Assembly: GCA_030427805.1 (NCBI GenBank)
Contig: JAUICP010000002.1
Span: 496,001 to 560,000, forward strand
Direction of reading: 5' to 3'
From: Bdellovibrionia bacterium
GTDB lineage: Bacteria; Bdellovibrionota; Bdellovibrionia; Bdellovibrionales; JAGQZY01
DNA: 64,000 bases
The notes under the pieces are model-generated. The model was not told the DNA's origin. It searched no databases and saw nothing but the letters and a program-made list of their open reading frames with translations. Position 1 is the first letter of the stretch. Each line of letters starts with the position of its first letter. Of the stretch, positions 1 through 64,000 are shown piece after piece. The position numbers were made by a program, and so were the translations under genes.

Positions 1-1
1 T

Positions 2-817
2 GAAGACCTCACCCTAGTTGAACTTTACACCGAAATTCTCGCTGAGACCGGCTACGTCGCCAAGCTTAAAAATGAAGGCACCCAAGAGGCCGAAAGCCGA
101 ATCGATAACCTCGAAGAATTTAATAATGCGATCACCCAGTTTTGTGATGAGCGAGGTGAAGAGGGAACCTTACAGAATTTTCTCGAAGAGATGGCTCTCG
201 TCCAAGATGTCGATCGCATGAGTGACGAGGAGGACTCTGTTACTTTGATGACCCTCCACATCTCTAAGGGTTTAGAGTTTCCCATTGTTTTTGTTGCCGG
301 AATGGAGCAGGGCTTATTTCCAACAGCGCGGGCCATAGACAATTCGGACCCCAATGGACTCGAAGAAGAGCGACGCCTGTGCTACGTCGGCATGACTCGG
401 GCCCAGGAACATTTGTTTTTGAGTTATGCCCGGCAAAGAAAGCAATGGGGATCGAGCCAGTTCAATCCCCCAAGTCAGTTCCTGCAAGAAATTCCTGAAG
501 ACTATGTAGAGTTTAAGACATCGGTTCGTAGACCGAAGTTCATGGACAATGCAGGAATCCAGTCCGGAGCAAATTGGAACTCTAATCAAGAACCCACCTT
601 CGATGCCATGCCTTCATACGAGGACTACAGCGATCTTTTTGATGAGTCTTCGGCCAGTCAGTTTAAAAAAGGGCAGCGGGTTAGACACCCCTCCTATGGC
701 GTCGGTGCTATCTACCGTGTCGATGGCAATGGAGAAGATGCGCGAGTGAGTGTTTTGTTTGACGATAAGACCTTGAAAAAATTTGTTGTAAAGTACGCTC
801 GACTGGAGCGACTTTAA
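2..817 (+). CDS. uvrD: UvrD/PcrA-type superfamily 1 DNA helicase, C-terminal part (5' end outside window)
   Basis: This is the last 271 codons of an SF1A 3'-5' DNA helicase of the kind used in nucleotide-excision and mismatch repair and in clearing replication obstacles. The reading frame is open from the first bases of the window, so the start lies upstream. Helicase motif V is visible (TLHISKGLEFPIVFVAG, near window base 250) and motif VI follows (RRLCYVGMTRAQEHLFLSYA, near base 370). After a variable linker the protein ends in a small basic domain (GQRVRHPSYGVGAIYRV...) matching the Tudor-like C-terminal tail of PcrA/UvrD, which contacts RNA polymerase in known members. The stop overlaps the stop of the convergent gene by 4 bases. 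UvrD and PcrA cannot be told apart from this part; Rep is less likely because of the tail. Confidence 0.93.
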   Translation, partial: EDLTLVELYTEILAETGYVAKLKNEGTQEAESRIDNLEEFNNAITQFCDERGEEGTLQNFLEEMALVQDVDRMSDEEDSVTLMTLHISKGLEFPIVFVAGMEQGLFPTARAIDNSDPNGLEEERRLCYVGMTRAQEHLFLSYARQRKQWGSSQFNPPSQFLQEIPEDYVEFKTSVRRPKFMDNAGIQSGANWNSNQEPTFDAMPSYEDYSDLFDESSASQFKKGQRVRHPSYGVGAIYRVDGNGEDARVSVLFDDKTLKKFVVKYARLERL

Positions 818-2475
818 TCTCTGCCAATCAAATTAGAGACTTCTTCGCGGTACTGCTGTCCCCTTTTCAGGAGTTCAGATGGGGATTCTCTCGTTTCTGT
901 TTCTCCTAAACTATGCCTGACTTCGATTAAAGTTTCGTAGGTATGGGTAAAGGACTCATCAATCGAACGAACGCGACCAAGACTTTTTCGCAAGGCAGCC
1001 GATTCTCGAAGGACACCATATACTGCGTCCGATAAATCAACACGGTTGTCGACGCGTTCGAGGGCATTTATTTTTTCATCCAATCCCTCGATGAGGCTCT
1101 CAATTTTGAGCAGCATTCCAGTAATGGGATAAAACAATGGAAGACTCTCTGTCATCTGCCGCACTTGAGAGTTAAGGCTCCGCCGCATTTCATTCAGTTG
1201 TTTTCGAGTCATTGACTCGCTTCTCGCATTAGAAAAAGCCTCAAAGTAGTTGGAACCAAAATCATCTTGTAGAACTTCCGATTGAAAAGCCGTGACCTGA
1301 TCAAATATTTTTCGATTGATTACCTGTAGAGTTCTCTCGACTTCTTCGAGAGTGCCTTGGTTCAAATCACCATCAGACAGTATAGATTCAAGGCGCTCCA
1401 AAGCTGCTCTAATCTCTTTTATGCCATTATTCATTCCATTGATCCGGCCCACAGATTCAATTGAACGACTCCCTAGTTGGCGAATACCTTGGACCCCATA
1501 TTTTCGTAGAAGGTAGCGATTTCGTGAGTCTGAAAGCCTCGCTCTAATCCCGGGCAAGGTGGCGCTTAGGACGTACTTTCCAGCTCCCGACCACAAGACC
1601 AAGAATAGATCCGCCGACATGGCCGCCAGTGGGTCAATAAACGCCCCGATGATGCTAACAGGAGGTATAGCGACAAATGAAAGAATCATATTCGCTAAAT
1701 TAATGCGGTCCATACTCGCTTTAGCCTGGGTCATAAAATGTCTATGAAGACTCGGAGTTGTAACAACCAAAAGGCCTTTTAAAAGTTCTGGGCCTCCCGG
1801 AGTTTCAAGGAGCTCACTCAAAATTTTCTTTTGAACACCAAATTCTCCTAAATTGAGATTAAAATGATGGGCGCGCCAGGCCTCTGAGTTTTCATGCCTT
1901 CGCTCATCTGAATCCCCTAAGAAATAGAAATCCAGAAGATAAGAGTACATTTGATCGACCATGGGGCTAATATCAAAATTACCACCACTTTCTTGCTGCA
2001 CTTTTTCGCTGAGAATCTCATAGTAATCTTTGTAGTAATCACGACCAAATTTCTTGATCATGCGGCGACTATTCTCAGCGGCTCGTGTCGACCGACTCTC
2101 CCAATTTAATCCACGATACCGGCTTTTTGTTCTCGACCGAGGGAAACGTTCATCATAGAAGTCGAGAAAGGCTCCCAAATACGCTGTCTTATGCAGGTCA
2201 GAAAACATGATTCCATTATTTGTGAGTCTCTTAATCCAGTTTTTTACGGTTTGTTCGTCCGAAGTTCCTTCGGGACCTAACACCTGTCCTCCGTAAAATC
2301 GAGAAGTCAGGGCCGAGTTTTCCGAAATCGGAGTCGCTGGGAGCTGCTGCAGTGCCAAGAATTGAGCCCGACATTGATTGGCTTGCCCTCTTAAAGAAAA
2401 AAGAACAACGAAAGCCAACAGCACAAACGAATAATTTCCCTGAATTTTCGAATAAAATAAGACTTTTGAAGTCAC
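814..2475 (-). CDS. exported or membrane-anchored protein of unknown function
   Basis: I do not recognise this 553-residue protein. The GTG at 2475 is preferred because GGGAG lies 5 bases upstream; a TTG at 2487 would place the start on top of that ribosome-binding site. The N-terminus is a signal-peptide-like hydrophobic run (YSFVLLAFVVLFSLRGQA). A second hydrophobic stretch lies near residues 265-305 (ILSFVAIPPVSIIGAF then LFLVLWSGAG). The C-terminal third is helical and charged, probably coiled coil. A sigma-54-like promoter sits at 2541-2556, so expression is probably activator-dependent. The protein is monocistronic as far as can be seen: the next gene downstream is convergent uvrD. Function unknown; an envelope location is the only supported inference. 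Confidence 0.8.
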   Translation of the reverse strand: MTSKVLFYSKIQGNYSFVLLAFVVLFSLRGQANQCRAQFLALQQLPATPISENSALTSRFYGGQVLGPEGTSDEQTVKNWIKRLTNNGIMFSDLHKTAYLGAFLDFYDERFPRSRTKSRYRGLNWESRSTRAAENSRRMIKKFGRDYYKDYYEILSEKVQQESGGNFDISPMVDQMYSYLLDFYFLGDSDERRHENSEAWRAHHFNLNLGEFGVQKKILSELLETPGGPELLKGLLVVTTPSLHRHFMTQAKASMDRINLANMILSFVAIPPVSIIGAFIDPLAAMSADLFLVLWSGAGKYVLSATLPGIRARLSDSRNRYLLRKYGVQGIRQLGSRSIESVGRINGMNNGIKEIRAALERLESILSDGDLNQGTLEEVERTLQVINRKIFDQVTAFQSEVLQDDFGSNYFEAFSNARSESMTRKQLNEMRRSLNSQVRQMTESLPLFYPITGMLLKIESLIEGLDEKINALERVDNRVDLSDAVYGVLRESAALRKSLGRVRSIDESFTHTYETLIEVRHSLGETETRESPSELLKRGQQYREEVSNLIGRD

Positions 2476-2540
2476 TGGGGCTCCCAAAAAATTTTGAAAA
2501 TCTTAGAATAAATTAATCGCCAACGTATTCGCTACTTTAG

Positions 2541-2556
2541 AGCAAGACCGGGGCCA
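2541..2556 (-). promoter_or_regulatory. sigma-54-type promoter candidate TGGCCCCGGTCTTGCT
   Basis: On the minus strand this 16-mer has GG and GC separated by exactly 10 bases, as at the -24/-12 positions of sigma-54 promoters, with the TTGCT form of the -12 element. The GTG of the downstream gene is about 66 bases away. The consensus used is TGGCACG-N4-TTGCW; mismatches are in the second half of the -24 box. Confidence 0.55.
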
Positions 2557-2641
2557 ATAGAAATAGAGCTGAGAACTCAAAAAGACGCTTCTCTCCTAAT
2601 GGAGAATAGAAAAATGGGCCTAGTAACAGTAAATTGCCGCC

Positions 2642-4723
2642 CTAGTCCTCTGAGGCTGAGGAATTTTCGTCCTCCTCAGACCGTTCCAATTCTTTGATCA
2701 AAACGTATTGTTCATTCAGCCATTTGCGAACATATTGATTCGTCTCACCTCTTTGCGCAAAGAAAGCAAAGTGATTCAGAAACTCCTCTTTGTTGTCCGG
2801 ATTCTTTTCTGAGCCCACCATTCGGGCTAGAGCCAAACGACTATCCTTGTTTTTAGCTGAAAAGATCAAAAACTTTCGATATTTTTGCGGTTCAATTTCA
2901 CGATAATAACTGATGGTCGTACTCACTTCAGAAATTCGTACAACCTCAACAGGAACAGAAGTTAAAATAGTCTCTTCTTGTAAGAGCACTGGATTTTCTT
3001 GTTCTGTTTTTGTTTCGATCTCATCGAGAATTTGAGTCAACTTATTGATAAAGTAACCGGGTTTTAAAGGCTCTATAAAGTGATCTTCTACATAGGAAAT
3101 TTGGTCAACCTGAAGATAAAACTGCATCGGATCGAATCCCATTGAAAACCAATGGCAATGTTTACCCTCTTGACGACTTAAAATTCCATCTTTGGCTTTA
3201 GACCAAAAGTTTTCAGAAAAGTAATTTAAAATTTTATGATTCACAAAGAGTGCATCAATTCTCTCTGGCAGCCTTCCATCTTCATTTTTTAAGGCATTAA
3301 GTTCTTCGAGACTCGCTTTGCGAATCGTAAGATTGCAAAACTCAACCTTCTCCACGTCTTCGTGGGTCTCTTCATCAGTTTGCTCAACGACCTCACTCTT
3401 TTCGATAGTTAGTGGAATGTTTTTAGATCGATATTTCAAAACGAGTGAAAAGCTCTCTTCAGTCGCTTCCTTCCAAAAGGCCAAGACCTCTTTTCTTTGC
3501 TCAGGATTCACCGACTGAAGCATGAAGGTCTTAATACTTGGCAAGTCCCTCGCTTCAATTTGATTCCAGGTTTCACCGTAATCTCCGACGATATCGTGAA
3601 AATGATCATCAGCAAAGTTGTATCTAAACTCTAAACTTCCGGGGTCTTCTGACTCCTCAAAAAGAAGAGAGGAATCCATTTCATTAAAAAACTCGGTATG
3701 GTGTTCGAAGTTGGTAAAGCTAATATTATCGAAGGCATCTTCTAAGTAATGCCGAACTTTGTGGGCAAGATCATGGGGAAGAATACTCACAAAATTGAAC
3801 TCGTGATTTTCAGACTGAAAGTCGTTAATCTTTTCTCGCCTGTGAGCCTCATTAGACTTAATAAAATTTGAAATAAGACCTATGACTTCATTTGAAATAC
3901 CGAAATAAGTAAAATGGGACTCAAAAGAACCCTCGATCCGAGGATGATCGCCAGAGTAAACACATCTCGCAAAAATTCCCAAGTTAGTCCCCCCGGACCA
4001 GGGTTTATAGTAATACTTGGCAAGCTTTCCTACGGGTATTTGCAGAGAACTTACCGTCTGAAAACCCAAAGACGTTAACTTCTCCAGTCGAACATCCTTG
4101 AGCATTTCAATGGGATGAAGAGGCTTTTCGCTATGAAGATTCTCTTCATTGAGCGCTTCGACACCTTTAAATGCCCAGTTGAGCTGACTGAGACAAACTT
4201 TTTTATCATAGGGGTGATACAAAACAGCATCAAAAATCGGTCGCATAAAGTCTTCTGTATGGAGCTCTTCGCTCTCTTTCGAAGTAAAAACAATGGGGAG
4301 ACGCTCTTTTTCGCCCAAAAGCTCATTCTTTCCGTAGAAGAGATTGAGCTTATTAAAAAGGCTGACGTGATCGGGGCCACAGATACGACTATTAGAAACC
4401 AAGAAGTCGATCTCAAAATCATCGGGCAGAACTTCGAGTTCTTCCTCTTCTTTCTCGACCTCTTTTTTGACTCCCCCCGGCCCCTGGGCAGAAGCCTCCT
4501 CCCCTTCTTCGGCCGCTTTTGCTTTTGCTTCTTCTGCTGCGACCTTTCTCTCTTCCATTATGACTTTATTATCTTTTAGCTGGATGAGATTTTTGGTCCA
4601 GGCGGAGAACTCTTTAATGGATTTAAGCCGAACAATTTCAAGATTTGGTTCGAATTCCTTGAGGAGTGCCCGAGTGTCATCGAAGATTTCATCGATCGAC
4701 TCAAGAATTATGCAAATTCCCAC
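2642..4723 (-). CDS. large cytoplasmic protein with degenerate receiver-like segments, function unknown
   Basis: This 693-residue protein has no signal peptide. The N-terminus reads like a response-regulator receiver fold (strands IILES, EIVRL, FEIDFLVSNS, LPIVFTSK, FDAVLYHPYDKK) split by a low-complexity Lys/Glu/Ala linker near residues 55-95. The aspartate pocket is not conserved: the residue expected to be phosphorylated falls in SNSRIC, with no Asp. A second receiver-like pattern appears near residues 490-590 (IDALFVNHKIL, then FIEPLKPGYFINKLTQIL). The segments after each (around residues 205-280 and 600-650) have a strand-rich look reminiscent of PilZ domains, but I cannot confirm this. 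The tail is acidic (SEEDENSSASED). Start is GTG with GAGGG about 10 bases upstream. It is divergent from the MarC-family gene. The domain reading is inference. Confidence 0.7.
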   Translation of the reverse strand: MGICIILESIDEIFDDTRALLKEFEPNLEIVRLKSIKEFSAWTKNLIQLKDNKVIMEERKVAAEEAKAKAAEEGEEASAQGPGGVKKEVEKEEEELEVLPDDFEIDFLVSNSRICGPDHVSLFNKLNLFYGKNELLGEKERLPIVFTSKESEELHTEDFMRPIFDAVLYHPYDKKVCLSQLNWAFKGVEALNEENLHSEKPLHPIEMLKDVRLEKLTSLGFQTVSSLQIPVGKLAKYYYKPWSGGTNLGIFARCVYSGDHPRIEGSFESHFTYFGISNEVIGLISNFIKSNEAHRREKINDFQSENHEFNFVSILPHDLAHKVRHYLEDAFDNISFTNFEHHTEFFNEMDSSLLFEESEDPGSLEFRYNFADDHFHDIVGDYGETWNQIEARDLPSIKTFMLQSVNPEQRKEVLAFWKEATEESFSLVLKYRSKNIPLTIEKSEVVEQTDEETHEDVEKVEFCNLTIRKASLEELNALKNEDGRLPERIDALFVNHKILNYFSENFWSKAKDGILSRQEGKHCHWFSMGFDPMQFYLQVDQISYVEDHFIEPLKPGYFINKLTQILDEIETKTEQENPVLLQEETILTSVPVEVVRISEVSTTISYYREIEPQKYRKFLIFSAKNKDSRLALARMVGSEKNPDNKEEFLNHFAFFAQRGETNQYVRKWLNEQYVLIKELERSEEDENSSASED

Positions 4724-4758
4724 TTTATAAGTTCCCTCTAATAAATTAGTATGCAGCT

Positions 4759-5394
4759 ATGTTTACTTACTTTCTATTAACTTTCACTTCCATTTTTACT
4801 CTGGTCAACCCTCTCGGGGTGATTCCGGTCTTTCTCGGCTATGTCGAAGGCGCTAAGAATCGCGACAAAGCTAAAATAGCTGGAATTGCCAGTATCACGA
4901 CCCTTATTTGCCTCATTACTTTCGCATTCAGCGGACGCGCGATCTTCGAGTTTTTCAGTATCTCAGTTAATGGACTGAGAGTTGTGGGAGGAATTCTTTT
5001 CTTCAGAAATGGCTATGACATGCTTCAAGGTAAGCTCACTGGCTCTAAAAAGCACAGTCAAGAAGACGCCGTGGCCATGGGAAAGGCCGCAGCTGTCACT
5101 CCCCTCGGAATTCCAATGATTGCCGGGCCTGGATCAATTGCCGCGACGATTATTCATATGAACGAGTCACCCGACGCCGCCCATTCGGCGGTCATCGTTG
5201 GCGTTCTTCTTCTCGTTAGTCTCCTTACCTTTATCATCTTGGTTTCTTCTGACCGAATCATGAGATTTATGGGAGAAAGTGGAACTAAGGTGTTTACAAG
5301 GTTAATGGGATTAATCCTTATGATGATTGCCGTTGAGTTCTTTTTCTCGGGAATCGGCCCTTATATTAAGAACATCGCGGCGAGTATTAATTAG
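4759..5394 (+). CDS. MarC family integral membrane protein
   Basis: This 211-residue protein is a typical MarC/UPF0056 family member in length and sequence, with about six membrane segments. The family signature is visible at the start (FTLVNPLGVIPVFLGY) and in the middle (AVTPLGIPMIAGPGSIAATI), where each half carries the NP/TPLG pattern of the internal repeat. The family was once linked to multiple antibiotic resistance in E. coli, but that link was later withdrawn and the transported substrate is not known. It stands alone between two minus-strand genes, with a short divergent gap of about 35 bases to the upstream gene and a weak ribosome-binding site. Confidence 0.9.
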   Translation: MFTYFLLTFTSIFTLVNPLGVIPVFLGYVEGAKNRDKAKIAGIASITTLICLITFAFSGRAIFEFFSISVNGLRVVGGILFFRNGYDMLQGKLTGSKKHSQEDAVAMGKAAAVTPLGIPMIAGPGSIAATIIHMNESPDAAHSAVIVGVLLLVSLLTFIILVSSDRIMRFMGESGTKVFTRLMGLILMMIAVEFFFSGIGPYIKNIAASIN

Positions 5395-5402
5395 AAACTG
5401 GG

Positions 5403-6587
5403 TCAGTTCGAAGTTCGCGGGGACTTCTGCCAGTAATCACTCATGAGTTGAATCGATATTACCAACAAGAAAATCATAAAGCCTGGAGCAAATGCGAGGG
5501 TCGCCGATTCATAAATAATTTCTTGGGCATTAGAGAGCATATTCCCTAGACTGGGAGTCGGCGGCTGTATTCCGAGCCCTAGAAAACTAAGGCCTGCTTC
5601 AATTAAAATAGCTTCTGCTACAATCACCGATCCAGCAAGAAGACTGGGGGCGATACAATGGGGCAGAATATGCTGAGTCACGATACTAAACTCACTGGCG
5701 CCCAAACTTCGAGCGGCTTCGACAAATTCCAGATTCTTCACGTGAAGAATACTTCCACGAACAAGTCGAGCAATGGTCATCCAAGAAAATAGGCTCAAAA
5801 TAACGATCACTTTAATAAACCCTTGAGATTGACCATCAACAATGCTCTCAAAGAAACTAATTTTTGTGAGATCGATAGCGGCCACCACAATCAATACTGG
5901 AATCAAGGGCAAAGAAAGAAGGCTATCCGTGACTCGCATCAAGAAAAGATCCAACCAACCACCGATATAGCCGGCAAGACTGCCAATGAGTATTCCTATG
6001 AGACTGGCAAAGAGAGCCACTAAAAAACTAATAATTATTGAGTTTTTCGTAGCCACAAGAAGTCGAAAGAAAATATCGCGACCGAGTTCGTCGGTACCAA
6101 GAAGATGAAACTTCTTTAGTTGTGGAAGAAGTGAGGTCAGTTCGGGATACTTATCTTCTAATCGCTCTCGATTTTCATCTATGGCTTCTAAGTTTTCGAT
6201 TTTTACGATGGCCTCTAGGACTGTAGCACTATCAGATTCTTCTGCCTCATCGTCACTCGCAGAATTTTCATCTTCATCATTGGAACTAGCAACACCAAAT
6301 ACATCTGACGGGTCAGAGGTGTCCGCTTCTTCTTCGAATTCGATTCCTGCTAGTAAACTCAAGTCAGCCTTAAACCGATCGAGGTCTTCGACATCGAGGA
6401 GAAACTTAGAAAGTAAGAGATTTCGATCATCAGATCTGACAAAAACCCTACTAAAAGGTCCTTCATAACGAGAGTCCACATTTTGAATATTGGCCGCCGA
6501 CTCAAAAAAGCTCGGTAAAATCACTAAGAGCATAAGGACCGAGAGAAAAATAATCGAATATCGAATCTGCTTTTGCTTTAACTTCAT
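5403..6587 (-). CDS. peptide/nickel-type ABC transporter permease, DppC/OppC family, with acidic insert
   Basis: This is the second permease of a peptide-type ABC importer. Membrane segment 1 is at residues 10-28, and the classic post-TM1 motif appears late, at residues 161-170 (HLLGTDELGR). The binding-protein-dependent transport domain with the EAA loop follows (EAARSLGASEFSIVTQHILPH). At 394 residues it is about 100 longer than usual family members, because the stretch between TM1 and the motif contains an extra region, with residues 83-120 almost all Asp/Glu/Ser. That part should face the periplasm. Its start overlaps the stop of the upstream permease gene by 4 bases (ATGA), so the two are translationally coupled. 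The ATPase subunits are not in this window. Confidence 0.92.
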   Translation of the reverse strand: MKLKQKQIRYSIIFLSVLMLLVILPSFFESAANIQNVDSRYEGPFSRVFVRSDDRNLLLSKFLLDVEDLDRFKADLSLLAGIEFEEEADTSDPSDVFGVASSNDEDENSASDDEAEESDSATVLEAIVKIENLEAIDENRERLEDKYPELTSLLPQLKKFHLLGTDELGRDIFFRLLVATKNSIIISFLVALFASLIGILIGSLAGYIGGWLDLFLMRVTDSLLSLPLIPVLIVVAAIDLTKISFFESIVDGQSQGFIKVIVILSLFSWMTIARLVRGSILHVKNLEFVEAARSLGASEFSIVTQHILPHCIAPSLLAGSVIVAEAILIEAGLSFLGLGIQPPTPSLGNMLSNAQEIIYESATLAFAPGFMIFLLVISIQLMSDYWQKSPRTSN

Positions 6588-7555
6588 TCGAGTTCAACCC
6601 TTGGATTCAAAACACTATAGAGCAGATCAGCCATTAAATTAGAGGCAAGGACTAGGGCGACCACGAGCATTAAGGCAATCATGGCGACATTAAAATCATT
6701 AGAAATAATGGAGTCGTAAATAAGTCGACCCAAACCAGGGTAAGCAAATACAGTTTCAGTGATTAATGCCCCCGAAAACAAAGTCCCAAAACTAATAGAG
6801 ACTACGGTAACAATGGGAATAATCCCGTTCCTTAAAACGTGTACAAAGAGGATGCGTTTTTGACTGAGCCCCTTCGAGCGAGCCGTTCTAACATAGTCTT
6901 GTTTGAGAACCTCGACTACAGAGTTCCGTGTATAGCGCAGATAAATTCCGATCAATCCAAACGAAAGACTGAGACTTGGTAAAATCAAATAGGAAATTCG
7001 ATCGAGTATCAGTTGAATGAGTCCCTCACTCTCAACACCGATCGTCTGTACTCCGCCGGCAGGGAGAAGCTTGAAAACCACTGAAAACAACAAAATTAAT
7101 ATAATACCCATCCAAAAAGATGGAATTGATAACCAAGAAAAGGACAAAAAGCGCAATAGGTTGTCCTGCCATTTTCCTTCTTTAACGGCAGCAAAAACAC
7201 CGAGGGGGATCGCTACGAAGAGGGATAGGGCCATTGCAAGACTTGCCAAAATAAATGTATTTAAAATCGGGCTCGAAATGATTTGCGTGACTGGTACGCC
7301 ATAGGTTCGCGAATAACCAAGATTCCCTTGCAGAACTTCAGTGGCCCAATTGAGGTAGCGCTCCCAACCCGGTTTATTGAGCCCATAGATTTCTTTGAGC
7401 TTAGCGATATCCTCTGGGCTTATTCCAGGGGACGTCGAAACCAGGATATCAAGGGGATCTCCTGGCATCAGTACCATCAACTGAAAAATGAGATAGGACA
7501 TAATCACAAAGGTCAGTAGATTGAGTGTGATACGCCTAATGAAAAATGACTTCAT
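6584..7555 (-). CDS. peptide-type ABC transporter permease, DppB/OppB family
   Basis: First permease of the peptide importer, 323 residues as usual for the family. The N-terminal signature is present (RRITLNLLTFVIMSYLIFQL then MPGDPLD), followed by six membrane segments. The EAA-loop region reads VRTARSKGLSQKRILFVHVLRNGIIPIV, the contact site for the ATPase. It follows the binding-protein gene after about 30 bases and overlaps the DppC-like gene by 4 bases, so the three genes form one operon in the order binding protein, DppB, DppC. Substrate cannot be read from sequence; oligopeptides are the commonest in this family, but nickel, opines or sugars are possible. Confidence 0.94.
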   Translation of the reverse strand: MKSFFIRRITLNLLTFVIMSYLIFQLMVLMPGDPLDILVSTSPGISPEDIAKLKEIYGLNKPGWERYLNWATEVLQGNLGYSRTYGVPVTQIISSPILNTFILASLAMALSLFVAIPLGVFAAVKEGKWQDNLLRFLSFSWLSIPSFWMGIILILLFSVVFKLLPAGGVQTIGVESEGLIQLILDRISYLILPSLSLSFGLIGIYLRYTRNSVVEVLKQDYVRTARSKGLSQKRILFVHVLRNGIIPIVTVVSISFGTLFSGALITETVFAYPGLGRLIYDSIISNDFNVAMIALMLVVALVLASNLMADLLYSVLNPRVELE

Positions 7556-7586
7556 CGCTTAGTCCCGCTGGTGTGAGGCCTTGACC

Positions 7587-9251
7587 TTATAAATCCCAGT
7601 ACTCAACAGCGGAAGTCCCCGAAAATCGGTGTCCCGACAAAGTGTACTTCTTCATACCCTTAGGAGTCACAGAAATTTCCGCTCGATAGTAGAGTGGGAT
7701 CTCTGGAACTTCACGACTATAAATGCCAATAAACTCATGGGCGAGTTTGATTCTTCTTTTCATATCAAACTCTTTTTCGATTTTATTGATAACCGTATCG
7801 GCCTTTTTATCGCTCCACGAACTCCAGTTGTTTCCAGCAAATCCATTCTTTTTTGTGGGAATTCCGTTTGAGTGATAGAAGTCTGCAATACTCTGTTCAG
7901 GCATAAAGGTAAAAGCAAACATACCCATTCCTTCAACCTTGAGCTTTGGCAGGCTATCACCAAAGAAAACTCGAGCTTGTTGGTTTTGAATTTTCACTTC
8001 AACTCCAACTTTCTTCAATTGGTCTTGTAAGAAGACTTGAACCGTCTCTCTGGTTTTATTACCAGCAGTCGTTGCCAATTCAAAACTGAGTTTTTTACCG
8101 TCTTTATAGCGGTATCCATCTTTACCCATCTTCCAGCCAGCATCATCAAGAAGTTGATTTGCCTTTTTACGAGAGTGTTTCAACGTGTGGATCAACTTTT
8201 CGTTACCCGTATACCAGGGACTGATCGGTGAAAAAGGGTGATAAGCCACGGGCTGTTTGTTCGAAAACAAAGCTTTAACAAGTGAGTTTCTATTTATAGC
8301 GAAAGCAAGAGCTTGTCTGACTCGAACATCTTTAAATGCATCCACCTTTGCGATATTGAGATCGAGGTGCTCATAGGTCAGACTCGGTTTGAAATTAACA
8401 TTGTAAGGAAGCTTTTCGGCTTTAACTTTTTTCTGGAAGGCTATGGCCTGATCAAAAGTGATACCGACAAATCCAATCATATCGATCGTTTTTGATCTAA
8501 GGTTGGCCTCGAGACTGGCCGTATTTGTGATAGTCTTAAAAATGATAGTATCGATTTTTGCTTTTGGTCCGTAAAAGTGAGGGTTTCTTTCAACCTTTAC
8601 AAACTCACGTAACTTAACATCGGTAATTCTATAGGGTCCACTAAAGAGACCGGGGTTTGTTGGGTTTTTAATGAAGTTGGTGTTTTTTGCATAGCCTTCC
8701 ATCGTCCCTTTGTGCTTTTCAAAAACAGGGCCTTCGATATGTTTTGGTAAGACATAGAAAAGTCCCATACGGTTATAGGACCAACTGGCATTCTTGTAGT
8801 GAATTGAAAATTTCTTAGGATTTTTCTTATCGACGACAACCTTTTCGATATTTCGATAATCGTCCATCTGCGAATGGGGAACATTGGGATGTGTGGCTAC
8901 CTTAAAACTAAAGACCACATCGTGACCTGTTACGGGTTTGCCGTCTCCCCACTTAGCTTTTTCTTTAATTTCCCAGTCGGCGACGATTTTCTTATTTTTA
9001 CCCTTACCGACAAAACGGGCTTTACCATTTTCGATGGACGGAGTGTACTTAGCCAACTGGGGCTCCCATTTGCCATCGACAGTCAAAACATTCAAAGTTC
9101 GCCCCACAGAACGATAGATATAATCACCCACTATCATTTTAGATAGAAATGGATGAAGAGTGTCTGGCTCCTGCGAAGAACCAATTCTCAGGGTTTTTCC
9201 GAAAGCAGACGCGCTCAAAAACAATAAAACTAGAACAATAGAAATTTTCAC
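7587..9251 (-). CDS. periplasmic substrate-binding protein of a peptide-type ABC importer (SBP family 5)
   Basis: This 554-residue protein belongs to the OppA/DppA-type family 5 binding proteins. A signal peptide is clear (MKISIVLVLLFLSASAFG) without a lipobox, so it should be a soluble periplasmic protein. The mature start has the family pattern (LRIGSSQEPDTLHPF), followed by WKWGDGKPVTGHDVVFSFK-like text (here AKWGDGKPVTGHDVVFSFK) and RVRQALAFAINRNSLVKALF, which are standard family 5 features. First gene of the importer operon. The intergenic gap upstream (9252-9419) contains the yceI terminator and must hold the promoter; I see no sigma-54 match there. Confidence 0.94.
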   Translation of the reverse strand: MKISIVLVLLFLSASAFGKTLRIGSSQEPDTLHPFLSKMIVGDYIYRSVGRTLNVLTVDGKWEPQLAKYTPSIENGKARFVGKGKNKKIVADWEIKEKAKWGDGKPVTGHDVVFSFKVATHPNVPHSQMDDYRNIEKVVVDKKNPKKFSIHYKNASWSYNRMGLFYVLPKHIEGPVFEKHKGTMEGYAKNTNFIKNPTNPGLFSGPYRITDVKLREFVKVERNPHFYGPKAKIDTIIFKTITNTASLEANLRSKTIDMIGFVGITFDQAIAFQKKVKAEKLPYNVNFKPSLTYEHLDLNIAKVDAFKDVRVRQALAFAINRNSLVKALFSNKQPVAYHPFSPISPWYTGNEKLIHTLKHSRKKANQLLDDAGWKMGKDGYRYKDGKKLSFELATTAGNKTRETVQVFLQDQLKKVGVEVKIQNQQARVFFGDSLPKLKVEGMGMFAFTFMPEQSIADFYHSNGIPTKKNGFAGNNWSSWSDKKADTVINKIEKEFDMKRRIKLAHEFIGIYSREVPEIPLYYRAEISVTPKGMKKYTLSGHRFSGTSAVEYWDL

Positions 9252-9364
9252 AATACACTCCCTAAAAATAGCCTCTGATTGATAACAACCCCAGGGCCCC
9301 TAAACAAGCCACAGACTCAATTTAATAGATATTACAGTATTTAAGACCGATTCCGAGGAATCGC

Positions 9365-9395
9365 AAAAAAAAACCCAGTACAAACTGGGCTTTTT
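9365..9395 (-). terminator. intrinsic terminator after the YceI-like gene
   Basis: On the minus strand CCCAGT pairs with ACTGGG across a 4-base loop and is followed by nine T. The T run on the opposite flank means it could also work weakly on the plus strand. Confidence 0.85.
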
Positions 9396-9419
9396 CTGAC
9401 AACAAATGTTCCTATTTTG

Positions 9420-10034
9420 TTATTTTTTCTTAGAAAGAGGGGCCGCGAGAGCCATCTTTATCTCAATCTTGTCGTCAATGACCTTGTCTTTGGCCGTTTT
9501 AACGAGATTCGGAAAGACCGTCTTTGAATTATACTTCACATCAAACTGGGAACGATCGAAGGTCAATGTACCCGTGGCAATCCACATTCCATCCTTTTTT
9601 GTAACGTCCATTACAATTTTAGCTGGCTTGGTCTTACCGCGAATCGTAAGGTCTCCCTCAAATTCATACTTATTGGGAGTCTTTTTTCCAGCCACCGTTT
9701 CAATGTTAATAATTTTAAATGTGGCTGTCGGATGTTTATCGACGGCAAAGAAATCGTCATCTTTTAAATGACCGACTAATTTTTTCTTCATGTCATCGGA
9801 CATCTTATCAGTGGTTTCAATGGAAGCCATGTCGATCACAATTTCGCCACCAATAATCTTGTCTTTCTCAACGTCGATGAAACCCTTTTTAACCTTTACG
9901 GTTCCTACGTGATTATCAGAATTAAAAAGCTTAGTACCCTTCCAGTAAATTTGTGATTTCTCAGTATCGAGATTCAATTTAGCAAAGGCGCTAAGAGCAA
10001 ATAAAAATACAAATAAACCCATTATTATTTTCAT
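9420..10034 (-). CDS. YceI family periplasmic protein
   Basis: A 204-residue YceI-family protein, a small secreted beta-barrel (lipocalin-like) that binds isoprenoid-type lipids in studied members. The ATG at 10034 is chosen because AAGGAG lies 7 bases upstream and it gives a clean signal peptide (MKIIMGLFVFLFALSAFA); an ATG ten codons earlier would bury that site. The mature protein starts with the family pattern LNLDTEKSQIYWKGTK and contains FEGDLTIRGKTKPAKIVMDV and DFFAVDKHPTATF, both diagnostic. It follows the aminomutase gene after 47 bases and ends at a strong terminator. Physiological role not known. Confidence 0.92.
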   Translation of the reverse strand: MKIIMGLFVFLFALSAFAKLNLDTEKSQIYWKGTKLFNSDNHVGTVKVKKGFIDVEKDKIIGGEIVIDMASIETTDKMSDDMKKKLVGHLKDDDFFAVDKHPTATFKIINIETVAGKKTPNKYEFEGDLTIRGKTKPAKIVMDVTKKDGMWIATGTLTFDRSQFDVKYNSKTVFPNLVKTAKDKVIDDKIEIKMALAAPLSKKK

Positions 10035-10081
10035 GTGAAAACTCCTTAAAAAATACAGTAGCAATGTTTCCCGTGATCGAC

Positions 10082-11170
10082 CTAAAAGTCACTAGAAATA
10101 GGCTCTCGCCCAAATGAGTCAACGGACTCCCACTCTTTCAAGTAGTTTTTATAATCCATAGGAGGATGCATCAACTCCCTGGGAGGATTGATATATTCCG
10201 ATTCGAGACCATCAAACCCCTTGAGGACAATTTTTTGATCAGATTCAGATTTTACAAAAGGCGGAGCAAAACCCGCCTTACCACCACCATCAGGAATATC
10301 CAGGGAGAGCCCTGGCATGGCTAAGCCCGAAGCTCTCCCCCAAAGGGCCTCTTGGAGCTCTCGGGACTGGCCAAAATGAGTTCGCAAATGATCGGTACCG
10401 ATCGAGGGGTCACATTGATGCATGTAATAGGGTTTGACCCGCAAATAAAGAAGCCGCCTTGATAGGGCGTAAATCACCGCGGGGTGATTATTCACACCAT
10501 TGAGTAAGACCATTTGATTAAAAACGGGATGGCCGTGATCAACGAAACGCTCAAGAGCTTCGGCCGCCTCAAGTGTAAGTTCTTTGGGATGATTAAAGTG
10601 GCTCATAATATAAACGGGCTTATAACGCCTCAACATCACGGCAAGGTCTTCAGTCACCCGCATGGGATTCACAACAGGAATGCGAGTACCTATTCGAATC
10701 AATTCCACATGTTCGATCTCTCTTAAATCAGAAAGAACCTTCTCGAGTTTTGCATCAGACAGTGTCAACGGATCTCCACCACTGAGTATGACTTCTCTGA
10801 TTGAAGGTGTATTTTTGATGTAAGCCAAGGCATCTTCGTATTCTTTAGGACTCGCTAAAAAACTCTCCCGACCCGTAAAATGTTTTCTCGTGCAATAACG
10901 ACAATAGACACTACAAAAATCCGTAATAAGTAAAAGACAGCGATCGGCATAGCGATGGATAATTCGATCGACAGGGCGATTCTTTTTTTTGCGCTCCCCC
11001 AGTGGGTCGAGCATTTCTTGGTAAGCCTCAGCACTTTCACTGGCATGGGGCATAAGTATTTTTCGAATCGGCCCACCGGGCGCTTCGTCTTGGGCGAGTT
11101 TTGCATAATAGGGAGTCACCCGAATCTGAAAATTTTTATTTTCAAACCCCTTTTCTTCTTCGGGGCTCAA
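10082..11170 (-). CDS. kamA: lysine 2,3-aminomutase family radical SAM enzyme (start probably further upstream)
   Basis: Radical SAM, PLP-dependent aminomutase converting L-lysine to beta-lysine. The cluster motif is CSVYCRYC (CxxxCxxC), preceded by HRYADRCLLLITD as in KamA. The lysine-binding aspartates are in YMHQCDPSIG and LDIPDGGGK; the PLP lysine is plausibly in the latter. It resembles KamA more than EpmB of the EF-P pathway. The given start is TTG at 11170, the last ATG/GTG/TTG in frame, but 39 more in-frame codons upstream (to 11287) encode DWSSPVWQNKNSLRTLEDF, which matches the conserved family N-terminus. The true start is therefore probably ATT at 11287 with AGGAG 8 bases upstream (see findings). 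Beta-lysine could serve as osmolyte precursor or antibiotic/protein modification substrate. Confidence 0.9.
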   Translation of the reverse strand: MSPEEEKGFENKNFQIRVTPYYAKLAQDEAPGGPIRKILMPHASESAEAYQEMLDPLGERKKKNRPVDRIIHRYADRCLLLITDFCSVYCRYCTRKHFTGRESFLASPKEYEDALAYIKNTPSIREVILSGGDPLTLSDAKLEKVLSDLREIEHVELIRIGTRIPVVNPMRVTEDLAVMLRRYKPVYIMSHFNHPKELTLEAAEALERFVDHGHPVFNQMVLLNGVNNHPAVIYALSRRLLYLRVKPYYMHQCDPSIGTDHLRTHFGQSRELQEALWGRASGLAMPGLSLDIPDGGGKAGFAPPFVKSESDQKIVLKGFDGLESEYINPPRELMHPPMDYKNYLKEWESVDSFGREPISSDF

Positions 11171-11552
11171 CCTGAAATACTCGCGAAAGTCTTCAAGAGT
11201 TCTCAGGCTGTTTTTATTCTGCCAAACTGGTGACGACCAGTCCGATTGAGAAATATGGGGTAATGGACCCAGCGCTTGAAAACGAATAAATCACTCTCCT
11301 GGTGGTTTTCCGGGTCCCATTGAAATGGACTCAGAAGAAAATAAAGCTCAATGAGAACTTCAAATTTATCGTCTACCCCATCCTTAGTTTTTAGTCACCC
11401 CTCTAAGAGTTCTACATCTGACGATATTTTTGACAGGCCAAAATCTGAGGGAAACTTTCGTATTTTCAGTACCTTAGTAGTTTGGCCTCTTTGGTTTAGT
11501 TTTTGGATTAGTAGAGGGCGTAGCCTTGAAATCGCTATAAAGGATGGAAGAC

Positions 11553-13172
11553 ATGAAGACAAATTCGAAAACACAATCTTACTTAACGCTGGCACTCTTC
11601 TTAGTGCTCGGCCTTCAGGTCTCATTCCCTTGGATGAAAGATAGCCTAAAGAATTTGGACCTGGCCTCTGAAGAGACTTCTTCAATCGGCGAGCGTACCA
11701 TTCGCATCTGTGGGGTCGATCACCGTTTTGCTTTCTACAGAAACAGTGGTGAAAATGAAATTCGCATGAGCATCCGCGGAGCTGATGGTCTCGAATCAAC
11801 CTGCTCTGAATGTCAGACGCGAGTCCTTGGCTTTCAAGGTCGACAGGTTGAAGGGATCGATACTGAACAACTCTTCTTTGGAATCAACGACGCCGCCAGT
11901 GCAAACCTGAGTGACCTTACTGACATCGTCATCGCCTCTCTCGATCAAGTCGTTAGAGATCAGGTTATGAGTGCCTATGGAGATGGCTGTGAAGATGCCG
12001 AAATCGAAGACGAGGAAGACCCCTCTCACAATAGAACTCGTCTCACCGAACGACAACGGGATGAGATTTTTAGTTGTAACTTGGTTGAAGACTCTAGAGA
12101 AGAAGATGGAGTCAGATCACCAACGGTCGATGAAAGAGCCAGTTGTCGCCTCAGACTTCTCAACGATATTGCCGAGGGACGTGTTGATAAGGACGATCTC
12201 GATCGTGATATTCGTTCAGCGAGAGACTTTAGAGATTTCATCAGAGATTTAGCAGCCCCTACAGAAGACCTAATTGAGGATTTACTCGAATCAGACGACT
12301 CATCTGATGTTCAAGATGGCGTTCGACTCGCAAGAGAATTGGAGCGAGCCGTATCAAGAGCCTTTCGCTCTTCGGTCGCCAATCGTCTTCTCGCCGATGG
12401 TGCTCGTCGTATCACGAGTGCATCCTTAGAAGAGTACCGAGAAGACTACAGTGAGCGCATGCAAGCCCGTATCAGCCAGGGTGAGTACCGTAGAAGCCTC
12501 GCCGATGTAACGGGCGAAATCGAAGACCTCAATGGCGAGTCCGATAGACTTTGGGATCGCTACGGTCGCTACAATGATTACGCTCGAGATCTTATCCAAA
12601 GAGGTCTTGAAATTCATACCAATGGTAGTTTAGCCGACCGAATTCGTTTTAATGCTGAAATGGCAGACCTGAGAAGAGTCCGCCCAGAATATGTTGACGC
12701 CGTTAACGCTTTCTTACGCGAGCACGATCGAATTTGGACCGGTCGCGAAGGTGTTCTCGATCGCCTCGAAGGATTGAGTAGCACCGAATTAGCTGCCCTC
12801 AGTGAATACTCTCGAATTTTCGGAAGAGACACCATTTCTGGATATCGCGATGATTTTTACTCACTTTACGACCAAGTCAATCGCATCGGTATGATGAATG
12901 ATGACATTCGCGACGGTACCTATCGTCCCGACGGCATGAGTATCGCCAACCTTTATACTACAAGAACGACTACGGGTTTACTCGCACAAGGTGGGCAAAG
13001 CTTAATCACTGCTCTTCCACAGCCTAATATCGGTTGGACGACCCAAGACATAAGAAACATCATGTCTCGTGTCCCCTCAGATCCGATGCGCTCACGAACA
13101 GCGGCAGATCGTCGCGTAGAAACCGGTCGCAGCGGAATTCCACGGGCCGGAATGCCAGTGAGAACTCTATAG
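11553..13172 (+). CDS. exported Asp/Arg-rich protein of unknown function
   Basis: I do not recognise this 539-residue protein. ATG at 11553 is preferred over 11544 because AAGGA lies 8 bases upstream of it. An N-terminal hydrophobic segment (SYLTLALFLVLGLQVSF) suggests a signal peptide or anchor. The protein is strikingly rich in Asp, Glu and Arg (for example DKDDLDRDIRSARDFRDFIR) and mostly helical. Four cysteines lie in the first 110 residues after the anchor (C at CGVDHRF, CSECQT), suggesting disulfides or metal binding in the periplasm. It ends at a strong terminator. The 265-380 bases upstream hold no other gene and must carry its promoter; no clear sigma-54 or sigma-70 match was seen there. 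Confidence 0.82.
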   Translation: MKTNSKTQSYLTLALFLVLGLQVSFPWMKDSLKNLDLASEETSSIGERTIRICGVDHRFAFYRNSGENEIRMSIRGADGLESTCSECQTRVLGFQGRQVEGIDTEQLFFGINDAASANLSDLTDIVIASLDQVVRDQVMSAYGDGCEDAEIEDEEDPSHNRTRLTERQRDEIFSCNLVEDSREEDGVRSPTVDERASCRLRLLNDIAEGRVDKDDLDRDIRSARDFRDFIRDLAAPTEDLIEDLLESDDSSDVQDGVRLARELERAVSRAFRSSVANRLLADGARRITSASLEEYREDYSERMQARISQGEYRRSLADVTGEIEDLNGESDRLWDRYGRYNDYARDLIQRGLEIHTNGSLADRIRFNAEMADLRRVRPEYVDAVNAFLREHDRIWTGREGVLDRLEGLSSTELAALSEYSRIFGRDTISGYRDDFYSLYDQVNRIGMMNDDIRDGTYRPDGMSIANLYTTRTTTGLLAQGGQSLITALPQPNIGWTTQDIRNIMSRVPSDPMRSRTAADRRVETGRSGIPRAGMPVRTL

Positions 13173-13197
13173 GTTTTTATTACATTGATTTTCCAAA

Positions 13198-13226
13198 GAC
13201 TCGCCCGAACGGCGGGTCTTTTTTTT
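13198..13226 (+). terminator. intrinsic terminator
   Basis: GACTCGCC pairs with GGCGGGTC (one G-T pair) across a 5-base loop, followed by eight T. It ends the gene at 11553-13172 just before the convergent protease gene. Confidence 0.9.
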
Positions 13227-13235
13227 GCCAACGGC

Positions 13236-14165
13236 TCAATCTGCAGATTCCACCCGAATTTTCAATTCCAGGTTTTCCATAAGCTCATCCCAGCGATGGG
13301 CGATATTGAGCATGAGCATTTCATAGGGCGGTTTACACTCTTCAGACCGAATAGCATGACTAATTCCCAACAGAGTAAATGCATCACCTTCACGAATAAA
13401 TATGGGTCCTCCGGAGTCACCAAAGCAAAGTCCAGACTCGCGGAGCGGATCGTATATCACTGAAATATCCATATAGTTAGTATCGTAAAGTCCAAGTCGC
13501 AAATTCACAGCCCGAGGAACGATAGGGTCATTTTCTTGATCCGTATTGCCAACACCGAGAGCAACGATATCCTCGCCCGAGCGCAGGCTCTGATCGGATT
13601 GACTGACTTCAATGGGACTAAAAGGTTCTGGAAGTTTTCTCTCTTCGAGTACAATGAGAGCTAAATCAAGATGATTATTCGTATAGCTGACAAAGCTATT
13701 TCCTTTGGGACTGAAATCAAATTGAAAGCCTTCGGTGGCATTATAGCGATAATCGAGATCCTTATGGAACCAAATCGACTTGGCCCGAGTGACCTTGGCA
13801 AATCTCTTTTCATTAATAAAAACAACATCGACTTTATGACCGAGCTTAAACTGCTTAAAGCAGTGGGCTGCGGTTAAAATCTGCCTCTGACCGACAATGG
13901 CTCCGGTACAACGAAAATAAAGATTCTCTTCGACAAAAACCCGCACCAAAACCGTATGACGTGCTAAGGCTTCAATTGAGTCGTCCTCGTACTCTTCAAG
14001 TTTTCCAACCAACTCTAGACCGTTAACAACAAGATTTTCTTGCACGCTCACAAAGTCACTTCGCATTTGAGTCGTTTCGATGGGGAGGCTTTCAGTCGCT
14101 TCTTTAGCAAAAGTGGAACTACTCAACAAAACTAAGAATAAAAAAAGGACTTTATCCATACCCAT
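13236..14165 (-). CDS. secreted trypsin-like serine protease (S1 family)
   Basis: A 309-residue chymotrypsin-fold protease with signal peptide (MGMDKVLFLFLVLLSSSTFA). The catalytic triad is intact: His in LTAAHC (about residue 101), Asp in NHLDLALIVLEE, and Ser in CFGDSGGPIF. The oxyanion and specificity-pocket region is conserved around the serine. AGG lies about 7 bases upstream of the ATG. After the signal there is a stretch of about 50 residues that may be a propeptide, ending near VVNGLELV, where S1 zymogens are usually cut. It should act in the periplasm or outside the cell. Predatory Bdellovibrio-like bacteria have many such proteases, but a role in predation is only inference. Confidence 0.93.
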   Translation of the reverse strand: MGMDKVLFLFLVLLSSSTFAKEATESLPIETTQMRSDFVSVQENLVVNGLELVGKLEEYEDDSIEALARHTVLVRVFVEENLYFRCTGAIVGQRQILTAAHCFKQFKLGHKVDVVFINEKRFAKVTRAKSIWFHKDLDYRYNATEGFQFDFSPKGNSFVSYTNNHLDLALIVLEERKLPEPFSPIEVSQSDQSLRSGEDIVALGVGNTDQENDPIVPRAVNLRLGLYDTNYMDISVIYDPLRESGLCFGDSGGPIFIREGDAFTLLGISHAIRSEECKPPYEMLMLNIAHRWDELMENLELKIRVESAD

Positions 14166-14288
14166 GAATTACCTGAACCAAGTCATCAGAGACCAGGCAT
14201 TTTCGTTTTTGTGGCTATTTTACAAGGGCGTTTGAAGGTTTTTGGTCCCTTTTTGGGCACTGAAATTCTCTTTTTTACTAATGAATCC

Positions 14289-15020
14289 CTAGGGCCCAGG
14301 ACTTTCAGGCACTTCCTTCTTCTTAGGAGAGTCTTGGCGAATCACTGATTCAACCTCTTTTTTGGTATCTTTAATAATCTGACCCGCCGACTTGGCCGTT
14401 TCACTCACAAGATCGATCCCCAGGTCCTTAAGCTTTTTAGCAAATACGCTGAGTAGTCGGTCGGTTTTTATATGAAAACCGAGAAAGCCCGTGTAGTAAG
14501 CTTGATCAGCATAGGAGTACCGAGCTTCGATTCGTAAATCGACACTGGGGTTAAGTACGAGATTAACACCTGCGCCCAAACCACCAAGCCCCAAAAAACG
14601 GGTTCGATTAAATCGGTTTTCGAGAAGCCCGCCAAAGAGTATGCGCACAAAAGGTGAGTAGGTCTTTGGCAGAGACACATATTGAAAACGCAAACTACTT
14701 TGAAAAACCCCCAAAGTGATTCCATCCCTACCCGCACTCGCTGCATGAACACCGACGTATTGCTGACATCCTTCAAACTTTAAAAAGAGACAAGTGCCAA
14801 TATGTCGTTCAATAGAACCACCGAGCCAATACAGAGATTGCTGACTCCAAAAACTACCGAGCTCGAGAGAGTAATCTACTTTTTGCGGGACGTAGGGTGA
14901 TTTTAAATTAAGACTTCCCAGGCGACGACGTTCGGCCACTTCTGCCCTTTTATCGACAAGGTTTGCAAAAGTTGTTTGTGCTGAAAAACCTATGAGAAGT
15001 ATGAGTAAGAGCTGCTTCAT
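14289..15020 (-). CDS. secreted outer-membrane-barrel-like protein of unknown function
   Basis: A 243-residue protein with signal peptide (MKQLLLILLIGFSAQTTFA). The middle (residues about 45-190) alternates hydrophobic and polar residues with many aromatics and glycines (SLRFQYVSLPKTYSPFVRILFGGLLENRF), as in small outer-membrane barrels. The C-terminal 60 residues are charged and helical (KKLKDLGIDLVSETAKSAGQIIKDTKKEVESVIRQ), likely a periplasmic extension. The start codon immediately follows the T run of an intrinsic terminator, with no normal ribosome-binding site (see findings). No family recognised. Confidence 0.8.
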   Translation of the reverse strand: MKQLLLILLIGFSAQTTFANLVDKRAEVAERRRLGSLNLKSPYVPQKVDYSLELGSFWSQQSLYWLGGSIERHIGTCLFLKFEGCQQYVGVHAASAGRDGITLGVFQSSLRFQYVSLPKTYSPFVRILFGGLLENRFNRTRFLGLGGLGAGVNLVLNPSVDLRIEARYSYADQAYYTGFLGFHIKTDRLLSVFAKKLKDLGIDLVSETAKSAGQIIKDTKKEVESVIRQDSPKKKEVPESPGP

Positions 15021-15051
15021 AAAAAAACCCGGGAGGACGAATCCTCCCGGG
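15021..15051 (-). terminator. strong intrinsic terminator between the porin-like gene and the next gene
   Basis: A perfect 10-bp stem, CCCGGGAGGA pairing with TCCTCCCGGG, 4-base loop, then seven T on the minus strand. It ends the porin-like gene. The T run touches the ATG of the gene at 14289-15020. Confidence 0.93.
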
Positions 15052-15119
15052 GCCCTGCCACCTCAAAATGCCATCCTAATGCGTTCCAAGTTGTCGTACA
15101 AGCTGCCTTCCTGTTGCTA

Positions 15120-16553
15120 TCAAAAGCTGATGGCGGCCTTGGTCGTAATTCCATATACGAATTCACTCTTATAGTCGTTAGCTCCGCCCTTGAAGGCATC
15201 ACCCGGCTGGAGAAGTCCAACCTCTGACTTTAAGGTAATTCGCTCTGATGGCTTGTAAGTAATAGCTACGTCGAGCTCATAACCCACATCATCAGCAGTT
15301 CCCCCACCAAGAGGGTCCTGGTTAATAATCGCAGTTAATAAAGTTGCGTCGAGCTTCCAGCGCTCAGCAAATTGGTAACGTAATTGTGGAGCAATGTAGA
15401 TAACATTGCTAATAGCCTCGGTGTCGTATGAGGCTTCTGCAGTGACTCCTGCCGGACGACCTAAACTCGTCTGGAAGGCGTCGTAACTACCGAGAGGGTG
15501 ATTGAATAAAAGCATTCCCACATCATAGTTGCGATCAAAAATAAATCCTTCATAAGCGTCTGTAGTATTAGGATCGTCACCACTTGCGGCACCAAATTTA
15601 ATTCCAGCTGTGAGTTCTTGACCTTCAGGCTTCCAGTCGACTTCTGCCGCGACACCGTAGCCATTAAAGCGAACTTCCCCACCAGTGGCATTGGTCACTC
15701 CGGCTTTACCTGAAGTAAAACCCGCTTCAACACCAATGTGTATATCGTCGACTTTCTGTCGGACATAGATACTGTTTTGTGAACCTTCAAAACCTTTGCT
15801 GTTGAATCCACTCACTGCCCCGGCACCAAATGGACCCGTTGGAAAATCATTTCCAGACTGGGTGGTCACTCTCGTTTGGTGAAAGACACCAAGTGCTAAA
15901 CCGGTTTCTGGGTTATTGTACTCGAGGTGGACCATGTAATCGTTAACATCATCCTCGCCCCCAATATTTCCTTCGTCGGTTGTCCCGAGCATGGGCATAA
16001 TAATGAAGTTACCCATTTGGATTTTGTAGGCGATCATATCTCTGTTATCGAGCCAGTGATCAAATTCACCCATTCCCGCGTTGTAGGTAATTCCCAAACC
16101 AAATTGCAAAGGAGCCCGACCGACGATCAATGCTCCAAACTCTTGCAGCCAAGTGAGGTAAAGTTCGTTCACGGCTATAAAGTCAGACGCGAGCGTATGA
16201 GTTAATGTATTTGAATTCGATGAATCAGTTGAAGCGTTAGCTGCACCCGTTCTTGGACCGACACCCAATTTTTGCCCCAGCCCTGAGTTAGAAAAGGAAC
16301 CTTGATTGAGGACATCAAATCGTCCACGGATCAAAAAGCCATCGGCCGCTACAATTTTCGGTCTTAAAATAAGGTGATGAAGCCCATAGGTTTTGTCACT
16401 GATCGAACTATCAAGCCGAGGCTTATCAACAGTGAGTGCTTCGAAATTATATCGCCCTTCCCACTGAAAATTAGCGGCTTCGGCAATAGGTAATAATAAG
16501 ACAAATGCGATTGTCACAATAAGGAACTGACGCAGGACATTCCAGACGTTCAT
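15120..16553 (-). CDS. outer-membrane porin-like beta-barrel protein
   Basis: A 477-residue protein with signal peptide (MNVWNVLRQFL... to IAEAANFQWEG). ATG at 16553 is preferred because GGGGGAG lies 6 bases upstream; the longer frame to 16628 has no such site. The sequence alternates hydrophobic and polar residues throughout, contains many Tyr/Trp/Gly, and ends with phenylalanine (TTKAAISF), the usual signal for assembly of outer-membrane barrels. Strand-like stretches such as YELDVAITYKPSERITLKSEVGLL recur. It probably forms a pore or transport channel. Family not determined, though such proteins are often listed as alginate-export or phosphate-selective-porin-like. It ends at a strong terminator. 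Confidence 0.85.
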   Translation of the reverse strand: MNVWNVLRQFLIVTIAFVLLLPIAEAANFQWEGRYNFEALTVDKPRLDSSISDKTYGLHHLILRPKIVAADGFLIRGRFDVLNQGSFSNSGLGQKLGVGPRTGAANASTDSSNSNTLTHTLASDFIAVNELYLTWLQEFGALIVGRAPLQFGLGITYNAGMGEFDHWLDNRDMIAYKIQMGNFIIMPMLGTTDEGNIGGEDDVNDYMVHLEYNNPETGLALGVFHQTRVTTQSGNDFPTGPFGAGAVSGFNSKGFEGSQNSIYVRQKVDDIHIGVEAGFTSGKAGVTNATGGEVRFNGYGVAAEVDWKPEGQELTAGIKFGAASGDDPNTTDAYEGFIFDRNYDVGMLLFNHPLGSYDAFQTSLGRPAGVTAEASYDTEAISNVIYIAPQLRYQFAERWKLDATLLTAIINQDPLGGGTADDVGYELDVAITYKPSERITLKSEVGLLQPGDAFKGGANDYKSEFVYGITTKAAISF

Positions 16554-16651
16554 GCAGGTCTCCCCCAATAATGCTAGTTGAGCACGTTTCCCCTCAGTGT
16601 CAAACAAAAGACCCATGTTGCCATACATTGCAATACAGCTATGGTATAGGT

Positions 16652-17437
16652 CTAGTTCTCTATGACCCCGAGAATATCGTTTTCATTAATTAATAAAAGT
16701 TCTTCTCCGAGAAGTTGAATCGTATTTCCGCTAAAACGTCGATACATCACTTCATCTCCGAGCTGAACGTCGAATTGTTTCTTATGGCCATGCTTATCTC
16801 TACGGCCTTTTCCAAGACTCACGATGGTCCCCTTTTCTGGTACCGTTCGTGAAGATTCGGGAATAATAATACCACCGCTGGTTTCATCGGCCGCCGCAGC
16901 GGGCACTAAAAGAATGCGATCTTCGAGAGGAGAAAAGAACTCCTGAAAAACCTTAGGATCTGTTGAAGCCTGTTTTTTCTTAGCTGAAGACCCTCCCATT
17001 AAATGGGACTGTCTGCCCTGACTTTTAGCTTTTGCGCTCGGTTTCTTCTTAGGAGTCGCCTTTTGAGCCGGCTTTTTCGTTGCCGGTTTTTTTGCTGCTT
17101 TTTTAGTCACTTTCTTTTTAGTGGCCTTTTTGCTTACTTTTTTCTTAGCAGCCTTCTTAGACGCTTTTTTAGTCGCCTTTTTCTTAGCAGACTTCTTAGG
17201 CGCTTTCTTCTTTGCGGCCTTTTTGCTCACTTTTTTCTTGGCAGCCTTTTTCTTTGTGGTCTTCTTTTTAGCAACCTTCTTTTTTGCTGCTTTTTTGGTC
17301 ACCTTCTTCTTGGAGACCTTCTTTTTAGCCGCTTTCTTGGCAGTCTTCTTAGTCGTTTTCTTCTTTGCAGCCTTTTTTGATGATTTTCTCGGCGACTTTT
17401 TTACCGCTTTTTTCTTGGTCTTTCTCTTAGTAGCCAC
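16652..17437 (-). CDS. fusion of a histone-H1-like Lys/Ala repeat tail and a GroES (Cpn10) domain
   Basis: A 261-residue chimera. Residues 1-139 are nearly all Lys, Ala, Thr, Ser and Val in short KKAAKKK-type repeats like bacterial H1-like DNA-binding proteins. Residues 169-261 are a recognisable Cpn10 domain: PLEDRILLVPA, the mobile-loop text ETSGGIIIPESS, GTIVSLGKGR, VQLGDEVMYRRFSG and INENDILGVIE line up in order with GroES. The GGIIIP tip that contacts GroEL is intact, so binding to a chaperonin is plausible, while the tail should bind nucleic acid. No groEL is adjacent. GTG start at 17437 overlaps the upstream DUF507 gene by 11 bases, making a three-gene operon. Function of the fusion is unknown to me. 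Confidence 0.9.
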   Translation of the reverse strand: MATKRKTKKKAVKKSPRKSSKKAAKKKTTKKTAKKAAKKKVSKKKVTKKAAKKKVAKKKTTKKKAAKKKVSKKAAKKKAPKKSAKKKATKKASKKAAKKKVSKKATKKKVTKKAAKKPATKKPAQKATPKKKPSAKAKSQGRQSHLMGGSSAKKKQASTDPKVFQEFFSPLEDRILLVPAAAADETSGGIIIPESSRTVPEKGTIVSLGKGRRDKHGHKKQFDVQLGDEVMYRRFSGNTIQLLGEELLLINENDILGVIEN

Positions 17438-17705
17438 GTCTCACCATCTCCTCTTCATAATATTTGGAATACATAATATCCCATTCATTACTACCTTCAG
17501 GGACATCTCTTTTAAGAGACTGAATCTTACCCTGGACAATTTCATCAATGTCTTTATCTTCTTTTACCCAATCAGCCAAAGCCTTTTTTATGGACCGCAA
17601 AGCCATAGCTTCGTCGTCATCTGCATAATCAACTAAATCATCATCGTAGAGACCATCAACAATGACTCGTGCTAAGTAAGTCTGTCTGTCTTCTGAAATT
17701 CTCAT
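17427..17705 (-). CDS. DUF507 family protein (second of a pair)
   Basis: A 92-residue acidic cytoplasmic protein of the DUF507 family, with the characteristic opening MRISEDRQTYLARVIVDGLYDDDLVDYADDDEA and the mid-protein VKEDKDIDEIVQGKI. The function of the family is not known. It starts inside the end of the preceding DUF507 gene (4-base overlap) and its end overlaps the H1-like/GroES fusion gene by 11 bases, so the three are translationally coupled. DUF507 genes often occur as tandem pairs. Confidence 0.88.
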   Translation of the reverse strand: MRISEDRQTYLARVIVDGLYDDDLVDYADDDEAMALRSIKKALADWVKEDKDIDEIVQGKIQSLKRDVPEGSNEWDIMYSKYYEEEMVRRGY

Positions 17706-17980
17706 AGAACTATGCCTCGTTCTTTCGCGAGCCGTTTCTTAAGCAGAGGGAACATCTTGTAACGCTCAAACTCTCCCTGACCTTGGCTCTCCAGATCATC
17801 CATCATCTTTAAGACAGCTTTATCGAGTTCTGCCTCCCGATTCATGTCTGAAATCAGGTATTCGACGATCCGAGCCTGGATCTTTTCGGGCTTCTCTTTG
17901 ACGGTGCAGGACTCACAGTCCTCGACACTTTGTAAAACTTTGCTTGCAATGCGGTTTAATTGGGCTTTGTTGAGTTTCAT
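17702..17980 (-). CDS. DUF507 family protein (first of a pair)
   Basis: A 92-residue protein starting MKLNKAQLNRIASKVLQSV; ATG at 17980 is preferred since the longer frame would run through the promoter region of the divergent PBP gene. A CESC pair near residue 20 could be redox-active or metal-binding. The end (FPLLKKRLAKERGIVL) is typical for DUF507. It is the first gene of the operon DUF507-DUF507-H1/GroES and is divergent from the PBP1B gene, with only 40 bases between starts, so the promoters of the two transcription units overlap or lie within coding sequence. Confidence 0.82.
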   Translation of the reverse strand: MKLNKAQLNRIASKVLQSVEDCESCTVKEKPEKIQARIVEYLISDMNREAELDKAVLKMMDDLESQGQGEFERYKMFPLLKKRLAKERGIVL

Positions 17981-18020
17981 AACTTTGACTAAACGAAGGA
18001 GTCCTAATAATGTCAAGTCA

Positions 18021-20336
18021 GTGAAAGTAAATAGAATTATACGAAGCTTACAATTACTCCTAGCCGCGACAACGCTATTCATCATAGCCTTTGCCGCTTG
18101 GCTCTTTTTCTTGGATCAGAAAATTTCAGATCGTTTTGCCAAGAAGAGGTTTGTTCCCCCCCTTGAGTTTTACTCCGCGCCGAAAATTATTAAAAAGGGC
18201 CAGTTCATTTCACCCTTTTCACTCGTTAAAAACTTTAAGAGTCAGAACTTTCGAGAACGATCCATGTTTCAAACTCTTCAGCCCGAAGATTTTACCCTTG
18301 GAACGATTGGTGATTGCGCGACGATTCGGTGGCCAGGAGTTGAAGACATAGAGCGCATGTCTCGATGCCTAATTTTTAGACCGAGCACCAAAGGTCAGGG
18401 CGGCTCTCCCCACGAATACTCTATTTTATTTTCTGAAGATAATGAGGTGCTCGGCGTCTTCAGAGGCTCGCCAGCTGTTCCCATTGAGTCACTAACACTC
18501 GACCCGCAATTATTTGCCCAGTACATCGGCGATGCCCCTATTATTCGAAGGTATGTTTCTCTTGGACAAACTCCTTTGGTCTGCCTCGATGCCCTTCTTG
18601 CCATAGAAGACTCTGGGTTTCTCGAACACCAAGGGGTTTCAATCACGGGCCTCACTCGAGCTTTAATTTCTAATATTCTCAATCGGGGTCCAAAGCAGGG
18701 CGGCAGTACGATCACCCAACAACTGGTAAAAAACTACTTTTTAACGCCCGAAAAAACCATCAAGCGTAAAGTTATCGAAATCGGTATGTCACTGGTCCTT
18801 GAAGCGCGCTTTTCGAAAGAGGATATTCTTGAGACTTACATTAATATTATTTACCTCGGGCAAAATGGATCTTTTCAGGTCAGGGGGTATGGAGCCGCTT
18901 CGCAGTTTTATTTTGGAAAACCTTTGGAGCGCTTGAATTTGAGTGAATGCAGTCTGCTGGCAGCCATCGTCAACAGCCCAGGCCTTTTTAATCCATTTAC
19001 TAAACCCGAAAATGCTACGAAACGACGAAACAAAGTTCTCGCGCGCATGCGAAGCCTGAACATGATTTCAGACGATACCTATAAAGAAACTCTAAAATCT
19101 GAACTTCCTAAAAAGCCCGATCGCCTTCTCGATGATCCAGCTCCCTATTTTATTCAAGCGGCTCTGAAGCAGATAAAAAAATTGGATATCTCTACAGAAG
19201 ACGGACTTAAGGTCTACACGAGTCTCGATCTCGACAAACAAGAGGCGGCTCAAGATGCCGTCGAAGCGGGACTTAAACATATTGAAAAACACCAATCGAA
19301 AGTTAAAAAACTCCTCAAAGAAAAGAAAAAACTCCAGTCAGTGCTGATTGCAGGAGACCCCAGCACCGGTCGAGTTCAAGCTCTCATTGGAGGAAGAAAC
19401 TATCGATCCTCACAATTTAATCGCGCTATTGAGGCCCACCGCCAAGTGGGCTCAGTGATGAAACCTTTTGTGTACCTCACAGCCCTGGAATCACTCGACG
19501 AAACGGGCAACCCATACACTCCAATGACTTTGCTTCAGGATGAAAAACTCATCCACCGCTACGATGGCCAAAAGTGGACTCCGCAAAACTACGATGGTAA
19601 GTATCGCGGACAAGTACCGATGTTTTATGCTCTCAAGGAGTCCCTCAACATTCCTACCGCTCGATTGGGATTAAGAGTGGGTACGGAGTCAGTCGTAGAC
19701 ACCGCCAGAAGGATTGGAATTAGTTCTCCTATTAATGCCCTCCCTAGTTTATTTCTTGGAGCTTACGAACTCTACCCTTGGGAGGTCCTACAGGCCTACA
19801 GTGGGTTATCGAGAATGGGGTCGATTACTTCAATGACGCTCATTGATCGCCTCGAAAGTCTGGATGGTAAAGAGCTCTGGAGATACGAACTCCAGTCAGA
19901 GCAAAATTTTGCTCCAGAAAATGTAGCCGTTCTCGTCGGCATGATGAAACAAACCGTAGAAAACGGCACCGGGCAATTTACTCGCGCTTGGGGATTTAAA
20001 AAGGTCGCTGCAGGAAAGACCGGAACCACCAACGAAACCAAAGATGCCTGGTTCGCAGGGTTCACCCCCTTCCACACGGCCATTGCTTGGGTGGGATACG
20101 ACGACAATAGCTCCTCTGGATTGACCGGCGCATCCGGCGCGATCCCCATTTGGTCTATTTATATGAGGAATGCGACCAAGTCCGATCCCGATGAGGACTT
20201 TGCCTGGCCGGAGAGCACCGAAGAGGTTGAAATCCCAGAGCGCGTGCTGACTGAACTTAACGCGGCAAACAAAGAGACACTTAAGGAGCGCAGCGTGAAA
20301 CTTCGTTTTCGTCGTGGCAATTCTCCCGAATATTAG
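18021..20336 (+). CDS. mrcB: penicillin-binding protein 1B-type bifunctional peptidoglycan synthase
   Basis: Class A PBP of 771 residues. Start GTG at 18021 puts the membrane anchor at residues 11-31; AAGGAG lies 19 bases upstream, rather far. Residues 45-160 look like the UB2H-type region of PBP1B (PPLEFYSAPKIIKKGQFIS). The glycosyltransferase family 51 domain follows, with catalytic Glu196 in AIEDSGFLEHQGV and GGSTITQQLVKN. The transpeptidase domain has SVMK (SxxK), SLN (SxN) in KESLNIPTARLG, and KTG in AAGKTGTTNETKDAWFAG. It builds and crosslinks the cell wall from the periplasmic face. The first frame-open ATG at 17844 lies inside the divergent gene and is unlikely. Confidence 0.93.
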   Translation: MKVNRIIRSLQLLLAATTLFIIAFAAWLFFLDQKISDRFAKKRFVPPLEFYSAPKIIKKGQFISPFSLVKNFKSQNFRERSMFQTLQPEDFTLGTIGDCATIRWPGVEDIERMSRCLIFRPSTKGQGGSPHEYSILFSEDNEVLGVFRGSPAVPIESLTLDPQLFAQYIGDAPIIRRYVSLGQTPLVCLDALLAIEDSGFLEHQGVSITGLTRALISNILNRGPKQGGSTITQQLVKNYFLTPEKTIKRKVIEIGMSLVLEARFSKEDILETYINIIYLGQNGSFQVRGYGAASQFYFGKPLERLNLSECSLLAAIVNSPGLFNPFTKPENATKRRNKVLARMRSLNMISDDTYKETLKSELPKKPDRLLDDPAPYFIQAALKQIKKLDISTEDGLKVYTSLDLDKQEAAQDAVEAGLKHIEKHQSKVKKLLKEKKKLQSVLIAGDPSTGRVQALIGGRNYRSSQFNRAIEAHRQVGSVMKPFVYLTALESLDETGNPYTPMTLLQDEKLIHRYDGQKWTPQNYDGKYRGQVPMFYALKESLNIPTARLGLRVGTESVVDTARRIGISSPINALPSLFLGAYELYPWEVLQAYSGLSRMGSITSMTLIDRLESLDGKELWRYELQSEQNFAPENVAVLVGMMKQTVENGTGQFTRAWGFKKVAAGKTGTTNETKDAWFAGFTPFHTAIAWVGYDDNSSSGLTGASGAIPIWSIYMRNATKSDPDEDFAWPESTEEVEIPERVLTELNAANKETLKERSVKLRFRRGNSPEY

Positions 20337-20372
20337 TGTATGAGTGATGGGTTAATGGAAAAGGGAGTAAAT

Positions 20373-20957
20373 TTGAAAATACTGGGATCACTTTGCCTAC
20401 TGCTCGCGCTCTTTAGCCTCTCGGCTTGCCAAACTGGTGTAAGTAAAAAATCTAGTAAATTCAATAATTTAAAGAAGTACGAAGCCTTCCGATGGACGCC
20501 GACGGAATTTGCCAATCCTCCACAAAAGGACCTTAAGAAGCAACAGCTGAGCTACAAGAGTCCAAAAGGGGCCGTTCTCACCCACGCACTTTTTGGTTAT
20601 TTTGACGAGAAGGACGGGGGAAAACTCGAATTTGTTGCCACAAAAAAGATTCCCTACAAAGTCGGCCTCTCCTATGGATGGTTCTTTAAAGTCGAAGGTG
20701 AAACCAAGAAGCAGTCCGATCTCACAGAAGAGTTTCAACTCCCAGAGCCCCCAAGAATTCTAAGGTTCAATTTGGAAACCACAAAGGTTTCAAACGATGG
20801 AACCAGAATCGTTACCACTCTTCCATTCAAAGAGACGAACGGATGGATTCAAAACTCCTGGATGATTACACCTGAGGACCCTAAAGGCCCCTATTCAATC
20901 ACCATCCTCGATGGCGATAAACCCATTCACACCTTTGAATTCGAATTAACCAACTAG
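20373..20957 (+). CDS. small lipoprotein of unknown function
   Basis: A 195-residue lipoprotein. The TTG at 20373 is chosen because GGGAG lies 5 bases upstream and it gives a compact signal (LKILGSLCLLLALFSLSAC) with lipobox LSAC; ATG at 20355 would give a slightly longer form. The mature protein is Lys-rich and strand-rich (AVLTHALFGYFDEKDGGKLEFVA). The PBP1B gene ends 36 bases upstream and the CHASE2 kinase gene starts 10 bases downstream, so it may be cotranscribed with the kinase. The PBP neighbour suggests a cell-wall related role, but there is no sequence proof. Confidence 0.8.
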   Translation: MKILGSLCLLLALFSLSACQTGVSKKSSKFNNLKKYEAFRWTPTEFANPPQKDLKKQQLSYKSPKGAVLTHALFGYFDEKDGGKLEFVATKKIPYKVGLSYGWFFKVEGETKKQSDLTEEFQLPEPPRILRFNLETTKVSNDGTRIVTTLPFKETNGWIQNSWMITPEDPKGPYSITILDGDKPIHTFEFELTN

Positions 20958-20966
20958 GGATTTTTT

Positions 20967-22817
20967 TTGTTTGGTAAGGTAAAGTCTTTTAAAAATTTCT
21001 CTTTTCAAATTTTAAAAGCTCTCTTTGCTTTAGCCATTGCCATTTTAATTTCTCAATTCCAATTCGACTATCTCGATAGTATCGGCTACGACCTCTTCTT
21101 GCGCCTCAAACCGCAAAACCAGACAACGGGCCACGTAGAAACCATCCTCGTGACCAAAGAAAGCCTGGAGATACTCGGTGGACAACCAACGGCGGGAAAC
21201 TACGCTGACCTGATAAAACTGATTTCAGAAGCCAACCCACGCGCTATCGTCACGCTCATTCATCCCAATGAAATGGGCGGAAGCTTCGATGAACTCAAAC
21301 GACTTATCGAGGCGGTCAATTCCGCCAGCGAGTTTTATGTGGCCGTCGACGATATTTCTCTTTTGGGCTTTAACAAAGAGTACAAACTACCCCCACCCTT
21401 TCAAGAGATACCCGCGATTCCGGGTTTAGCTTTGGCCGATCGAAACATCTTTGCCAAAGATGGAGTTACTCGAAGGTTTACGGTTTCTTACCAAGGGAAC
21501 TTGACCCTGCACCCTATATTAGCTCAAAACTTCCGCTCCCAAATTCAATCGGAGCAAGACGTTGCCGGCAGTTATCCCTTTAGAGACTCCTTTCAAGCAT
21601 TTATCGATTTCAAGAGACCGGGAACTTACAAACAAATTCCCTTTCACGAACTCTTGTTTGGGGACTTTGACACTTCAAAACTCAGAGACAAAATCGTTCT
21701 CATAGGACGCGACACCAAGACTTCGAGCAAGGATTATATAAAAACTCCCTTCTCAGACGATCTTATCGACATGACCACTACAGAAATGCACGCCAACATT
21801 ATTGATACGGTCATTATGAACTCAGCCCCCGTTCGCATCCCCAAGTGGTTTGAGTTTCTATTAACAGGGCTGATTTCACTGCTCACTGTTTACGTGGTTT
21901 TGTCGTTACCTCCGACCAAAGGAATTGTCTTTTTACTCCTCTTTGGAATGGGGTTTGTGGCTCTCAATTTTGCTTCCTTTCTGACATCAAACTCTTGGGT
22001 TGCAATGACCCATAGTTTTTTGGCGATATTTATTTGTTATTATTTCTTTATTCCCTATCGCCTCATCATCGAAAATCGCAAGAGCTGGGAATACTACCAA
22101 AAAAATAGACTTCTCACCCAAGTTGAAGAGCTGAAGAGTAGCTTTTTAAGTATGATGTCTCACGACTTAAAAACACCAATCGCTCGCATACAGGGCATGA
22201 TCGAAATCATTAAAAAACGCAGTCAAGATCTCGATGACCAGCAAAAGGCAGCACTCGACACGATTAACGAGTCGGCCAGGGAACTTCTTGAGTTTGTAAG
22301 CTCAATTTTGAGTCTCAACCGGGTCGAATCAAAAGAAATCAAACTCCAACTTGAAAGCCGCGATATCAATGAACTTCTCAAAGAAGTGAAGCTCAAGTAT
22401 GAACATTTTGCAGGTTCCAAAAAAATTGAAATAGTTACAGAGCTAGAACCCCTATTTAGCCACAAAATTGATGTGGATTTGTTAAAGCAAGTCTTTTCCA
22501 ATCTCCTAGAAAATGCTATTAAATATAGCCCTGAGGGGTCACGAGTCCTTATCAGTAGTGAAGATACTGGTGACGAGATAGTGATCCAATTTGCCGACCA
22601 AGGGGTTGGCATTGCCTCTGCTGAACGGGCCGAAGTTTTCACCAAGTTTTTCCGCAGTTCCCAAGCTAAAGACTCAGAGGTAAAAGGTTCTGGATTAGGA
22701 CTTTACTTGGCCAAGTATTTTGTTGAACTTCACGGTGGCAAAATTTCGGTCGATAGCGAATTGGGACAAGGCTCAACCTTTACAGTGTGCCTGCCGACGG
22801 GCTCCCAATCAAAATAA
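20967..22817 (+). CDS. membrane sensor histidine kinase with extracytoplasmic CHASE2 domain
   Basis: A 616-residue kinase starting at TTG 20967. The order is: membrane segment near residues 12-28; CHASE2 sensor domain about 30-290 (DSIGYDLFLRLKP...; FHELLFGDFDTSKLRDKIVLIGRD); three membrane segments about 290-370 as usual after CHASE2; HisKA with the H-box SMMSHDLKTPIARIQG; HATPase with N-box ENAIKYSPEGS, DQGVGIA and GSGLGLYLAKYF. All catalytic motifs are intact. The ligand is unknown. A sigma-54 response regulator gene follows after 49 bases and is the likely partner. Confidence 0.93.
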   Translation: MFGKVKSFKNFSFQILKALFALAIAILISQFQFDYLDSIGYDLFLRLKPQNQTTGHVETILVTKESLEILGGQPTAGNYADLIKLISEANPRAIVTLIHPNEMGGSFDELKRLIEAVNSASEFYVAVDDISLLGFNKEYKLPPPFQEIPAIPGLALADRNIFAKDGVTRRFTVSYQGNLTLHPILAQNFRSQIQSEQDVAGSYPFRDSFQAFIDFKRPGTYKQIPFHELLFGDFDTSKLRDKIVLIGRDTKTSSKDYIKTPFSDDLIDMTTTEMHANIIDTVIMNSAPVRIPKWFEFLLTGLISLLTVYVVLSLPPTKGIVFLLLFGMGFVALNFASFLTSNSWVAMTHSFLAIFICYYFFIPYRLIIENRKSWEYYQKNRLLTQVEELKSSFLSMMSHDLKTPIARIQGMIEIIKKRSQDLDDQQKAALDTINESARELLEFVSSILSLNRVESKEIKLQLESRDINELLKEVKLKYEHFAGSKKIEIVTELEPLFSHKIDVDLLKQVFSNLLENAIKYSPEGSRVLISSEDTGDEIVIQFADQGVGIASAERAEVFTKFFRSSQAKDSEVKGSGLGLYLAKYFVELHGGKISVDSELGQGSTFTVCLPTGSQSK

Positions 22818-22866
22818 GGTTCTGAAGTAATCACTGTTCGCAGTGAAATTTATAGAAGGGGAAACC

Positions 22867-24363
22867 ATGCTTAAGGTACTCGTAGTCGATGACGATGCAG
22901 CCCTAAGGCTTACAGTCAAAGAAGCTCTCAAAGTGACGGGCCGATTTGACATTGACGAAGCCGTTGATGGAGCGGAGGCTGTTGAAAAAGTTCGCAATGG
23001 GAACTACCAGATCATCGTTCTCGATGTCGATCTCCCCAAGATCAATGGCCTCGAAGCATTAAAAACTATTAAAGAACACGACCCCAGTATTATTGTTACC
23101 ATTCTTACAGCCCACGCCAATGTCGACGACGCTGTTAAAGCCGTCAAAGAAGGCGCTTACAACTACGTTTCAAAACCCGTTATGTCTGAAGATCTCATCA
23201 AGATGATCGACAGTGCCATCGAGGCGACGAACCTCACAACCTATGTTGCCAATTCCGCCCCCGTCATGATGGAAAAGGGACGAAAAATCATTGGTAACAA
23301 TGCTGAAATGCAAAAGGTCTTCAACATCGTTTACAAGTTGGCAAAAGTTGATACGCCAGTTTTGATTAGAGGAGCTTCCGGTACGGGTAAAGAGCTCGTT
23401 GCTCGAGCCATTCACTTTAATTCGGCTCGCAAATCGGGGAAATTCGTAGCCATAAACTGCTCGGCTATTCCTGAATCACTTTTTGAGTCCGAACTTTTTG
23501 GCCATGAAAAGGGAGCCTTCACCGGAGCGGACTCAAGAAAAATTGGTAAATTTCAATATGCCGAGGGTGGAACACTTTTTCTCGATGAACTCGGCGACAT
23601 GCCCCTACTGATGCAGGCTAAACTATTGAGAGTCCTTCAAGAAAAACTTTTTACTCCCGTCGGCTCTAATCGCGAAATAGAGTCCAACGTGAGAATTATT
23701 GCCGCCACTAATAAGCCTTTAGAAGAAATGATTCAAAAGGGTGAATTTAGGGAAGATCTATTTTACCGCCTCAATGTAATTCCTATTTTCCTTCCCTCGT
23801 TGGCCGAGCGAAAAGACGATTTGCCAAAATTGATTTCAATGTTTGTTAACAAGTTTAACGACGCCCACGGAAAAAAGATATTGGGACTTTCTCCTGATAC
23901 TCTTGCCTGTTTAAAGAAATACGACTGGCCAGGAAATATTCGAGAACTCGAAAACGTTATCGAACACTCCTTTATATTAGAAACGGGTAACTCTTTGAAC
24001 ATTGGTTCACTTCCATCTTATATTTTGGCGGCAACCAATACGAGTGCAACTCCCCTTCTTGAGAAGGACACTGATTTAACTCGTTCCTTTGAGCAGAATG
24101 CTGAAGATTCTGGAATTCTCAATGTGGGTAGCCACTCAGACACCGACGCCAGTGGCGACTCTGAGTCCATCGTTGATATCAAGGGTGAAGAGTTAGACTT
24201 TAATAAACACAAAGAAGCCTTTGAAAGAGAGTTTATTGTCAAAGCACTACAAACCTTTAAAGGCCGAATTAATCAAACGGCTCTTCACGCAAAAATTCCC
24301 AAGAAAACTCTTCTCAGAAAAATTGAGAAGTACGGAATCAATGCCCGCGACTACGTCGAGTAG
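22867..24363 (+). CDS. NtrC-type sigma-54-dependent response regulator
   Basis: A 498-residue protein with three domains: receiver (D8, D9, phospho-acceptor D53 in IIVLDVDLPK), AAA+ sigma-54 activation domain (Walker A GASGTGKE; GAFTGA loop in GHEKGAFTGADS; TLFLDELGDMP as Walker B), and a C-terminal Fis-type helix-turn-helix (GRINQTALHAKIPKKTLLRKIEKYGI). ATG at 22867 is chosen because GGGG lies a few bases upstream and it begins with a standard receiver strand (MLKVLVVDD). It follows the CHASE2 kinase gene and should receive phosphate from it. Likely targets include sigma-54 promoters such as those listed in this window, which is inference. Confidence 0.93.
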   Translation: MLKVLVVDDDAALRLTVKEALKVTGRFDIDEAVDGAEAVEKVRNGNYQIIVLDVDLPKINGLEALKTIKEHDPSIIVTILTAHANVDDAVKAVKEGAYNYVSKPVMSEDLIKMIDSAIEATNLTTYVANSAPVMMEKGRKIIGNNAEMQKVFNIVYKLAKVDTPVLIRGASGTGKELVARAIHFNSARKSGKFVAINCSAIPESLFESELFGHEKGAFTGADSRKIGKFQYAEGGTLFLDELGDMPLLMQAKLLRVLQEKLFTPVGSNREIESNVRIIAATNKPLEEMIQKGEFREDLFYRLNVIPIFLPSLAERKDDLPKLISMFVNKFNDAHGKKILGLSPDTLACLKKYDWPGNIRELENVIEHSFILETGNSLNIGSLPSYILAATNTSATPLLEKDTDLTRSFEQNAEDSGILNVGSHSDTDASGDSESIVDIKGEELDFNKHKEAFEREFIVKALQTFKGRINQTALHAKIPKKTLLRKIEKYGINARDYVE

Positions 24364-24422
24364 TCGCCTCTAAATGGGCCTCCAAAGCCCCTTTTAAGGA
24401 ATCATTCACATCTTAAAGGAAT

Positions 24423-24447
24423 CCCCTTTTGCAGGGGGCTTCTTCAA
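24423..24447 (+). terminator. possible weak terminator after the regulator gene
   Basis: CCCCT pairs with AGGGG across a 5-base loop, followed by a T-rich but interrupted tract (GGCTTCTTC). The stem is short and the T tract poor. Confidence 0.35.
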
Positions 24448-24495
24448 TAATACTAGTTATTTAAGACACTTAGACTAGAACCTTAAATAGAGCGC

Positions 24496-24516
24496 TGTGG
24501 ATAAGTTTGTGGAAAA
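24496..24516 (-). promoter_or_regulatory. pair of DnaA-box-like 9-mers
   Basis: On the minus strand TTTTCCACA (24508-24516) and TTATCCACA (24496-24504) lie in the same orientation, 12 bases apart start to start. The second is a perfect E. coli-type DnaA box. They are about 104 bases upstream of the ATG of the gene at 24620-25300, in a 256-base gap. Confidence 0.4.
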
Positions 24517-24619
24517 GATATTTATAAGTCAGTGGGTATCTCGGCCATTGATTAAAATAAAAGCTCCTATCAAAAAAGTTTTGAAACTTAAATTTTAGAT
24601 CGGTACAACCATTGTCCCA

Positions 24620-25300
24620 ATGACGAATCCAAAGAATTTGCCGCCACAGGCTTACACTCGAGAAACATTAGTAGAAGCCTTTAATTGGCTTCAAACTCAG
24701 AGTGCAGATTTAAGGAAACAGGCCCAGTCACCGGATGATCTTGTTAGCCTTTACATGCGAGCCAAACGCTTTGGAAACGACTTGGAAAAAGAAGCTCCCG
24801 TTAGCTCCAGAAATTTTAAAAGTGATCTCAAAAACCTAGCACGGGGATTACAAAATTTCGACAAAGGGAGCTTCGAAGAACAGAGTTCTACGCCCGTCCC
24901 AAATTCTCATAAGCCCGCGTCGCCCGTCCCCAATGATCGCGCCAGAGAGGTCCACAGAGAAAGAGGAAATGAGCCTATGGAAGAAGGCAAAAGTGAAGCC
25001 CAGGCAGGCTACAACATTACTAATCAACTCCCCCCTGAGCTTCTCCGAAAGCTTGAAGACATTCGCTCAGAGGTTCGTGCCCAGCAAAGGCCCCCAGCGG
25101 AGCCAGCACCAACATTCACACCTCCCCCCCAGACAGCTCCCATGCAACAGGGACGGAAGGTTGAAATCGACGAAAAAAGTTGGGCTGCCATCGTCCGTCT
25201 GCAAAATTCAATGAATTTAAGTAGTCCTGAGGAGGCACTTCGCGTGGTTTTGGCTGCCGGTTGCAAAAAACTGGGCAAATTTCTTGAAATTGGAGATTAA
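24620..25300 (+). CDS. cytoplasmic protein of unknown function with Pro-rich linker
   Basis: I do not recognise this 226-residue protein. Residues 1-95 are helical (TRETLVEAFNWLQTQSADLRKQAQSPDDLVSLYMRAKR). A low-complexity linker of Pro, Ser, Glu and Ala follows (about 96-175, including EPAPTFTPPPQTAPMQQ). The C-terminal 45 residues (VEIDEKSWAAIVRLQNSMNLSSPEEALRVVLAAGCKKL) look like a small strand-helix-helix module reminiscent of ribbon-helix-helix DNA-binding proteins; this is a guess from pattern. No signal peptide. It precedes ileS by 60 bases. Two DnaA-box-like sites lie upstream. Confidence 0.75.
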   Translation: MTNPKNLPPQAYTRETLVEAFNWLQTQSADLRKQAQSPDDLVSLYMRAKRFGNDLEKEAPVSSRNFKSDLKNLARGLQNFDKGSFEEQSSTPVPNSHKPASPVPNDRAREVHRERGNEPMEEGKSEAQAGYNITNQLPPELLRKLEDIRSEVRAQQRPPAEPAPTFTPPPQTAPMQQGRKVEIDEKSWAAIVRLQNSMNLSSPEEALRVVLAAGCKKLGKFLEIGD

Positions 25301-25360
25301 CGGAATCCATCGAATATGCTAGCTTAGTTAGCTCGAATAAGGCCCAAGAGTGAGGTTCTG

Positions 25361-28102
25361 ATGGATTTTAAAGACACAATCAATCTTCCAAAAACTGAAT
25401 TCCCGATGAAGGGAAATTTACCCCAGAATGAGCCCAAAACCATTGAGTTTTGGAACGACAACAATATTTATAAGAAGATGATTGAAGAGCGCCCTGAGGA
25501 CCGCCCCTTTGTCATGCCCGATGGCCCTCCTTATGCCAATGGGAATCTCCACCTCGGCCACACTCTCAATAAATGCCTCAAAGACTTCGTGATTAAATAC
25601 AAAAACATGGCCGGCTACCGCGCTCCTTTTATTCCTGGTTGGGATTGTCACGGTTTACCCATTGAGCACAAAGTGACGAAAGAACTTGGTAAAAAGAGAG
25701 CCGACAAAACAGCCGCTGACATTCGCGAACTCTGCCGTCAAGAGGCTAAGAAGTGGGTCGGTATCCAAGGGGAACAATTTCAAAGACTCGGAGTTGTTGC
25801 CGATTGGGAAAACCCTTACTTGACGCTCCAAGAAAGTTACGAGGCCGAAGAAGTTCGAGAACTGGCACGCATCCTCGATAACGGCATCATCTACCGCGGG
25901 GAAAAGCCAGTTCACTGGTGCTATACTCTACAGACAGCATTGGCAGAAGCCGAAATCGAGTACGCCTCCCATAAGAGTCCCGCGATTTACGCCCTCTTTC
26001 CGATGAAAGAAGGTCTAGAAAAGTTTAATTTCAAAAAACCAGTTTTCGCAGTTATTTGGACCACAACTCCTTGGACCCTTCCGTCCAACTTTGGAATTGC
26101 ACTGCATAGAGATTTTGAATACGGCTTCTTTGAAAAAGGCGATCAAATTCTCTTTTTTGCGAAAGACTTAAAGGAATCCGTCGAAAAAGATTGCGAAATA
26201 GAGCTCAAAGATCTCGGCCTATCGATTAAGGGTTCTGAGCTTGAAGGCTTAAACGCAAAACACCCCTTTTATGACAGAGATTCGAAGATCGTCCTCGGTG
26301 AACACGTCACGATGGAAGCAACCGGGATTGTGCACACAGCTCCGGGCCACGGTCAGGACGATTACAATGTTGGACTCGAATATGGCCTCCCTATTTTCAG
26401 TCCCGTCGACGAAAGAGGACGCTATACATCTGAGGTTCCTGAGTACGAAGGACTCCACGTTTTTGAAGCGAACCCTAAGGTCGTTGAAAGACTCCAAGAG
26501 CAAAATCGCCTTCTCGGACACAAAGAAATCGAACATAGCTACCCCCATAATTGGCGCTCTAAAACTCCAGTTATTTTTAGATCGACTCCCCAGTGGTTTA
26601 TTCGCATGGACGATGAAAAATTTAACGTTCGAAAATCGGCTCAAGGGTCTTTGAATGAAATTACCTTCGTCCCTTCTTGGGGAGTGAAGAGATTAACAGC
26701 AATGATCGACAATCGCCCCGACTGGTGTATTTCTCGCCAAAGAAACTGGGGAGTTCCTATTCCGGTCTTTTACTGCCAATCCTGTGATACGGAACATCTT
26801 AAATCTGAAACCATGATGAAAATCGCCGACATCATGGAAGAAAATGGCGGAATCGAAGCTTACTTCGAAAAACCAATTGAAGAACTCGTTGGCGAACTGA
26901 CCTGCGAAAAGTGTGGCTCTAAGGAGTTTCGCAAAGGCAAAGACATTCTCGATGTGTGGTTTGACAGTGGCGTTTGCCATGCGGCCGTGCAAAGCCGAAG
27001 GGAAGGCCTATCAGTTCCAGCGGATCTTTATCTCGAGGGATCGGATCAACACCGAGGCTGGTTTCAGACAAGCCTTCTTTCTTCCATTGCCGGTCACGGT
27101 AGAGCTCCATTTAAAAAGCTCTTAACACATAACTTTGTTAACGATTCTAAAGGGCGTAAAATGAGTAAGTCCCTTGGAAACGTCGTTGATCCGGCTGACT
27201 TGATCAAAAAGAATGGTGCAGAAATTCTTAGACTGTGGGCCGCTGCCGAAGATTACGGACAGGATCTCAACTTTTCTATGGAAAGTATCAAACGGGTCAT
27301 GGAGGTTTATCGTCGCTTTAGAAACACCATGCGCTTTCTTCTCGGTAATCTCTTTGATTTTGATCACAAAAAAGACCTCGTTAGCTACGACCAGCTCCTT
27401 CCACTTGATCAATGGGCCCTTCTTCGACTCAATGAACTCAATAAGAAGGTGGTCGAACACTATGACAACTATGAGTTTTTTAGAGTGTTTCAACTTCTCA
27501 ATAACTTTTTTACGGTCGATCTTTCGGCTCACTATTTAGATATGCTCAAAGATCGCCTTTATACTTATAAGTCCGATGGAGTCGCTAGAAGGTCAGCACA
27601 GACTGTTTTATTTCATCTCCTCGACCGCCTTACGCGAATGCTTGCGCCTTTGGCCTCATTCCTTGCGGAGGAAACTTACAAATATGCTTCCCATAAAAGC
27701 AAAGAAAGTATTTTCTTAGAGGAATTCCCACAACCGGTGCAAGAATGGGATAACTCGGAACTCGAAGAGAAAATGACGAGGCTCTTTGCAATGCGTGAGG
27801 AGGCAACGAAGCTTCTCGAGGACCTGAGAAAAGACAAAAAGATCGGAAAAAGCCTTGAAGCTCGCCTTATTCTCCATGCTAAAGGTCCGCTTTTAACTGA
27901 TTTAAAGGAAATGAAGGACCATCTCTGCGAGTTCTTGATTGTTTCTCAATGCGAAATAAAAGAGAATAGTGGAAATGAGGATTTGAAAGTGGAGGCGATT
28001 ATCGCCCCTGGTGAAAAATGTCCTCGTTGTTGGTACGTTTCTGAAGAAATTAGTAAAACAGAACCTAAGGTATGTCCTAAATGTTTGGAAGCTTTGAAAT
28101 AA
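25361..28102 (+). CDS. ileS: isoleucyl-tRNA synthetase
   Basis: Class I aminoacyl-tRNA synthetase of 913 residues, typical bacterial length. The HIGH signature is HLGH at residues 64-67, and the KMSKS loop is intact in GRKMSKSLGN. The editing (CP1) domain carries TTPWTLPSN and the GIVHTAPGHGQDDY pattern. The C-terminus has a zinc-binding CPRCWYVS...CPKC, a feature of the eubacterial type that is usually mupirocin-sensitive. The last 22 bases overlap the start of lspA, an ileS-lspA arrangement common in bacteria. Confidence 0.98.
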   Translation: MDFKDTINLPKTEFPMKGNLPQNEPKTIEFWNDNNIYKKMIEERPEDRPFVMPDGPPYANGNLHLGHTLNKCLKDFVIKYKNMAGYRAPFIPGWDCHGLPIEHKVTKELGKKRADKTAADIRELCRQEAKKWVGIQGEQFQRLGVVADWENPYLTLQESYEAEEVRELARILDNGIIYRGEKPVHWCYTLQTALAEAEIEYASHKSPAIYALFPMKEGLEKFNFKKPVFAVIWTTTPWTLPSNFGIALHRDFEYGFFEKGDQILFFAKDLKESVEKDCEIELKDLGLSIKGSELEGLNAKHPFYDRDSKIVLGEHVTMEATGIVHTAPGHGQDDYNVGLEYGLPIFSPVDERGRYTSEVPEYEGLHVFEANPKVVERLQEQNRLLGHKEIEHSYPHNWRSKTPVIFRSTPQWFIRMDDEKFNVRKSAQGSLNEITFVPSWGVKRLTAMIDNRPDWCISRQRNWGVPIPVFYCQSCDTEHLKSETMMKIADIMEENGGIEAYFEKPIEELVGELTCEKCGSKEFRKGKDILDVWFDSGVCHAAVQSRREGLSVPADLYLEGSDQHRGWFQTSLLSSIAGHGRAPFKKLLTHNFVNDSKGRKMSKSLGNVVDPADLIKKNGAEILRLWAAAEDYGQDLNFSMESIKRVMEVYRRFRNTMRFLLGNLFDFDHKKDLVSYDQLLPLDQWALLRLNELNKKVVEHYDNYEFFRVFQLLNNFFTVDLSAHYLDMLKDRLYTYKSDGVARRSAQTVLFHLLDRLTRMLAPLASFLAEETYKYASHKSKESIFLEEFPQPVQEWDNSELEEKMTRLFAMREEATKLLEDLRKDKKIGKSLEARLILHAKGPLLTDLKEMKDHLCEFLIVSQCEIKENSGNEDLKVEAIIAPGEKCPRCWYVSEEISKTEPKVCPKCLEALK

Positions 28103-28692
28103 GAAAAAAATATCTCATCCTCTTGGCTATGACTGGACTTTTGGTTTGCCTAGACCAGGCCTCGAAGATTTACATACACACGCACTTAGCCCTGGGCCAA
28201 GAAATCGAAGTTATAAAAAACTTCTTTAATATCACCTATGTACGCAACTATGGAGCTGCCTTTGGTATTTTGGCCCAAGCCCCAGAAAATTTCCGCGATA
28301 TCTTTTTTCTAATGATGCCCCCCATAGCTTTGACCATCATTCTCTTTATAATGAAGGGGGTTCCCGAGAGAGATCGCCTTACGGTTTTCGCTCTTAGTAG
28401 TGTTTTTGGTGGAGCTATCGGCAATTACCTCGATCGAATTTTTCATGGCTATGTCATAGATTTTCTCGACTTCTATCTGACCAAAGGGACCATTCCCCTT
28501 TCTTCTATAGGCTTTGCCAACGACTACCCTGCCATTCGGGCATCCCACTGGCCGGCATTTAATGTGGCCGATATCGCCATCGTTTCTGGGGTGATGTTAC
28601 TGATTCTGCTAGAAATCATTAAGATTATCGAAACTAAAAAACAGGGCGAAAAAGAAGCGCCAGCTAAAGAAGCTCAAGCAGCAGATAGTTAG
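28081..28692 (+). CDS. lspA: signal peptidase II (lipoprotein signal peptidase)
   Basis: A 203-residue inner-membrane aspartyl peptidase that cuts the signal from diacylglyceryl-modified prolipoproteins. Four membrane segments are visible. The catalytic aspartates are in GNYLDRIFHGYVIDFLDFY and FNVADIAI, and the N-terminal TYVRNYGAAFGI motif is conserved. An insert between the two catalytic motifs (FYLTKGTIPLSSIGFANDYPAIRA) makes it a little longer than the usual 160-170 residues, as does a charged tail. The ATG overlaps the ileS end by 22 bases, so translation is probably coupled. The many lipoproteins in this window are its expected substrates. Confidence 0.96.
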   Translation: MFGSFEIRKKYLILLAMTGLLVCLDQASKIYIHTHLALGQEIEVIKNFFNITYVRNYGAAFGILAQAPENFRDIFFLMMPPIALTIILFIMKGVPERDRLTVFALSSVFGGAIGNYLDRIFHGYVIDFLDFYLTKGTIPLSSIGFANDYPAIRASHWPAFNVADIAIVSGVMLLILLEIIKIIETKKQGEKEAPAKEAQAADS

Positions 28693-28704
28693 TATCACTG
28701 AATT

Positions 28705-29427
28705 CTATTGATTCAGAGGATCCACAAAAATTTGATCCTCGATTCGCGTCCAAGTACTCGCTCCTGACGAATCAACTCCCGACTGAAATCTCTTATAAGA
28801 CTTTCTTACAATATTTTCTTTAACGAGAATTTGTCGAGCTTGAGGTAATGCTATGATCGTCGAAGATTCCATCCTCCTCATGTAGGCCGCAACACCAGAC
28901 ATGGCGTGAAAACTACCAGGTGAGGCACTGACAGCCCCTTCCTCTCGGTAACTCATGGACTGGCCATCAGAAAACTGGAGCTCTAAAACTACAAATCGAG
29001 TTAATCTTCCGCGACTCTCAGGCGCATTAACCGCAAATGCCGCCTCGATCTGTCCGTCTTGATCAATATCATCAACAACGAGGAATTGAGATTTGGCTTC
29101 GAAGTTCAAAAAACTTGAAGCGAAACGGCCTTCTGAATCGTAGGCCATCAAAGGTACCGTATTTAAAGAGTAGTCCGCACTACTTTCGTAAACTACAAAT
29201 TCGTAGGAGGGACTTTGTCTTTCTCGATTGAGACTTAAGGATGCGACAAATGTTTTTGCCAATCCATTTGAAAATTCGAGGTTGAGTATCTGGCAACCAA
29301 TGGCCGATCCTGCAACGAGTGCATAGGTGGCCGAATCACAATCTACAATGTCAGAGCTTTGAATTCTGGTAGCAGAACCCGCATCAAAGTCGCGAGCCGA
29401 TCCCTGTGAATGTAAACTCACAAACAC
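28705..29427 (-). CDS. secreted FG-GAP-like protein of unknown function (start unclear)
   Basis: At least 240 residues, third gene of the SleB-like operon. The first usable standard start is a GTG at 29427, which would cut off most of a signal peptide: the frame stays open upstream and encodes IKIKTSLFYNFGLALVFVS, a good signal sequence. That segment could start at ATT, or an ATG in another frame (29483) would join it if one A were added to a short A run (see findings). The mature part contains one calcium-binding-like repeat (VVDDIDQDGQIEAAFAVNA) as in FG-GAP/VCBS proteins. The preceding gene product has a similar motif (LGDINGDKIKDMVVML), so both may be related surface or periplasmic proteins. 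Confidence 0.78.
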   Translation of the reverse strand: MFVSLHSQGSARDFDAGSATRIQSSDIVDCDSATYALVAGSAIGCQILNLEFSNGLAKTFVASLSLNRERQSPSYEFVVYESSADYSLNTVPLMAYDSEGRFASSFLNFEAKSQFLVVDDIDQDGQIEAAFAVNAPESRGRLTRFVVLELQFSDGQSMSYREEGAVSASPGSFHAMSGVAAYMRRMESSTIIALPQARQILVKENIVRKSYKRFQSGVDSSGASTWTRIEDQIFVDPLNQ

Positions 29428-29487
29428 CAGAGCAAGGCCAAAATTGTAGAATAGAGACGTTTTTATTTTAATAAACTCATACCTTTT

Positions 29488-30096
29488 TTAAATGTCTTTT
29501 GAAATGACCTTATCAATGGGAACTTCAATAAAGTCGCGACCGTTATAGATGAGTGTCTTTGGTAGTTGATCACCAAAACTCCCCATCGAAATAAAGTCTC
29601 TATCGGCGTACTGCGCAAATCGACCTTTATAGATAAACTTATCGTGGGGCAAGATCATCGCTGAATAAAGAAATCCGCCAAGACGATGACTGTAGGCCGC
29701 TTCAAATTCAGCCTTTCGCCAGGATTGAATATCAAGTGTTTTATAGGAATCGCTTTTCTTTTCAGAAATCAAAGCAACCAGCTTATACTCCCTGGAGTTA
29801 TAAAGCATAACGACCATGTCTTTTATTTTATCACCATTAATATCGCCAAGAGATACCATGGGTGCGGCTTCAGAATCTGAAGTTTTTAGATTGGTCCAAA
29901 TGAATTCCGCATATTTATCTTTACCAACGATTCTAAAGGCATTGGTCTTCTTTTCGAAATAGGGGGTCAATGCTCTAATGGCATCGGCTCCCATTTCTAA
30001 TGAATAGTCAGTAGAGCCAACTTTTAATTTGGGTTCAGTTATGGCCTGAGCTTGAAAACTAAAAACGAGTAATAGAAGAACTAAGAAACTTTTCAT
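29488..30096 (-). CDS. secreted FG-GAP-like protein of unknown function
   Basis: A 202-residue protein with signal peptide (MKSFLVLLLLVFSFQAQA). It has a single FG-GAP/VCBS-like motif (SLGDINGDKIKDMVVMLYNSREYKLVALI), where the DINGDKIKD segment resembles a calcium-binding loop of integrin-type propeller repeats. Only one clear copy is seen, so a full propeller is not supported. It lies 5 bases after the SleB-like gene and 60 before the related gene downstream, in one operon under the sigma-54-type promoter at 32100-32115. Function unknown; envelope location. Confidence 0.82.
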   Translation of the reverse strand: MKSFLVLLLLVFSFQAQAITEPKLKVGSTDYSLEMGADAIRALTPYFEKKTNAFRIVGKDKYAEFIWTNLKTSDSEAAPMVSLGDINGDKIKDMVVMLYNSREYKLVALISEKKSDSYKTLDIQSWRKAEFEAAYSHRLGGFLYSAMILPHDKFIYKGRFAQYADRDFISMGSFGDQLPKTLIYNGRDFIEVPIDKVISKDI

Positions 30097-30101
30097 TGGA
30101 A

Positions 30102-32078
30102 TTACCTCTCCGTTTCCTGCATAGCATAACCCGAATGGTAGGTACTTCCTAGACTCGGCTGATAAAAGTAATGCCCACCAATTTTCAATGGTTCACCTGG
30201 AACTTGCACGCGATTGGCCGTGGTCGTCCAACCTCTACGCCCGTGCAGATAGTCTCTGGCATAGTTTGTAGGGTAATAGTTGCGGCCCATTGCCGTCTCT
30301 CTTAACGAATAAAGTGAGTTTTTATAACAGTTTCTAATGTAAGACTGATGGGTCTCATTGGTTCTCGTCGAATTACTGTATCCTAAAGTAGGAGTGTGAA
30401 GCTGGGGTCCATGGCCATTTCTATTGTAATTGGCCCATGAAAATTGTGAACGATCCACAATAACCGAACAAACTCTAGAATTGGGGTTATCCCTGGCAAT
30501 ACAGGCTCCATCAGAACCAGATCCTCCAGTGTGACCACTCGATCCACATGTTCCATGTAATGGAAATGCGGGACTGAGAACTCGCCTGAGAGTCACCATT
30601 AAAATAGAGTATCGATGGCTATCGTTTCGGTCGTGCTCTGGATTGACAGAAATTCCTGAACGACTGGCTTCACCAACACAGTTACAAAGCATACAATGGG
30701 AGGTTTGCAACCAACGACCACTCGTTCGACGGCCATTTGATCCTCTTCTGCAATCGAGTCTCTCTGGATATCCCGCAGATAACATTCGATTGAATTCCTC
30801 TGCAAAGTAGCGGTTTTGTGGGCTCATAGCTGCTAATTCTGAAGCGGAAAAGGCTCTAAAGTCAGAATCAATCTGTCTATTTTGATCTTCAACAATACTC
30901 AAAGTTGGCAGGCGATCAGTGGTTTGTGCGTAGACCGTTCCGTTTGAGGTTTCACTTAAGATATATCTTTGCTCACCATTAATCGATACAGGGACCCAAC
31001 CATTTGGCAGAGCTGGACCGTTTTGAATAACGACCGACCCATCTTCAATACACTGGTCCGTTCTTTCATATCGATTTTGCTGCATATTGTAGGTATTCGC
31101 ATAAAGACAGTGACCTTCTCCCACTGAAATTTCATAGAATTCGCGGTCCCGTCTTTCTTGTTCTGAGCGTTCAACTAATCTCGCAGTATCCAATAAATCT
31201 CTTCGTCGATTCACGGCCGTTTGATCTTTAACTCTTTGACAAGCACGATTAAATGCACCGGGATCAGAAGCTCTTTCTGCTGTCATTCCTCGACCCTGAT
31301 ATCCGCACATTTGCGTAAGAGTCGAAATCATTTGTTCATATTCTTGGTAGCGCTCAAGGTTGTTTACCACAGGAGCTAAAACAGTTCCTATAACAGAGCC
31401 ACTTGTTTCGCGACCGACCCGAACACCATCGTAACATCGGCGAGTCGTGGCATTATCAAAGCAAACCGCTCTATAAAAACGCTCGCCATCACCTTCTTCA
31501 CGAGATTCGTCATGGGGTTGGCGTGCTTGATCGGTAACATCCTGAACACCAAAGATAAATGGATTACAAATTTCTTGTCCATCGGGGCAACTAAATCCAC
31601 CGTAGGAATTGGCACCACAACTAGCGGCTGAAGACTCAATCGGTACACCACCACCAATACACAAGTACTGAGGGTCGGCTTTGGCTTCGCTGAGAAACCA
31701 AGAAACAAAATCGAGACCAGAATTGAGAAATGAAGCTGTCTTCCGCGACTTCTTTTTAGATAGAAGCTCTTCCATGATGACTAACTGTTTTGCCAGTCTT
31801 CTCAAGTAAACAACTCGTTTTTTATAGGGTAATTTTCTCATCTCTTGAAAGCTGAGAATAAATGGACTTTTCTTAATACGTTGTGCTTTTTGAACTCTTC
31901 GTTTTGCGTTTTTTCTCGTGCGAGATCTCTGCTGCTTACCAGGAAGAGCTTTTGAAGATGTAGAGTATTGATTCTTTGGAGAAATCCTTCTCGTCGATTC
32001 CGAGTTTTGAGCCTGAGCCGTCACGCCAGCCAAGCTCAATACCATGAAAAGCCATAGAAAATTAATTAACAGTCTCAT
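30102..32078 (-). CDS. large secreted protein with SleB/CwlJ-like cell-wall hydrolase domain
   Basis: A 658-residue exported protein; ATG at 32078 with GAGG 5 bases upstream and a signal peptide (MRLLINFLWLF... to GVTAQAQ). The N-terminal 120 residues are basic and helical. A Cys-rich middle follows (residues about 140-220). Near residues 460-560 the sequence CNCVGEASRSGI...RYSILMVTLRRVLSPAFP...VCSVIVDRSQFSWAN fits the SleB/CwlJ hydrolase pattern (VxGEArGE, VAxVxLNRV.S..FP, QFSW), with the catalytic Glu in GEAS. Such enzymes cut the glycan backbone of peptidoglycan in spores and other walls. First gene of a three-gene operon with a near-perfect sigma-54 promoter. The domain call is moderate, as insertions separate the blocks. 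Confidence 0.8.
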   Translation of the reverse strand: MRLLINFLWLFMVLSLAGVTAQAQNSESTRRISPKNQYSTSSKALPGKQQRSRTRKNAKRRVQKAQRIKKSPFILSFQEMRKLPYKKRVVYLRRLAKQLVIMEELLSKKKSRKTASFLNSGLDFVSWFLSEAKADPQYLCIGGGVPIESSAASCGANSYGGFSCPDGQEICNPFIFGVQDVTDQARQPHDESREEGDGERFYRAVCFDNATTRRCYDGVRVGRETSGSVIGTVLAPVVNNLERYQEYEQMISTLTQMCGYQGRGMTAERASDPGAFNRACQRVKDQTAVNRRRDLLDTARLVERSEQERRDREFYEISVGEGHCLYANTYNMQQNRYERTDQCIEDGSVVIQNGPALPNGWVPVSINGEQRYILSETSNGTVYAQTTDRLPTLSIVEDQNRQIDSDFRAFSASELAAMSPQNRYFAEEFNRMLSAGYPERLDCRRGSNGRRTSGRWLQTSHCMLCNCVGEASRSGISVNPEHDRNDSHRYSILMVTLRRVLSPAFPLHGTCGSSGHTGGSGSDGACIARDNPNSRVCSVIVDRSQFSWANYNRNGHGPQLHTPTLGYSNSTRTNETHQSYIRNCYKNSLYSLRETAMGRNYYPTNYARDYLHGRRGWTTTANRVQVPGEPLKIGGHYFYQPSLGSTYHSGYAMQETER

Positions 32079-32099
32079 TATCACCTCACTCCCTATTAG

Positions 32100-32115
32100 A
32101 GCAAGTCAGGTGCCA
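32100..32115 (-). promoter_or_regulatory. sigma-54-type promoter TGGCACCTGACTTGCT
   Basis: Both elements match the consensus (TGGCAC, five bases, TTGCT) with exact GG-N10-GC spacing. Transcription would begin near 32090, leaving a short leader with the ribosome-binding site before the ATG at 32078. Best sigma-54 match seen in the window. Confidence 0.75.
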
Positions 32116-32216
32116 CGAAGTAGATTTCTAAGCCCTTAATATTTGGGAGATTTCATGCAGAACGAGGGGTTAATGCCGTTTTATGTCTTTCAGTTGTTTC
32201 ATTGTTAAACAGTTGT

Positions 32217-32256
32217 ACACCACCTGGTGTGTAAGACCTTAGGCCTAGATTAGGCC
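32217..32256. repeat. two inverted repeats in the 270-base gap before the first lipoprotein gene
   Basis: ACACCA-CC-TGGTGT (32217-32230) and GGCCTA-GAT-TAGGCC (32242-32256) follow each other closely. They are about 100-140 bases upstream of the start at 32355 and may be regulator-binding sites. A good -10-like TATAAT lies at 32302-32307. Otherwise the gap contains no gene. Confidence 0.35.
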
Positions 32257-32354
32257 CCTGTAATTACTTAAGAAAACCCAAATTTCGACCGATACTATCT
32301 ATATAATCAACAAATATGTGGTGCAGGAAATACTTTAGAAAAGGTCCGTAGGTT

Positions 32355-33617
32355 ATGAATTTCCAATTACTAAAAAATTTGATTCGAATTCTTTGTATTC
32401 TTTCCCTCATTGTCTTTGCCGCCGCTTGCGAAGAAGAGTCTGGTGGAAGCGATATTGGTGGAACTAACGACAACGGCAGTCAGCCAGCACCGACTCCAAC
32501 TCCGACATCAACCCCGACTCCGACACCAGTCGCAGCTGGTACTTTTAAGATTGAGCTTGTTAACCCTTCAGATTTACTCCAGCAAAAATTAAGACTCGCA
32601 TATCGACTTGATGGTTCAATTCCAGCTACTGCCACTTCTGTAGTTGACTGGGATACAGCTTGCTCAATCGACCCAACTAGTGCCGATATCGAAGATAAAA
32701 ACGTGATCTGCTACCTCGAAGGTGAGGAGCTTGATTTCTATGCTAATGGCTTTGAATTGAAAATTACTGTTGACTCTGGCACCTGCGACTATGTCTTTGA
32801 ATACCCTTACTATTATTTTAAACGTAAAGCCGGTATTGGACCGACTGAAGCTCGACTTTACAAAAATGCCAATGATGAATTGGTCGATTGTACTCCAGCA
32901 GTCAATACCGAGGACGATTCTCCGAAGTGTGATTATGACTATTCTGACAATGAGGGACCGAATTGTTGTATAGGCACCTACAACAAAAGAATTTACACAG
33001 ACGCCGCTTGTACAACAGCTGATCCTCTCGATGGAAACAATGAGGACGATGTAAAGTGGGGTGGTAAATTGTCAGAATGTCTCGCAGGCCCCGGAACATT
33101 CTCTTCTTTTAAAACGGAAGATGGTGTCTATGAAGGGTTTCCAGTTGGAAAATTTTACGGAACTTCGGCGATCGACGGAGAAGCGCATACCATCGACTAT
33201 TCATCACCTATTCCAGAAGATAAGCGAATTTCACCAATTTCAATTGCCAACTATTTTAAACCAGACAAGTTTGGAGATACTCCTTCACATTTAAATGGTG
33301 AAGAATCAGAGTACCCGTTGGGAATGAAAGATGTTGATCTTGAAGCCGATCTTATTGCCGGAGGTTTTTTAGGGGTCGGAACGACAATTCGACACAATCC
33401 TTATTACGTTTGGGCATGCTCCGATTCAGCCCGTGAAATTCAAGGGATAATTCGACTCGTTGTAAGAGATTGGAATGAAAACCCTGAATTTGAAAAATTT
33501 GATGCTGGTAATCCCGATACGACTGGAACTGATATATTTGGGGACCCATTGGATGATTATTACGATTGGGACGCTTTGCTCGACGAGCTAGCGCGAGAAT
33601 ATCCAAACCACGAATAA
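32355..33617 (+). CDS. surface or periplasmic lipoprotein of unknown function
   Basis: A 420-residue lipoprotein: the signal (MNFQLLKNLIRILCILSL) ends in FAAAC with the lipid-bearing Cys near residue 25, followed by Glu/Glu. A Pro-Thr-rich spacer (about residues 44-60) then lifts the folded part from the membrane. The mature domain is acidic and contains about ten cysteines (for example CSIDPTS, CNYE-type pairs and CCIGTYNKR), suggesting disulfides outside the cytoplasm. No family recognised. Composition is slightly more AT-rich than the housekeeping neighbours. It is followed by another lipoprotein gene in the same direction after 186 bases; the two do not look homologous. Confidence 0.82.
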   Translation: MNFQLLKNLIRILCILSLIVFAAACEEESGGSDIGGTNDNGSQPAPTPTPTSTPTPTPVAAGTFKIELVNPSDLLQQKLRLAYRLDGSIPATATSVVDWDTACSIDPTSADIEDKNVICYLEGEELDFYANGFELKITVDSGTCDYVFEYPYYYFKRKAGIGPTEARLYKNANDELVDCTPAVNTEDDSPKCDYDYSDNEGPNCCIGTYNKRIYTDAACTTADPLDGNNEDDVKWGGKLSECLAGPGTFSSFKTEDGVYEGFPVGKFYGTSAIDGEAHTIDYSSPIPEDKRISPISIANYFKPDKFGDTPSHLNGEESEYPLGMKDVDLEADLIAGGFLGVGTTIRHNPYYVWACSDSAREIQGIIRLVVRDWNENPEFEKFDAGNPDTTGTDIFGDPLDDYYDWDALLDELAREYPNHE

Positions 33618-33737
33618 ATTCTGCAAGTTCGTTCGAAAAATAAACTTCGATGGCAGCAAGACTGACTTTTTTGGGCTTGCTGTTTAGTCTTTAATTGTCC
33701 CTAGTATCTTCAAAACTGATTCTATAGTGTCTCATAT

Positions 33738-33753
33738 TGGCACACCACTTGTA
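33738..33753 (+). promoter_or_regulatory. sigma-54-like site TGGCACACCACTTGTA (imperfect -12)
   Basis: TGGCAC is perfect and the spacing correct, but the -12 dinucleotide is GT in place of GC, which normally weakens or abolishes sigma-54 binding. It is 51 bases upstream of the GTG at 33804. Confidence 0.3.
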
Positions 33754-33803
33754 TTAACAAGGATTAGGCTCATTAAATTGAGTTTAAACAAGTGGAGTGT
33801 ACG

Positions 33804-34601
33804 GTGAAGTATTATTTTCTAACATTAGCAGTATTTTTAGCATTCGTTGCTATTGGCTGCGATAAGAAAAAAGGTGGCGAACCTGCCACGACCCCTACGA
33901 CACCCGTAACCACAGTAAGCATTAGTGATTGTAGTGTTGGACAGATTTATAATTCTACTTATGGTTGTTTAGATCAAGGCGGCTGTGATAACGGAAAAGG
34001 GCGAGTTCCTGAAGATGCTTCTTCTGGGGCGGGTACCTGTGTGTCTGGAACAACAGTGACCGCATCGGATGTTTTTGGAAGCAACAAAGTCCGTTGGGGC
34101 GCGAGTCTAAACATTACAAGCAAATCGACATTTCGACAGTTAATGAAAGAGTACGGTGGATTCTGTGATCCTCCAGGATGGTATTACTACGTTGGCCCCA
34201 ATCCCAATGATTGTGAGTTCTGGGACGACGCTGGGTTCATTGTTATTCAAGCAGGTGCTGGGAACAGTACTAACTTTGTAACCGTCAATGTTGGAGCAGG
34301 ATCTGGTGAGCCTAATGGTTCAGCAATTACCGGCTACAACAGAATTTACTACGGATATGGAAGCTTCCTGGATTACTACGGAATGTCCTTTAATACCGAA
34401 TATTATGACGTCAATGCCAGTACCGGTTTCGAACTCAGATCCCATGGTCTTTTTGGGACTCAGAGCTGGAACGCTGTATATGGCGATAGTTTTAAAGTCC
34501 GCGTTGAAAGTGGTCGTCTCGACGACAGCAGCTACTACGTGGAACTATGGTACAAGAACTCTAGGTTTGCGACGGCGACCATGGAGCTCTGGCCCTACTA
34601 A
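33804..34601 (+). CDS. lipoprotein of unknown function
   Basis: A 265-residue lipoprotein. GTG at 33804 is chosen because GGAG lies 6 bases upstream and gives a short signal (VKYYFLTLAVFLAFVAIGC) with lipobox VAIGC. A Thr/Pro spacer follows (GGEPATTPTTPVTT). The mature part has Cys residues early (SISDCSVGQIYNSTYGCLDQGGCDNGKG) that look like a small disulfide module, then a Tyr/Gly/Ser-rich beta-strand region (YYGYGSFLDYYGMSFNTEYYDV) to the C-terminus. I do not recognise it. It should sit on the periplasmic or outer face of the envelope. It ends before a hairpin-rich gap. Confidence 0.8.
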   Translation: MKYYFLTLAVFLAFVAIGCDKKKGGEPATTPTTPVTTVSISDCSVGQIYNSTYGCLDQGGCDNGKGRVPEDASSGAGTCVSGTTVTASDVFGSNKVRWGASLNITSKSTFRQLMKEYGGFCDPPGWYYYVGPNPNDCEFWDDAGFIVIQAGAGNSTNFVTVNVGAGSGEPNGSAITGYNRIYYGYGSFLDYYGMSFNTEYYDVNASTGFELRSHGLFGTQSWNAVYGDSFKVRVESGRLDDSSYYVELWYKNSRFATATMELWPY

Positions 34602-34630
34602 GTAAGGCCCTTTTAATTTGAAAATATTCA

Positions 34631-34650
34631 ACTTTCTTTCGGGAAAGTTG
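34631..34650 (+). repeat. inverted repeat after the lipoprotein gene
   Basis: AACTTTC and GAAAGTT form a 7-bp stem with a 6-base loop. There is no T run after it, so a terminator role is weak. Confidence 0.4.
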
Positions 34651-34667
34651 TTTGCAGATCCATACAC

Positions 34668-34687
34668 CCCCCAACCCCCCTAACCCT
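34668..34687 (-). other. G-quadruplex-capable tract on the minus strand
   Basis: On the minus strand the sequence is GGG-TTA-GGGGGG-TT-GGGGGG, enough G runs for an intrastrand G-quadruplex. It lies between two hairpins in the gap before yacG. Confidence 0.5.
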
Positions 34688-34690
34688 AGG

Positions 34691-34721
34691 CGAAGCACTT
34701 CGTGCTTCGTCTTTTTTTTTG
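34691..34721 (+). terminator. intrinsic terminator
   Basis: CGAAGCAC and GTGCTTCG form an 8-bp stem with a 3-base loop, followed after TC by nine T. It ends the lipoprotein transcription unit. A further inverted repeat, GACTTTG/CAAAGTC, lies at 34733-34750 and overlaps a TTGACA that may be the -35 of yacG. Confidence 0.9.
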
Positions 34722-34779
34722 CCTTCCGCATGACTTTGTTTGACAAAGTCTCAATTTTTACTGACACTTAGCCCCAGTC

Positions 34780-35001
34780 ATGAAAGTTAAGTGTCCCACC
34801 TGTAAAAAACGAGTTGAGTACAGTTCGAGCAATCCCCATCGTCCATTTTGCTGCGAAAGATGTCGTATGATCGACCTCGGTGAATGGGCCGACGAAAGCT
34901 ACTCGATCCCACTTAATGTTCCCAATGAACACGAACTCGATGATGCCGACGGTTTAGAATCGCCTCTCAATAGGCCTTTCAAGACAGACTACGAAAACTA
35001 A
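34780..35001 (+). CDS. yacG: YacG-type zinc-binding DNA gyrase inhibitor
   Basis: A 73-residue YacG family protein. The zinc site is visible as CPTCKK near the start and CCERCRMIDLGEWADESYSIP, the family signature. E. coli YacG binds the GyrB domain of DNA gyrase and blocks DNA binding. The tail is acidic and disordered (NEHELDDADGL). It lies 120 bases upstream of the HU gene in the same direction; both act on DNA topology, though common transcription is not shown. Confidence 0.93.
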   Translation: MKVKCPTCKKRVEYSSSNPHRPFCCERCRMIDLGEWADESYSIPLNVPNEHELDDADGLESPLNRPFKTDYEN

Positions 35002-35090
35002 TTTTTAAAAAAAATAGCGATTTTTATTTTTTTGCTCTTGACCATGTGCTCAGTACTGCGTTTGAATTTGGACAAGCGCAATAAAAAAAA

Positions 35091-35102
35091 CACCAATTGG
35101 TG
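35091..35102. promoter_or_regulatory. 12-bp palindrome CACCAATTGGTG in the HU leader
   Basis: A perfect palindrome 20 bases upstream of the HU ATG, just before the GAGAGG ribosome-binding site. It may be an operator or part of the leader. A TTGACC -35-like hexamer lies about 50 bases upstream. Confidence 0.35.
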
Positions 35103-35122
35103 CAAACAACGAGAGGTATTGC

Positions 35123-35395
35123 ATGAACAAAGCGGAACTTATTGAAAAGATCGCAAAAAACACTGATCAAACTAAAGCTCAAACTGAAAGAATGCTTGAT
35201 GCAACTATGGATATCATCCGTAAAGCTGTAAAAAAAGGCGACGAAGTTAAGCTTGTTGGATTCGGTACTTTTACAAAAGCTAAAAGAAAAGCTCGTAAAG
35301 GTAGAAACCCACAAACTGGTAAAGAAATCAAAATTCCAGCGGCTTGGTACCCTAAATTCCGCCCTGGTTCTGAGTTCAAAGCTCTTGTTAGATAA
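35123..35395 (+). CDS. HU family DNA-binding protein
   Basis: A 90-residue histone-like protein with the usual length and the family signature (VGFGTFTKAKRKARKGRNPQTGKEIKIPA), ending in the typical PKFRPGSEFKALV. HU dimers bend DNA without sequence preference and help to compact the nucleoid. GAGAGG lies 6 bases upstream of ATG. The gene is monocistronic and ends at a strong terminator. It is a standard nucleoid protein, in contrast with the H1-like/GroES fusion elsewhere in the window. Confidence 0.96.
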   Translation: MNKAELIEKIAKNTDQTKAQTERMLDATMDIIRKAVKKGDEVKLVGFGTFTKAKRKARKGRNPQTGKEIKIPAAWYPKFRPGSEFKALVR

Positions 35396-35414
35396 TTTGA
35401 GCGAACCAAAAACG

Positions 35415-35448
35415 AAAAAAGGTCACTGTTTCAGTGACCTTTTTTTTT
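35415..35448 (+). terminator. bidirectional intrinsic terminator after HU
   Basis: GGTCACTG and CAGTGACC form an 8-bp stem with a TTT loop, followed by nine T; six A on the left flank make it usable on the minus strand for the convergent gene. A further inverted repeat (CCCGAGCA/TGCTCGGG) lies at 35451-35481. Confidence 0.93.
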
Positions 35449-35502
35449 GCCCCGAGCACTCATTCAACCTAAATGCTCGGGACTCATTTCTAAATTCGAA
35501 AC

Positions 35503-36063
35503 TTAGTCGATGACCTGATCACCCATAAGCTGACTGGCACATTCACTAAAAAGGTAATTAACAGCATTAGAACTACCACGGAGTGAAAAAGTGACCTGTT
35601 TAACGACTCCCTGGGCATCAAAGTAATTAGCAGTAAGGCTGCTTTTTTGCGCAATCGCATTAATTAAAGCCTCTCTGTCATCAAATTGAGCTACCGCAGA
35701 CACCATATCAGATTGGCTTTGCACAGGGTAGACCGGCAAAAGTTCAAAGACCTCACTGGCCCTGCGAGTTTCTGCAGTCACATTAAAAAAGATTTCGTTC
35801 ATCGGACCAAAAACTTGAACCATAGGTTCAGTATATTCGCCATTGCTATCTTTAAATGCGACGACTTCTAAAATAGAAACTTGGTCATCCCCAAGAGTCC
35901 GGGCCGCACAGGCCGCCTCTCCCCAAAGAGCGTGCTGCTCCACTTCTTGAACCATCCAATCTCTAGATTGAAAATTGAGGAGTTCTTCTTCTTGGGAAGA
36001 AGCGAGGTTTCCAGTAAAAACAAATAAACCGACAAGTAATAAATTAATAATTGTTTTTTTCAT
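35503..36063 (-). CDS. secreted protein of unknown function
   Basis: A 186-residue protein with signal peptide (MKKTIINLLLVGLFVFTGNLASS). The mature part contains two cysteines (AACAARTL and FSECASQL) that could pair. The sequence EVVAFKDSNGEYTEPMVQVFGP is compatible with a small beta domain. It follows the coiled-coil protein gene after 11 bases and is probably cotranscribed under the sigma-54-like promoter at 37902-37917, so the two proteins may work together in the periplasm. No family recognised. Confidence 0.8.
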   Translation of the reverse strand: MKKTIINLLLVGLFVFTGNLASSQEEELLNFQSRDWMVQEVEQHALWGEAACAARTLGDDQVSILEVVAFKDSNGEYTEPMVQVFGPMNEIFFNVTAETRRASEVFELLPVYPVQSQSDMVSAVAQFDDREALINAIAQKSSLTANYFDAQGVVKQVTFSLRGSSNAVNYLFSECASQLMGDQVID

Positions 36064-36074
36064 AGTTCTTCCCC

Positions 36075-37820
36075 TTAAAGAGTATCTTTATAAGTTTGAA
36101 TTTTTTCTTTGAGATCTGTTTCTAACAATCTCATGCGCTGAGGTAGAGAATTAACTCTCTCTTTAAAGCGCAAGGCACGAGCCTCTTTTTGACCAAGCTG
36201 AAGAGATTGGGACTTCACGACCCTCTCTTGTGCATCAATCAAATTTACTTTTTCACTTTCAAGTTTTGGAAACTCTTGAATAAGTTGATCGAGCTCAACT
36301 AACTTTTGTTCCGCCAAAACTTTGTTATCACTATTTCTTTGTAGACTCGAATCAAAGCCATTAAGAATATTGATACGACCTTGCATTGCCGAAATCTGAC
36401 CTTCGATTCCGACAATTTCATTCTCTATCGGATTGATATGCAATCTAATATAGGAATTGAGACTCCCCTGAGCACTATTCAAAGAGGATTCGAGTGAGCG
36501 AATATCAGATTGAACTCCAATTAATTGATTTCTAGAGGAGCTGAGCTCAAAGTCCAAGTTCCCGTAATCGATATTGAGCTGGTCAATGTAGTTTTGCCAC
36601 TCTCTCTTCCGGGACGCCAATCGCGTCGACTCTCTCTCCAGGTCTCTGATTTCGTTTTGATCCCGTTGAATCGAAGATCGTAAACTACGAATATCCCGGT
36701 TGGCATTCTGGATAATATCTTCGTTTCTTTTAATTCGCTGTGCGAGGTTTCGGCCCCGCTGCTTCACTGGTGCAATTTCATCTTCTTTCGCTTTTATTCT
36801 TTGACGGAGAGGCTTTATTTTCTGCTCTCGAAGCTCATCAATTTGCGCTTGAACTTGGGCCTTTTCTTCGGGGGTCGTCTTACTCTTTCTCTCTTCTCGC
36901 AATTGGCCCAGGCGTTTTTGCAACTGAGAGAGGCGATCCTGCATCGGAGTGAGTTCTGCCTCTAAGGACTGACGTCTTTGCCGGTTTTGCGCCAACTGGT
37001 TTCTCAATTGAGGAAGACGGTTTTCGCTTTGCTGAATATCAGCATTGAGGTTTTGAATCTCCTGTCGTCTCAATTGATTTTGTCGCCTCATCTGAGGAAT
37101 CAAGGTATTTCCAATGCGACTTACGCGGGTATCGATCCGACCAATGTGATCTCTTGCATCTCGCACTTCACTTCTATTTTGCGCAATCTGCGAAGACAAT
37201 GATTGAATTTGCGATTGGAGTTGAGACTCTTCACTTTGCCGGCTGGCCAGTGAATTGCGATAGCGATTTCTTTCAGCAAGGAGTGATTGGTACTCATTTG
37301 ATGAACGAATGCTCTGAATTCTTCCCTCGAGTCTTGAAATATCGCTTCGTTTTGCCGAGATATTCGCCTGCACTCTTACTACTTTTTTTCTCAACTCTGT
37401 TTGATTAGGCGCAGCCTTATCTGAAAACTCAGGAAGAGAGGAAATTTGCGCTTCAATATCGAGCTTTTGCTCGGCGATTTGCCCCATACCCCTCTGAATA
37501 AATGCCTTTTGCTGGGGCACCGTTGCGAATTGATTGCGCAGATCTTGAAGGTCCTTTTCTAATGCAGCTAATTTGGTCGTTTCTTGACCAAGGTTGTCCT
37601 GCAAAGTCGCCAGTTCCTCTATAATCGTTTGGTACTTCTTTTGTGCAGCACTTCTCTCTTTGAGCACAAAAAGATAATTTTTAAAATAAAGCCGCGAATC
37701 CGCTTGTATTCCGGCGACACCGCTCTGTGCCGGGTCTACATCGACGTCTGCTCGAGCTTCATTATAAAGAACAGCCAATAGAATACTGGCCAGTAGAATC
37801 GCTCTGATGGCGCGATACAT
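36075..37820 (-). CDS. exported long coiled-coil protein
   Basis: A 581-residue protein with signal peptide (MYRAIRAILLASILLAVLYNEARA) followed by almost continuous heptad-rich Gln/Arg/Leu/Glu helix (for example LENRLPQ-type repeats; DIQQSENRLPQLRNQLAQNRQ) from about residue 60 to the end. Such proteins form long rods; here it should lie in the periplasm. Short spans resemble SMC or tropomyosin proteins only because of composition. First gene of a two-gene operon with a secreted protein. A sigma-54-type promoter lies about 82 bases upstream of its ATG. Function unknown. Confidence 0.85.
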   Translation of the reverse strand: MYRAIRAILLASILLAVLYNEARADVDVDPAQSGVAGIQADSRLYFKNYLFVLKERSAAQKKYQTIIEELATLQDNLGQETTKLAALEKDLQDLRNQFATVPQQKAFIQRGMGQIAEQKLDIEAQISSLPEFSDKAAPNQTELRKKVVRVQANISAKRSDISRLEGRIQSIRSSNEYQSLLAERNRYRNSLASRQSEESQLQSQIQSLSSQIAQNRSEVRDARDHIGRIDTRVSRIGNTLIPQMRRQNQLRRQEIQNLNADIQQSENRLPQLRNQLAQNRQRRQSLEAELTPMQDRLSQLQKRLGQLREERKSKTTPEEKAQVQAQIDELREQKIKPLRQRIKAKEDEIAPVKQRGRNLAQRIKRNEDIIQNANRDIRSLRSSIQRDQNEIRDLERESTRLASRKREWQNYIDQLNIDYGNLDFELSSSRNQLIGVQSDIRSLESSLNSAQGSLNSYIRLHINPIENEIVGIEGQISAMQGRINILNGFDSSLQRNSDNKVLAEQKLVELDQLIQEFPKLESEKVNLIDAQERVVKSQSLQLGQKEARALRFKERVNSLPQRMRLLETDLKEKIQTYKDTL

Positions 37821-37901
37821 GCTTCCCCCTCTTTAAATAACTTCGATCACAGGCTTCCAATGGAAACCTTATGACCCTTGATCCCTTAAGATCCTCTATT
37901 G

Positions 37902-37917
37902 AGCAACAACTAGGCCA
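37902..37917 (-). promoter_or_regulatory. sigma-54-type promoter candidate TGGCCTAGTTGTTGCT
   Basis: On the minus strand GG and GC are separated by exactly 10 bases, with a perfect TTGCT and TGGC. It points to the coiled-coil protein operon, whose ATG is about 82 bases downstream. Confidence 0.6.
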
Positions 37918-37967
37918 AGGAAACTGGTGTCAAAGAGCACTCTTTGAAATCTATTCACTTTGTTTTC

Positions 37968-37995
37968 TTGATTCTTTTTAGGTCTCATACATAAT
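37968..37995 (+). promoter_or_regulatory. sigma-70-type promoter candidate for pfkA
   Basis: TTGATT (37968-37973) and CATAAT (37990-37995) are separated by 16 bases. The -10 ends only 6 bases before the pfkA ATG, so transcription would start at or next to the start codon. Confidence 0.4.
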
Positions 37996-38001
37996 TTACA
38001 T

Positions 38002-38994
38002 ATGGCTCAATTTTCGAACGATCAGTTAAAAACAATTGCTGTAATGACTTCCGGTGGAGATGCTCCGGGAATGAACGCCGCTATTCGGGCTGTTGTCCGC
38101 TTGGCCCTCAACAATGGAATCAAAGTTAAGGGTATTTTTCACGGCTATCAGGGACTCCTCGATAATCAGATAGAGGACCTCAGCACGCGGATGATGGCTA
38201 ACATTATTCAAAAAGGCGGCACCATTTTAAAAACCGGTCGCGCCCCCGAAATGCACAAGCCTGAAGCCAGAAAAAAAGCAGCCGATCACCTTCGCTCGCA
38301 AAACATCGACGCCATTGTTTGCATCGGTGGAGATGGCTCCCTCACTGGCGCCCATTTACTCTGGAAAGAACACGGCATTCCCATTGTTGGAGTTCCCGGC
38401 ACGATCGACAACGATATTTATGGATCAGAACTCACTATTGGGTTTGATACAGCTATCAACACAGCCATGCGAAGCATCGACCAAATTCGCGACACGGCTG
38501 CCAGCCACGATCGACTCTTTATTGTAGAAGTGATGGGAAGAAACTCAGGTTTCATCGCCACGTGGACTGGACTCTCTGGCGGAGCTGAAGAAATATTTTT
38601 TCAACAAAATCCGGTGACCGTTGACCACGCCATTGAACACATCAAGCGCGGAATGGCCCGCGGAAAAATGAGTTCAATTCTTGTAACTGCCGAGGGAGAA
38701 AAGCCGGGCCGCGCTTATGATCTTTCAGAGGCGATCCGTAAAAAATCCGGTTTCGAAGCAAAGGTTTGCATTCTCGGGCACACCCAACGAGGAGGCGCTC
38801 CGACAGCTCTAGATAGGGTTTTAGCCTCACAACTTGGTGCCAAAGCCGTTGAAGTTTTACAAAATGGCCAATGCGATTTAATGGTAGGTATAATGAAAAA
38901 TGAGGTCTGCCTGGTTCCCCATGGAGATATCGCACAAAATAAGAAAGCCATTGATCTGAAATTAGTAAAGCTTGCACAAATCCTTTCAACCTGA
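38002..38994 (+). CDS. pfkA: ATP-dependent 6-phosphofructokinase
   Basis: A 330-residue phosphofructokinase catalysing the committed step of glycolysis. The ATP-binding GGDAPGMNAAIRAVVR motif is at the start, followed by CIGGDGSLTGAH and the catalytic PGTIDND motif (Asp as base), then GRNSGFIA and GHTQRGGAPTALDR. Length and motifs fit the bacterial ATP-dependent type (Gly after GGDGS points to ATP and not pyrophosphate as donor). There is no ribosome-binding site before the ATG, and a promoter-like sequence directly abuts it. It stands alone, 119 bases ahead of a binding-protein gene. Confidence 0.96.
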   Translation: MAQFSNDQLKTIAVMTSGGDAPGMNAAIRAVVRLALNNGIKVKGIFHGYQGLLDNQIEDLSTRMMANIIQKGGTILKTGRAPEMHKPEARKKAADHLRSQNIDAIVCIGGDGSLTGAHLLWKEHGIPIVGVPGTIDNDIYGSELTIGFDTAINTAMRSIDQIRDTAASHDRLFIVEVMGRNSGFIATWTGLSGGAEEIFFQQNPVTVDHAIEHIKRGMARGKMSSILVTAEGEKPGRAYDLSEAIRKKSGFEAKVCILGHTQRGGAPTALDRVLASQLGAKAVEVLQNGQCDLMVGIMKNEVCLVPHGDIAQNKKAIDLKLVKLAQILST

Positions 38995-39113
38995 TCTCAC
39001 TTTGGCACTAGTGGGGTCTGAAAAAAATTAGCCCTGGCCTGCTTTTATTGTTTTCAAATCCTTTTTTTGATATCTCCCTAGACAGTTTCAAGGATTCTAA
39101 TTCGGGGGGAACT

Positions 39114-40265
39114 TTGAAGACATTATTTATAATTCCATTCTTATTCTTTCTCAGTGTTGGTTTTTTAGCCTGCACTCAGCAGAGCGACCAAAATTTGAAG
39201 TCGCAAAAAACGTCCCAAATTTTAATTGGCCACTACGGAGATTTTACGGGTCCACTTTCGTCTTTCGGCAAGAGTTCTAAACGAGGATTGCTATTAGCCA
39301 TTGAAGAGCAAAACTCTAAGGGTGGAATCGATGGCAAGGCCATCGAACTCATTAGTATCGATACCGAAGGACAAATGGGGTCCGCGCAAAAAGCTGTTAA
39401 AGAATTGGCCGAAAAAGGAGTCATCGCAATTATTGGGGATAGCTTGAGTCAGCAAGCTCTCGAGGGGGCCAAACAAGCTCAGCGCCTAAAAATTCCGTTT
39501 ATCTCTCCTGGAGCCACCTCCGAAACTTTCACAGAAATTGGCTCCTTTGTTTTTAGAGTTTGTTTTTCTGACTCCTTTCAAGCAAAAGCGATGGCCCATT
39601 TTTCGACTCAAACACTGGGCCTTAAAAAGATTGCTCTCATCGTCGACCAAAATTCTGGCTATAGTCGTGGACTGGCAAAGTACTTCAAAGCATCCCTTTC
39701 TGCACAAAAATCAGTTGTCGCCAAAGCCTTCTACTATCGGGATCGCTACGAGTGGAAGTCCCTAGTCAGCGAAATAAAAGCGAAGGCCTACGATGGCATT
39801 TACATTCCCGGTTACTATAACGACGCGAGTCAACTAGCGAAATACTTGTTCTCTGAAGGGGTGGATCTGCCCTTACTCGGTGGAGATGGCTGGGATAGCC
39901 CACAAATTTACCGGGAATTTGCCGGATTAAATGCCTACTTTTCAAGCCACTACCACAGCCATTCATCAAATGCGCAGAATCTTCTCTTTTCAAAAGGCTT
40001 TGAGGAGCGCTGGAAGAAGTCTCCCGATAGCCTTGCTGCGCTATCCTATGATGCGGGGAATATCTTATTGGAAGCCCTTGAAAAACAAGAGCGAAGCCCT
40101 ACAATGCCCCTTCAAAATGCAATTGCTGAGACGAGCAAGCATCGAGGAGTCACCGGCACCATATCTTTGGATAAACAAAGAAATGCCGTCAAACAAGCGG
40201 TCATCCTCAAAGTCCAAGCGAAAGGCTTTAGTCGCTTAAGCGAAATTAATCCCTCGTCTCTTTAA
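39114..40265 (+). CDS. lipoprotein substrate-binding protein, branched-chain amino acid (LivJ) type
   Basis: A 383-residue periplasmic-binding-protein-type lipoprotein. TTG at 39114 is preferred because GGGGGG lies a few bases upstream and it gives a signal ending in lipobox FLAC (Cys20). The mature protein has the family I pattern: IGHYGDFTGPLSSFGKSSKRGLLLAIEEQN, IGDSLSQQALEGAKQAQRLKIPFISPGAT and YDGIYIPGYYNDASQLAKYL. Members bind amino acids or amides for ABC import. No permease or ATPase genes are adjacent; instead an AGCS symporter follows after 26 bases. It could act as a sensor or serve a transporter elsewhere. Confidence 0.92.
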   Translation: MKTLFIIPFLFFLSVGFLACTQQSDQNLKSQKTSQILIGHYGDFTGPLSSFGKSSKRGLLLAIEEQNSKGGIDGKAIELISIDTEGQMGSAQKAVKELAEKGVIAIIGDSLSQQALEGAKQAQRLKIPFISPGATSETFTEIGSFVFRVCFSDSFQAKAMAHFSTQTLGLKKIALIVDQNSGYSRGLAKYFKASLSAQKSVVAKAFYYRDRYEWKSLVSEIKAKAYDGIYIPGYYNDASQLAKYLFSEGVDLPLLGGDGWDSPQIYREFAGLNAYFSSHYHSHSSNAQNLLFSKGFEERWKKSPDSLAALSYDAGNILLEALEKQERSPTMPLQNAIAETSKHRGVTGTISLDKQRNAVKQAVILKVQAKGFSRLSEINPSSL

Positions 40266-40291
40266 GATTGCTTTTTAAACGTGGGGGAAAA

Positions 40292-41803
40292 ATGAAAAAG
40301 ATTTTGGGTTACGGATTTCCGGCCGTCCTTTTGCTCGTTGGTATTCTTGGAATTCTTTTACCGGACCAACTCAATGCACTCTTTGGAGCTATCAATACAG
40401 TCATCGCGACCGTGTTATTTTTTGATGTTCTGTTTTTTGTTGAGGGCGCAAACATTCCCTTTGCGGTGGCCTGGCTAGTTATTGGAGCCATCTTTTTTAC
40501 TTTTAAAATGGGGTTTATCAATATCCGACTTTTTAAACATGCCATTGAATTGGTCATGGGAAAGTACGATGACCCTAATAACAAAGGGGAAGTATCTCAC
40601 TTCGAAGCCCTTTCAACGGCCCTATCTGCCACAGTGGGCTTAGGAAATATTGCTGGTGTGGCAATCGCTATTTCACTCGGGGGACCTGGCGCTACATTTT
40701 GGATGATCGTCGCTGGTTTTCTTGGAATGTCTTCAAAATTTGTCGAATGTTCTCTGGGTCAAATGTATCGTGAAACTCGTCACGATGGCCACGTCATGGG
40801 GGGACCCATGGAATACTTGGCCAAGGGACTCTCTGAAGTGGGCAAAGCCGGGCTCGGAAAAACTCTCTCAATTATTTTTGCCCTCATGTGTATCGGTGGC
40901 GCATTTGGTGGCGGTACTACCTTTCAGGTCAATCAGTCTCTTGATGCGATCCAAACTACGGTTCCTTTCTTTGCCGATTACCGCTGGGTTTACGGAATCA
41001 TCATGGCGATCCTTGTCGGAATTGTGCTGATTGGTGGGATTAAACGAATTGCCAATGTCGCCGAAGCTATCGTTCCTTCGATGTGCGGTATTTACGTCGT
41101 TGCTTGCCTTTATATTTTAGGAATGAATTTTTCAGCGGTCCCCGAGGCCTTCGGACTTATTTTTTCTAGTGCTTTTTCTTTTGAAGCTGGCTTTGGTGGG
41201 TTTGTCGGAGTTCTCGTTCAAGGCTTTAAGCGAGCGGCCTTCTCTAACGAAGCGGGAGTTGGTTCGGCTTCAATTGCTCACTCGACTGCAAAAACCAAAC
41301 ACCCCGTAGAAGAAGGTGTCGTTGCTCTCCTCGAACCATTTATCGATACGATCGTCGTATGTACTATGACTGCTCTGGTAATTGTTATAACTGGTGCTTA
41401 TGCAAACCCCGAGTGGGCTCAGTTTGTCGAAGGTAATAACGGTGCTGCACTGACTTCAATGGCCTTCGGTTCGCAAATATCTTGGTTTCCTTATCTCTTG
41501 TCTCTGGCCGTTTTTCTCTTCGCATTTTCTACGATTATTTCTTGGAGTTATTACGGTGAGCGATGTTTTTCTTACCTCTTCGACGAAGAGTATTCGATCT
41601 TCTTTAAAATCGCTCTTATCGCAGCAGTGTTTATGGGTTCCATTTTCACAGCGACAAACGTCCTTGATTTTGGTGATCTTATGATTCTCGGTATGTCTGT
41701 TCCCAACATATTTGGAATTTACTTCTTATCAGGAAAAGTCAAAGAAGCCCTTGGCGATTACCTCGCCAAGCTAAAATCTGGAGAGATCAAAAAACACGCC
41801 TAA
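40292..41803 (+). CDS. sodium:alanine/glycine symporter (AGCS family)
   Basis: A 503-residue secondary transporter. ATG at 40292 has GGGGG about 4 bases upstream. The family signatures are clear: ALSATVGLGNIAGVAIAISLGGPGATFWM and FSNEAGVGSASIAHSTAKTKHPVEEG, with about eleven membrane segments. It imports alanine or glycine with Na+ or H+. It follows the binding lipoprotein gene after 26 bases, likely in one operon, and ends at a strong terminator. Confidence 0.96.
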   Translation: MKKILGYGFPAVLLLVGILGILLPDQLNALFGAINTVIATVLFFDVLFFVEGANIPFAVAWLVIGAIFFTFKMGFINIRLFKHAIELVMGKYDDPNNKGEVSHFEALSTALSATVGLGNIAGVAIAISLGGPGATFWMIVAGFLGMSSKFVECSLGQMYRETRHDGHVMGGPMEYLAKGLSEVGKAGLGKTLSIIFALMCIGGAFGGGTTFQVNQSLDAIQTTVPFFADYRWVYGIIMAILVGIVLIGGIKRIANVAEAIVPSMCGIYVVACLYILGMNFSAVPEAFGLIFSSAFSFEAGFGGFVGVLVQGFKRAAFSNEAGVGSASIAHSTAKTKHPVEEGVVALLEPFIDTIVVCTMTALVIVITGAYANPEWAQFVEGNNGAALTSMAFGSQISWFPYLLSLAVFLFAFSTIISWSYYGERCFSYLFDEEYSIFFKIALIAAVFMGSIFTATNVLDFGDLMILGMSVPNIFGIYFLSGKVKEALGDYLAKLKSGEIKKHA

Positions 41804-41832
41804 CTGGAGCTTCTGGAATTTTGATCTTCGTT

Positions 41833-41864
41833 AAAAAAGCTTCTCATTACGAGAAGCTTTTTTT
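41833..41864 (+). terminator. intrinsic terminator after the symporter gene
   Basis: AAGCTTCTC and GAGAAGCTT form a 9-bp stem with loop ATTAC, followed by T run; A6 on the left extends it. Perfect form. Confidence 0.93.
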
Positions 41865-42117
41865 GTATCTCCTTTTGATCCACTCTCCTCTCTTCGTTTT
41901 TATGGGAATGAACCCAAGCGAGAGGTTAATAGAAAATTAAAAGAATTTCTTTTGTGAAATCTTATGTTTCAAAGAGTCTATGTTTCTCTATGCCACTAAG
42001 ATTAGGGCCTTTTTAAGGTTTTTAATCCCCTGCGATACCGGACTTTTATCTGAAAAAAGGATGAACCTAGACTTAATTGAATTTGTCGAATCTCCGAAAA
42101 ACATATGGGGAGGCAAC

Positions 42118-42519
42118 ATGGAATACAAGCCTGAGAAAGTACTGATCGTCGATGATTCAATTATGGTTCGTTCTGAGCTAAGAGATATTCTTGAAGACCT
42201 TGGTGTTCCAGAAATCAATGAAACCGATGATGGTGACAAAGCCTTACAAATTATTTCGAGTGCCGACCCCGGCTACGATCTTATTTTACTCGATTGGAAC
42301 CTACCTAAGTTTTCAGGTTTGGATGTTCTTATCGCATGCCGAAAGAAAATGAATCTTGCAGAACTTCCCATTGTTATGGTCACTGCCGAAAGAGATAAGC
42401 AAGAGGTTGTACGTGCCCTTTCAGAAGGCGCCTCTGGTTACATCGTTAAGCCATTTACTCGCAACGGAGTATTAGCGCGTATAGAAGCGGCCATGCAAAA
42501 ATTAAAAGCTTCGGCTTAA
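42118..42519 (+). CDS. single-domain CheY-like response regulator
   Basis: A 133-residue receiver protein. ATG at 42118 is preferred because GGGGAGG lies 4 bases upstream and begins MEYKPEKVLIVDDS. Key residues are present: D12/D13, phospho-acceptor D59 in LILLDWNLP, Thr in VMVTAE, and Lys in GYIVKPF. No output domain, so it acts by binding a partner, as CheY does at the flagellar switch. The flagellar cluster begins about 0.9 kb downstream on the opposite strand. A role in chemotaxis is possible but not shown. The 250 bases upstream hold only the symporter terminator and A/T-rich sequence. Confidence 0.9.
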   Translation: MEYKPEKVLIVDDSIMVRSELRDILEDLGVPEINETDDGDKALQIISSADPGYDLILLDWNLPKFSGLDVLIACRKKMNLAELPIVMVTAERDKQEVVRALSEGASGYIVKPFTRNGVLARIEAAMQKLKASA

Positions 42520-42520
42520 T

Positions 42521-42539
42521 CAAAGTACTTTGTACAAAG
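42521..42539. repeat. two overlapping 12-bp palindromes
   Basis: CAAAGTACTTTG and CTTTGTACAAAG share five bases within 19 bp, immediately after the response regulator stop codon. A further inverted repeat (GAGTCTC/GAGACTC) follows without a T run. Confidence 0.4.
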
Positions 42540-42713
42540 AGTCTCTGTTTCATTTTGAGACTCCCTCCACTCAAGACAAAATGCATTATATAGACAGTTG
42601 ATTATCCTTTGACGGGTAAGTACTGCCTATTCCCATTATATTTTATCTCCCAGGTATGATTCTTGTAATTATTTATAGAAAACGAGGGTTATGAAGAAAC
42701 GGGAGTAATTAGA

Positions 42714-43280
42714 ATGTTTAGTATAATAAGAGTTCTTTTAGTCATATTTCTTTTTTCAATTGGCTTTAACAACCATGCTACGGCACGAACAGCGGATGCT
42801 GGAGAAATTGATTTCTTCATGACACCCGATGAAGAAGATACTCAAATTGCAGGTGGACTGTTCAGAACATACGATCAGTGTATTGCTCATTTCGGAGGCC
42901 ATTCAAGACATTGTGAAGCTTTTTTAGCTTCAAATCGGATGACTGCCGAAGAATGTTTTCAACAGTACGGTAACTCACCAATGTGTGAAAATCTCGCAAG
43001 CTTAAGAGCCATGACTGCCGAAGAGTGTTTTAGGCAATACGGCAACTCACCAATGTGTGAGAATTTAGCAAACCTCAATCTTGATGGTGAAGATGATGCG
43101 ATCCTCGCCAACAACTACGGGTCACGAAAACAGTGCTTGCGATATAACCCGGGAATGGTTTCATTTTGTAGCCAATTCAATAGCACCTCAAGAGATCATT
43201 TATCGCAAGTTTCTGGAAGCGAAACTCAACTTCCTGCAGCGAGTACCCAATACACCGAAGAAGTTCTCACAGAACTCTAA
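42714..43280 (+). CDS. secreted Cys-pair repeat protein of unknown function
   Basis: A 188-residue protein with signal peptide (MFSIIRVLLVIFLFSIGFNNHATA). The mature part contains four units each with a pair of cysteines 9-10 residues apart: YDQCIAHFGGHSRHCEAF, then two near-identical 24-residue units beginning MTAEECF and ending NSPMCENLA (42939-43010 and 43011-43082), then a diverged unit (RKQCLRYNPGMVSFCSQF). The two central units look recently duplicated. Each pair probably forms a disulfide in the periplasm. No family recognised. A GGGAG is 10 bases upstream of ATG. Confidence 0.82.
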   Translation: MFSIIRVLLVIFLFSIGFNNHATARTADAGEIDFFMTPDEEDTQIAGGLFRTYDQCIAHFGGHSRHCEAFLASNRMTAEECFQQYGNSPMCENLASLRAMTAEECFRQYGNSPMCENLANLNLDGEDDAILANNYGSRKQCLRYNPGMVSFCSQFNSTSRDHLSQVSGSETQLPAASTQYTEEVLTEL

Positions 43281-43389
43281 TCGTAAAAACAAAAACCGGA
43301 GACTCGCTAGGAGAGACTCCGGCCAAGAATCAAATATGAGGTTCGGCAATTCTTGAAAACCGGGCCCTAATTAAAAAGCCCAGTCAGTA

Positions 43390-44673
43390 TTATCGTTTTA
43401 GATTAATAACTTCAGAAAGTAGTTCATCTGAAGTGGTAATTGTTTTCGCGTTCGCTTGGAAATTTCTTTGGTTTTGAATCAAGCTCACGAATTCATTGGC
43501 AATATCCACCGTTGATCGCTCAAGAGACTTGGCAAAAACCTTTCCTCGTCCCGCAGAGTTCGGTTTACCGATGTCAGGAGTACCAGAAGATCTGGCTTCT
43601 TTAAAGCGGTTGTTACCCACTTTAAACATCCCTTCAGGGTTTTCAAACTTCGCCAGAGCAATCTGACCGAGATCACGAGTTTCTCCGTTACTGTATAGAG
43701 CTGTAAGAACACCAGTATCGTCGAAAGAAAGGTTGGTGATCGTACCTGCGGAACTTCCGTCTTGATCCCAAGAAATAAGATCTGATTCTTTACCGTACTG
43801 TTTAGTGCCATCGAGACCTTTACCGGCATCTGTTGTGATGGCATCACCAAAATCGATTTTAATTTCTTGATTTTGAAGAGCACCACCGGCGAAGTTAAAA
43901 TTACTCTCGGTGATTTCTTCGGTATCAAGTTTGCCATCGACCGTAAAAGTCAATTGACCCTTTACTACGTTCGCAAGCTTTCCTTCTTCACCGCCTGTCA
44001 CTTGTTCGCCGTCGACCATCCCCTGGTAACTCCAAGTGCGATCCGCGGTTTTATTAAAGAAAAGGGTAACGAGGTGCTTTGTCCCTTGAGAGTCAAAGAT
44101 TTCAACTCCCGTTGAGAAATTTGAAGTTTCGTAAGGTTCTTCTGGATTGAACTCTTTAATTGGAGCTCTTGAGTCGAGGTTCATATCGATATCAACTCGC
44201 TTTGTTCCAGAAGCAGGAATCAAAGCTCTCGGAAACTTAATATCACCGAGCTTGTTAATTATGGTTCCATCTTCTTGCGCTTCAAAGCCCTGAACCCTTT
44301 GGTTGTCATTTGTAACTAGGTAACCTTGCTTATCAAAATGTAGAGATCCGTCCCGTGTAAATGACTCCCCGTCGTCACCTTTGAGAACGTAGTAACCATC
44401 TCCGGAGATGGCCAAATCCGTTGCCTTATCCGTTTGCTCGATATTACCTTGCAAAAGAATTGGATTAACCGCACCAATCTTGGTACCGCGACCAATCTGG
44501 TTCCCCCCGAGAATCCCTTTTAAGCTTTTTGCGATAATGTCTTGGAATTCCGCCCGACTGGCTTTGAACCCCGTTGTGTGGGCGTTCGCGATGTTATCTG
44601 CGATCACTCCCAATGACTCACCCGTCGACTTTAAACCGGATACACCGGTGTATAATGACGAAAGAACTGCCAT
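43390..44673 (-). CDS. flgE: flagellar hook protein FlgE
   Basis: The 427-residue building block of the flagellar hook. The N-terminal rod/hook signature is present (LYTGVSGLKSTGESLGVIADNIANAHTTGFKASRAEF), with the D0 helices at both ends (NEFVSLIQNQRNFQANAKTITTSDELLSEVINL). The middle contains the D1/D2 domain (FTRDGSLHFDKQGYLVTNDNQRVQGF). Last gene of the flagellar cluster visible here. A GGAGG is just upstream of ATG. After it a weak hairpin (43358-43383 on the minus strand) may end the transcript. Confidence 0.96.
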   Translation of the reverse strand: MAVLSSLYTGVSGLKSTGESLGVIADNIANAHTTGFKASRAEFQDIIAKSLKGILGGNQIGRGTKIGAVNPILLQGNIEQTDKATDLAISGDGYYVLKGDDGESFTRDGSLHFDKQGYLVTNDNQRVQGFEAQEDGTIINKLGDIKFPRALIPASGTKRVDIDMNLDSRAPIKEFNPEEPYETSNFSTGVEIFDSQGTKHLVTLFFNKTADRTWSYQGMVDGEQVTGGEEGKLANVVKGQLTFTVDGKLDTEEITESNFNFAGGALQNQEIKIDFGDAITTDAGKGLDGTKQYGKESDLISWDQDGSSAGTITNLSFDDTGVLTALYSNGETRDLGQIALAKFENPEGMFKVGNNRFKEARSSGTPDIGKPNSAGRGKVFAKSLERSTVDIANEFVSLIQNQRNFQANAKTITTSDELLSEVINLKR

Positions 44674-44769
44674 AAACCCCTCCTAGGAAAATAAAATTTT
44701 CAAGCCACATCAATCGGTCAGTGGCCGGAGGTCCTCCCAACATCCTGTCAGGACCAGACCCTTATCTAT

Positions 44770-45186
44770 TTAAACCATTACCGTACTGTCGATATTGGTA
44801 AAAACATTCTCTTTCATGGCAGCACGATCCATGACCGTGACCACCGTGTTGTTCTTAGTACTGACAATCAAAGCATTCTTATCGGTGAGTACTAAACTGT
44901 TTTTTGAACCTTTAGCCAGGGCTTTTTGTACGCCACTTTCTATGGCCTGCATTTCTTCGGGAGTAAATCGAATTCCCCGCGAATGCATTCTCTCAACTGA
45001 GTGCTGAGAGAACTTTAGCCCCTGAGCCTTGAGTTCTTGATTATCAATCTTCTTTGGCTGCTGAAACCCATTGAGCACATCTTGGAACTCGTTCTTATTC
45101 AACTTGCCATTGGGTGTCGCCTTCGCCCCACTCTCGGTGGGATTAATACGACTTACTATATTGGAGCCAACAATATTTGATTGCAC
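44770..45186 (-). CDS. flagellar operon protein (TIGR02530-type)
   Basis: A 138-residue protein of the family found between flgD and flgE in many flagellar operons. The conserved C-terminal half is clear: LKFSQHSVERMHSRGIRFTPEEMQAIESGVQKALAKGSKNSLVLTD with NNTVVTVMDRAAM. Its molecular role is not well established; regulation or assembly of the hook is suspected. The start shares a base with the flgD stop, so it is coupled to flgD. Confidence 0.88.
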   Translation of the reverse strand: MQSNIVGSNIVSRINPTESGAKATPNGKLNKNEFQDVLNGFQQPKKIDNQELKAQGLKFSQHSVERMHSRGIRFTPEEMQAIESGVQKALAKGSKNSLVLTDKNALIVSTKNNTVVTVMDRAAMKENVFTNIDSTVMV

Positions 45187-46175
45187 TACTGACTCCCTAC
45201 TTCTTTATCAACTTTATTAATGAGGCCCTGGGACATCTTTACAGACTCCAAATTATTTGGAAGTTCCGCATACTGTTTACCCGTAGCCTTTTTAACTTGA
45301 TCCTGAGGTGTTACATCCCGAGGACCTCCCGCTCCATTAATGGGATAAAACTGCTTCCCTTGCGCCTGGGCCTGAGGAGCTACTCCTTGAGTAATCTCTT
45401 GCACGTCCTTCATGTGAACTGCTTTATTTCCGGCCATTAACACAGGTTGGCCTTTAACAAATTTCACCCCAGTAATTCGACCCTCAAAGCTCGTATCAAC
45501 TGGAAGACTTCTTCCCTTGTTGTTCATGGCTTTGATTTCGAAATGATACTGCCCCGTTCGCGCTTCTAAACCATCTTCGGTAATTCCGTTCCAGACAATC
45601 TGGTTGGGACCCTTTTTGAGATCCTTCATTTCGAAACTCTTAATCGTCTTACCAAATTGATCTTTGACTTCGACCACTGTTTTCTGTGCGTCGGCCATGA
45701 GATCAAAGTTTGCCGTATGTTCTTTGTCTCCAATGTTTCGGCTAAAAGACGATGAATCACCCTTAACACTCTTACCAATGAGGCCCAGATACTGACTTGT
45801 CATATCTGGCTTGCCCTGGTTTTGAATATTTTTAAGAGTGGCATTCATATTATTAAGCTGTTCGATACTAGAAAAGTGAGCGAGCTGCGCCGCCATTTCA
45901 TGACTCTCGAGTGGATTCGTAGGGTCTTGATTCTGCAGCTGAGTCAGCATCAACTTAAAGAACGCATCTTTATCAAGCTCTGGATTTCCAACCTTGCGAG
46001 TTTCATTCCCTTTAAAACTAGGGTCGGCGATTTTATTGAGTACATCGCCTAGTTTTTGATCACCAAAGGCCTTTTTATAGGCGGCACTATTTTCGATATC
46101 GGCCTTCGTATTGCCTTGTAACTTTTGATTTTGTGCACCAGAGAATGCTTTTGTTCCCAATTTCTTTGAAATCAT
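45186..46175 (-). CDS. flgD: flagellar hook-capping protein FlgD
   Basis: The 329-residue scaffold that caps the growing hook and allows FlgE to polymerise. The N-terminal signature is DAFFKLMLTQLQNQDPTNPLESHEMAAQLAHFSSIEQLNNMNATL; the C-terminal part has the FlgD Ig-like text (KTVVEVKDQFGKTIKSFEMKDLKKGPNQIVWNGITEDG). It is longer than the E. coli protein (231 residues) because of extensions at both ends. It lies 13 bases after fliK. Confidence 0.95.
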   Translation of the reverse strand: MISKKLGTKAFSGAQNQKLQGNTKADIENSAAYKKAFGDQKLGDVLNKIADPSFKGNETRKVGNPELDKDAFFKLMLTQLQNQDPTNPLESHEMAAQLAHFSSIEQLNNMNATLKNIQNQGKPDMTSQYLGLIGKSVKGDSSSFSRNIGDKEHTANFDLMADAQKTVVEVKDQFGKTIKSFEMKDLKKGPNQIVWNGITEDGLEARTGQYHFEIKAMNNKGRSLPVDTSFEGRITGVKFVKGQPVLMAGNKAVHMKDVQEITQGVAPQAQAQGKQFYPINGAGGPRDVTPQDQVKKATGKQYAELPNNLESVKMSQGLINKVDKEVGSQ

Positions 46176-46188
46176 CTCAACATCCTCC

Positions 46189-47880
46189 CTAGGCGACCAA
46201 GTTCAATCTGCGACGAGACTCTTTTGAGCTCTCGTTCACAATGGGTTTAATATCATCACTCGGCTCCGCTGGTGTAGAACCTGGTCTCTTCGGTATTCCT
46301 GAAAGTCCGCCGTGAAAGACTTCACGTTCTTGGCGGTACTGATTCATAAATCCTTGGGCAAACTCACGCTGCTCTTGTCTCGCTTGCTCCTCTGGATTTT
46401 GCTGATAGTCTTTTCTAGCGTCTTGAGCGAGATCAATCTTAAGGTCCTCAAGCGTCAGTTTATTACCAGAAAGATTCATTTTAAGGTCAGCAATCCCATC
46501 TTCAAGTAGTGCCTTGGCCTGTTTATTACTGGCAATCATCTGGACATTAACTTGGCCATCTTTCACATTTACTTTAAGGTTGATTTCACCAACTCCTTCA
46601 GGTCGCAATTGCATTTTCATTTCGCCGCCACCGTCTTTAGCCATGACTTGAGCTTGCTTAACAATTTCACCAAAATTTTCTTGTCGTTGTTGCGGTGTCA
46701 GTTGAGGAGTTTCTACCATAAAGCCCTTGGCCACTTCACCGGCCTGACTCGTCTTAGCCTGTCCCTGTCCGAGAACAAGGTTTTCAAAACTCTGAGCGTC
46801 ACCCTGTAAAGTCTGCTCACCATTGGCTGCAGCTTCTTGAGCCATTCCTTGGTTCATGGAGCCGGCGAGCATGAGCTCATTAATATTCACAGCCTGCTGG
46901 TTAGCGCCCGTCGACGCCTGCGCTAATTTACCGAAAGGAGGTGTTACTTGAATGCCCTCACCCGCTTGTGCTGCCATTTTCCCATAGGCTGCTAAAGACT
47001 GAGCGGCTGCCTTTGATTTATTTGTTAAATTATTTAATTTCTGGACTAATGATTCACTCATTTGTGTCGATAATTCCGATGAGAGCAATCCATTCTGTTG
47101 AACAGATGCTTTACCATTAGAAACATCATTAGCATCTCTAAAGAACTCACCTAAACTTTGCATAGGATCATTTTGCCCAGGAGCTTGTGCATTCTGTGCA
47201 AATTGTGGATGAGTCTGTATATTTTGTGGAAAAGCCTTCGGAATTTCAATTTGGCTGAGATCACTTCCACGCATATTCATAGCACTAATGTCGAATGAAC
47301 CGGTACCCGCACTAAAGAACTTCGAATTAAGTCGGTCAATTCCTTCATTTCTTTGCTTTCGCACATAGTCCTGAGCACTGAGGACTTCAACTTTTAGAGA
47401 CTTAGATTGTTCTTCTGGTTGGCCCGAGGCCTTTTTAAGATCTTGCAAGAAATTGACAAAAATCTGTCCTGCTTTTTCTTGGGACTCTGGCTCAACGCCT
47501 GTGAGATCAATAAAGTTTTCAAGTGCGGTCTGTGGTTTTTGCGAAAGCACTGAAAAATCAAATTGATCGAGAGTCGCTAGGACTTTTTCTGAAGGAAGAC
47601 CGATCTCCTGGTCCATTTGATCAATGAACTGGGCAATGACACCTTCGATATTAGAGATAAACTGAATGGTCCCTTCACTGAGATCTTCTGGCCCTTGCAA
47701 GCTTCTATTGTTGGCTAGGCCCTTAGGTTCTTTTTGTTGAGATAATTGCCTGCTGTTCAACTGAAAAGCAGAAGACGGAGCTCCATCAGAAGTCGCTTGC
47801 GACTGCTGAGCATTGCCAGACTGATTTGTCTGTTGTGCTGGAATATTCGAATTTAGAATCGACCCGAGTCCTTGGATCAT
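46189..47880 (-). CDS. fliK: flagellar hook-length control protein FliK
   Basis: A 563-residue molecular ruler that sets hook length and switches the export apparatus. ATG at 47880 has GGAG 6 bases upstream. The long Gln-rich, poorly conserved N-terminal region is normal for FliK. The C-terminal hook-length domain is clear near residues 410-495 (MKMQLRPEGVGEINLKVNVKDGQVNVQMIASNKQAKALLEDGIADLKMNLS). It lies between the MotE-like gene and flgD. Confidence 0.93.
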   Translation of the reverse strand: MIQGLGSILNSNIPAQQTNQSGNAQQSQATSDGAPSSAFQLNSRQLSQQKEPKGLANNRSLQGPEDLSEGTIQFISNIEGVIAQFIDQMDQEIGLPSEKVLATLDQFDFSVLSQKPQTALENFIDLTGVEPESQEKAGQIFVNFLQDLKKASGQPEEQSKSLKVEVLSAQDYVRKQRNEGIDRLNSKFFSAGTGSFDISAMNMRGSDLSQIEIPKAFPQNIQTHPQFAQNAQAPGQNDPMQSLGEFFRDANDVSNGKASVQQNGLLSSELSTQMSESLVQKLNNLTNKSKAAAQSLAAYGKMAAQAGEGIQVTPPFGKLAQASTGANQQAVNINELMLAGSMNQGMAQEAAANGEQTLQGDAQSFENLVLGQGQAKTSQAGEVAKGFMVETPQLTPQQRQENFGEIVKQAQVMAKDGGGEMKMQLRPEGVGEINLKVNVKDGQVNVQMIASNKQAKALLEDGIADLKMNLSGNKLTLEDLKIDLAQDARKDYQQNPEEQARQEQREFAQGFMNQYRQEREVFHGGLSGIPKRPGSTPAEPSDDIKPIVNESSKESRRRLNLVA

Positions 47881-47910
47881 TTCTAACTCCATCCTGGAAG
47901 TTTCATCACT

Positions 47911-48726
47911 CTACTTCTTAGAGTAACCAGTAAATCTCTCTGAGAGTCTACGCGCTTTCTTTGCTTCAACAAAGTTTAGAATAGCGGCGGCTTCCCTCTT
48001 TTTCATTTTTCCTAAAATCTCTATGGCAAGTGACTCATCAACTGTAGCCAATATCGCGGCTGCATTAACGGGTTTCATGTTCTGATACACTTGCACAAGT
48101 TTATCCAATCTCTTCTGATCTTCTGTAACCTTCTCTTTGAGAACTTCAGCAATATTCGCTCTCATCGTTTCTAGCTCAGAAATCTTCTTATCTAGTTCCA
48201 CTTGTTTCTTTTGCAATTCCTCTTCCAACTTTTTGAGTTCTTGCTCTCTCTGGTCTAGACCCTCTTTGCGTTTGTTTAAACTGGCGAAAAAACTAAGCTC
48301 TTCGTTACTCCAATTCCGGACGTCCGGCACTTCCACAGTCTTTTCCTTTTCAGGGCTAGGGGCAGAATTTTCCACAACCTCTTTTTTAGACGAGGCATTC
48401 TTTTCCTGACTCTGAGCCTTGGCCGGACTGAAGAAACCAATCTCAATACCATCAATGGCCTTGAACACCGACTCCGAACTCGTCATTAGTAGAAGACAAA
48501 GACAAAATCCAAGTCCACAAACTAAACCGAGAAGAATGTGATTTTTTGAATATACGGGTTTTGGCCTCTTAGCCAATTGGTTAAGACGGCTTTCTAATTG
48601 ACTGACGTTAGGAGCCTGATGGCTGCGAGTTTTTTGCGACGCCCGCTTTCTAGAAGGAACCTTCTGCTTTTTTGGCCCCTTGCCAGTATTTCTCTTTGCT
48701 TGCTTAAAATACTGATCGTAACTCAT
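47911..48726 (-). CDS. MotE-type flagellar protein (membrane segment, coiled coil and MgtE-N-like end)
   Basis: A 271-residue protein with a basic N-terminus, one membrane segment at residues about 64-82 (LLGLVCGLGFCLCLLLM), a charged linker, a long coiled coil (about 135-200) and a C-terminal module (NAAAILATVDESLAIEILGKMKKREAAAILNFVEAKKARRLSERF). That module resembles MgtE-N/FliG-like repeats in MotE, which guides motor proteins. The start overlaps fliJ by 4 bases. Family assignment is by pattern and by the position between fliJ and fliK. Confidence 0.85.
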   Translation of the reverse strand: MSYDQYFKQAKRNTGKGPKKQKVPSRKRASQKTRSHQAPNVSQLESRLNQLAKRPKPVYSKNHILLGLVCGLGFCLCLLLMTSSESVFKAIDGIEIGFFSPAKAQSQEKNASSKKEVVENSAPSPEKEKTVEVPDVRNWSNEELSFFASLNKRKEGLDQREQELKKLEEELQKKQVELDKKISELETMRANIAEVLKEKVTEDQKRLDKLVQVYQNMKPVNAAAILATVDESLAIEILGKMKKREAAAILNFVEAKKARRLSERFTGYSKK

Positions 48727-49169
48727 TTATTTCGTCTTCCCTGACTCATAATAATTAAATCATCAACTCGCTTGGCTTCTCGTTTAGCTTCCTGCTTCTG
48801 AAAAGCCTCAAAGGACCGGTTCCTCAACTTCTCTAAAACCTTCTCATCGAGGGCTTTACTGACTAGGATCCTTTTCTTGTCCTCTGCTATTAATTGTAAA
48901 TCATTTATTCTGTTTTGTAGGAGTCCTACTTTACTTTTTTGGCCCCTAATATAGGCTTCTGCCTGGGAAACAAATGCCCTCCTCGACTGGCCCTCATCAA
49001 TAAGGCCGCCAATATAGTTATAGGTCTGTGAAATGCTATCGAAAACTTCTTGTAGTTCTAACTTTGCTTTTTGCACATGGGAAAGTGCTAACTCGTAATC
49101 TTGACGGGCCTTAACCTTGAGTTGACTTCGATAATCTAAGAGCTTTTGTAGGCGAAACTGGAATTTCAA
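48723..49169 (-). CDS. fliJ: flagellar export protein FliJ
   Basis: A 148-residue coiled-coil protein in the standard position after fliI. FliJ is the central stalk of the export ATPase ring and carries export chaperones. The start is typical (MKFQFRLQKLLDYRSQLKVKARQDYELALSHVQKA). The sequence is charged with heptads almost throughout and has no signal peptide. It begins 1 base after fliI and overlaps the next gene by 4 bases. Confidence 0.93.
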   Translation of the reverse strand: MKFQFRLQKLLDYRSQLKVKARQDYELALSHVQKAKLELQEVFDSISQTYNYIGGLIDEGQSRRAFVSQAEAYIRGQKSKVGLLQNRINDLQLIAEDKKRILVSKALDEKVLEKLRNRSFEAFQKQEAKREAKRVDDLIIMSQGRRNK

Positions 49170-50498
49170 TTAGCCCCTCCCAACGACTCCATTGAGCCAT
49201 TGCACGGTATCCTCTAAGGTCGTTACCTCATCGAAACCCTGCTTAAGGAAGTTATTAATTCCTTCGTACACATCAATGGCACGGTCAATTCGAGGATTGG
49301 AACCTCTTTGATAAGCGCCAATATTAATGAGATCCTCATTTTCTTTGTAAGTCGACAAAAGGTCTCTCACCTCATTGGCACACTCCATGTGCGATGAGTC
49401 CACAATGGCTCTCATCACTCGACTGGTGCTCTGTAGAACATCAATCGATGGGAAATGACCTTTATGGGCGAGCTTTCGATCTAGAACCACATGACCGTCG
49501 ACTATGGAGCGAACGGAATCGGCAATGGGATCATCCATGTCATCACCTTCAACCAATACCGTGTAGAGTCCGGTAATACTTCCGCGATCATCAAAATTAC
49601 CGACTCTCTCAAGTAGTTTGGGTAAAAGCGCAAAAACACTTGGTGTGTACCCTTTCGAAGCGGGAGGCTCACCAACACTCAAGCCCACTTCCCTCTGGGC
49701 CATCGCAAACCGCGTGACAGAATCCATCATCAAGAGAACACTCTTGCCTTGATTACTAAAATACTCGGCGACGGTGGTCGCAATAAAAGCGCCTCGCATT
49801 CGCAATAGTGGGCTTTGATCACTGGTTGCTACGACCACAACTGAACGCTTTAGCCCCTCCTCGCCGAGAATACTCTCGACAAATTCACGGACCTCGCGAC
49901 CGCGCTCACCAATGAGAGCAATGACGTTAACATCGGCACTTGAGTTCTTGGCCATTTGACCCAGAAGTACGGACTTTCCGACTCCACTTCCGGCCATAAT
50001 TCCCACTCTCTGTCCTTCTCCTACTGTGATTAAGCCATTAAGGGCTCGAACCCCTAGATCCAATGGTTTATCAATAGGTTTTCTATCGAGAGGGTTTGTT
50101 GTTTCTGCATAAAGTGATTCTTCGGCTAAACCCTCTAGGGGTCCACCTTTATCAATTGCCTTTCCTCGAGCGTCGATAACTCGCCCTAAAAGGGCATCAC
50201 CAACTTTAACGGTCGCTGTAGCTCTGACCAGTTCGATTCGCGAACCAATAGCAATTCCACGCATTTCCCCGAGAGGCATGAGCATGGACTTCATATCCCT
50301 AAATCCCACGACTTCGGCTAAAAACGATTGTTTTTCATTGCGCGTATATATGCGACAGATACTCCCGATACTTGAGCCGGGTAAATATCCAAATACCATT
50401 GGACCAACAACGTCCACAACTTTACCCACCTCAGAGATCAAGTGGTTTCTCTCGATAAAGCGTTGGTATTTTGCAAAGTTAATTTCGAGTGAGGACAT
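49170..50498 (-). CDS. fliI: flagellum-specific ATP synthase FliI
   Basis: The 442-residue ATPase of the flagellar type III export system. The Walker A motif is GSGVGKSVLLGQMA (near residue 170), Walker B is in SVLLMMDSVTRFAMAQREVGLSVGEPPASKGY, and the catalytic glutamate is in IGERGREVREF. Length and sequence fit a hexameric F1-beta-like ATPase. ATG shares a base with the fliH stop. Confidence 0.97.
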   Translation of the reverse strand: MSSLEINFAKYQRFIERNHLISEVGKVVDVVGPMVFGYLPGSSIGSICRIYTRNEKQSFLAEVVGFRDMKSMLMPLGEMRGIAIGSRIELVRATATVKVGDALLGRVIDARGKAIDKGGPLEGLAEESLYAETTNPLDRKPIDKPLDLGVRALNGLITVGEGQRVGIMAGSGVGKSVLLGQMAKNSSADVNVIALIGERGREVREFVESILGEEGLKRSVVVVATSDQSPLLRMRGAFIATTVAEYFSNQGKSVLLMMDSVTRFAMAQREVGLSVGEPPASKGYTPSVFALLPKLLERVGNFDDRGSITGLYTVLVEGDDMDDPIADSVRSIVDGHVVLDRKLAHKGHFPSIDVLQSTSRVMRAIVDSSHMECANEVRDLLSTYKENEDLINIGAYQRGSNPRIDRAIDVYEGINNFLKQGFDEVTTLEDTVQWLNGVVGRG

Positions 50499-51271
50499 TA
50501 CTCACCTACTGTATCTTTTGATTTTGGCGATCTTTCCTGCAGTCCTGACCATAGCTTTTCGACTCGCTTTTCAAGACTTCCATCAACAGAACCATAATTG
50601 GTCTGTACCATGCACCCGCCCTTATCGACATTAGTTGATTCGCGCATCTCAACTTTTTTTAGGATTTCGAAATCACGTCCTAATTCATCTTTAACGGAGT
50701 TAATAAATTCTAGATCGTCTTTATGTAACAGCAAGGTGACTTCTTCTGTTTGCTGAGTTGTCTCTATACACTGCTTTACGAGTGGTAGAATGAGCTCTGG
50801 ACGCTCTTCAATTTCGCCCATGGCAATCTTAGAAGCAAAAAGGTAAATCATCTTGATAATATGAGCTTCATTGAATGCAACCATTTCACTTTTTAAATTA
50901 AGTAGAGACTCTAAAGTCGACTCAAAAATGGCTAACTGAGAAGTGAGCTGATCTTCTCTCGCCTTAAATGCCGAATCACGTCCTTCTTGAAGACCGAGTT
51001 CATAAGCCTCTTTGTAGGCTTCCTCTTGCATATCCTTGAGTCGGGCTAATGCTTCTTGCTCGACTTGTTCTTCGAGACTTTGTCTTTGTAAGACCCCTAC
51101 TCCAGTGCTTTCAGCGACGGCGGGATTGATAATGAAATCATTGGGCTCAGAAGTGTTGAGAGATACAAATTTCTTTGCAGTCTTTGAAATTTGCACCGGA
51201 AACTTCTTTGCTTCGTAAGAAAGAACAACACCATCGCTTTCTTCCTTACGGACCACCTTAGACGAGGGCAT
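50498..51271 (-). CDS. fliH: flagellar assembly protein FliH
   Basis: A 258-residue regulator that holds FliI and targets it to the C-ring. ATG at 51271 is preferred over GTG 51283 because GAGGTGG lies 8 bases upstream. The central region has Glu/Gln-rich helix (QEEAYKEAYELGLQEGRDSAF) with the GxxxA-like spacing of FliH, and the C-terminal part the ATPase-stator domain (ILPLVKQCIETTQQTEEVTLLLHKDDLEFI). It overlaps fliG by 14 bases. Confidence 0.92.
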   Translation of the reverse strand: MPSSKVVRKEESDGVVLSYEAKKFPVQISKTAKKFVSLNTSEPNDFIINPAVAESTGVGVLQRQSLEEQVEQEALARLKDMQEEAYKEAYELGLQEGRDSAFKAREDQLTSQLAIFESTLESLLNLKSEMVAFNEAHIIKMIYLFASKIAMGEIEERPELILPLVKQCIETTQQTEEVTLLLHKDDLEFINSVKDELGRDFEILKKVEMRESTNVDKGGCMVQTNYGSVDGSLEKRVEKLWSGLQERSPKSKDTVGE

Positions 51272-52304
51272 CTTCTGAACCACCTCTTGCTATGAGTACC
51301 TTACCTTCATTTTCGAGTCTCCGGGCCACATTAACAATTTCTTGTTGAGCTCCTTCAACGTCTGATAGACGGGCAGGTCCCATGTTATTGAGATCTTCGC
51401 GAAGTAAGTTTGCCGCACGTGAAGAAATATTTTTAAAGATTTTTTCTTTAATTTCTTCATTCGCTGTTTTGAGGGCCAGAATAAGTTTATCGTTGGGAAC
51501 CTCTTTAAGAAGAGTTTGAATTCCACGATCATCAATTTTGACAATATCCTCAAAGACAAACATGAGTTTTCTTATTTCTTCAGCGAGAATTGGATCTTTT
51601 TCTTCGATCCGCGACATAATTGATTTTTCTGCATTCTTATCCATGACGTTCAACATTTCAGCCACTGGCTGCACTCCACCCAGTGCCGCCTGCTCAACTG
51701 TACCAAGATTCGAAAGCTCTTCTTTTAGAACGCGATCAACTTCGGCGATCAACTCTGGAGCAACGTGGTCGAGATTCGACATTCTTAACACGACCTCAGC
51801 TTGCAATGCCTCCGGAAGCCGCTTTAAAACTTCACCTTTTTTCTCAGGTTCAAGGTGAGCCAAAATAACAGACACAGTCTGTGGGTGTTCGTTAATTAAA
51901 AAATTCGCTAGAGATTTAGCATCGACAAGCTCAAGACTTTCTAGAGATCGGGTTCCAGAAGAAGCACTAAGGTGACCGAGAATACCTCTAGCTCGCTCTT
52001 CACCGACAGCATCCACGATGGTATCTTTTTGTGTCACAGAATCCGAGAAGATATAGTCTTCAGACTCCGAAATCATTTCGTAAAATTCTTCTAGAACTTT
52101 CTTAGTTACTTCGATGGGGACAATTCTGTACTTCGACATCAAGCCGAGAAGCTTTCGGATATCGGCATCATCCATGTGCTTTAGCAAAACTTTAGTAGCC
52201 TCGGCACCCAGATAATTCACTAGAATAGCAGCCTTTTCAAAACCTCTTAAGCTTTCAAAATCTAGATCAGGTATCTTATTTAATCGAATGGTCGACTGAT
52301 CCAT
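51258..52304 (-). CDS. fliG: flagellar motor switch protein FliG
   Basis: The 348-residue switch and torque protein of the C-ring. The N-terminal half starts with RGFEKAAILVNYLGAEATKVLLKHM; the middle has the EHPQ motif (NEHPQTVSVILAHLEPEKKGEVLKRLP), and the C-terminal domain with charged residues that meet the stator (MFVFEDIVKIDDRGIQTLLKEV) is intact. It lies 2 bases after fliF, as usual. Confidence 0.97.
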   Translation of the reverse strand: MDQSTIRLNKIPDLDFESLRGFEKAAILVNYLGAEATKVLLKHMDDADIRKLLGLMSKYRIVPIEVTKKVLEEFYEMISESEDYIFSDSVTQKDTIVDAVGEERARGILGHLSASSGTRSLESLELVDAKSLANFLINEHPQTVSVILAHLEPEKKGEVLKRLPEALQAEVVLRMSNLDHVAPELIAEVDRVLKEELSNLGTVEQAALGGVQPVAEMLNVMDKNAEKSIMSRIEEKDPILAEEIRKLMFVFEDIVKIDDRGIQTLLKEVPNDKLILALKTANEEIKEKIFKNISSRAANLLREDLNNMGPARLSDVEGAQQEIVNVARRLENEGKVLIARGGSEDALV

Positions 52305-52306
52305 AC

Positions 52307-53956
52307 TTAATAGTCCCTTCTAACCAACCACAGGCTGAAGGCTCCAGCCGCCTTCTCCTGGTCATTTTCCATAATCTTCATTATACGCTCTTTTAGAAGC
52401 TCCGACTCAGCTTTATCTGGATCGAGGCTCTCTTCGAGAATTGGTAGCGCATTAGACATACCTGGAAGCGTATTATCTACGGACTGTAGGTCTTCCAACT
52501 CCTCAATCGTCCGTGGAAGCATGTCCTCCACAGAATCTTGGAAGCTGTCAGTAATCCATCTCATAAATGGACGAATCACTACGAGATAGAGCAGACCGAG
52601 GCCAAAGAGCGCAAGCCCCCACGTCGCCAAAAAGCGAAGGAGTCTCTCTCTATGAAGAGTTTTGAGAACCCTTTCTGACTCTCTAAAATCTTCACCTTTA
52701 AACTGCAGACTCTCAATTTTAAAAGAGTCACCACGTTGAGCATTAAAGCCAATCGTGTTTTTAACGATATTTTCAAACTTAACGAGTTCCTCTTGAGATC
52801 GAGGAGTCCACTGAGTTGAAACCTCACCGCCCTCGCCTTCTACCTCAGAAGTGGTACCATCCACAACGACAGCAATACTGAGGCGCTCAAGCTTTCCGGC
52901 AGCCTCAACAACATTTTTTCGTGTCTTAGGTACATCATAGTTCGTCGTTTTAAGTTCTTTCTTAACATCTTGATTAAAAGCAACATTACCAGCATCGGCA
53001 GCACCCGGAAGGTTTGCTCGTGCTCCCGGAACTCCCGTCGGGTTCGACCGATTTCCGTTGAGACTTTCTTCTTCAGTTTGAATACTTCGAATCGCAGTCT
53101 TATCTGGATCGATAAGCTCTTGCATCATCGAAACTTTTTGCGGATTCAAACTCGCGTTAACTCGAACAATGACTTTTCCTTCACCAACAAGTCTCGTTAA
53201 TGCTGTTTCAACCTCTTCCTCAAGGCCCATCTCAATTTTCTTTTGTAGCTCCATCAATTCGCTAGAGCCCGCCATATTTGGATTCCCTCTTTTAGAAAGA
53301 ACCCGACCTTTGGCATCGATCACAGAAACGTATTCTGGCTCAAGATCTTCGACCGCATTTGCTACTAGATATGTGATCCCACGAATTTGATCTTGATTAA
53401 GTCCCTTACCCGGGAGTAAATCGACTACGACCGAAGCCTTTGCGTTTCCGCCTTCTTCGAGAAAAGTCTTCTTTGGTGGAAGCGCGAGAATAACTTTCGA
53501 TCTCTTAACAACATCAAGACTGTTAATCGCTCGCATCAACTCACCTTGCAAAGCTCTTTGGTAATTAACCCGTTGAGCGTAGGAAGTTTGACCGAAATCC
53601 TGTTTATCAAAAAGTTCGAGTCCAATATCACCAATTTTCCCGTCACCAATCTCTGACATCAATGACATCTGCGAGGAGTGAAGAAGTCCTTTAGCTACGA
53701 GAACTGTAGAACCTCCATCGGCAATGCGATAGGGAATATTCTTTCTCTGTAAAAGATCAACAACCTCACCCACTTGATCCGGCGGAATATTGGTCAAAAG
53801 AGGAACTTGATCTTTACCCGATAAAACAACGACAAGTACGAAGAGTCCAATCACAGCAACGACAATGGTTGCAAGCATTGATACTCTCTTTACGGGCGAA
53901 AGAGTCTTATAAAAATCTCTGGATTGTGCGACGAGCGTCCTAAACAATTCATTCAA
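52307..53956 (-). CDS. fliF: flagellar MS-ring protein FliF
   Basis: The 549-residue MS-ring protein, the base of the flagellum in the inner membrane. Membrane segments lie near residues 25-47 (MLATIVVAVIGLFVLVVVLS) and 438-460 (LATWGLALFGLGLLYLVVI). The ring-building motifs in between are recognisable (YRIADGGSTVLVAKG; YQRALQGELMRAINSLDVVKRSKVILALP). The C-terminus, which binds FliG, is present and acidic. It follows fliE after about 50 bases. Confidence 0.97.
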   Translation of the reverse strand: MNELFRTLVAQSRDFYKTLSPVKRVSMLATIVVAVIGLFVLVVVLSGKDQVPLLTNIPPDQVGEVVDLLQRKNIPYRIADGGSTVLVAKGLLHSSQMSLMSEIGDGKIGDIGLELFDKQDFGQTSYAQRVNYQRALQGELMRAINSLDVVKRSKVILALPPKKTFLEEGGNAKASVVVDLLPGKGLNQDQIRGITYLVANAVEDLEPEYVSVIDAKGRVLSKRGNPNMAGSSELMELQKKIEMGLEEEVETALTRLVGEGKVIVRVNASLNPQKVSMMQELIDPDKTAIRSIQTEEESLNGNRSNPTGVPGARANLPGAADAGNVAFNQDVKKELKTTNYDVPKTRKNVVEAAGKLERLSIAVVVDGTTSEVEGEGGEVSTQWTPRSQEELVKFENIVKNTIGFNAQRGDSFKIESLQFKGEDFRESERVLKTLHRERLLRFLATWGLALFGLGLLYLVVIRPFMRWITDSFQDSVEDMLPRTIEELEDLQSVDNTLPGMSNALPILEESLDPDKAESELLKERIMKIMENDQEKAAGAFSLWLVRRDY

Positions 53957-54007
53957 TGGATGATCCCTCCTAGACCATTAAGTGGCTACTCAACAATAAC
54001 TAAAGCC

Positions 54008-54340
54008 TCAAACCTGCATCTTCATTACTTCTTGATAGGCATCGATAATTTTGTTTCTTACCTTAGTCATCAATCTCAGAGCAATGTCAGCTCGTTCTGT
54101 CGCTGTCATTACCTCTGCGATATTGGTCGTCTTACCCGTAGCAAGTGCTTGCATCTTTGTATCAGCAACTTTCTGCAACTTATTGACTTCCATAATGGAA
54201 TTATTCAGCGTCTCAGCGAATGACCCATCCTTTTCGTCAATACTCGGTTGATTTATTCGAAAATCATTTGCACGAATTTCACTCGTGGTTTGCCCTCGAT
54301 CGAGAAGCTTTTGGGAATTTCTAATACTCAAACCGTCCAT
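54008..54340 (-). CDS. fliE: flagellar hook-basal body protein FliE
   Basis: A 110-residue protein joining the MS ring and the rod. The C-terminal family region is clear (VADTKMQALATGKTTNIAEVMTATERADIALRLMTKVRNKIIDAYQEVMKMQV). AAGGA lies 8 bases upstream of ATG. It lies between flgC and fliF, the conserved order. Confidence 0.96.
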   Translation of the reverse strand: MDGLSIRNSQKLLDRGQTTSEIRANDFRINQPSIDEKDGSFAETLNNSIMEVNKLQKVADTKMQALATGKTTNIAEVMTATERADIALRLMTKVRNKIIDAYQEVMKMQV

Positions 54341-54405
54341 GGTCTAAATCCTTCCTGGATCTATAAATATTGTACACGATTTATCCGATAAACCGTTCTA
54401 ATTTT

Positions 54406-54846
54406 TTATTGCCCAATCTCAAGGGCAGTTAATGCCATGTCCTTAGTCGCGTTCATGGCGGAAACATTCGCTTCATAGGCTCGAGTCGCCTGAATCATAT
54501 TGGCCATCTCTTCCATTAAGTTAATATTTGGATAAGCAACATAGCCATCCGGGTTCGCATCGGGGTGGTCTGGATCGTACTTCATCCGAGGAGCGCTTCG
54601 ATCGACATGAATATCGGTGACCTGGACCCTTTGCAGACTACGGTCTGGTTGGGACATGAGGATATCACCAAAACTCTTTGCCTCTGGGATCGGCTCTAGA
54701 ACCACATCTTTACGACGGTAGGGTCCTCCCTCTGGAGTTCGAGTTGTATTTATATTGGCGATGTTACTCGAGATCGTATTCATGCGCGTGCGCTGAGCCG
54801 CCATACCACTCGAACTAATTCTCATTCCCGTTAAAATATCACCCAC
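54406..54846 (-). CDS. flgC: flagellar proximal rod protein FlgC
   Basis: A 146-residue rod protein. It has the rod signature (GMRISSSGMAAQRTRMNTISSNIANINTTRTPEGGPYRRKDVV) and the C-terminal helix (NLMEEMANMIQATRAYEANVSAMNATKDMALTALEIG). It follows flgB after about 40 bases. Confidence 0.97.
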   Translation of the reverse strand: MGDILTGMRISSSGMAAQRTRMNTISSNIANINTTRTPEGGPYRRKDVVLEPIPEAKSFGDILMSQPDRSLQRVQVTDIHVDRSAPRMKYDPDHPDANPDGYVAYPNINLMEEMANMIQATRAYEANVSAMNATKDMALTALEIGQ

Positions 54847-54886
54847 TATAAACCACCTTTATAAATCAAAGCTTAAAAGCCCTTCT

Positions 54887-55300
54887 TTATCGTCCACCTT
54901 CACTTACGGCGTACCTCATTGCAGCTAATTTTTTCTGCATTAATTTAATGGCTGCCTTGTATAGAATCGTATTCTCAGCCAATTCAGCCATTTCTCTTTC
55001 AAGATTCACGGTATTTCCATCATTGGAGGTCACGACGTCTGGATTGTCATAAACATCGGCCCGAGCCCTAGAAATCGCACCCTGGCCCATTAAGAAATGA
55101 TCCTTATCCGAAACATGCATCTTACCCAAGCCCTCAGTATCAATCGCTCTCGAAAGGGCCTCTTCAAAGTCTACTTTTTTTGCCTTGTACCCAGGAGTTT
55201 CAGCATTAGCGATATTGGAATTGAGCACATTTTGTTTAAGGAGGCGAAAGTTAATTGCAGCCCCGAGTGCTTTTGAAGTTTTATCGTAGATCTGACTCAC
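54887..55300 (-). CDS. flgB: flagellar proximal rod protein FlgB
   Basis: A 137-residue rod protein: N-terminal ALGAAINFRLLKQNVLNSNIANAETPGYKAKKVDFEEAL and C-terminal VNLEREMAELAENTILYKAAIKLMQKKLAAMRYAVSEG fit the family. The start overlaps the stop of the sigma-54 activator gene by 4 bases, so the regulator and rod genes are translationally coupled, an arrangement that may provide feedback. Confidence 0.97.
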   Translation of the reverse strand: MSQIYDKTSKALGAAINFRLLKQNVLNSNIANAETPGYKAKKVDFEEALSRAIDTEGLGKMHVSDKDHFLMGQGAISRARADVYDNPDVVTSNDGNTVNLEREMAELAENTILYKAAIKLMQKKLAAMRYAVSEGGR

Positions 55301-56247
55301 AATATCCCCTCCTGGCGATACTCCCTAATTTTATTTCGCAGAGTACGGATAGATATTCCAAGTAGCCGCGCCGCTTGGGTACGATTTTGGTTAGTGTGAT
55401 CTAGCGTTTGCAATATAAGGAGTTTTTCAGCTTGTGAAATGGACATCCCGGGAGCAAAACGCTGAAAACTTGAGTTCTCACAATATCCAGGGATATCGAG
55501 GTCACTCACTTCAATTTGCTCGCCAGTAGACATCAATACAGCCCTCTGAATCGTATTCTGTAATTCTCTAATATTTCCCGGCCACTCCCAATTTAGGAGC
55601 TTTTCCATGGCCTCTTTAGATAAAATCTTTTGCGACAAAGAGTTTTCTGTACAGACTGCTTCCACAAAATGATGGGCCAAAAGTCGAATATCTTTTGGAC
55701 GCTCTCGAAGTGGGATCGTACGCATTGGAATCACATTTAGGCGGTAGTATAGATCTTCTCTAAAACTACCTTCTTTAACCATCTGAGTGAGATCTCTGTT
55801 AGAGGTACAAATGATTCGAACATCGACTTTCTTCACTCCAACACCACCGAGGCGTTCAATCTCACCCTCTTGAATGACTCGCAAAATTTTTGCCTGAATC
55901 AGTAAAGGAAGTTCTGAAATTTCATCCAAAAGGAAAGTCCCTTTATGAGCGACCTCGAATTTTCCGGGCTTTGCCTGGTCGGCTCCAGTAAATGCACCTC
56001 TTTCATATCCAAAAAGCTCACTTTCGATCAAACTCTCCGGAACTGCTGCGCAGTTAATGGCCACAAAGGCATTATTCGCTCTCGAACTCTTTGCATGTAT
56101 AAATCGAGACAGAAGCTCCTTACCCGTACCACTTTCACCCTGAATCAAGACCGTTGCTTTAGTGGGGGCAATGTTCTCCGCGATCTGCAACGTCCTGTGC
56201 ATTTCGCGATCATGGGTCATCACCATGCTATAATCTTTTTGAGTCAT
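55297..56247 (-). CDS. receiver-less sigma-54-dependent transcriptional activator in the flagellar operon
   Basis: A 316-residue activator with only the AAA+ domain and a Fis-type helix-turn-helix. The AAA+ motifs are Walker A (VLIQGESGTGKELLSRF), the GAFTGA loop (GYERGAFTGADQAKPGKF), Walker B (GTFLLDEISELP) and the arginine-finger region. The C-terminal DNA-binding end is NQNRTQAARLLGISIRTLRNKIREYRQEG. Without an N-terminal receiver, its activity must be controlled by amount, a partner or not at all. Position directly ahead of flgB suggests it activates flagellar genes, like FlrC/FlgR in other bacteria, but it is itself inside the operon. Confidence 0.93.
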   Translation of the reverse strand: MTQKDYSMVMTHDREMHRTLQIAENIAPTKATVLIQGESGTGKELLSRFIHAKSSRANNAFVAINCAAVPESLIESELFGYERGAFTGADQAKPGKFEVAHKGTFLLDEISELPLLIQAKILRVIQEGEIERLGGVGVKKVDVRIICTSNRDLTQMVKEGSFREDLYYRLNVIPMRTIPLRERPKDIRLLAHHFVEAVCTENSLSQKILSKEAMEKLLNWEWPGNIRELQNTIQRAVLMSTGEQIEVSDLDIPGYCENSSFQRFAPGMSISQAEKLLILQTLDHTNQNRTQAARLLGISIRTLRNKIREYRQEGIL

Positions 56248-56257
56248 CCTAATACTC

Positions 56258-59041
56258 CTATTGTGTCATCCCTGACATAGCTGGAATACGTTCAATATAC
56301 TTTTTATAGTTATCCTTCCACTCTGATTCCTTCAGCTTTTCCTGAGCTAAGTTATACCAAAATGGATTCGAATCATTTTTCAATGGTTCCCAAACCTGTT
56401 GGGCTTCTCTAATTCGACCGGCGTCGAAGTGCAAAGTACCCAGCTGGTAGCGAGCCGAATTAAATTCTCTGTTTTCAATATCTTGATCGAGAAGTTTATT
56501 GTACGCAGTAATGGCATCCTGAGGTTTTTTGGTTTTAGCATAGGCCTCTCCAAGGTTCTCAAGAGCCTTCAGATAAATGTGGTCCTTTTTGGCATCATTG
56601 CTATCCACGATGCGTACGACCTCTTCAAAATTGAGAATAGCTTCAGCCAATTTATCTTCTGTCTTAAGGATCTCGCCCAACTTAAAGTAGGGCTCAATTT
56701 TCAAGTACTCGTTACCTTCCCAAGATTTCAATAGCTCCTTGAAATACTTCTTAGCAAGATCGAGACGACCTCTTTCTTTTGAAATATCAGCTAGAAGTAT
56801 AACTCTTTCAATTTTTTCAATATCGTTAAGTGGCTTTGTAGATTGAATAGACTGAATATACTTTTCGGCCGTCGCAAAACTACCCTTCTTATAATTGACA
56901 GCTGCAAGTCTCAATTGCGCCCTGGCAATGCTTGGCAGAGTTTCGAAGACACTTCTTGTAAAAGTGTTTCCTTGCTTTTCTATCTCCTGTAAGCGCGAAA
57001 GAGTCTTCTCATAAATTTCACGGGCCTTCTCAAAAACACCCGCCTGCTCATAGGCCCTACCAACAAAGTATTCAGTGTCTACTCGCTCATTAGACTTCAA
57101 CCAAGTCAGTGTATAGCGACCATTCGTCTTAAGGGCATTAAAGAAGTCTCCGTTTTCAACGTGATCTTTAATATCCTCAGTAATATTTCGAACGATTCGA
57201 TCCTCGTAAGTTTTCTTTTTATCCATAGTCGGATTCTCTTGAAAGAATTCAACGAGAACATTAGTCGCCGATTCGTAGTCTCCCCGCGAAAAGAAACCAT
57301 CAGAAATCATAAAGGTGATGAACTCCTTAGAGTATGGAAGATCGATGAGCTTTCTCATCTCTTTCATCTCTTCGATGGTCGCCTTCATCTCTTTTTCTTT
57401 CATATCTTTCATGCGACGACTGAGCATTCGAATCCGTGCAACCTTAGCACCAGTTGTCGTTCTATAGCGAAAGTAGCTTTCTTTGTAAGCACCCAGAGAT
57501 CTCGAGGCCGGTGCGCCAAGAATCTCGATAAGCTCTCCAATACGAGTCAGCGCATATCCGCCATGGGTGTGCTCGGGAAATCTCTGCATATACAGGCGCA
57601 AGTTATCCAAACTTCTCTTTGGCTCTCTTTCCCAAAAAAGAGACTCTGCTAAGTTAAAAAGCGCGTAAGGGTGATCTTGTATGAAAGTCTTGTATTTACG
57701 AATAGCCTCATCATAAGCGGTAATTGCATCTGAATATTCCATTCGATCAAAATAGACATTCCCCTTGAGGAAGGCAGCAGCGGCTTTATCTTCAACAAAC
57801 TGAGTGGTCCCTTCGATCTCATCAAGAACCTTTGCTGCCTGCTTAGACTGCTTAAGGTCTAAGAAACTTCGCGCCACCGCGAGGCGAACTTTTCCTCGCA
57901 ATTTGGAGTCCTTGTAATGTCTTAAGTAGCGATTAAAAAACTTAATGGCGTTGAGATGATCTCCTCGATTTTGGTAGGCAAATCCAATGAAAAGAGTCGT
58001 TTTTTCTGTCGCGGGTGACCCGGGGAATTTTCGTGTCAACTTGTCGTAGTGACCCATTGCTTGATCAAAGGTTTCTACGTTGTTGGTTTTTTCCCATTGG
58101 GAATAAAGAAGATCTGCTCTTATATATTCCAAAATTTCTTCATAGCGAGAGTCTTTAAAAGATTTATCAAATTCTTCGATGGCTTTTATCGTCGCCGCGA
58201 CACGCCCCTTCTTAAAGAGACCGAGAATGAAACGAGCTTGTTTATTCTCGAGAGTGTCCTTAGGGTCAATTTCATAAATGGTCGGCGACTCTTTTAAAAC
58301 TTTATAAATCTTGTTTTCTAATGGGTACTCTGGAAAGGGTAAATAGATATTAGTTTGCGAGGCGATAATTGAAGATTTTTTAATTTCTTTTTCGGTGACA
58401 TTGAATCGCTCCAATTTAGGATCTGAACCATCAAGTGTTCGAATACTACCAATGTTTTCAAGACCTTTTTCTGACTGACTCTCCGGCTTATTGAGTTTTG
58501 TCTTTGCGACGGGTCGCTGCTGTTTCGGCTGGGGAACAACGATGTAATCAGTACCTGCCGGACTCCTCTTTTCGGAACCCTTTTGGGCTGCGTTTTGATT
58601 TTGCGCCTGGATGGGTTTTTTATTTTCGTCGATATAGAAATCTATCACTAAGCGGGACGGAGATTCAGTCAAGTAGTCGAAGCTTTCAACTTTGTGACCA
58701 CTAAGAACAAAGCGAATCTCAGTATGCTCATCCAGACCTTTGGGGGTGATTTCTACTTTTTCAATTCGATCGTCTTTTATTGCTCTCAAGGCAGCGATGG
58801 ACTTCTCGTCTAATTGCGGAATGCGCAGATAAACAACACTCTTACCATCTCGTTCTTCAGTGTTCATTTGGTAAAGCCACTGTGATCTTCCCGAGAACTC
58901 AATATGAGTGGCATCGGAGATGGCGCGAACTAAAGCCTGGATTTGACTGTCTTGGGCGAAAGAAGACTGCGCTAGCACACTCAACCCGACTAGACACAGG
59001 ACTCTTAAAATATGTTGGTACTTTTGGCTAAAGTAGACCAA
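56258..59041 (-). CDS. large exported TPR-repeat protein heading the flagellar cluster
   Basis: A 927-residue protein. TTG at 59041 is preferred to ATG 59167: GGAGG lies 5 bases upstream, the signal peptide then sits at the N-terminus (HILRVLCLVGLSVLAQSSFAQ), and a sigma-54-type promoter at 59065-59080 would start the mRNA below 59167. Residues 25-130 resemble an AMIN-like beta domain (RIEKVEITPKGLDEHTEIRFVLSG then SPSRLVIDFY), found in envelope proteins. From about residue 250 to the end there are many tetratricopeptide repeats (for example YDKLTRKFPGSPATEKTTLFIGFAYQNRG). It probably assembles or anchors the basal body in the periplasm. It precedes the activator gene by 10 bases. Confidence 0.87.
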   Translation of the reverse strand: MVYFSQKYQHILRVLCLVGLSVLAQSSFAQDSQIQALVRAISDATHIEFSGRSQWLYQMNTEERDGKSVVYLRIPQLDEKSIAALRAIKDDRIEKVEITPKGLDEHTEIRFVLSGHKVESFDYLTESPSRLVIDFYIDENKKPIQAQNQNAAQKGSEKRSPAGTDYIVVPQPKQQRPVAKTKLNKPESQSEKGLENIGSIRTLDGSDPKLERFNVTEKEIKKSSIIASQTNIYLPFPEYPLENKIYKVLKESPTIYEIDPKDTLENKQARFILGLFKKGRVAATIKAIEEFDKSFKDSRYEEILEYIRADLLYSQWEKTNNVETFDQAMGHYDKLTRKFPGSPATEKTTLFIGFAYQNRGDHLNAIKFFNRYLRHYKDSKLRGKVRLAVARSFLDLKQSKQAAKVLDEIEGTTQFVEDKAAAAFLKGNVYFDRMEYSDAITAYDEAIRKYKTFIQDHPYALFNLAESLFWEREPKRSLDNLRLYMQRFPEHTHGGYALTRIGELIEILGAPASRSLGAYKESYFRYRTTTGAKVARIRMLSRRMKDMKEKEMKATIEEMKEMRKLIDLPYSKEFITFMISDGFFSRGDYESATNVLVEFFQENPTMDKKKTYEDRIVRNITEDIKDHVENGDFFNALKTNGRYTLTWLKSNERVDTEYFVGRAYEQAGVFEKAREIYEKTLSRLQEIEKQGNTFTRSVFETLPSIARAQLRLAAVNYKKGSFATAEKYIQSIQSTKPLNDIEKIERVILLADISKERGRLDLAKKYFKELLKSWEGNEYLKIEPYFKLGEILKTEDKLAEAILNFEEVVRIVDSNDAKKDHIYLKALENLGEAYAKTKKPQDAITAYNKLLDQDIENREFNSARYQLGTLHFDAGRIREAQQVWEPLKNDSNPFWYNLAQEKLKESEWKDNYKKYIERIPAMSGMTQ

Positions 59042-59064
59042 TAAACCCTCCTGCCAAGATATAA

Positions 59065-59080
59065 AGCATTTTGAATGCCA
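59065..59080 (-). promoter_or_regulatory. sigma-54-type promoter candidate TGGCATTCAAAATGCT
   Basis: On the minus strand GG-N10-GC spacing is exact with TGGCA and TGCT. Transcription would begin near 59054, ahead of the ribosome-binding site GGAGG and the TTG at 59041. A second, weaker candidate (TGGCCGATTGTAAGCA, 59210-59225) lies upstream. Confidence 0.6.
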
Positions 59081-59319
59081 ATTAGAATTTAGGTCCCAGA
59101 CTGTATTAGGAGACATAGCCCGCGTTTTTAGCTTCAAATTTATGGCGTCCTGCCAAGCTAATGACATCCTACGTAAGTTTGGATCTTACTCGACCTCGAC
59201 CTGTATAAGTGCTTACAATCGGCCAGGGAGGTTTCTTTCCGAAGATTTTGTTAGAATTATTTTAGTGCCTAATTATTACGCATTTCAAGAGTGAATCGAG
59301 TTCTTGTGGAGAAGAGTTT

Positions 59320-60306
59320 TTGAGTGACCTAAATAGAAACACCAAAACAATTATTCTGCGCTTAGCCCCTTGGCTGAGAGAGGCCGCCCAGGACCTGATT
59401 CTCTTTGGTACGATTCTTTTTTGCCTGGTCTTTCTCATTAGCTTTCCAAGTCACGAACTTTCAAAAATGAGTTTCAACCAAAAGGCACCCGAGTCGATCC
59501 CGTCATCAGTCCCCTCAGGGCGACTCTTTGTTATTGAAGGATTACCAAACTCGTACGAGTTGAGAGTCAACAACCGAAGACTGACTCCCCTCTATGAAAA
59601 CGTCAACTTTCTTGGCGCTGTAGGAATTTCCCAACGGAACTTCGTAACTCTCACTGGATTCTATAAAACTCGAAACCGCGAAAAAGCGAACTGGTTTCAA
59701 CGCTTTTTGTTTGTACAAGAAGTGAGCGGCTTTAGTAAAAAGATCGAAGTCAGTCCAAAGCTGGAAATTAAAAAGGCCAGCAACTTAAGACTACCGTCAT
59801 CGGTTTGGAACAAACTAGAAAACGCCGAAGAAAAAAGAAAAAAGTTTGAGCGCAGACTCATGAGAGACGTGTTGAATAACTTCACTCACCTCAAAGAATT
59901 CAATTGCTGGTATCCCCCTTTGCAGTCCAAAACGACATCGGTTTTTGGCAAGGCTCGAATTCTTCCCAATGGTCGACACTACTTCCATTCCGGCCTTGAT
60001 TTGCGGGCCCGGAATAATACTCCGATTCGATCCATGGGTGATGGAGTCGTTGTTCTTGCCGACAAAATGATTGTCTCCGGAGGCACCATCGTCATTGACC
60101 ACGGCGGAGGACTCTTCTCGCGATACTTTCACATGAATGATATCGAAGTCGAAGAGGGAACCCATATTCTGCGTGGTCAACAGATTGGCCTCAGCGGGTC
60201 TACCGGCAGAGTCAATGGCCCCCACCTCCATTGGGAAGTGATCTGGAAGGGCCTTGCAGTCGACCCCCTCGAAGCCATCAACGAATGGAAAAAAATCTGC
60301 GGCTAG
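59320..60306 (+). CDS. membrane-anchored LytM/M23 family peptidase
   Basis: A 328-residue protein. TTG start at 59320 with GGAG 8 bases upstream; one membrane segment near residues 20-42 (AQDLILFGTILFCLVFLISF). The C-terminal M23 domain is complete: HSGLDLRARNNTPI (zinc His and Asp), GDGVVVLADKMIVSGGTIVIDHGGG, and PHLHWEV (HxH zinc/catalytic). The preceding region is a linker with Lys-rich helices. It should cut peptide crosslinks of peptidoglycan in the periplasm, which fits cell division or, given the flagellar neighbours, rod passage through the wall; the latter is inference. Confidence 0.93.
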   Translation: MSDLNRNTKTIILRLAPWLREAAQDLILFGTILFCLVFLISFPSHELSKMSFNQKAPESIPSSVPSGRLFVIEGLPNSYELRVNNRRLTPLYENVNFLGAVGISQRNFVTLTGFYKTRNREKANWFQRFLFVQEVSGFSKKIEVSPKLEIKKASNLRLPSSVWNKLENAEEKRKKFERRLMRDVLNNFTHLKEFNCWYPPLQSKTTSVFGKARILPNGRHYFHSGLDLRARNNTPIRSMGDGVVVLADKMIVSGGTIVIDHGGGLFSRYFHMNDIEVEEGTHILRGQQIGLSGSTGRVNGPHLHWEVIWKGLAVDPLEAINEWKKICG

Positions 60307-60316
60307 GTCAAAGCCT

Positions 60317-60706
60317 CTACTCTTTGGGAAGAGCGGCTTTGCGGTCGAGGGTAAAAGTCACTTTATTGACAAACTTAAAGCCGAGATGTTCGTTCACCCG
60401 ACGCTTGATATCCTCTTTCATGAATCCAAGCTGGTGAATCATAGCCGGGTGAGCAACCCATATATAAAGGCATCCCTTAATAAAGCCTACGGGGAGACTT
60501 TGCTCAGAGAGCTGAGGACCGACCACATGGGGCCACTCCTGCTCGAGTTGATAGCGACGAAATCCACCCGCTAGAGGTGAGCGGGAGTTCTCCATGAGAG
60601 CCTGTAACACGTCTGCCGTCGGTCGCAATTGGTCCTTCGGCCGTCGTCTTCTCGGCTTTGCAATATTTTTATTCCCCGAAGGGTACTTTGACTTTGTCCC
60701 CGCCAT
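60317..60706 (-). CDS. DUF721 family protein (DciA-like)
   Basis: A 129-residue basic protein of the DUF721 family. The family core is visible: LEQEWPHVVGPQLSEQSLPVGFIKGCLYIWVAHPAMIHQLGFMKEDIKRRVNEHLG. In bacteria lacking DnaC/DnaI-type loaders, members named DciA help the replicative helicase DnaB to load, though this has been shown only for some. ATG at 60706 is chosen as the longer frame overlaps the divergent trmFO start. There is no clear ribosome-binding site. The N-terminus is Lys/Arg-rich. It ends convergent with the M23 peptidase gene, 10 bases away. Confidence 0.85.
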   Translation of the reverse strand: MAGTKSKYPSGNKNIAKPRRRRPKDQLRPTADVLQALMENSRSPLAGGFRRYQLEQEWPHVVGPQLSEQSLPVGFIKGCLYIWVAHPAMIHQLGFMKEDIKRRVNEHLGFKFVNKVTFTLDRKAALPKE

Positions 60707-60724
60707 GATGTGAATAGATCTACC

Positions 60725-62173
60725 ATGAGCGATGATCAAAAAACAATATCCATTGTCGGTGCTGGCCTAGCCGGCTCCGAAGCAGCCCTTCAACTGGCAG
60801 CTAAGGGCTTTAGAGTCCGCCTCTATGAAATGAGGCCCCAAAACTTGACTCCGGCCCATAAAACCGGACATTGCGCTGAGCTCGTTTGCTCTAACTCATT
60901 TGGCACCTACGCCAAATACAGCGCTCCTGGGCAACTCAAATGGGAGGCCGAGCAAATGGCCTCGAGTATCCTCGAAAGTGCTTTCCGAGCCCACGTTCCC
61001 TCGGGTCAAGCCCTTGGAATGGACCGAGAATATTTCGCTAAAGAAGTGAGCGAAAAAATAGCCCAGGAACCCAATATCGAAAAAATCGATAAAATCGTCG
61101 AGTCCTTGGATGAAATCCCGAGACCGACGATTGTAGCTACGGGCCCGCTCACCCACGAAAAACTCGCTCACTCTATTCAAGAGCACTTTGGCACCGAAGA
61201 CTTTCTTTACTTCTTTGATGCAATAGCACCCATTCTCGACACCGAATCTATAAATATGGACGTCGCCTGGAAGCAAGACCGTTACGACAAAGGCAGTGGT
61301 GATGGAGATTACATCAATTGCCCAATGAACAAAGAACAGTACTACAGCTTTATTGAAGAGATCAAAAAAGCGCGCAAAATCGAATCAAAAGACTTCGAAA
61401 AAAACACGCCCTATTTTGAATCCTGTATGCCCATCGAAGCGATCATCGAACGGGGCGACGAAACTTTGCGCTTCGGACCAATGTCGCCCAAGGGTTTAAC
61501 CAACCCTCATAATCCCGAAGAAAAAGCCTACGCTGTCGTTCAATTGCGACAAGATAATAAAATGGCAACAGCCTATAACATCGTCGGTTTTCAAACTAAG
61601 ATGGCTTACCCTGAGCAAAAAAGAATTTTCAGAATGATTCCCGGCCTCGAAGAAGCAGAATTTTTAAAACTTGGAAGCATTCACAGAAATCTGTACATAC
61701 ATTCTCCGAAACTTCTCAACCCTGATCTTTCGAGCAAAAAGGATCCCCTTCTATTTTTTGCCGGACAAATTACTGGGGTTGAAGGCTATTTTGAATCGAC
61801 TTGCATTGGCCTTCTCGTTTCGCAGTTTCTAACGTCGAAACTGAATGGCGAAGTGATGACTCCTCCGCCAGCGACCTCAGCCTTGGGGGCTATTCTGCGC
61901 GCCATTACCGAAGAGGATAAGGACAATTTCCAACCCACTAATATTAACTTTGGTCTCTTCCCCCCGTTCGCAAAAAAACTGAGAAAAGCTGAAAGACGGG
62001 TTCACTACATAGAAAGAGCACGAAGAGATTTTTTAGAGTGGAAAAACGCAATTTCCGTTGCACGAGAAACTCAAAAATTTACAGAAGAATTTTCGCGCCC
62101 CATCCTTAAAGAGTCCGATAGCCAAGTCGCCGAAAAAGCAAACGCCTACTTGGATAGCTTGCAATCCCTTTGA
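60725..62173 (+). CDS. trmFO: methylenetetrahydrofolate-tRNA uracil-54 methyltransferase TrmFO
   Basis: A 482-residue flavoenzyme that methylates U54 of the T-loop of tRNA with methylenetetrahydrofolate as carbon donor and FAD as cofactor. The FAD-binding start (SIVGAGLAGSEAALQLAAKGFRVRLYEMRP) and the family motifs CAELVCSNSFGTY and FFAGQITGVEGYFESTC are intact. ATG at 60725 is preferred over GTG 60710. It is divergent from the DUF721 gene with only 18 bases between the two starts. The downstream gene is convergent. Confidence 0.96.
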   Translation: MSDDQKTISIVGAGLAGSEAALQLAAKGFRVRLYEMRPQNLTPAHKTGHCAELVCSNSFGTYAKYSAPGQLKWEAEQMASSILESAFRAHVPSGQALGMDREYFAKEVSEKIAQEPNIEKIDKIVESLDEIPRPTIVATGPLTHEKLAHSIQEHFGTEDFLYFFDAIAPILDTESINMDVAWKQDRYDKGSGDGDYINCPMNKEQYYSFIEEIKKARKIESKDFEKNTPYFESCMPIEAIIERGDETLRFGPMSPKGLTNPHNPEEKAYAVVQLRQDNKMATAYNIVGFQTKMAYPEQKRIFRMIPGLEEAEFLKLGSIHRNLYIHSPKLLNPDLSSKKDPLLFFAGQITGVEGYFESTCIGLLVSQFLTSKLNGEVMTPPPATSALGAILRAITEEDKDNFQPTNINFGLFPPFAKKLRKAERRVHYIERARRDFLEWKNAISVARETQKFTEEFSRPILKESDSQVAEKANAYLDSLQSL

Positions 62174-62191
62174 TTGAGTGAAGTTAGATAA

Positions 62192-63601
62192 TTAAAGACT
62201 TTCTATTCCCAAAGTCTCTAGACATTGAATCGGATCATTAGTGATGACCGATTCGGCTCCGTCACAGTCACCCACCAATTCTCCCACGTCAGACCCTTCA
62301 CCGATTCGACTCCAAAACAATTCGTGACATGAGGAACTCAAGTCTCTCTGAAGGCTAAGGTGTCCACCGTCTCTAAGACAATAAAGTTGGACTGCAGTAT
62401 TTCGCTTCATTTGCGAGAAGTATTTCGTCGAATAGGCAATTGGAGTCAAAGTATCATGGGTTCCAGCAAATAGGTGAATCGGAGTTTGTCTAATAGGATA
62501 AGCACTGAGCCTGAAGGGTTGATCAAGCTCTTGATCACTACAACTTCCTTCCTGCTCCAGACCAAACTGACCGTTTTCAAGGTGTAACCATCGAGCCAAA
62601 CCGAGCCTCGTCATTTCTCGACATGCAATCGCAGAGTAGACCTCTTCAAATCCAGGAGGGTAAGGTGATTCACTCATATAAGCGCTAAAGAAAGTAGTCA
62701 CCTCTTCGGGACTTTCAAGAGAAAGAAAATGCTGACTCGCAAGTTCGGGCTGGTCATTAAAAAGAATCATTGATGCCGCCACTCCCAAATGGATTTCGTC
62801 GACCTGCCCCATCAGCTCATCCATTCGCGTTGAAAATTGCGCATAATAATCTCCAACGCGCTCTCTCAGAACTCGATTAAACACTCTCGTTTCGTATTCC
62901 ACGTCCGAAATTTCAGCCTGAATCCCCTCCAAAACAAGGGCTTTGGGTCTCTCCAGACTCGAATTACTTTCTATTTCATGGGTGAGTATCGTCGCAACGA
63001 GTGTTCCATAGGAGTGACCATGAACAATGTAATTCTGTAAATCGAGAACTCTTATAATTTCTTTAATATCGAGAGCGATCTTCTCACTGGACAAATCTTC
63101 AGCCTGCCCACCAGACTCCCAAAAGGAATAGTTTTCACCGACACCTCTGGGATCAGTGAAAATGATGTTAAAGTTTTCGGGGAATTCACTGATCTGTGAT
63201 TCCATGGATGTTTCTCCCGGACCGCCTGGGATATAAATAATCGTCGGAAGGTTTTCATTCTGACAATCCAATCGAAACCGATAGGTGAATTCGCCTGACT
63301 CAATGGGCCTTTGAATACTCAATATATCGTTCTGTCCATCGCGACAGTATTCTTTAAACTCTTCAGATGGCTCTTCCGTTGGACCTCTCGAGCGATTATT
63401 GCTCGCGGGAACGATTTGCTCAGTGAATAACTCCGACTGCAGCAAGGAGTCTCTAATTTCTCGACCTGGCCCCTCGGGACTTCTATCAGAAAAAACAGTC
63501 ATGCCACTTTCAGTCTTATTGCGACTATCTTGAGGACAAGCAGCCAAAAATAAAATCAAAGGGAGATATACGAATGTTTTTAAAATTCGATTAAAAAGCA
63601 T
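62192..63601 (-). CDS. alpha/beta hydrolase lipoprotein (proline iminopeptidase/TAP-like)
   Basis: A 469-residue lipoprotein: signal ending in LAAC (Cys22). The alpha/beta-hydrolase features are the oxyanion-hole text YIPGGPGETS (residues 123-132), nucleophile elbow GHSYG (Ser197), the Asp region FAGTHDTLTPI, and His in RDGGHLSLQRD. The order and the C-terminal half match secreted tripeptidyl aminopeptidase/prolyl peptidase-like hydrolases. It probably cuts small peptides or esters outside the cytoplasm. Its ATG directly follows the stop TAA of the upstream gene (TAAATG), so the two are coupled. Confidence 0.9.
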   Translation of the reverse strand: MLFNRILKTFVYLPLILFLAACPQDSRNKTESGMTVFSDRSPEGPGREIRDSLLQSELFTEQIVPASNNRSRGPTEEPSEEFKEYCRDGQNDILSIQRPIESGEFTYRFRLDCQNENLPTIIYIPGGPGETSMESQISEFPENFNIIFTDPRGVGENYSFWESGGQAEDLSSEKIALDIKEIIRVLDLQNYIVHGHSYGTLVATILTHEIESNSSLERPKALVLEGIQAEISDVEYETRVFNRVLRERVGDYYAQFSTRMDELMGQVDEIHLGVAASMILFNDQPELASQHFLSLESPEEVTTFFSAYMSESPYPPGFEEVYSAIACREMTRLGLARWLHLENGQFGLEQEGSCSDQELDQPFRLSAYPIRQTPIHLFAGTHDTLTPIAYSTKYFSQMKRNTAVQLYCLRDGGHLSLQRDLSSSCHELFWSRIGEGSDVGELVGDCDGAESVITNDPIQCLETLGIESL

Positions 63602-64000
63602 TTATATTTCCAAGCGTGGCGTCGTTGCTGGATCAAACGATGGAGGCACAAAATTGTACTCGGGAAGGTCTCCCTCGGGTTCACGACGGGTGGGAAGGAG
63701 TTCATGTAAACCAATCACTCTTCTCAACTGACTGATTAGAGGGTCAATACCTTCGAAGTCTGATCTCGAAAAAATCTCACGACATGTGTACAGGGACTCT
63801 GAAACGATGTCGTACCAGGGTTCCGCTTGAGAACTAAAATCACTCTCAACATTTCTCGAGTGGGAGTAATTATGAAGGAGATTAATTTTTCTAGAAAGTC
63901 GATCCTGCATTTGTTGATAAAATTCTTCAGTGGGACCACGATACCCATTTTTTCCTGGGTTATCTCTTAAAGGAGTCATTTGTGGAGAAATAAATTCGAT
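63602..64000 (-). CDS. protein of unknown function, 5' end probably outside the window
   Basis: At least 125 residues from the first ATG (63979), but there is no ribosome-binding site before it and the frame stays open to the window edge (IEFISPQ before the Met), so the real start may lie beyond. The sequence is polar with several Arg/Asp/Glu (RNVESDFSSQAEPWYDIVSESLYTCREIFSRSDFEGIDPLISQLRRVIGLH), helical, and ends Pro-rich. No family recognised. It is coupled to the hydrolase lipoprotein gene through TAAATG. Confidence 0.65.
   Translation of the reverse strand: MEFISPQMTPLRDNPGKNGYRGPTEEFYQQMQDRLSRKINLLHNYSHSRNVESDFSSQAEPWYDIVSESLYTCREIFSRSDFEGIDPLISQLRRVIGLHELLPTRREPEGDLPEYNFVPPSFDPATTPRLEI

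Follow-up and report, generated by a model that had tools for sequence, protein, structure and literature searches.

A lysine 2,3-aminomutase family gene (kamA-like) on the minus strand of a 64,000-nucleotide stretch of a Bdellovibrionia genome, hereafter the window, is predicted to be translated from an AUU codon, with an extended Shine-Dalgarno (SD) sequence offsetting the weakness of the codon; we place the probability of this reading at roughly 0.86. AUU is a rare and normally weak start codon. The original prediction had inferred ATT initiation, with readthrough of a TGA codon as its alternative, and initiation at ATT is now strongly favored by conservation of the codon, its spacing, the predicted SD duplex and a control with infC. 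An AUU start behind a strong SD is a known type of initiation site, to which the kamA-like gene adds a new case, in an enzyme gene. Coordinates are collected in Table 1.

Table 1. Features at the 5' end of the kamA-like gene (positions in the window).
Feature	Position	Strand	Remarks
kamA-like gene of the lysine 2,3-aminomutase family; CDS proposed to begin at ATT	10082..11287	-	401 codons + TAG
Proposed AUU start codon	11285..11287	-	invariant in sister species
In-frame UGA closing the frame upstream	11291..11293	-	inside the extended SD
Extended SD, AGGAG-a-GTGAT, one bulged A	11290..11300	-	AGGAG core 11300-11296, 8 bases from ATT
GTG one base out of frame	11292..11294	-	site where most orthologues start; AGGAG 1 base off
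First in-frame canonical start, TTG	11168..11170	-	rejected as start; within conserved coding sequence
Possible leader ORF, MGPGKPPGE-stop, 9 codons	11291..11320	-	ends 3 bases before ATT; without an SD of its own
Intergenic region between this gene and a divergent one (11544-13172, +)	11291..11543	.	13/250 bases changed vs sister species in 11294-11543

The kamA-like frame, read on the minus strand, is uninterrupted between the TGA at 11293-11291 and the TAG at 10084-10082. The TGA is followed by TTT ATT CGT TTT CAA, with the ATT at 11287-11285, and no in-frame ATG, GTG or TTG occurs between the TGA and the TTG at 11170-11168. The claim that the coding sequence runs past every ATG, GTG and TTG is therefore borne out: the TTG is the first canonical in-frame start, and the stretch from the ATT to the codon preceding it comprises 39 codons. 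The peptide said to be encoded there, DWSSPVWQNKNSLRTLEDF, is present, and the conserved KamA N-terminus proposed upstream of the TTG is represented by a DW...WQ motif shared with a solved lysine 2,3-aminomutase. Gene callers limited to ATG, GTG and TTG would clip 38-39 conserved residues from the product.

Evidence that this upstream stretch is coding comes from comparison with one sister species (G001), the genus being represented by two species in total. The sister genome was assembled separately, is approximately 92% identical over the aligned stretch and carries the same kamA frame, with a protein 96% identical. Within 11290-11171, i.e. the 40 codons above the TTG, the two species differ by nine substitutions, eight of which are synonymous in the kamA frame, whereas synonymous changed codons number 1/9 and 0/9 in the other two frames. 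When the same changes are placed at random in 11290-11171, eight synonymous out of nine has a null probability of approximately 2e-5. This pattern indicates that the kamA frame above the TTG is coding, with purifying selection reaching at least as far as the codon at 11272. The bases from 11314 to 11271, spanning the SD, the TGA and the ATT, are identical in the sister species with no indel; as the start stretch is free of substitutions, its identity is no measure of selection on the ATT itself. The next near-cognate codon downstream of the ATT, the CTG at 11272, is CTT in the sister species and is thereby ruled out as a start. ATT is the only conserved near-cognate codon at SD distance.

The sequence preceding the ATT has exceptional complementarity to the ribosome of this organism. 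The 16S rRNA of this genome (L146) ends GGATCACCTCCTTT, and the 20 bases before the ATT are predicted to form 10-11 pairs with this tail, with one bulged A, at -12.8 to -14.1 kcal/mol. We compared this duplex with those at 312 genes in 464 kb of the genome, using the genome's own 16S 3' end; no gene (0/312) had an SD helix as strong as -12.8 kcal/mol at its first start, and 4/312 did when the best start within the first 60 codons was taken. Internal in-frame ATT codons equalled the duplex in 6 of 3991 cases. The AGGAG reported 8 bases ahead of the ATT is indeed found there, and this spacing lies within the optimum of the genome, where the distance from AGGAG to in-frame ATG codons peaks at 5-8 bases (33 of the 52 with spacing 0-20). 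No usable canonical start, an ATT conserved at SD distance in two species and a strong SD, the features expected of a near-cognate start, coincide at this site. The long helix, formed by AGGAG, the bulged A and GTGAT, would position the AUU at the P site of the ribosome, compensating for the weak AUU codon-anticodon match. The product would be a 401-residue KamA-family enzyme beginning fMet-Arg-Phe-Gln-Ala (peptide start MRFQALGPLPHISQSDWSSPVWQNK).

The gene infC, a classical example of a gene with a near-cognate start, serves as a control. In this genome and in the sister species, an ATT behind AGGAGG is the only SD-backed start of infC, and the gene of this genome appears to start at that ATT. 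Across the order, 30 of 36 infC matches were examined (L114, L147-L175), and 28 of the 30 have ATT, ATC or ATA behind a strong SD, with very variable N-terminal tails; the exceptions are L159, which has ATG, and L175, which gave none. A genome-wide class of SD-backed ATT starts was not seen in the 464 kb, where in-frame ATT with AGGAG at 5-8 bases occurs in 4/805 cases, approximately the chance level. Over the remainder of the 464 kb, 432 frames of at least 100 codons yielded seven further near-cognate codons that have a strong SD and precede the first canonical start. Five of them are followed immediately by the canonical start; it comes nine codons on from an ATC at C1:268116 and 16 codons on from a CTG at C1:350599, and a 39-codon gap like that of the kamA-like gene is found in none of the seven. 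The last of these (G000:C1:350599, minus strand, L140) is a 482-codon frame with its first canonical start at codon 36 and the CTG at codon 20, where the SD reaches -11.8 kcal/mol; this CTG is a possible second near-cognate start.

Several alternatives can be weighed against direct initiation at the AUU. The one with the best, though small, chance is translational coupling, in which the AUU would be used mainly by ribosomes just finishing the leader MGPGKPPGE three bases upstream. The in-frame ATG that had been noted nine codons upstream of the TGA is present at 11320-11318 and is followed by MGPGKPPGE and the TGA; the leader is conserved with one synonymous change. However, the leader ATG has no SD of note (-2.2 kcal/mol), chance alone would place an ATG in an open stretch of 19 codons approximately one time in four, and no similar leader was found in 96 other loci, of which 4/96 have an upstream Pro-Pro ORF that differs in sequence and place.

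The second alternative arises from where orthologues start. A kamA match was found in 103 of the 118 genomes searched (own included). The orthologue start set consists of 99 non-duplicate frames, 98 of them anchored on the W...WQ motif; the starts exclude L099, which has no motif anchor, and eight loci that duplicate others (own, sister and repeated records), and the partial or distant matches of G034, G045, G061 and G092 lie outside the set. An ATG, GTG or TTG occurs 30 to 10 codons ahead of the first Trp in 96 of the 98 anchored orthologues, the exceptions being the sister species and L105, with ATG at -31. With 96/98 having an ordinary start and the sister species among the exceptions, the absence of one is characteristic of this genus. 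The start lies at -18 relative to the conserved Trp in 58/98, which makes those proteins two residues longer than one begun at the ATT; in this genus that position is occupied by the in-frame TGA, with the GTG one base out of frame. Translation could begin at the GTG (11294-11292) and shift by +1 on the TTTT run downstream, giving MIYSFQALGPLP..., with its Met aligned to the -18 start of orthologues. The coincidence with the usual start position, a Tyr at -16 similar to the common Phe, and the presence of the TTTT run in both species are consistent with such a route. Against it, the AGGAG lies 1 base from the GTG (-7.4 kcal/mol), a spacing seen in 0/52 ATG, 0/14 GTG and 0/24 TTG codons with AGGAG at 0-20 bases in this genome; neither a stop codon nor an SD accompanies the TTTT run, and 8/9 changed codons are non-synonymous in the GTG frame. 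Moreover, the GTG has an explanation in the SD extension: the extended SD includes both the TGA and the GTG, and their presence thus requires neither frameshifting nor readthrough. We regard this route as improbable. The original prediction had also named, as a finding that would count against it, an orthologue ATG aligning where this sequence has an indel. This is partly echoed in that most orthologues do start where this genus has the out-of-frame GTG, but there is no indel relative to the sister species, and the GTG, with its AGGAG 1 base off, belongs to the SD.

The remaining alternatives have very little probability. Reading through the UGA with Trp or selenocysteine, from the ATG at 11320, would use a start that is in frame, with the single change between the species in that stretch synonymous, but it is disfavored by the lack of an SD at this ATG, by the position of the TGA inside the SD of the ATT, by the ten further residues, which orthologues do not need, and by the genome, in which no SelB over the family cut-off was found. 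Initiation at the TTG at 11170, the choice a gene caller would make and the first canonical start codon, would make the upstream similarity a relic; it is countered by the purifying selection upstream, by the upstream motif, which lies within the alignment to the solved structure 2a5h beginning at query residue 12, and by an SD of -2.5 kcal/mol. An assembly base error or indel concealing an ordinary ATG, for which the ordinary starts of orthologues nearby might speak, is scarcely credible given identical bases at 11314-11271 in the separately assembled sister genome.

AUU initiation remains the preferred reading. No Rfam element matched near the start (0 matches, E up to 1, 9000-12500), no stable RNA structure was found around it (z 0.58), and no sigma-70-like promoter or terminator was found at 11150-11700. 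Between the two species, the divergent intergenic region 11294-11543 changes less than the adjoining coding sequences (13/250 vs 87/1086 and 103/1626). Many kamA orthologues (e.g. L010, L022, L038, L048) lack an SD and carry a hexamer resembling TATAAT whose first base lies 10-14 bases ahead of the ATG; across 94 sequences, these five positions gave 50 matches vs approximately 3-4 per position elsewhere. This distribution suggests that many kamA orthologue mRNAs may be leaderless, and the genus of the window differs from these orthologues in having a strong SD instead. Elsewhere in the window, a gene at 16652-17437 (minus strand) encodes a GroES (Cpn10) domain with a Lys/Ala-rich, histone-H1-like N-terminal tail (L178-L186, L192). 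An ordinary 109-aa GroES frame is also present in the genome, and relatives have Lys-rich-tailed GroES paralogues, several of them on the kamA contig within approximately 3-10 kb of kamA.

The product belongs to the KamA family of radical SAM proteins, scoring 280.3 bits against TIGR00238 (cut-off 199.2), with Radical_SAM and LAM_C domains over cut-off, and the genome has no other KamA-family match. A single solved relative was found, lysine 2,3-aminomutase (PDB 2a5h; query 12-369, E 2.8e-98), with which CSVYCRYC and DGGGK align; we take CSVYCRYC to be the C-x3-C-x2-C cluster motif and GGGK to be the PLP region. Although it aligns with KamA/AblA 2a5h over these residues, the protein differs in falling below the NCBIfam AblA equivalog cut-off (TIGR03820, 363.9 vs 525.4 bits). 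It shares a superfamily with EpmB, the aminomutase of EF-P beta-lysylation, and is below that cut-off as well (TIGR03821, 228.3 vs 369.3 bits), as it is below further equivalog cut-offs. The enzyme probably makes beta-lysine, perhaps for modification of EF-P. The genome has an EF-P with a VKPGKG loop (L113) and an EpmA-like protein (L108) whose best NCBIfam match, genX, narrowly misses its cut-off (260.3 vs 286.9 bits), and together these make beta-lysine for EF-P plausible. EpmA-like proteins (called at best E below 1e-39) occur in 94/103 relatives with a KamA match vs 10/15 without, and their presence in the latter weakens the EF-P link. No EF-P or EpmA genes were found beside kamA in the window or in the loci examined. 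The EpmA-like gene (L108:1480-2823, minus strand) encodes an N-terminal extension of approximately 130 residues without a Pfam match, and comparable long frames are present in relatives.

Pro-Pro-Gly is an EF-P-dependent stall motif, and the leader MGPGKPPGE overlies the SD. One may imagine that the AUU ties an EF-P-feeding enzyme to the level of IF3 together with infC, while the leader acts as a sensor of EF-P activity; a ribosome delayed on the Pro-Pro-Gly codons would occlude the AUU site, and kamA output would then follow EF-P status. We consider this arrangement a long shot. Low, IF3-sensitive synthesis of the kamA product is itself likely under AUU initiation, by analogy with other near-cognate starts: these are reported to reduce yield and to be discriminated by IF3 (published work), and raised IF3 is reported to inhibit non-canonical starts (PMC2268962). 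The analogy suggests that kamA may be a second IF3-sensitive gene alongside infC in this lineage.

The kamA-like gene would lengthen the short list of bacterial AUU starts. Reported examples include infC and pcnB, and an AUU start has also been invoked to restore lepA in two species (PMC1780047). None of the titles listed by our literature searches, which did not pair the enzyme with Bdellovibrio, concerned a kamA with an AUU start, and we do not claim absence from print. As a practical rule, near-cognate initiation is likely where a frame is conserved beyond all its canonical starts and a near-cognate codon follows an exceptional SD. The AUU of E. coli infC and the other near-cognate infC starts resemble that of kamA in lying behind a strong SD, whereas the kamA target is a metabolic or modification enzyme rather than IF3, and direct autoregulation would not be the logic. 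E. coli pcnB is, like kamA, an enzyme gene with an AUU start, one reported to lower expression (PMC1780047); the enzyme is different, and the case for kamA is comparative. In S. aureus, non-canonical starts are reported to carry extended SDs that aid their recognition (PMC13009471). Those of cvfC1 (AUU) and ccpN (AUA) were shown by ribosome profiling and reporters, whereas that of kamA is predicted from sequence and has a helix with one bulged A; the sites in all three genes combine conservation of the non-canonical codon with an extended SD that pairs close to it (PMC13009471 for the former two).
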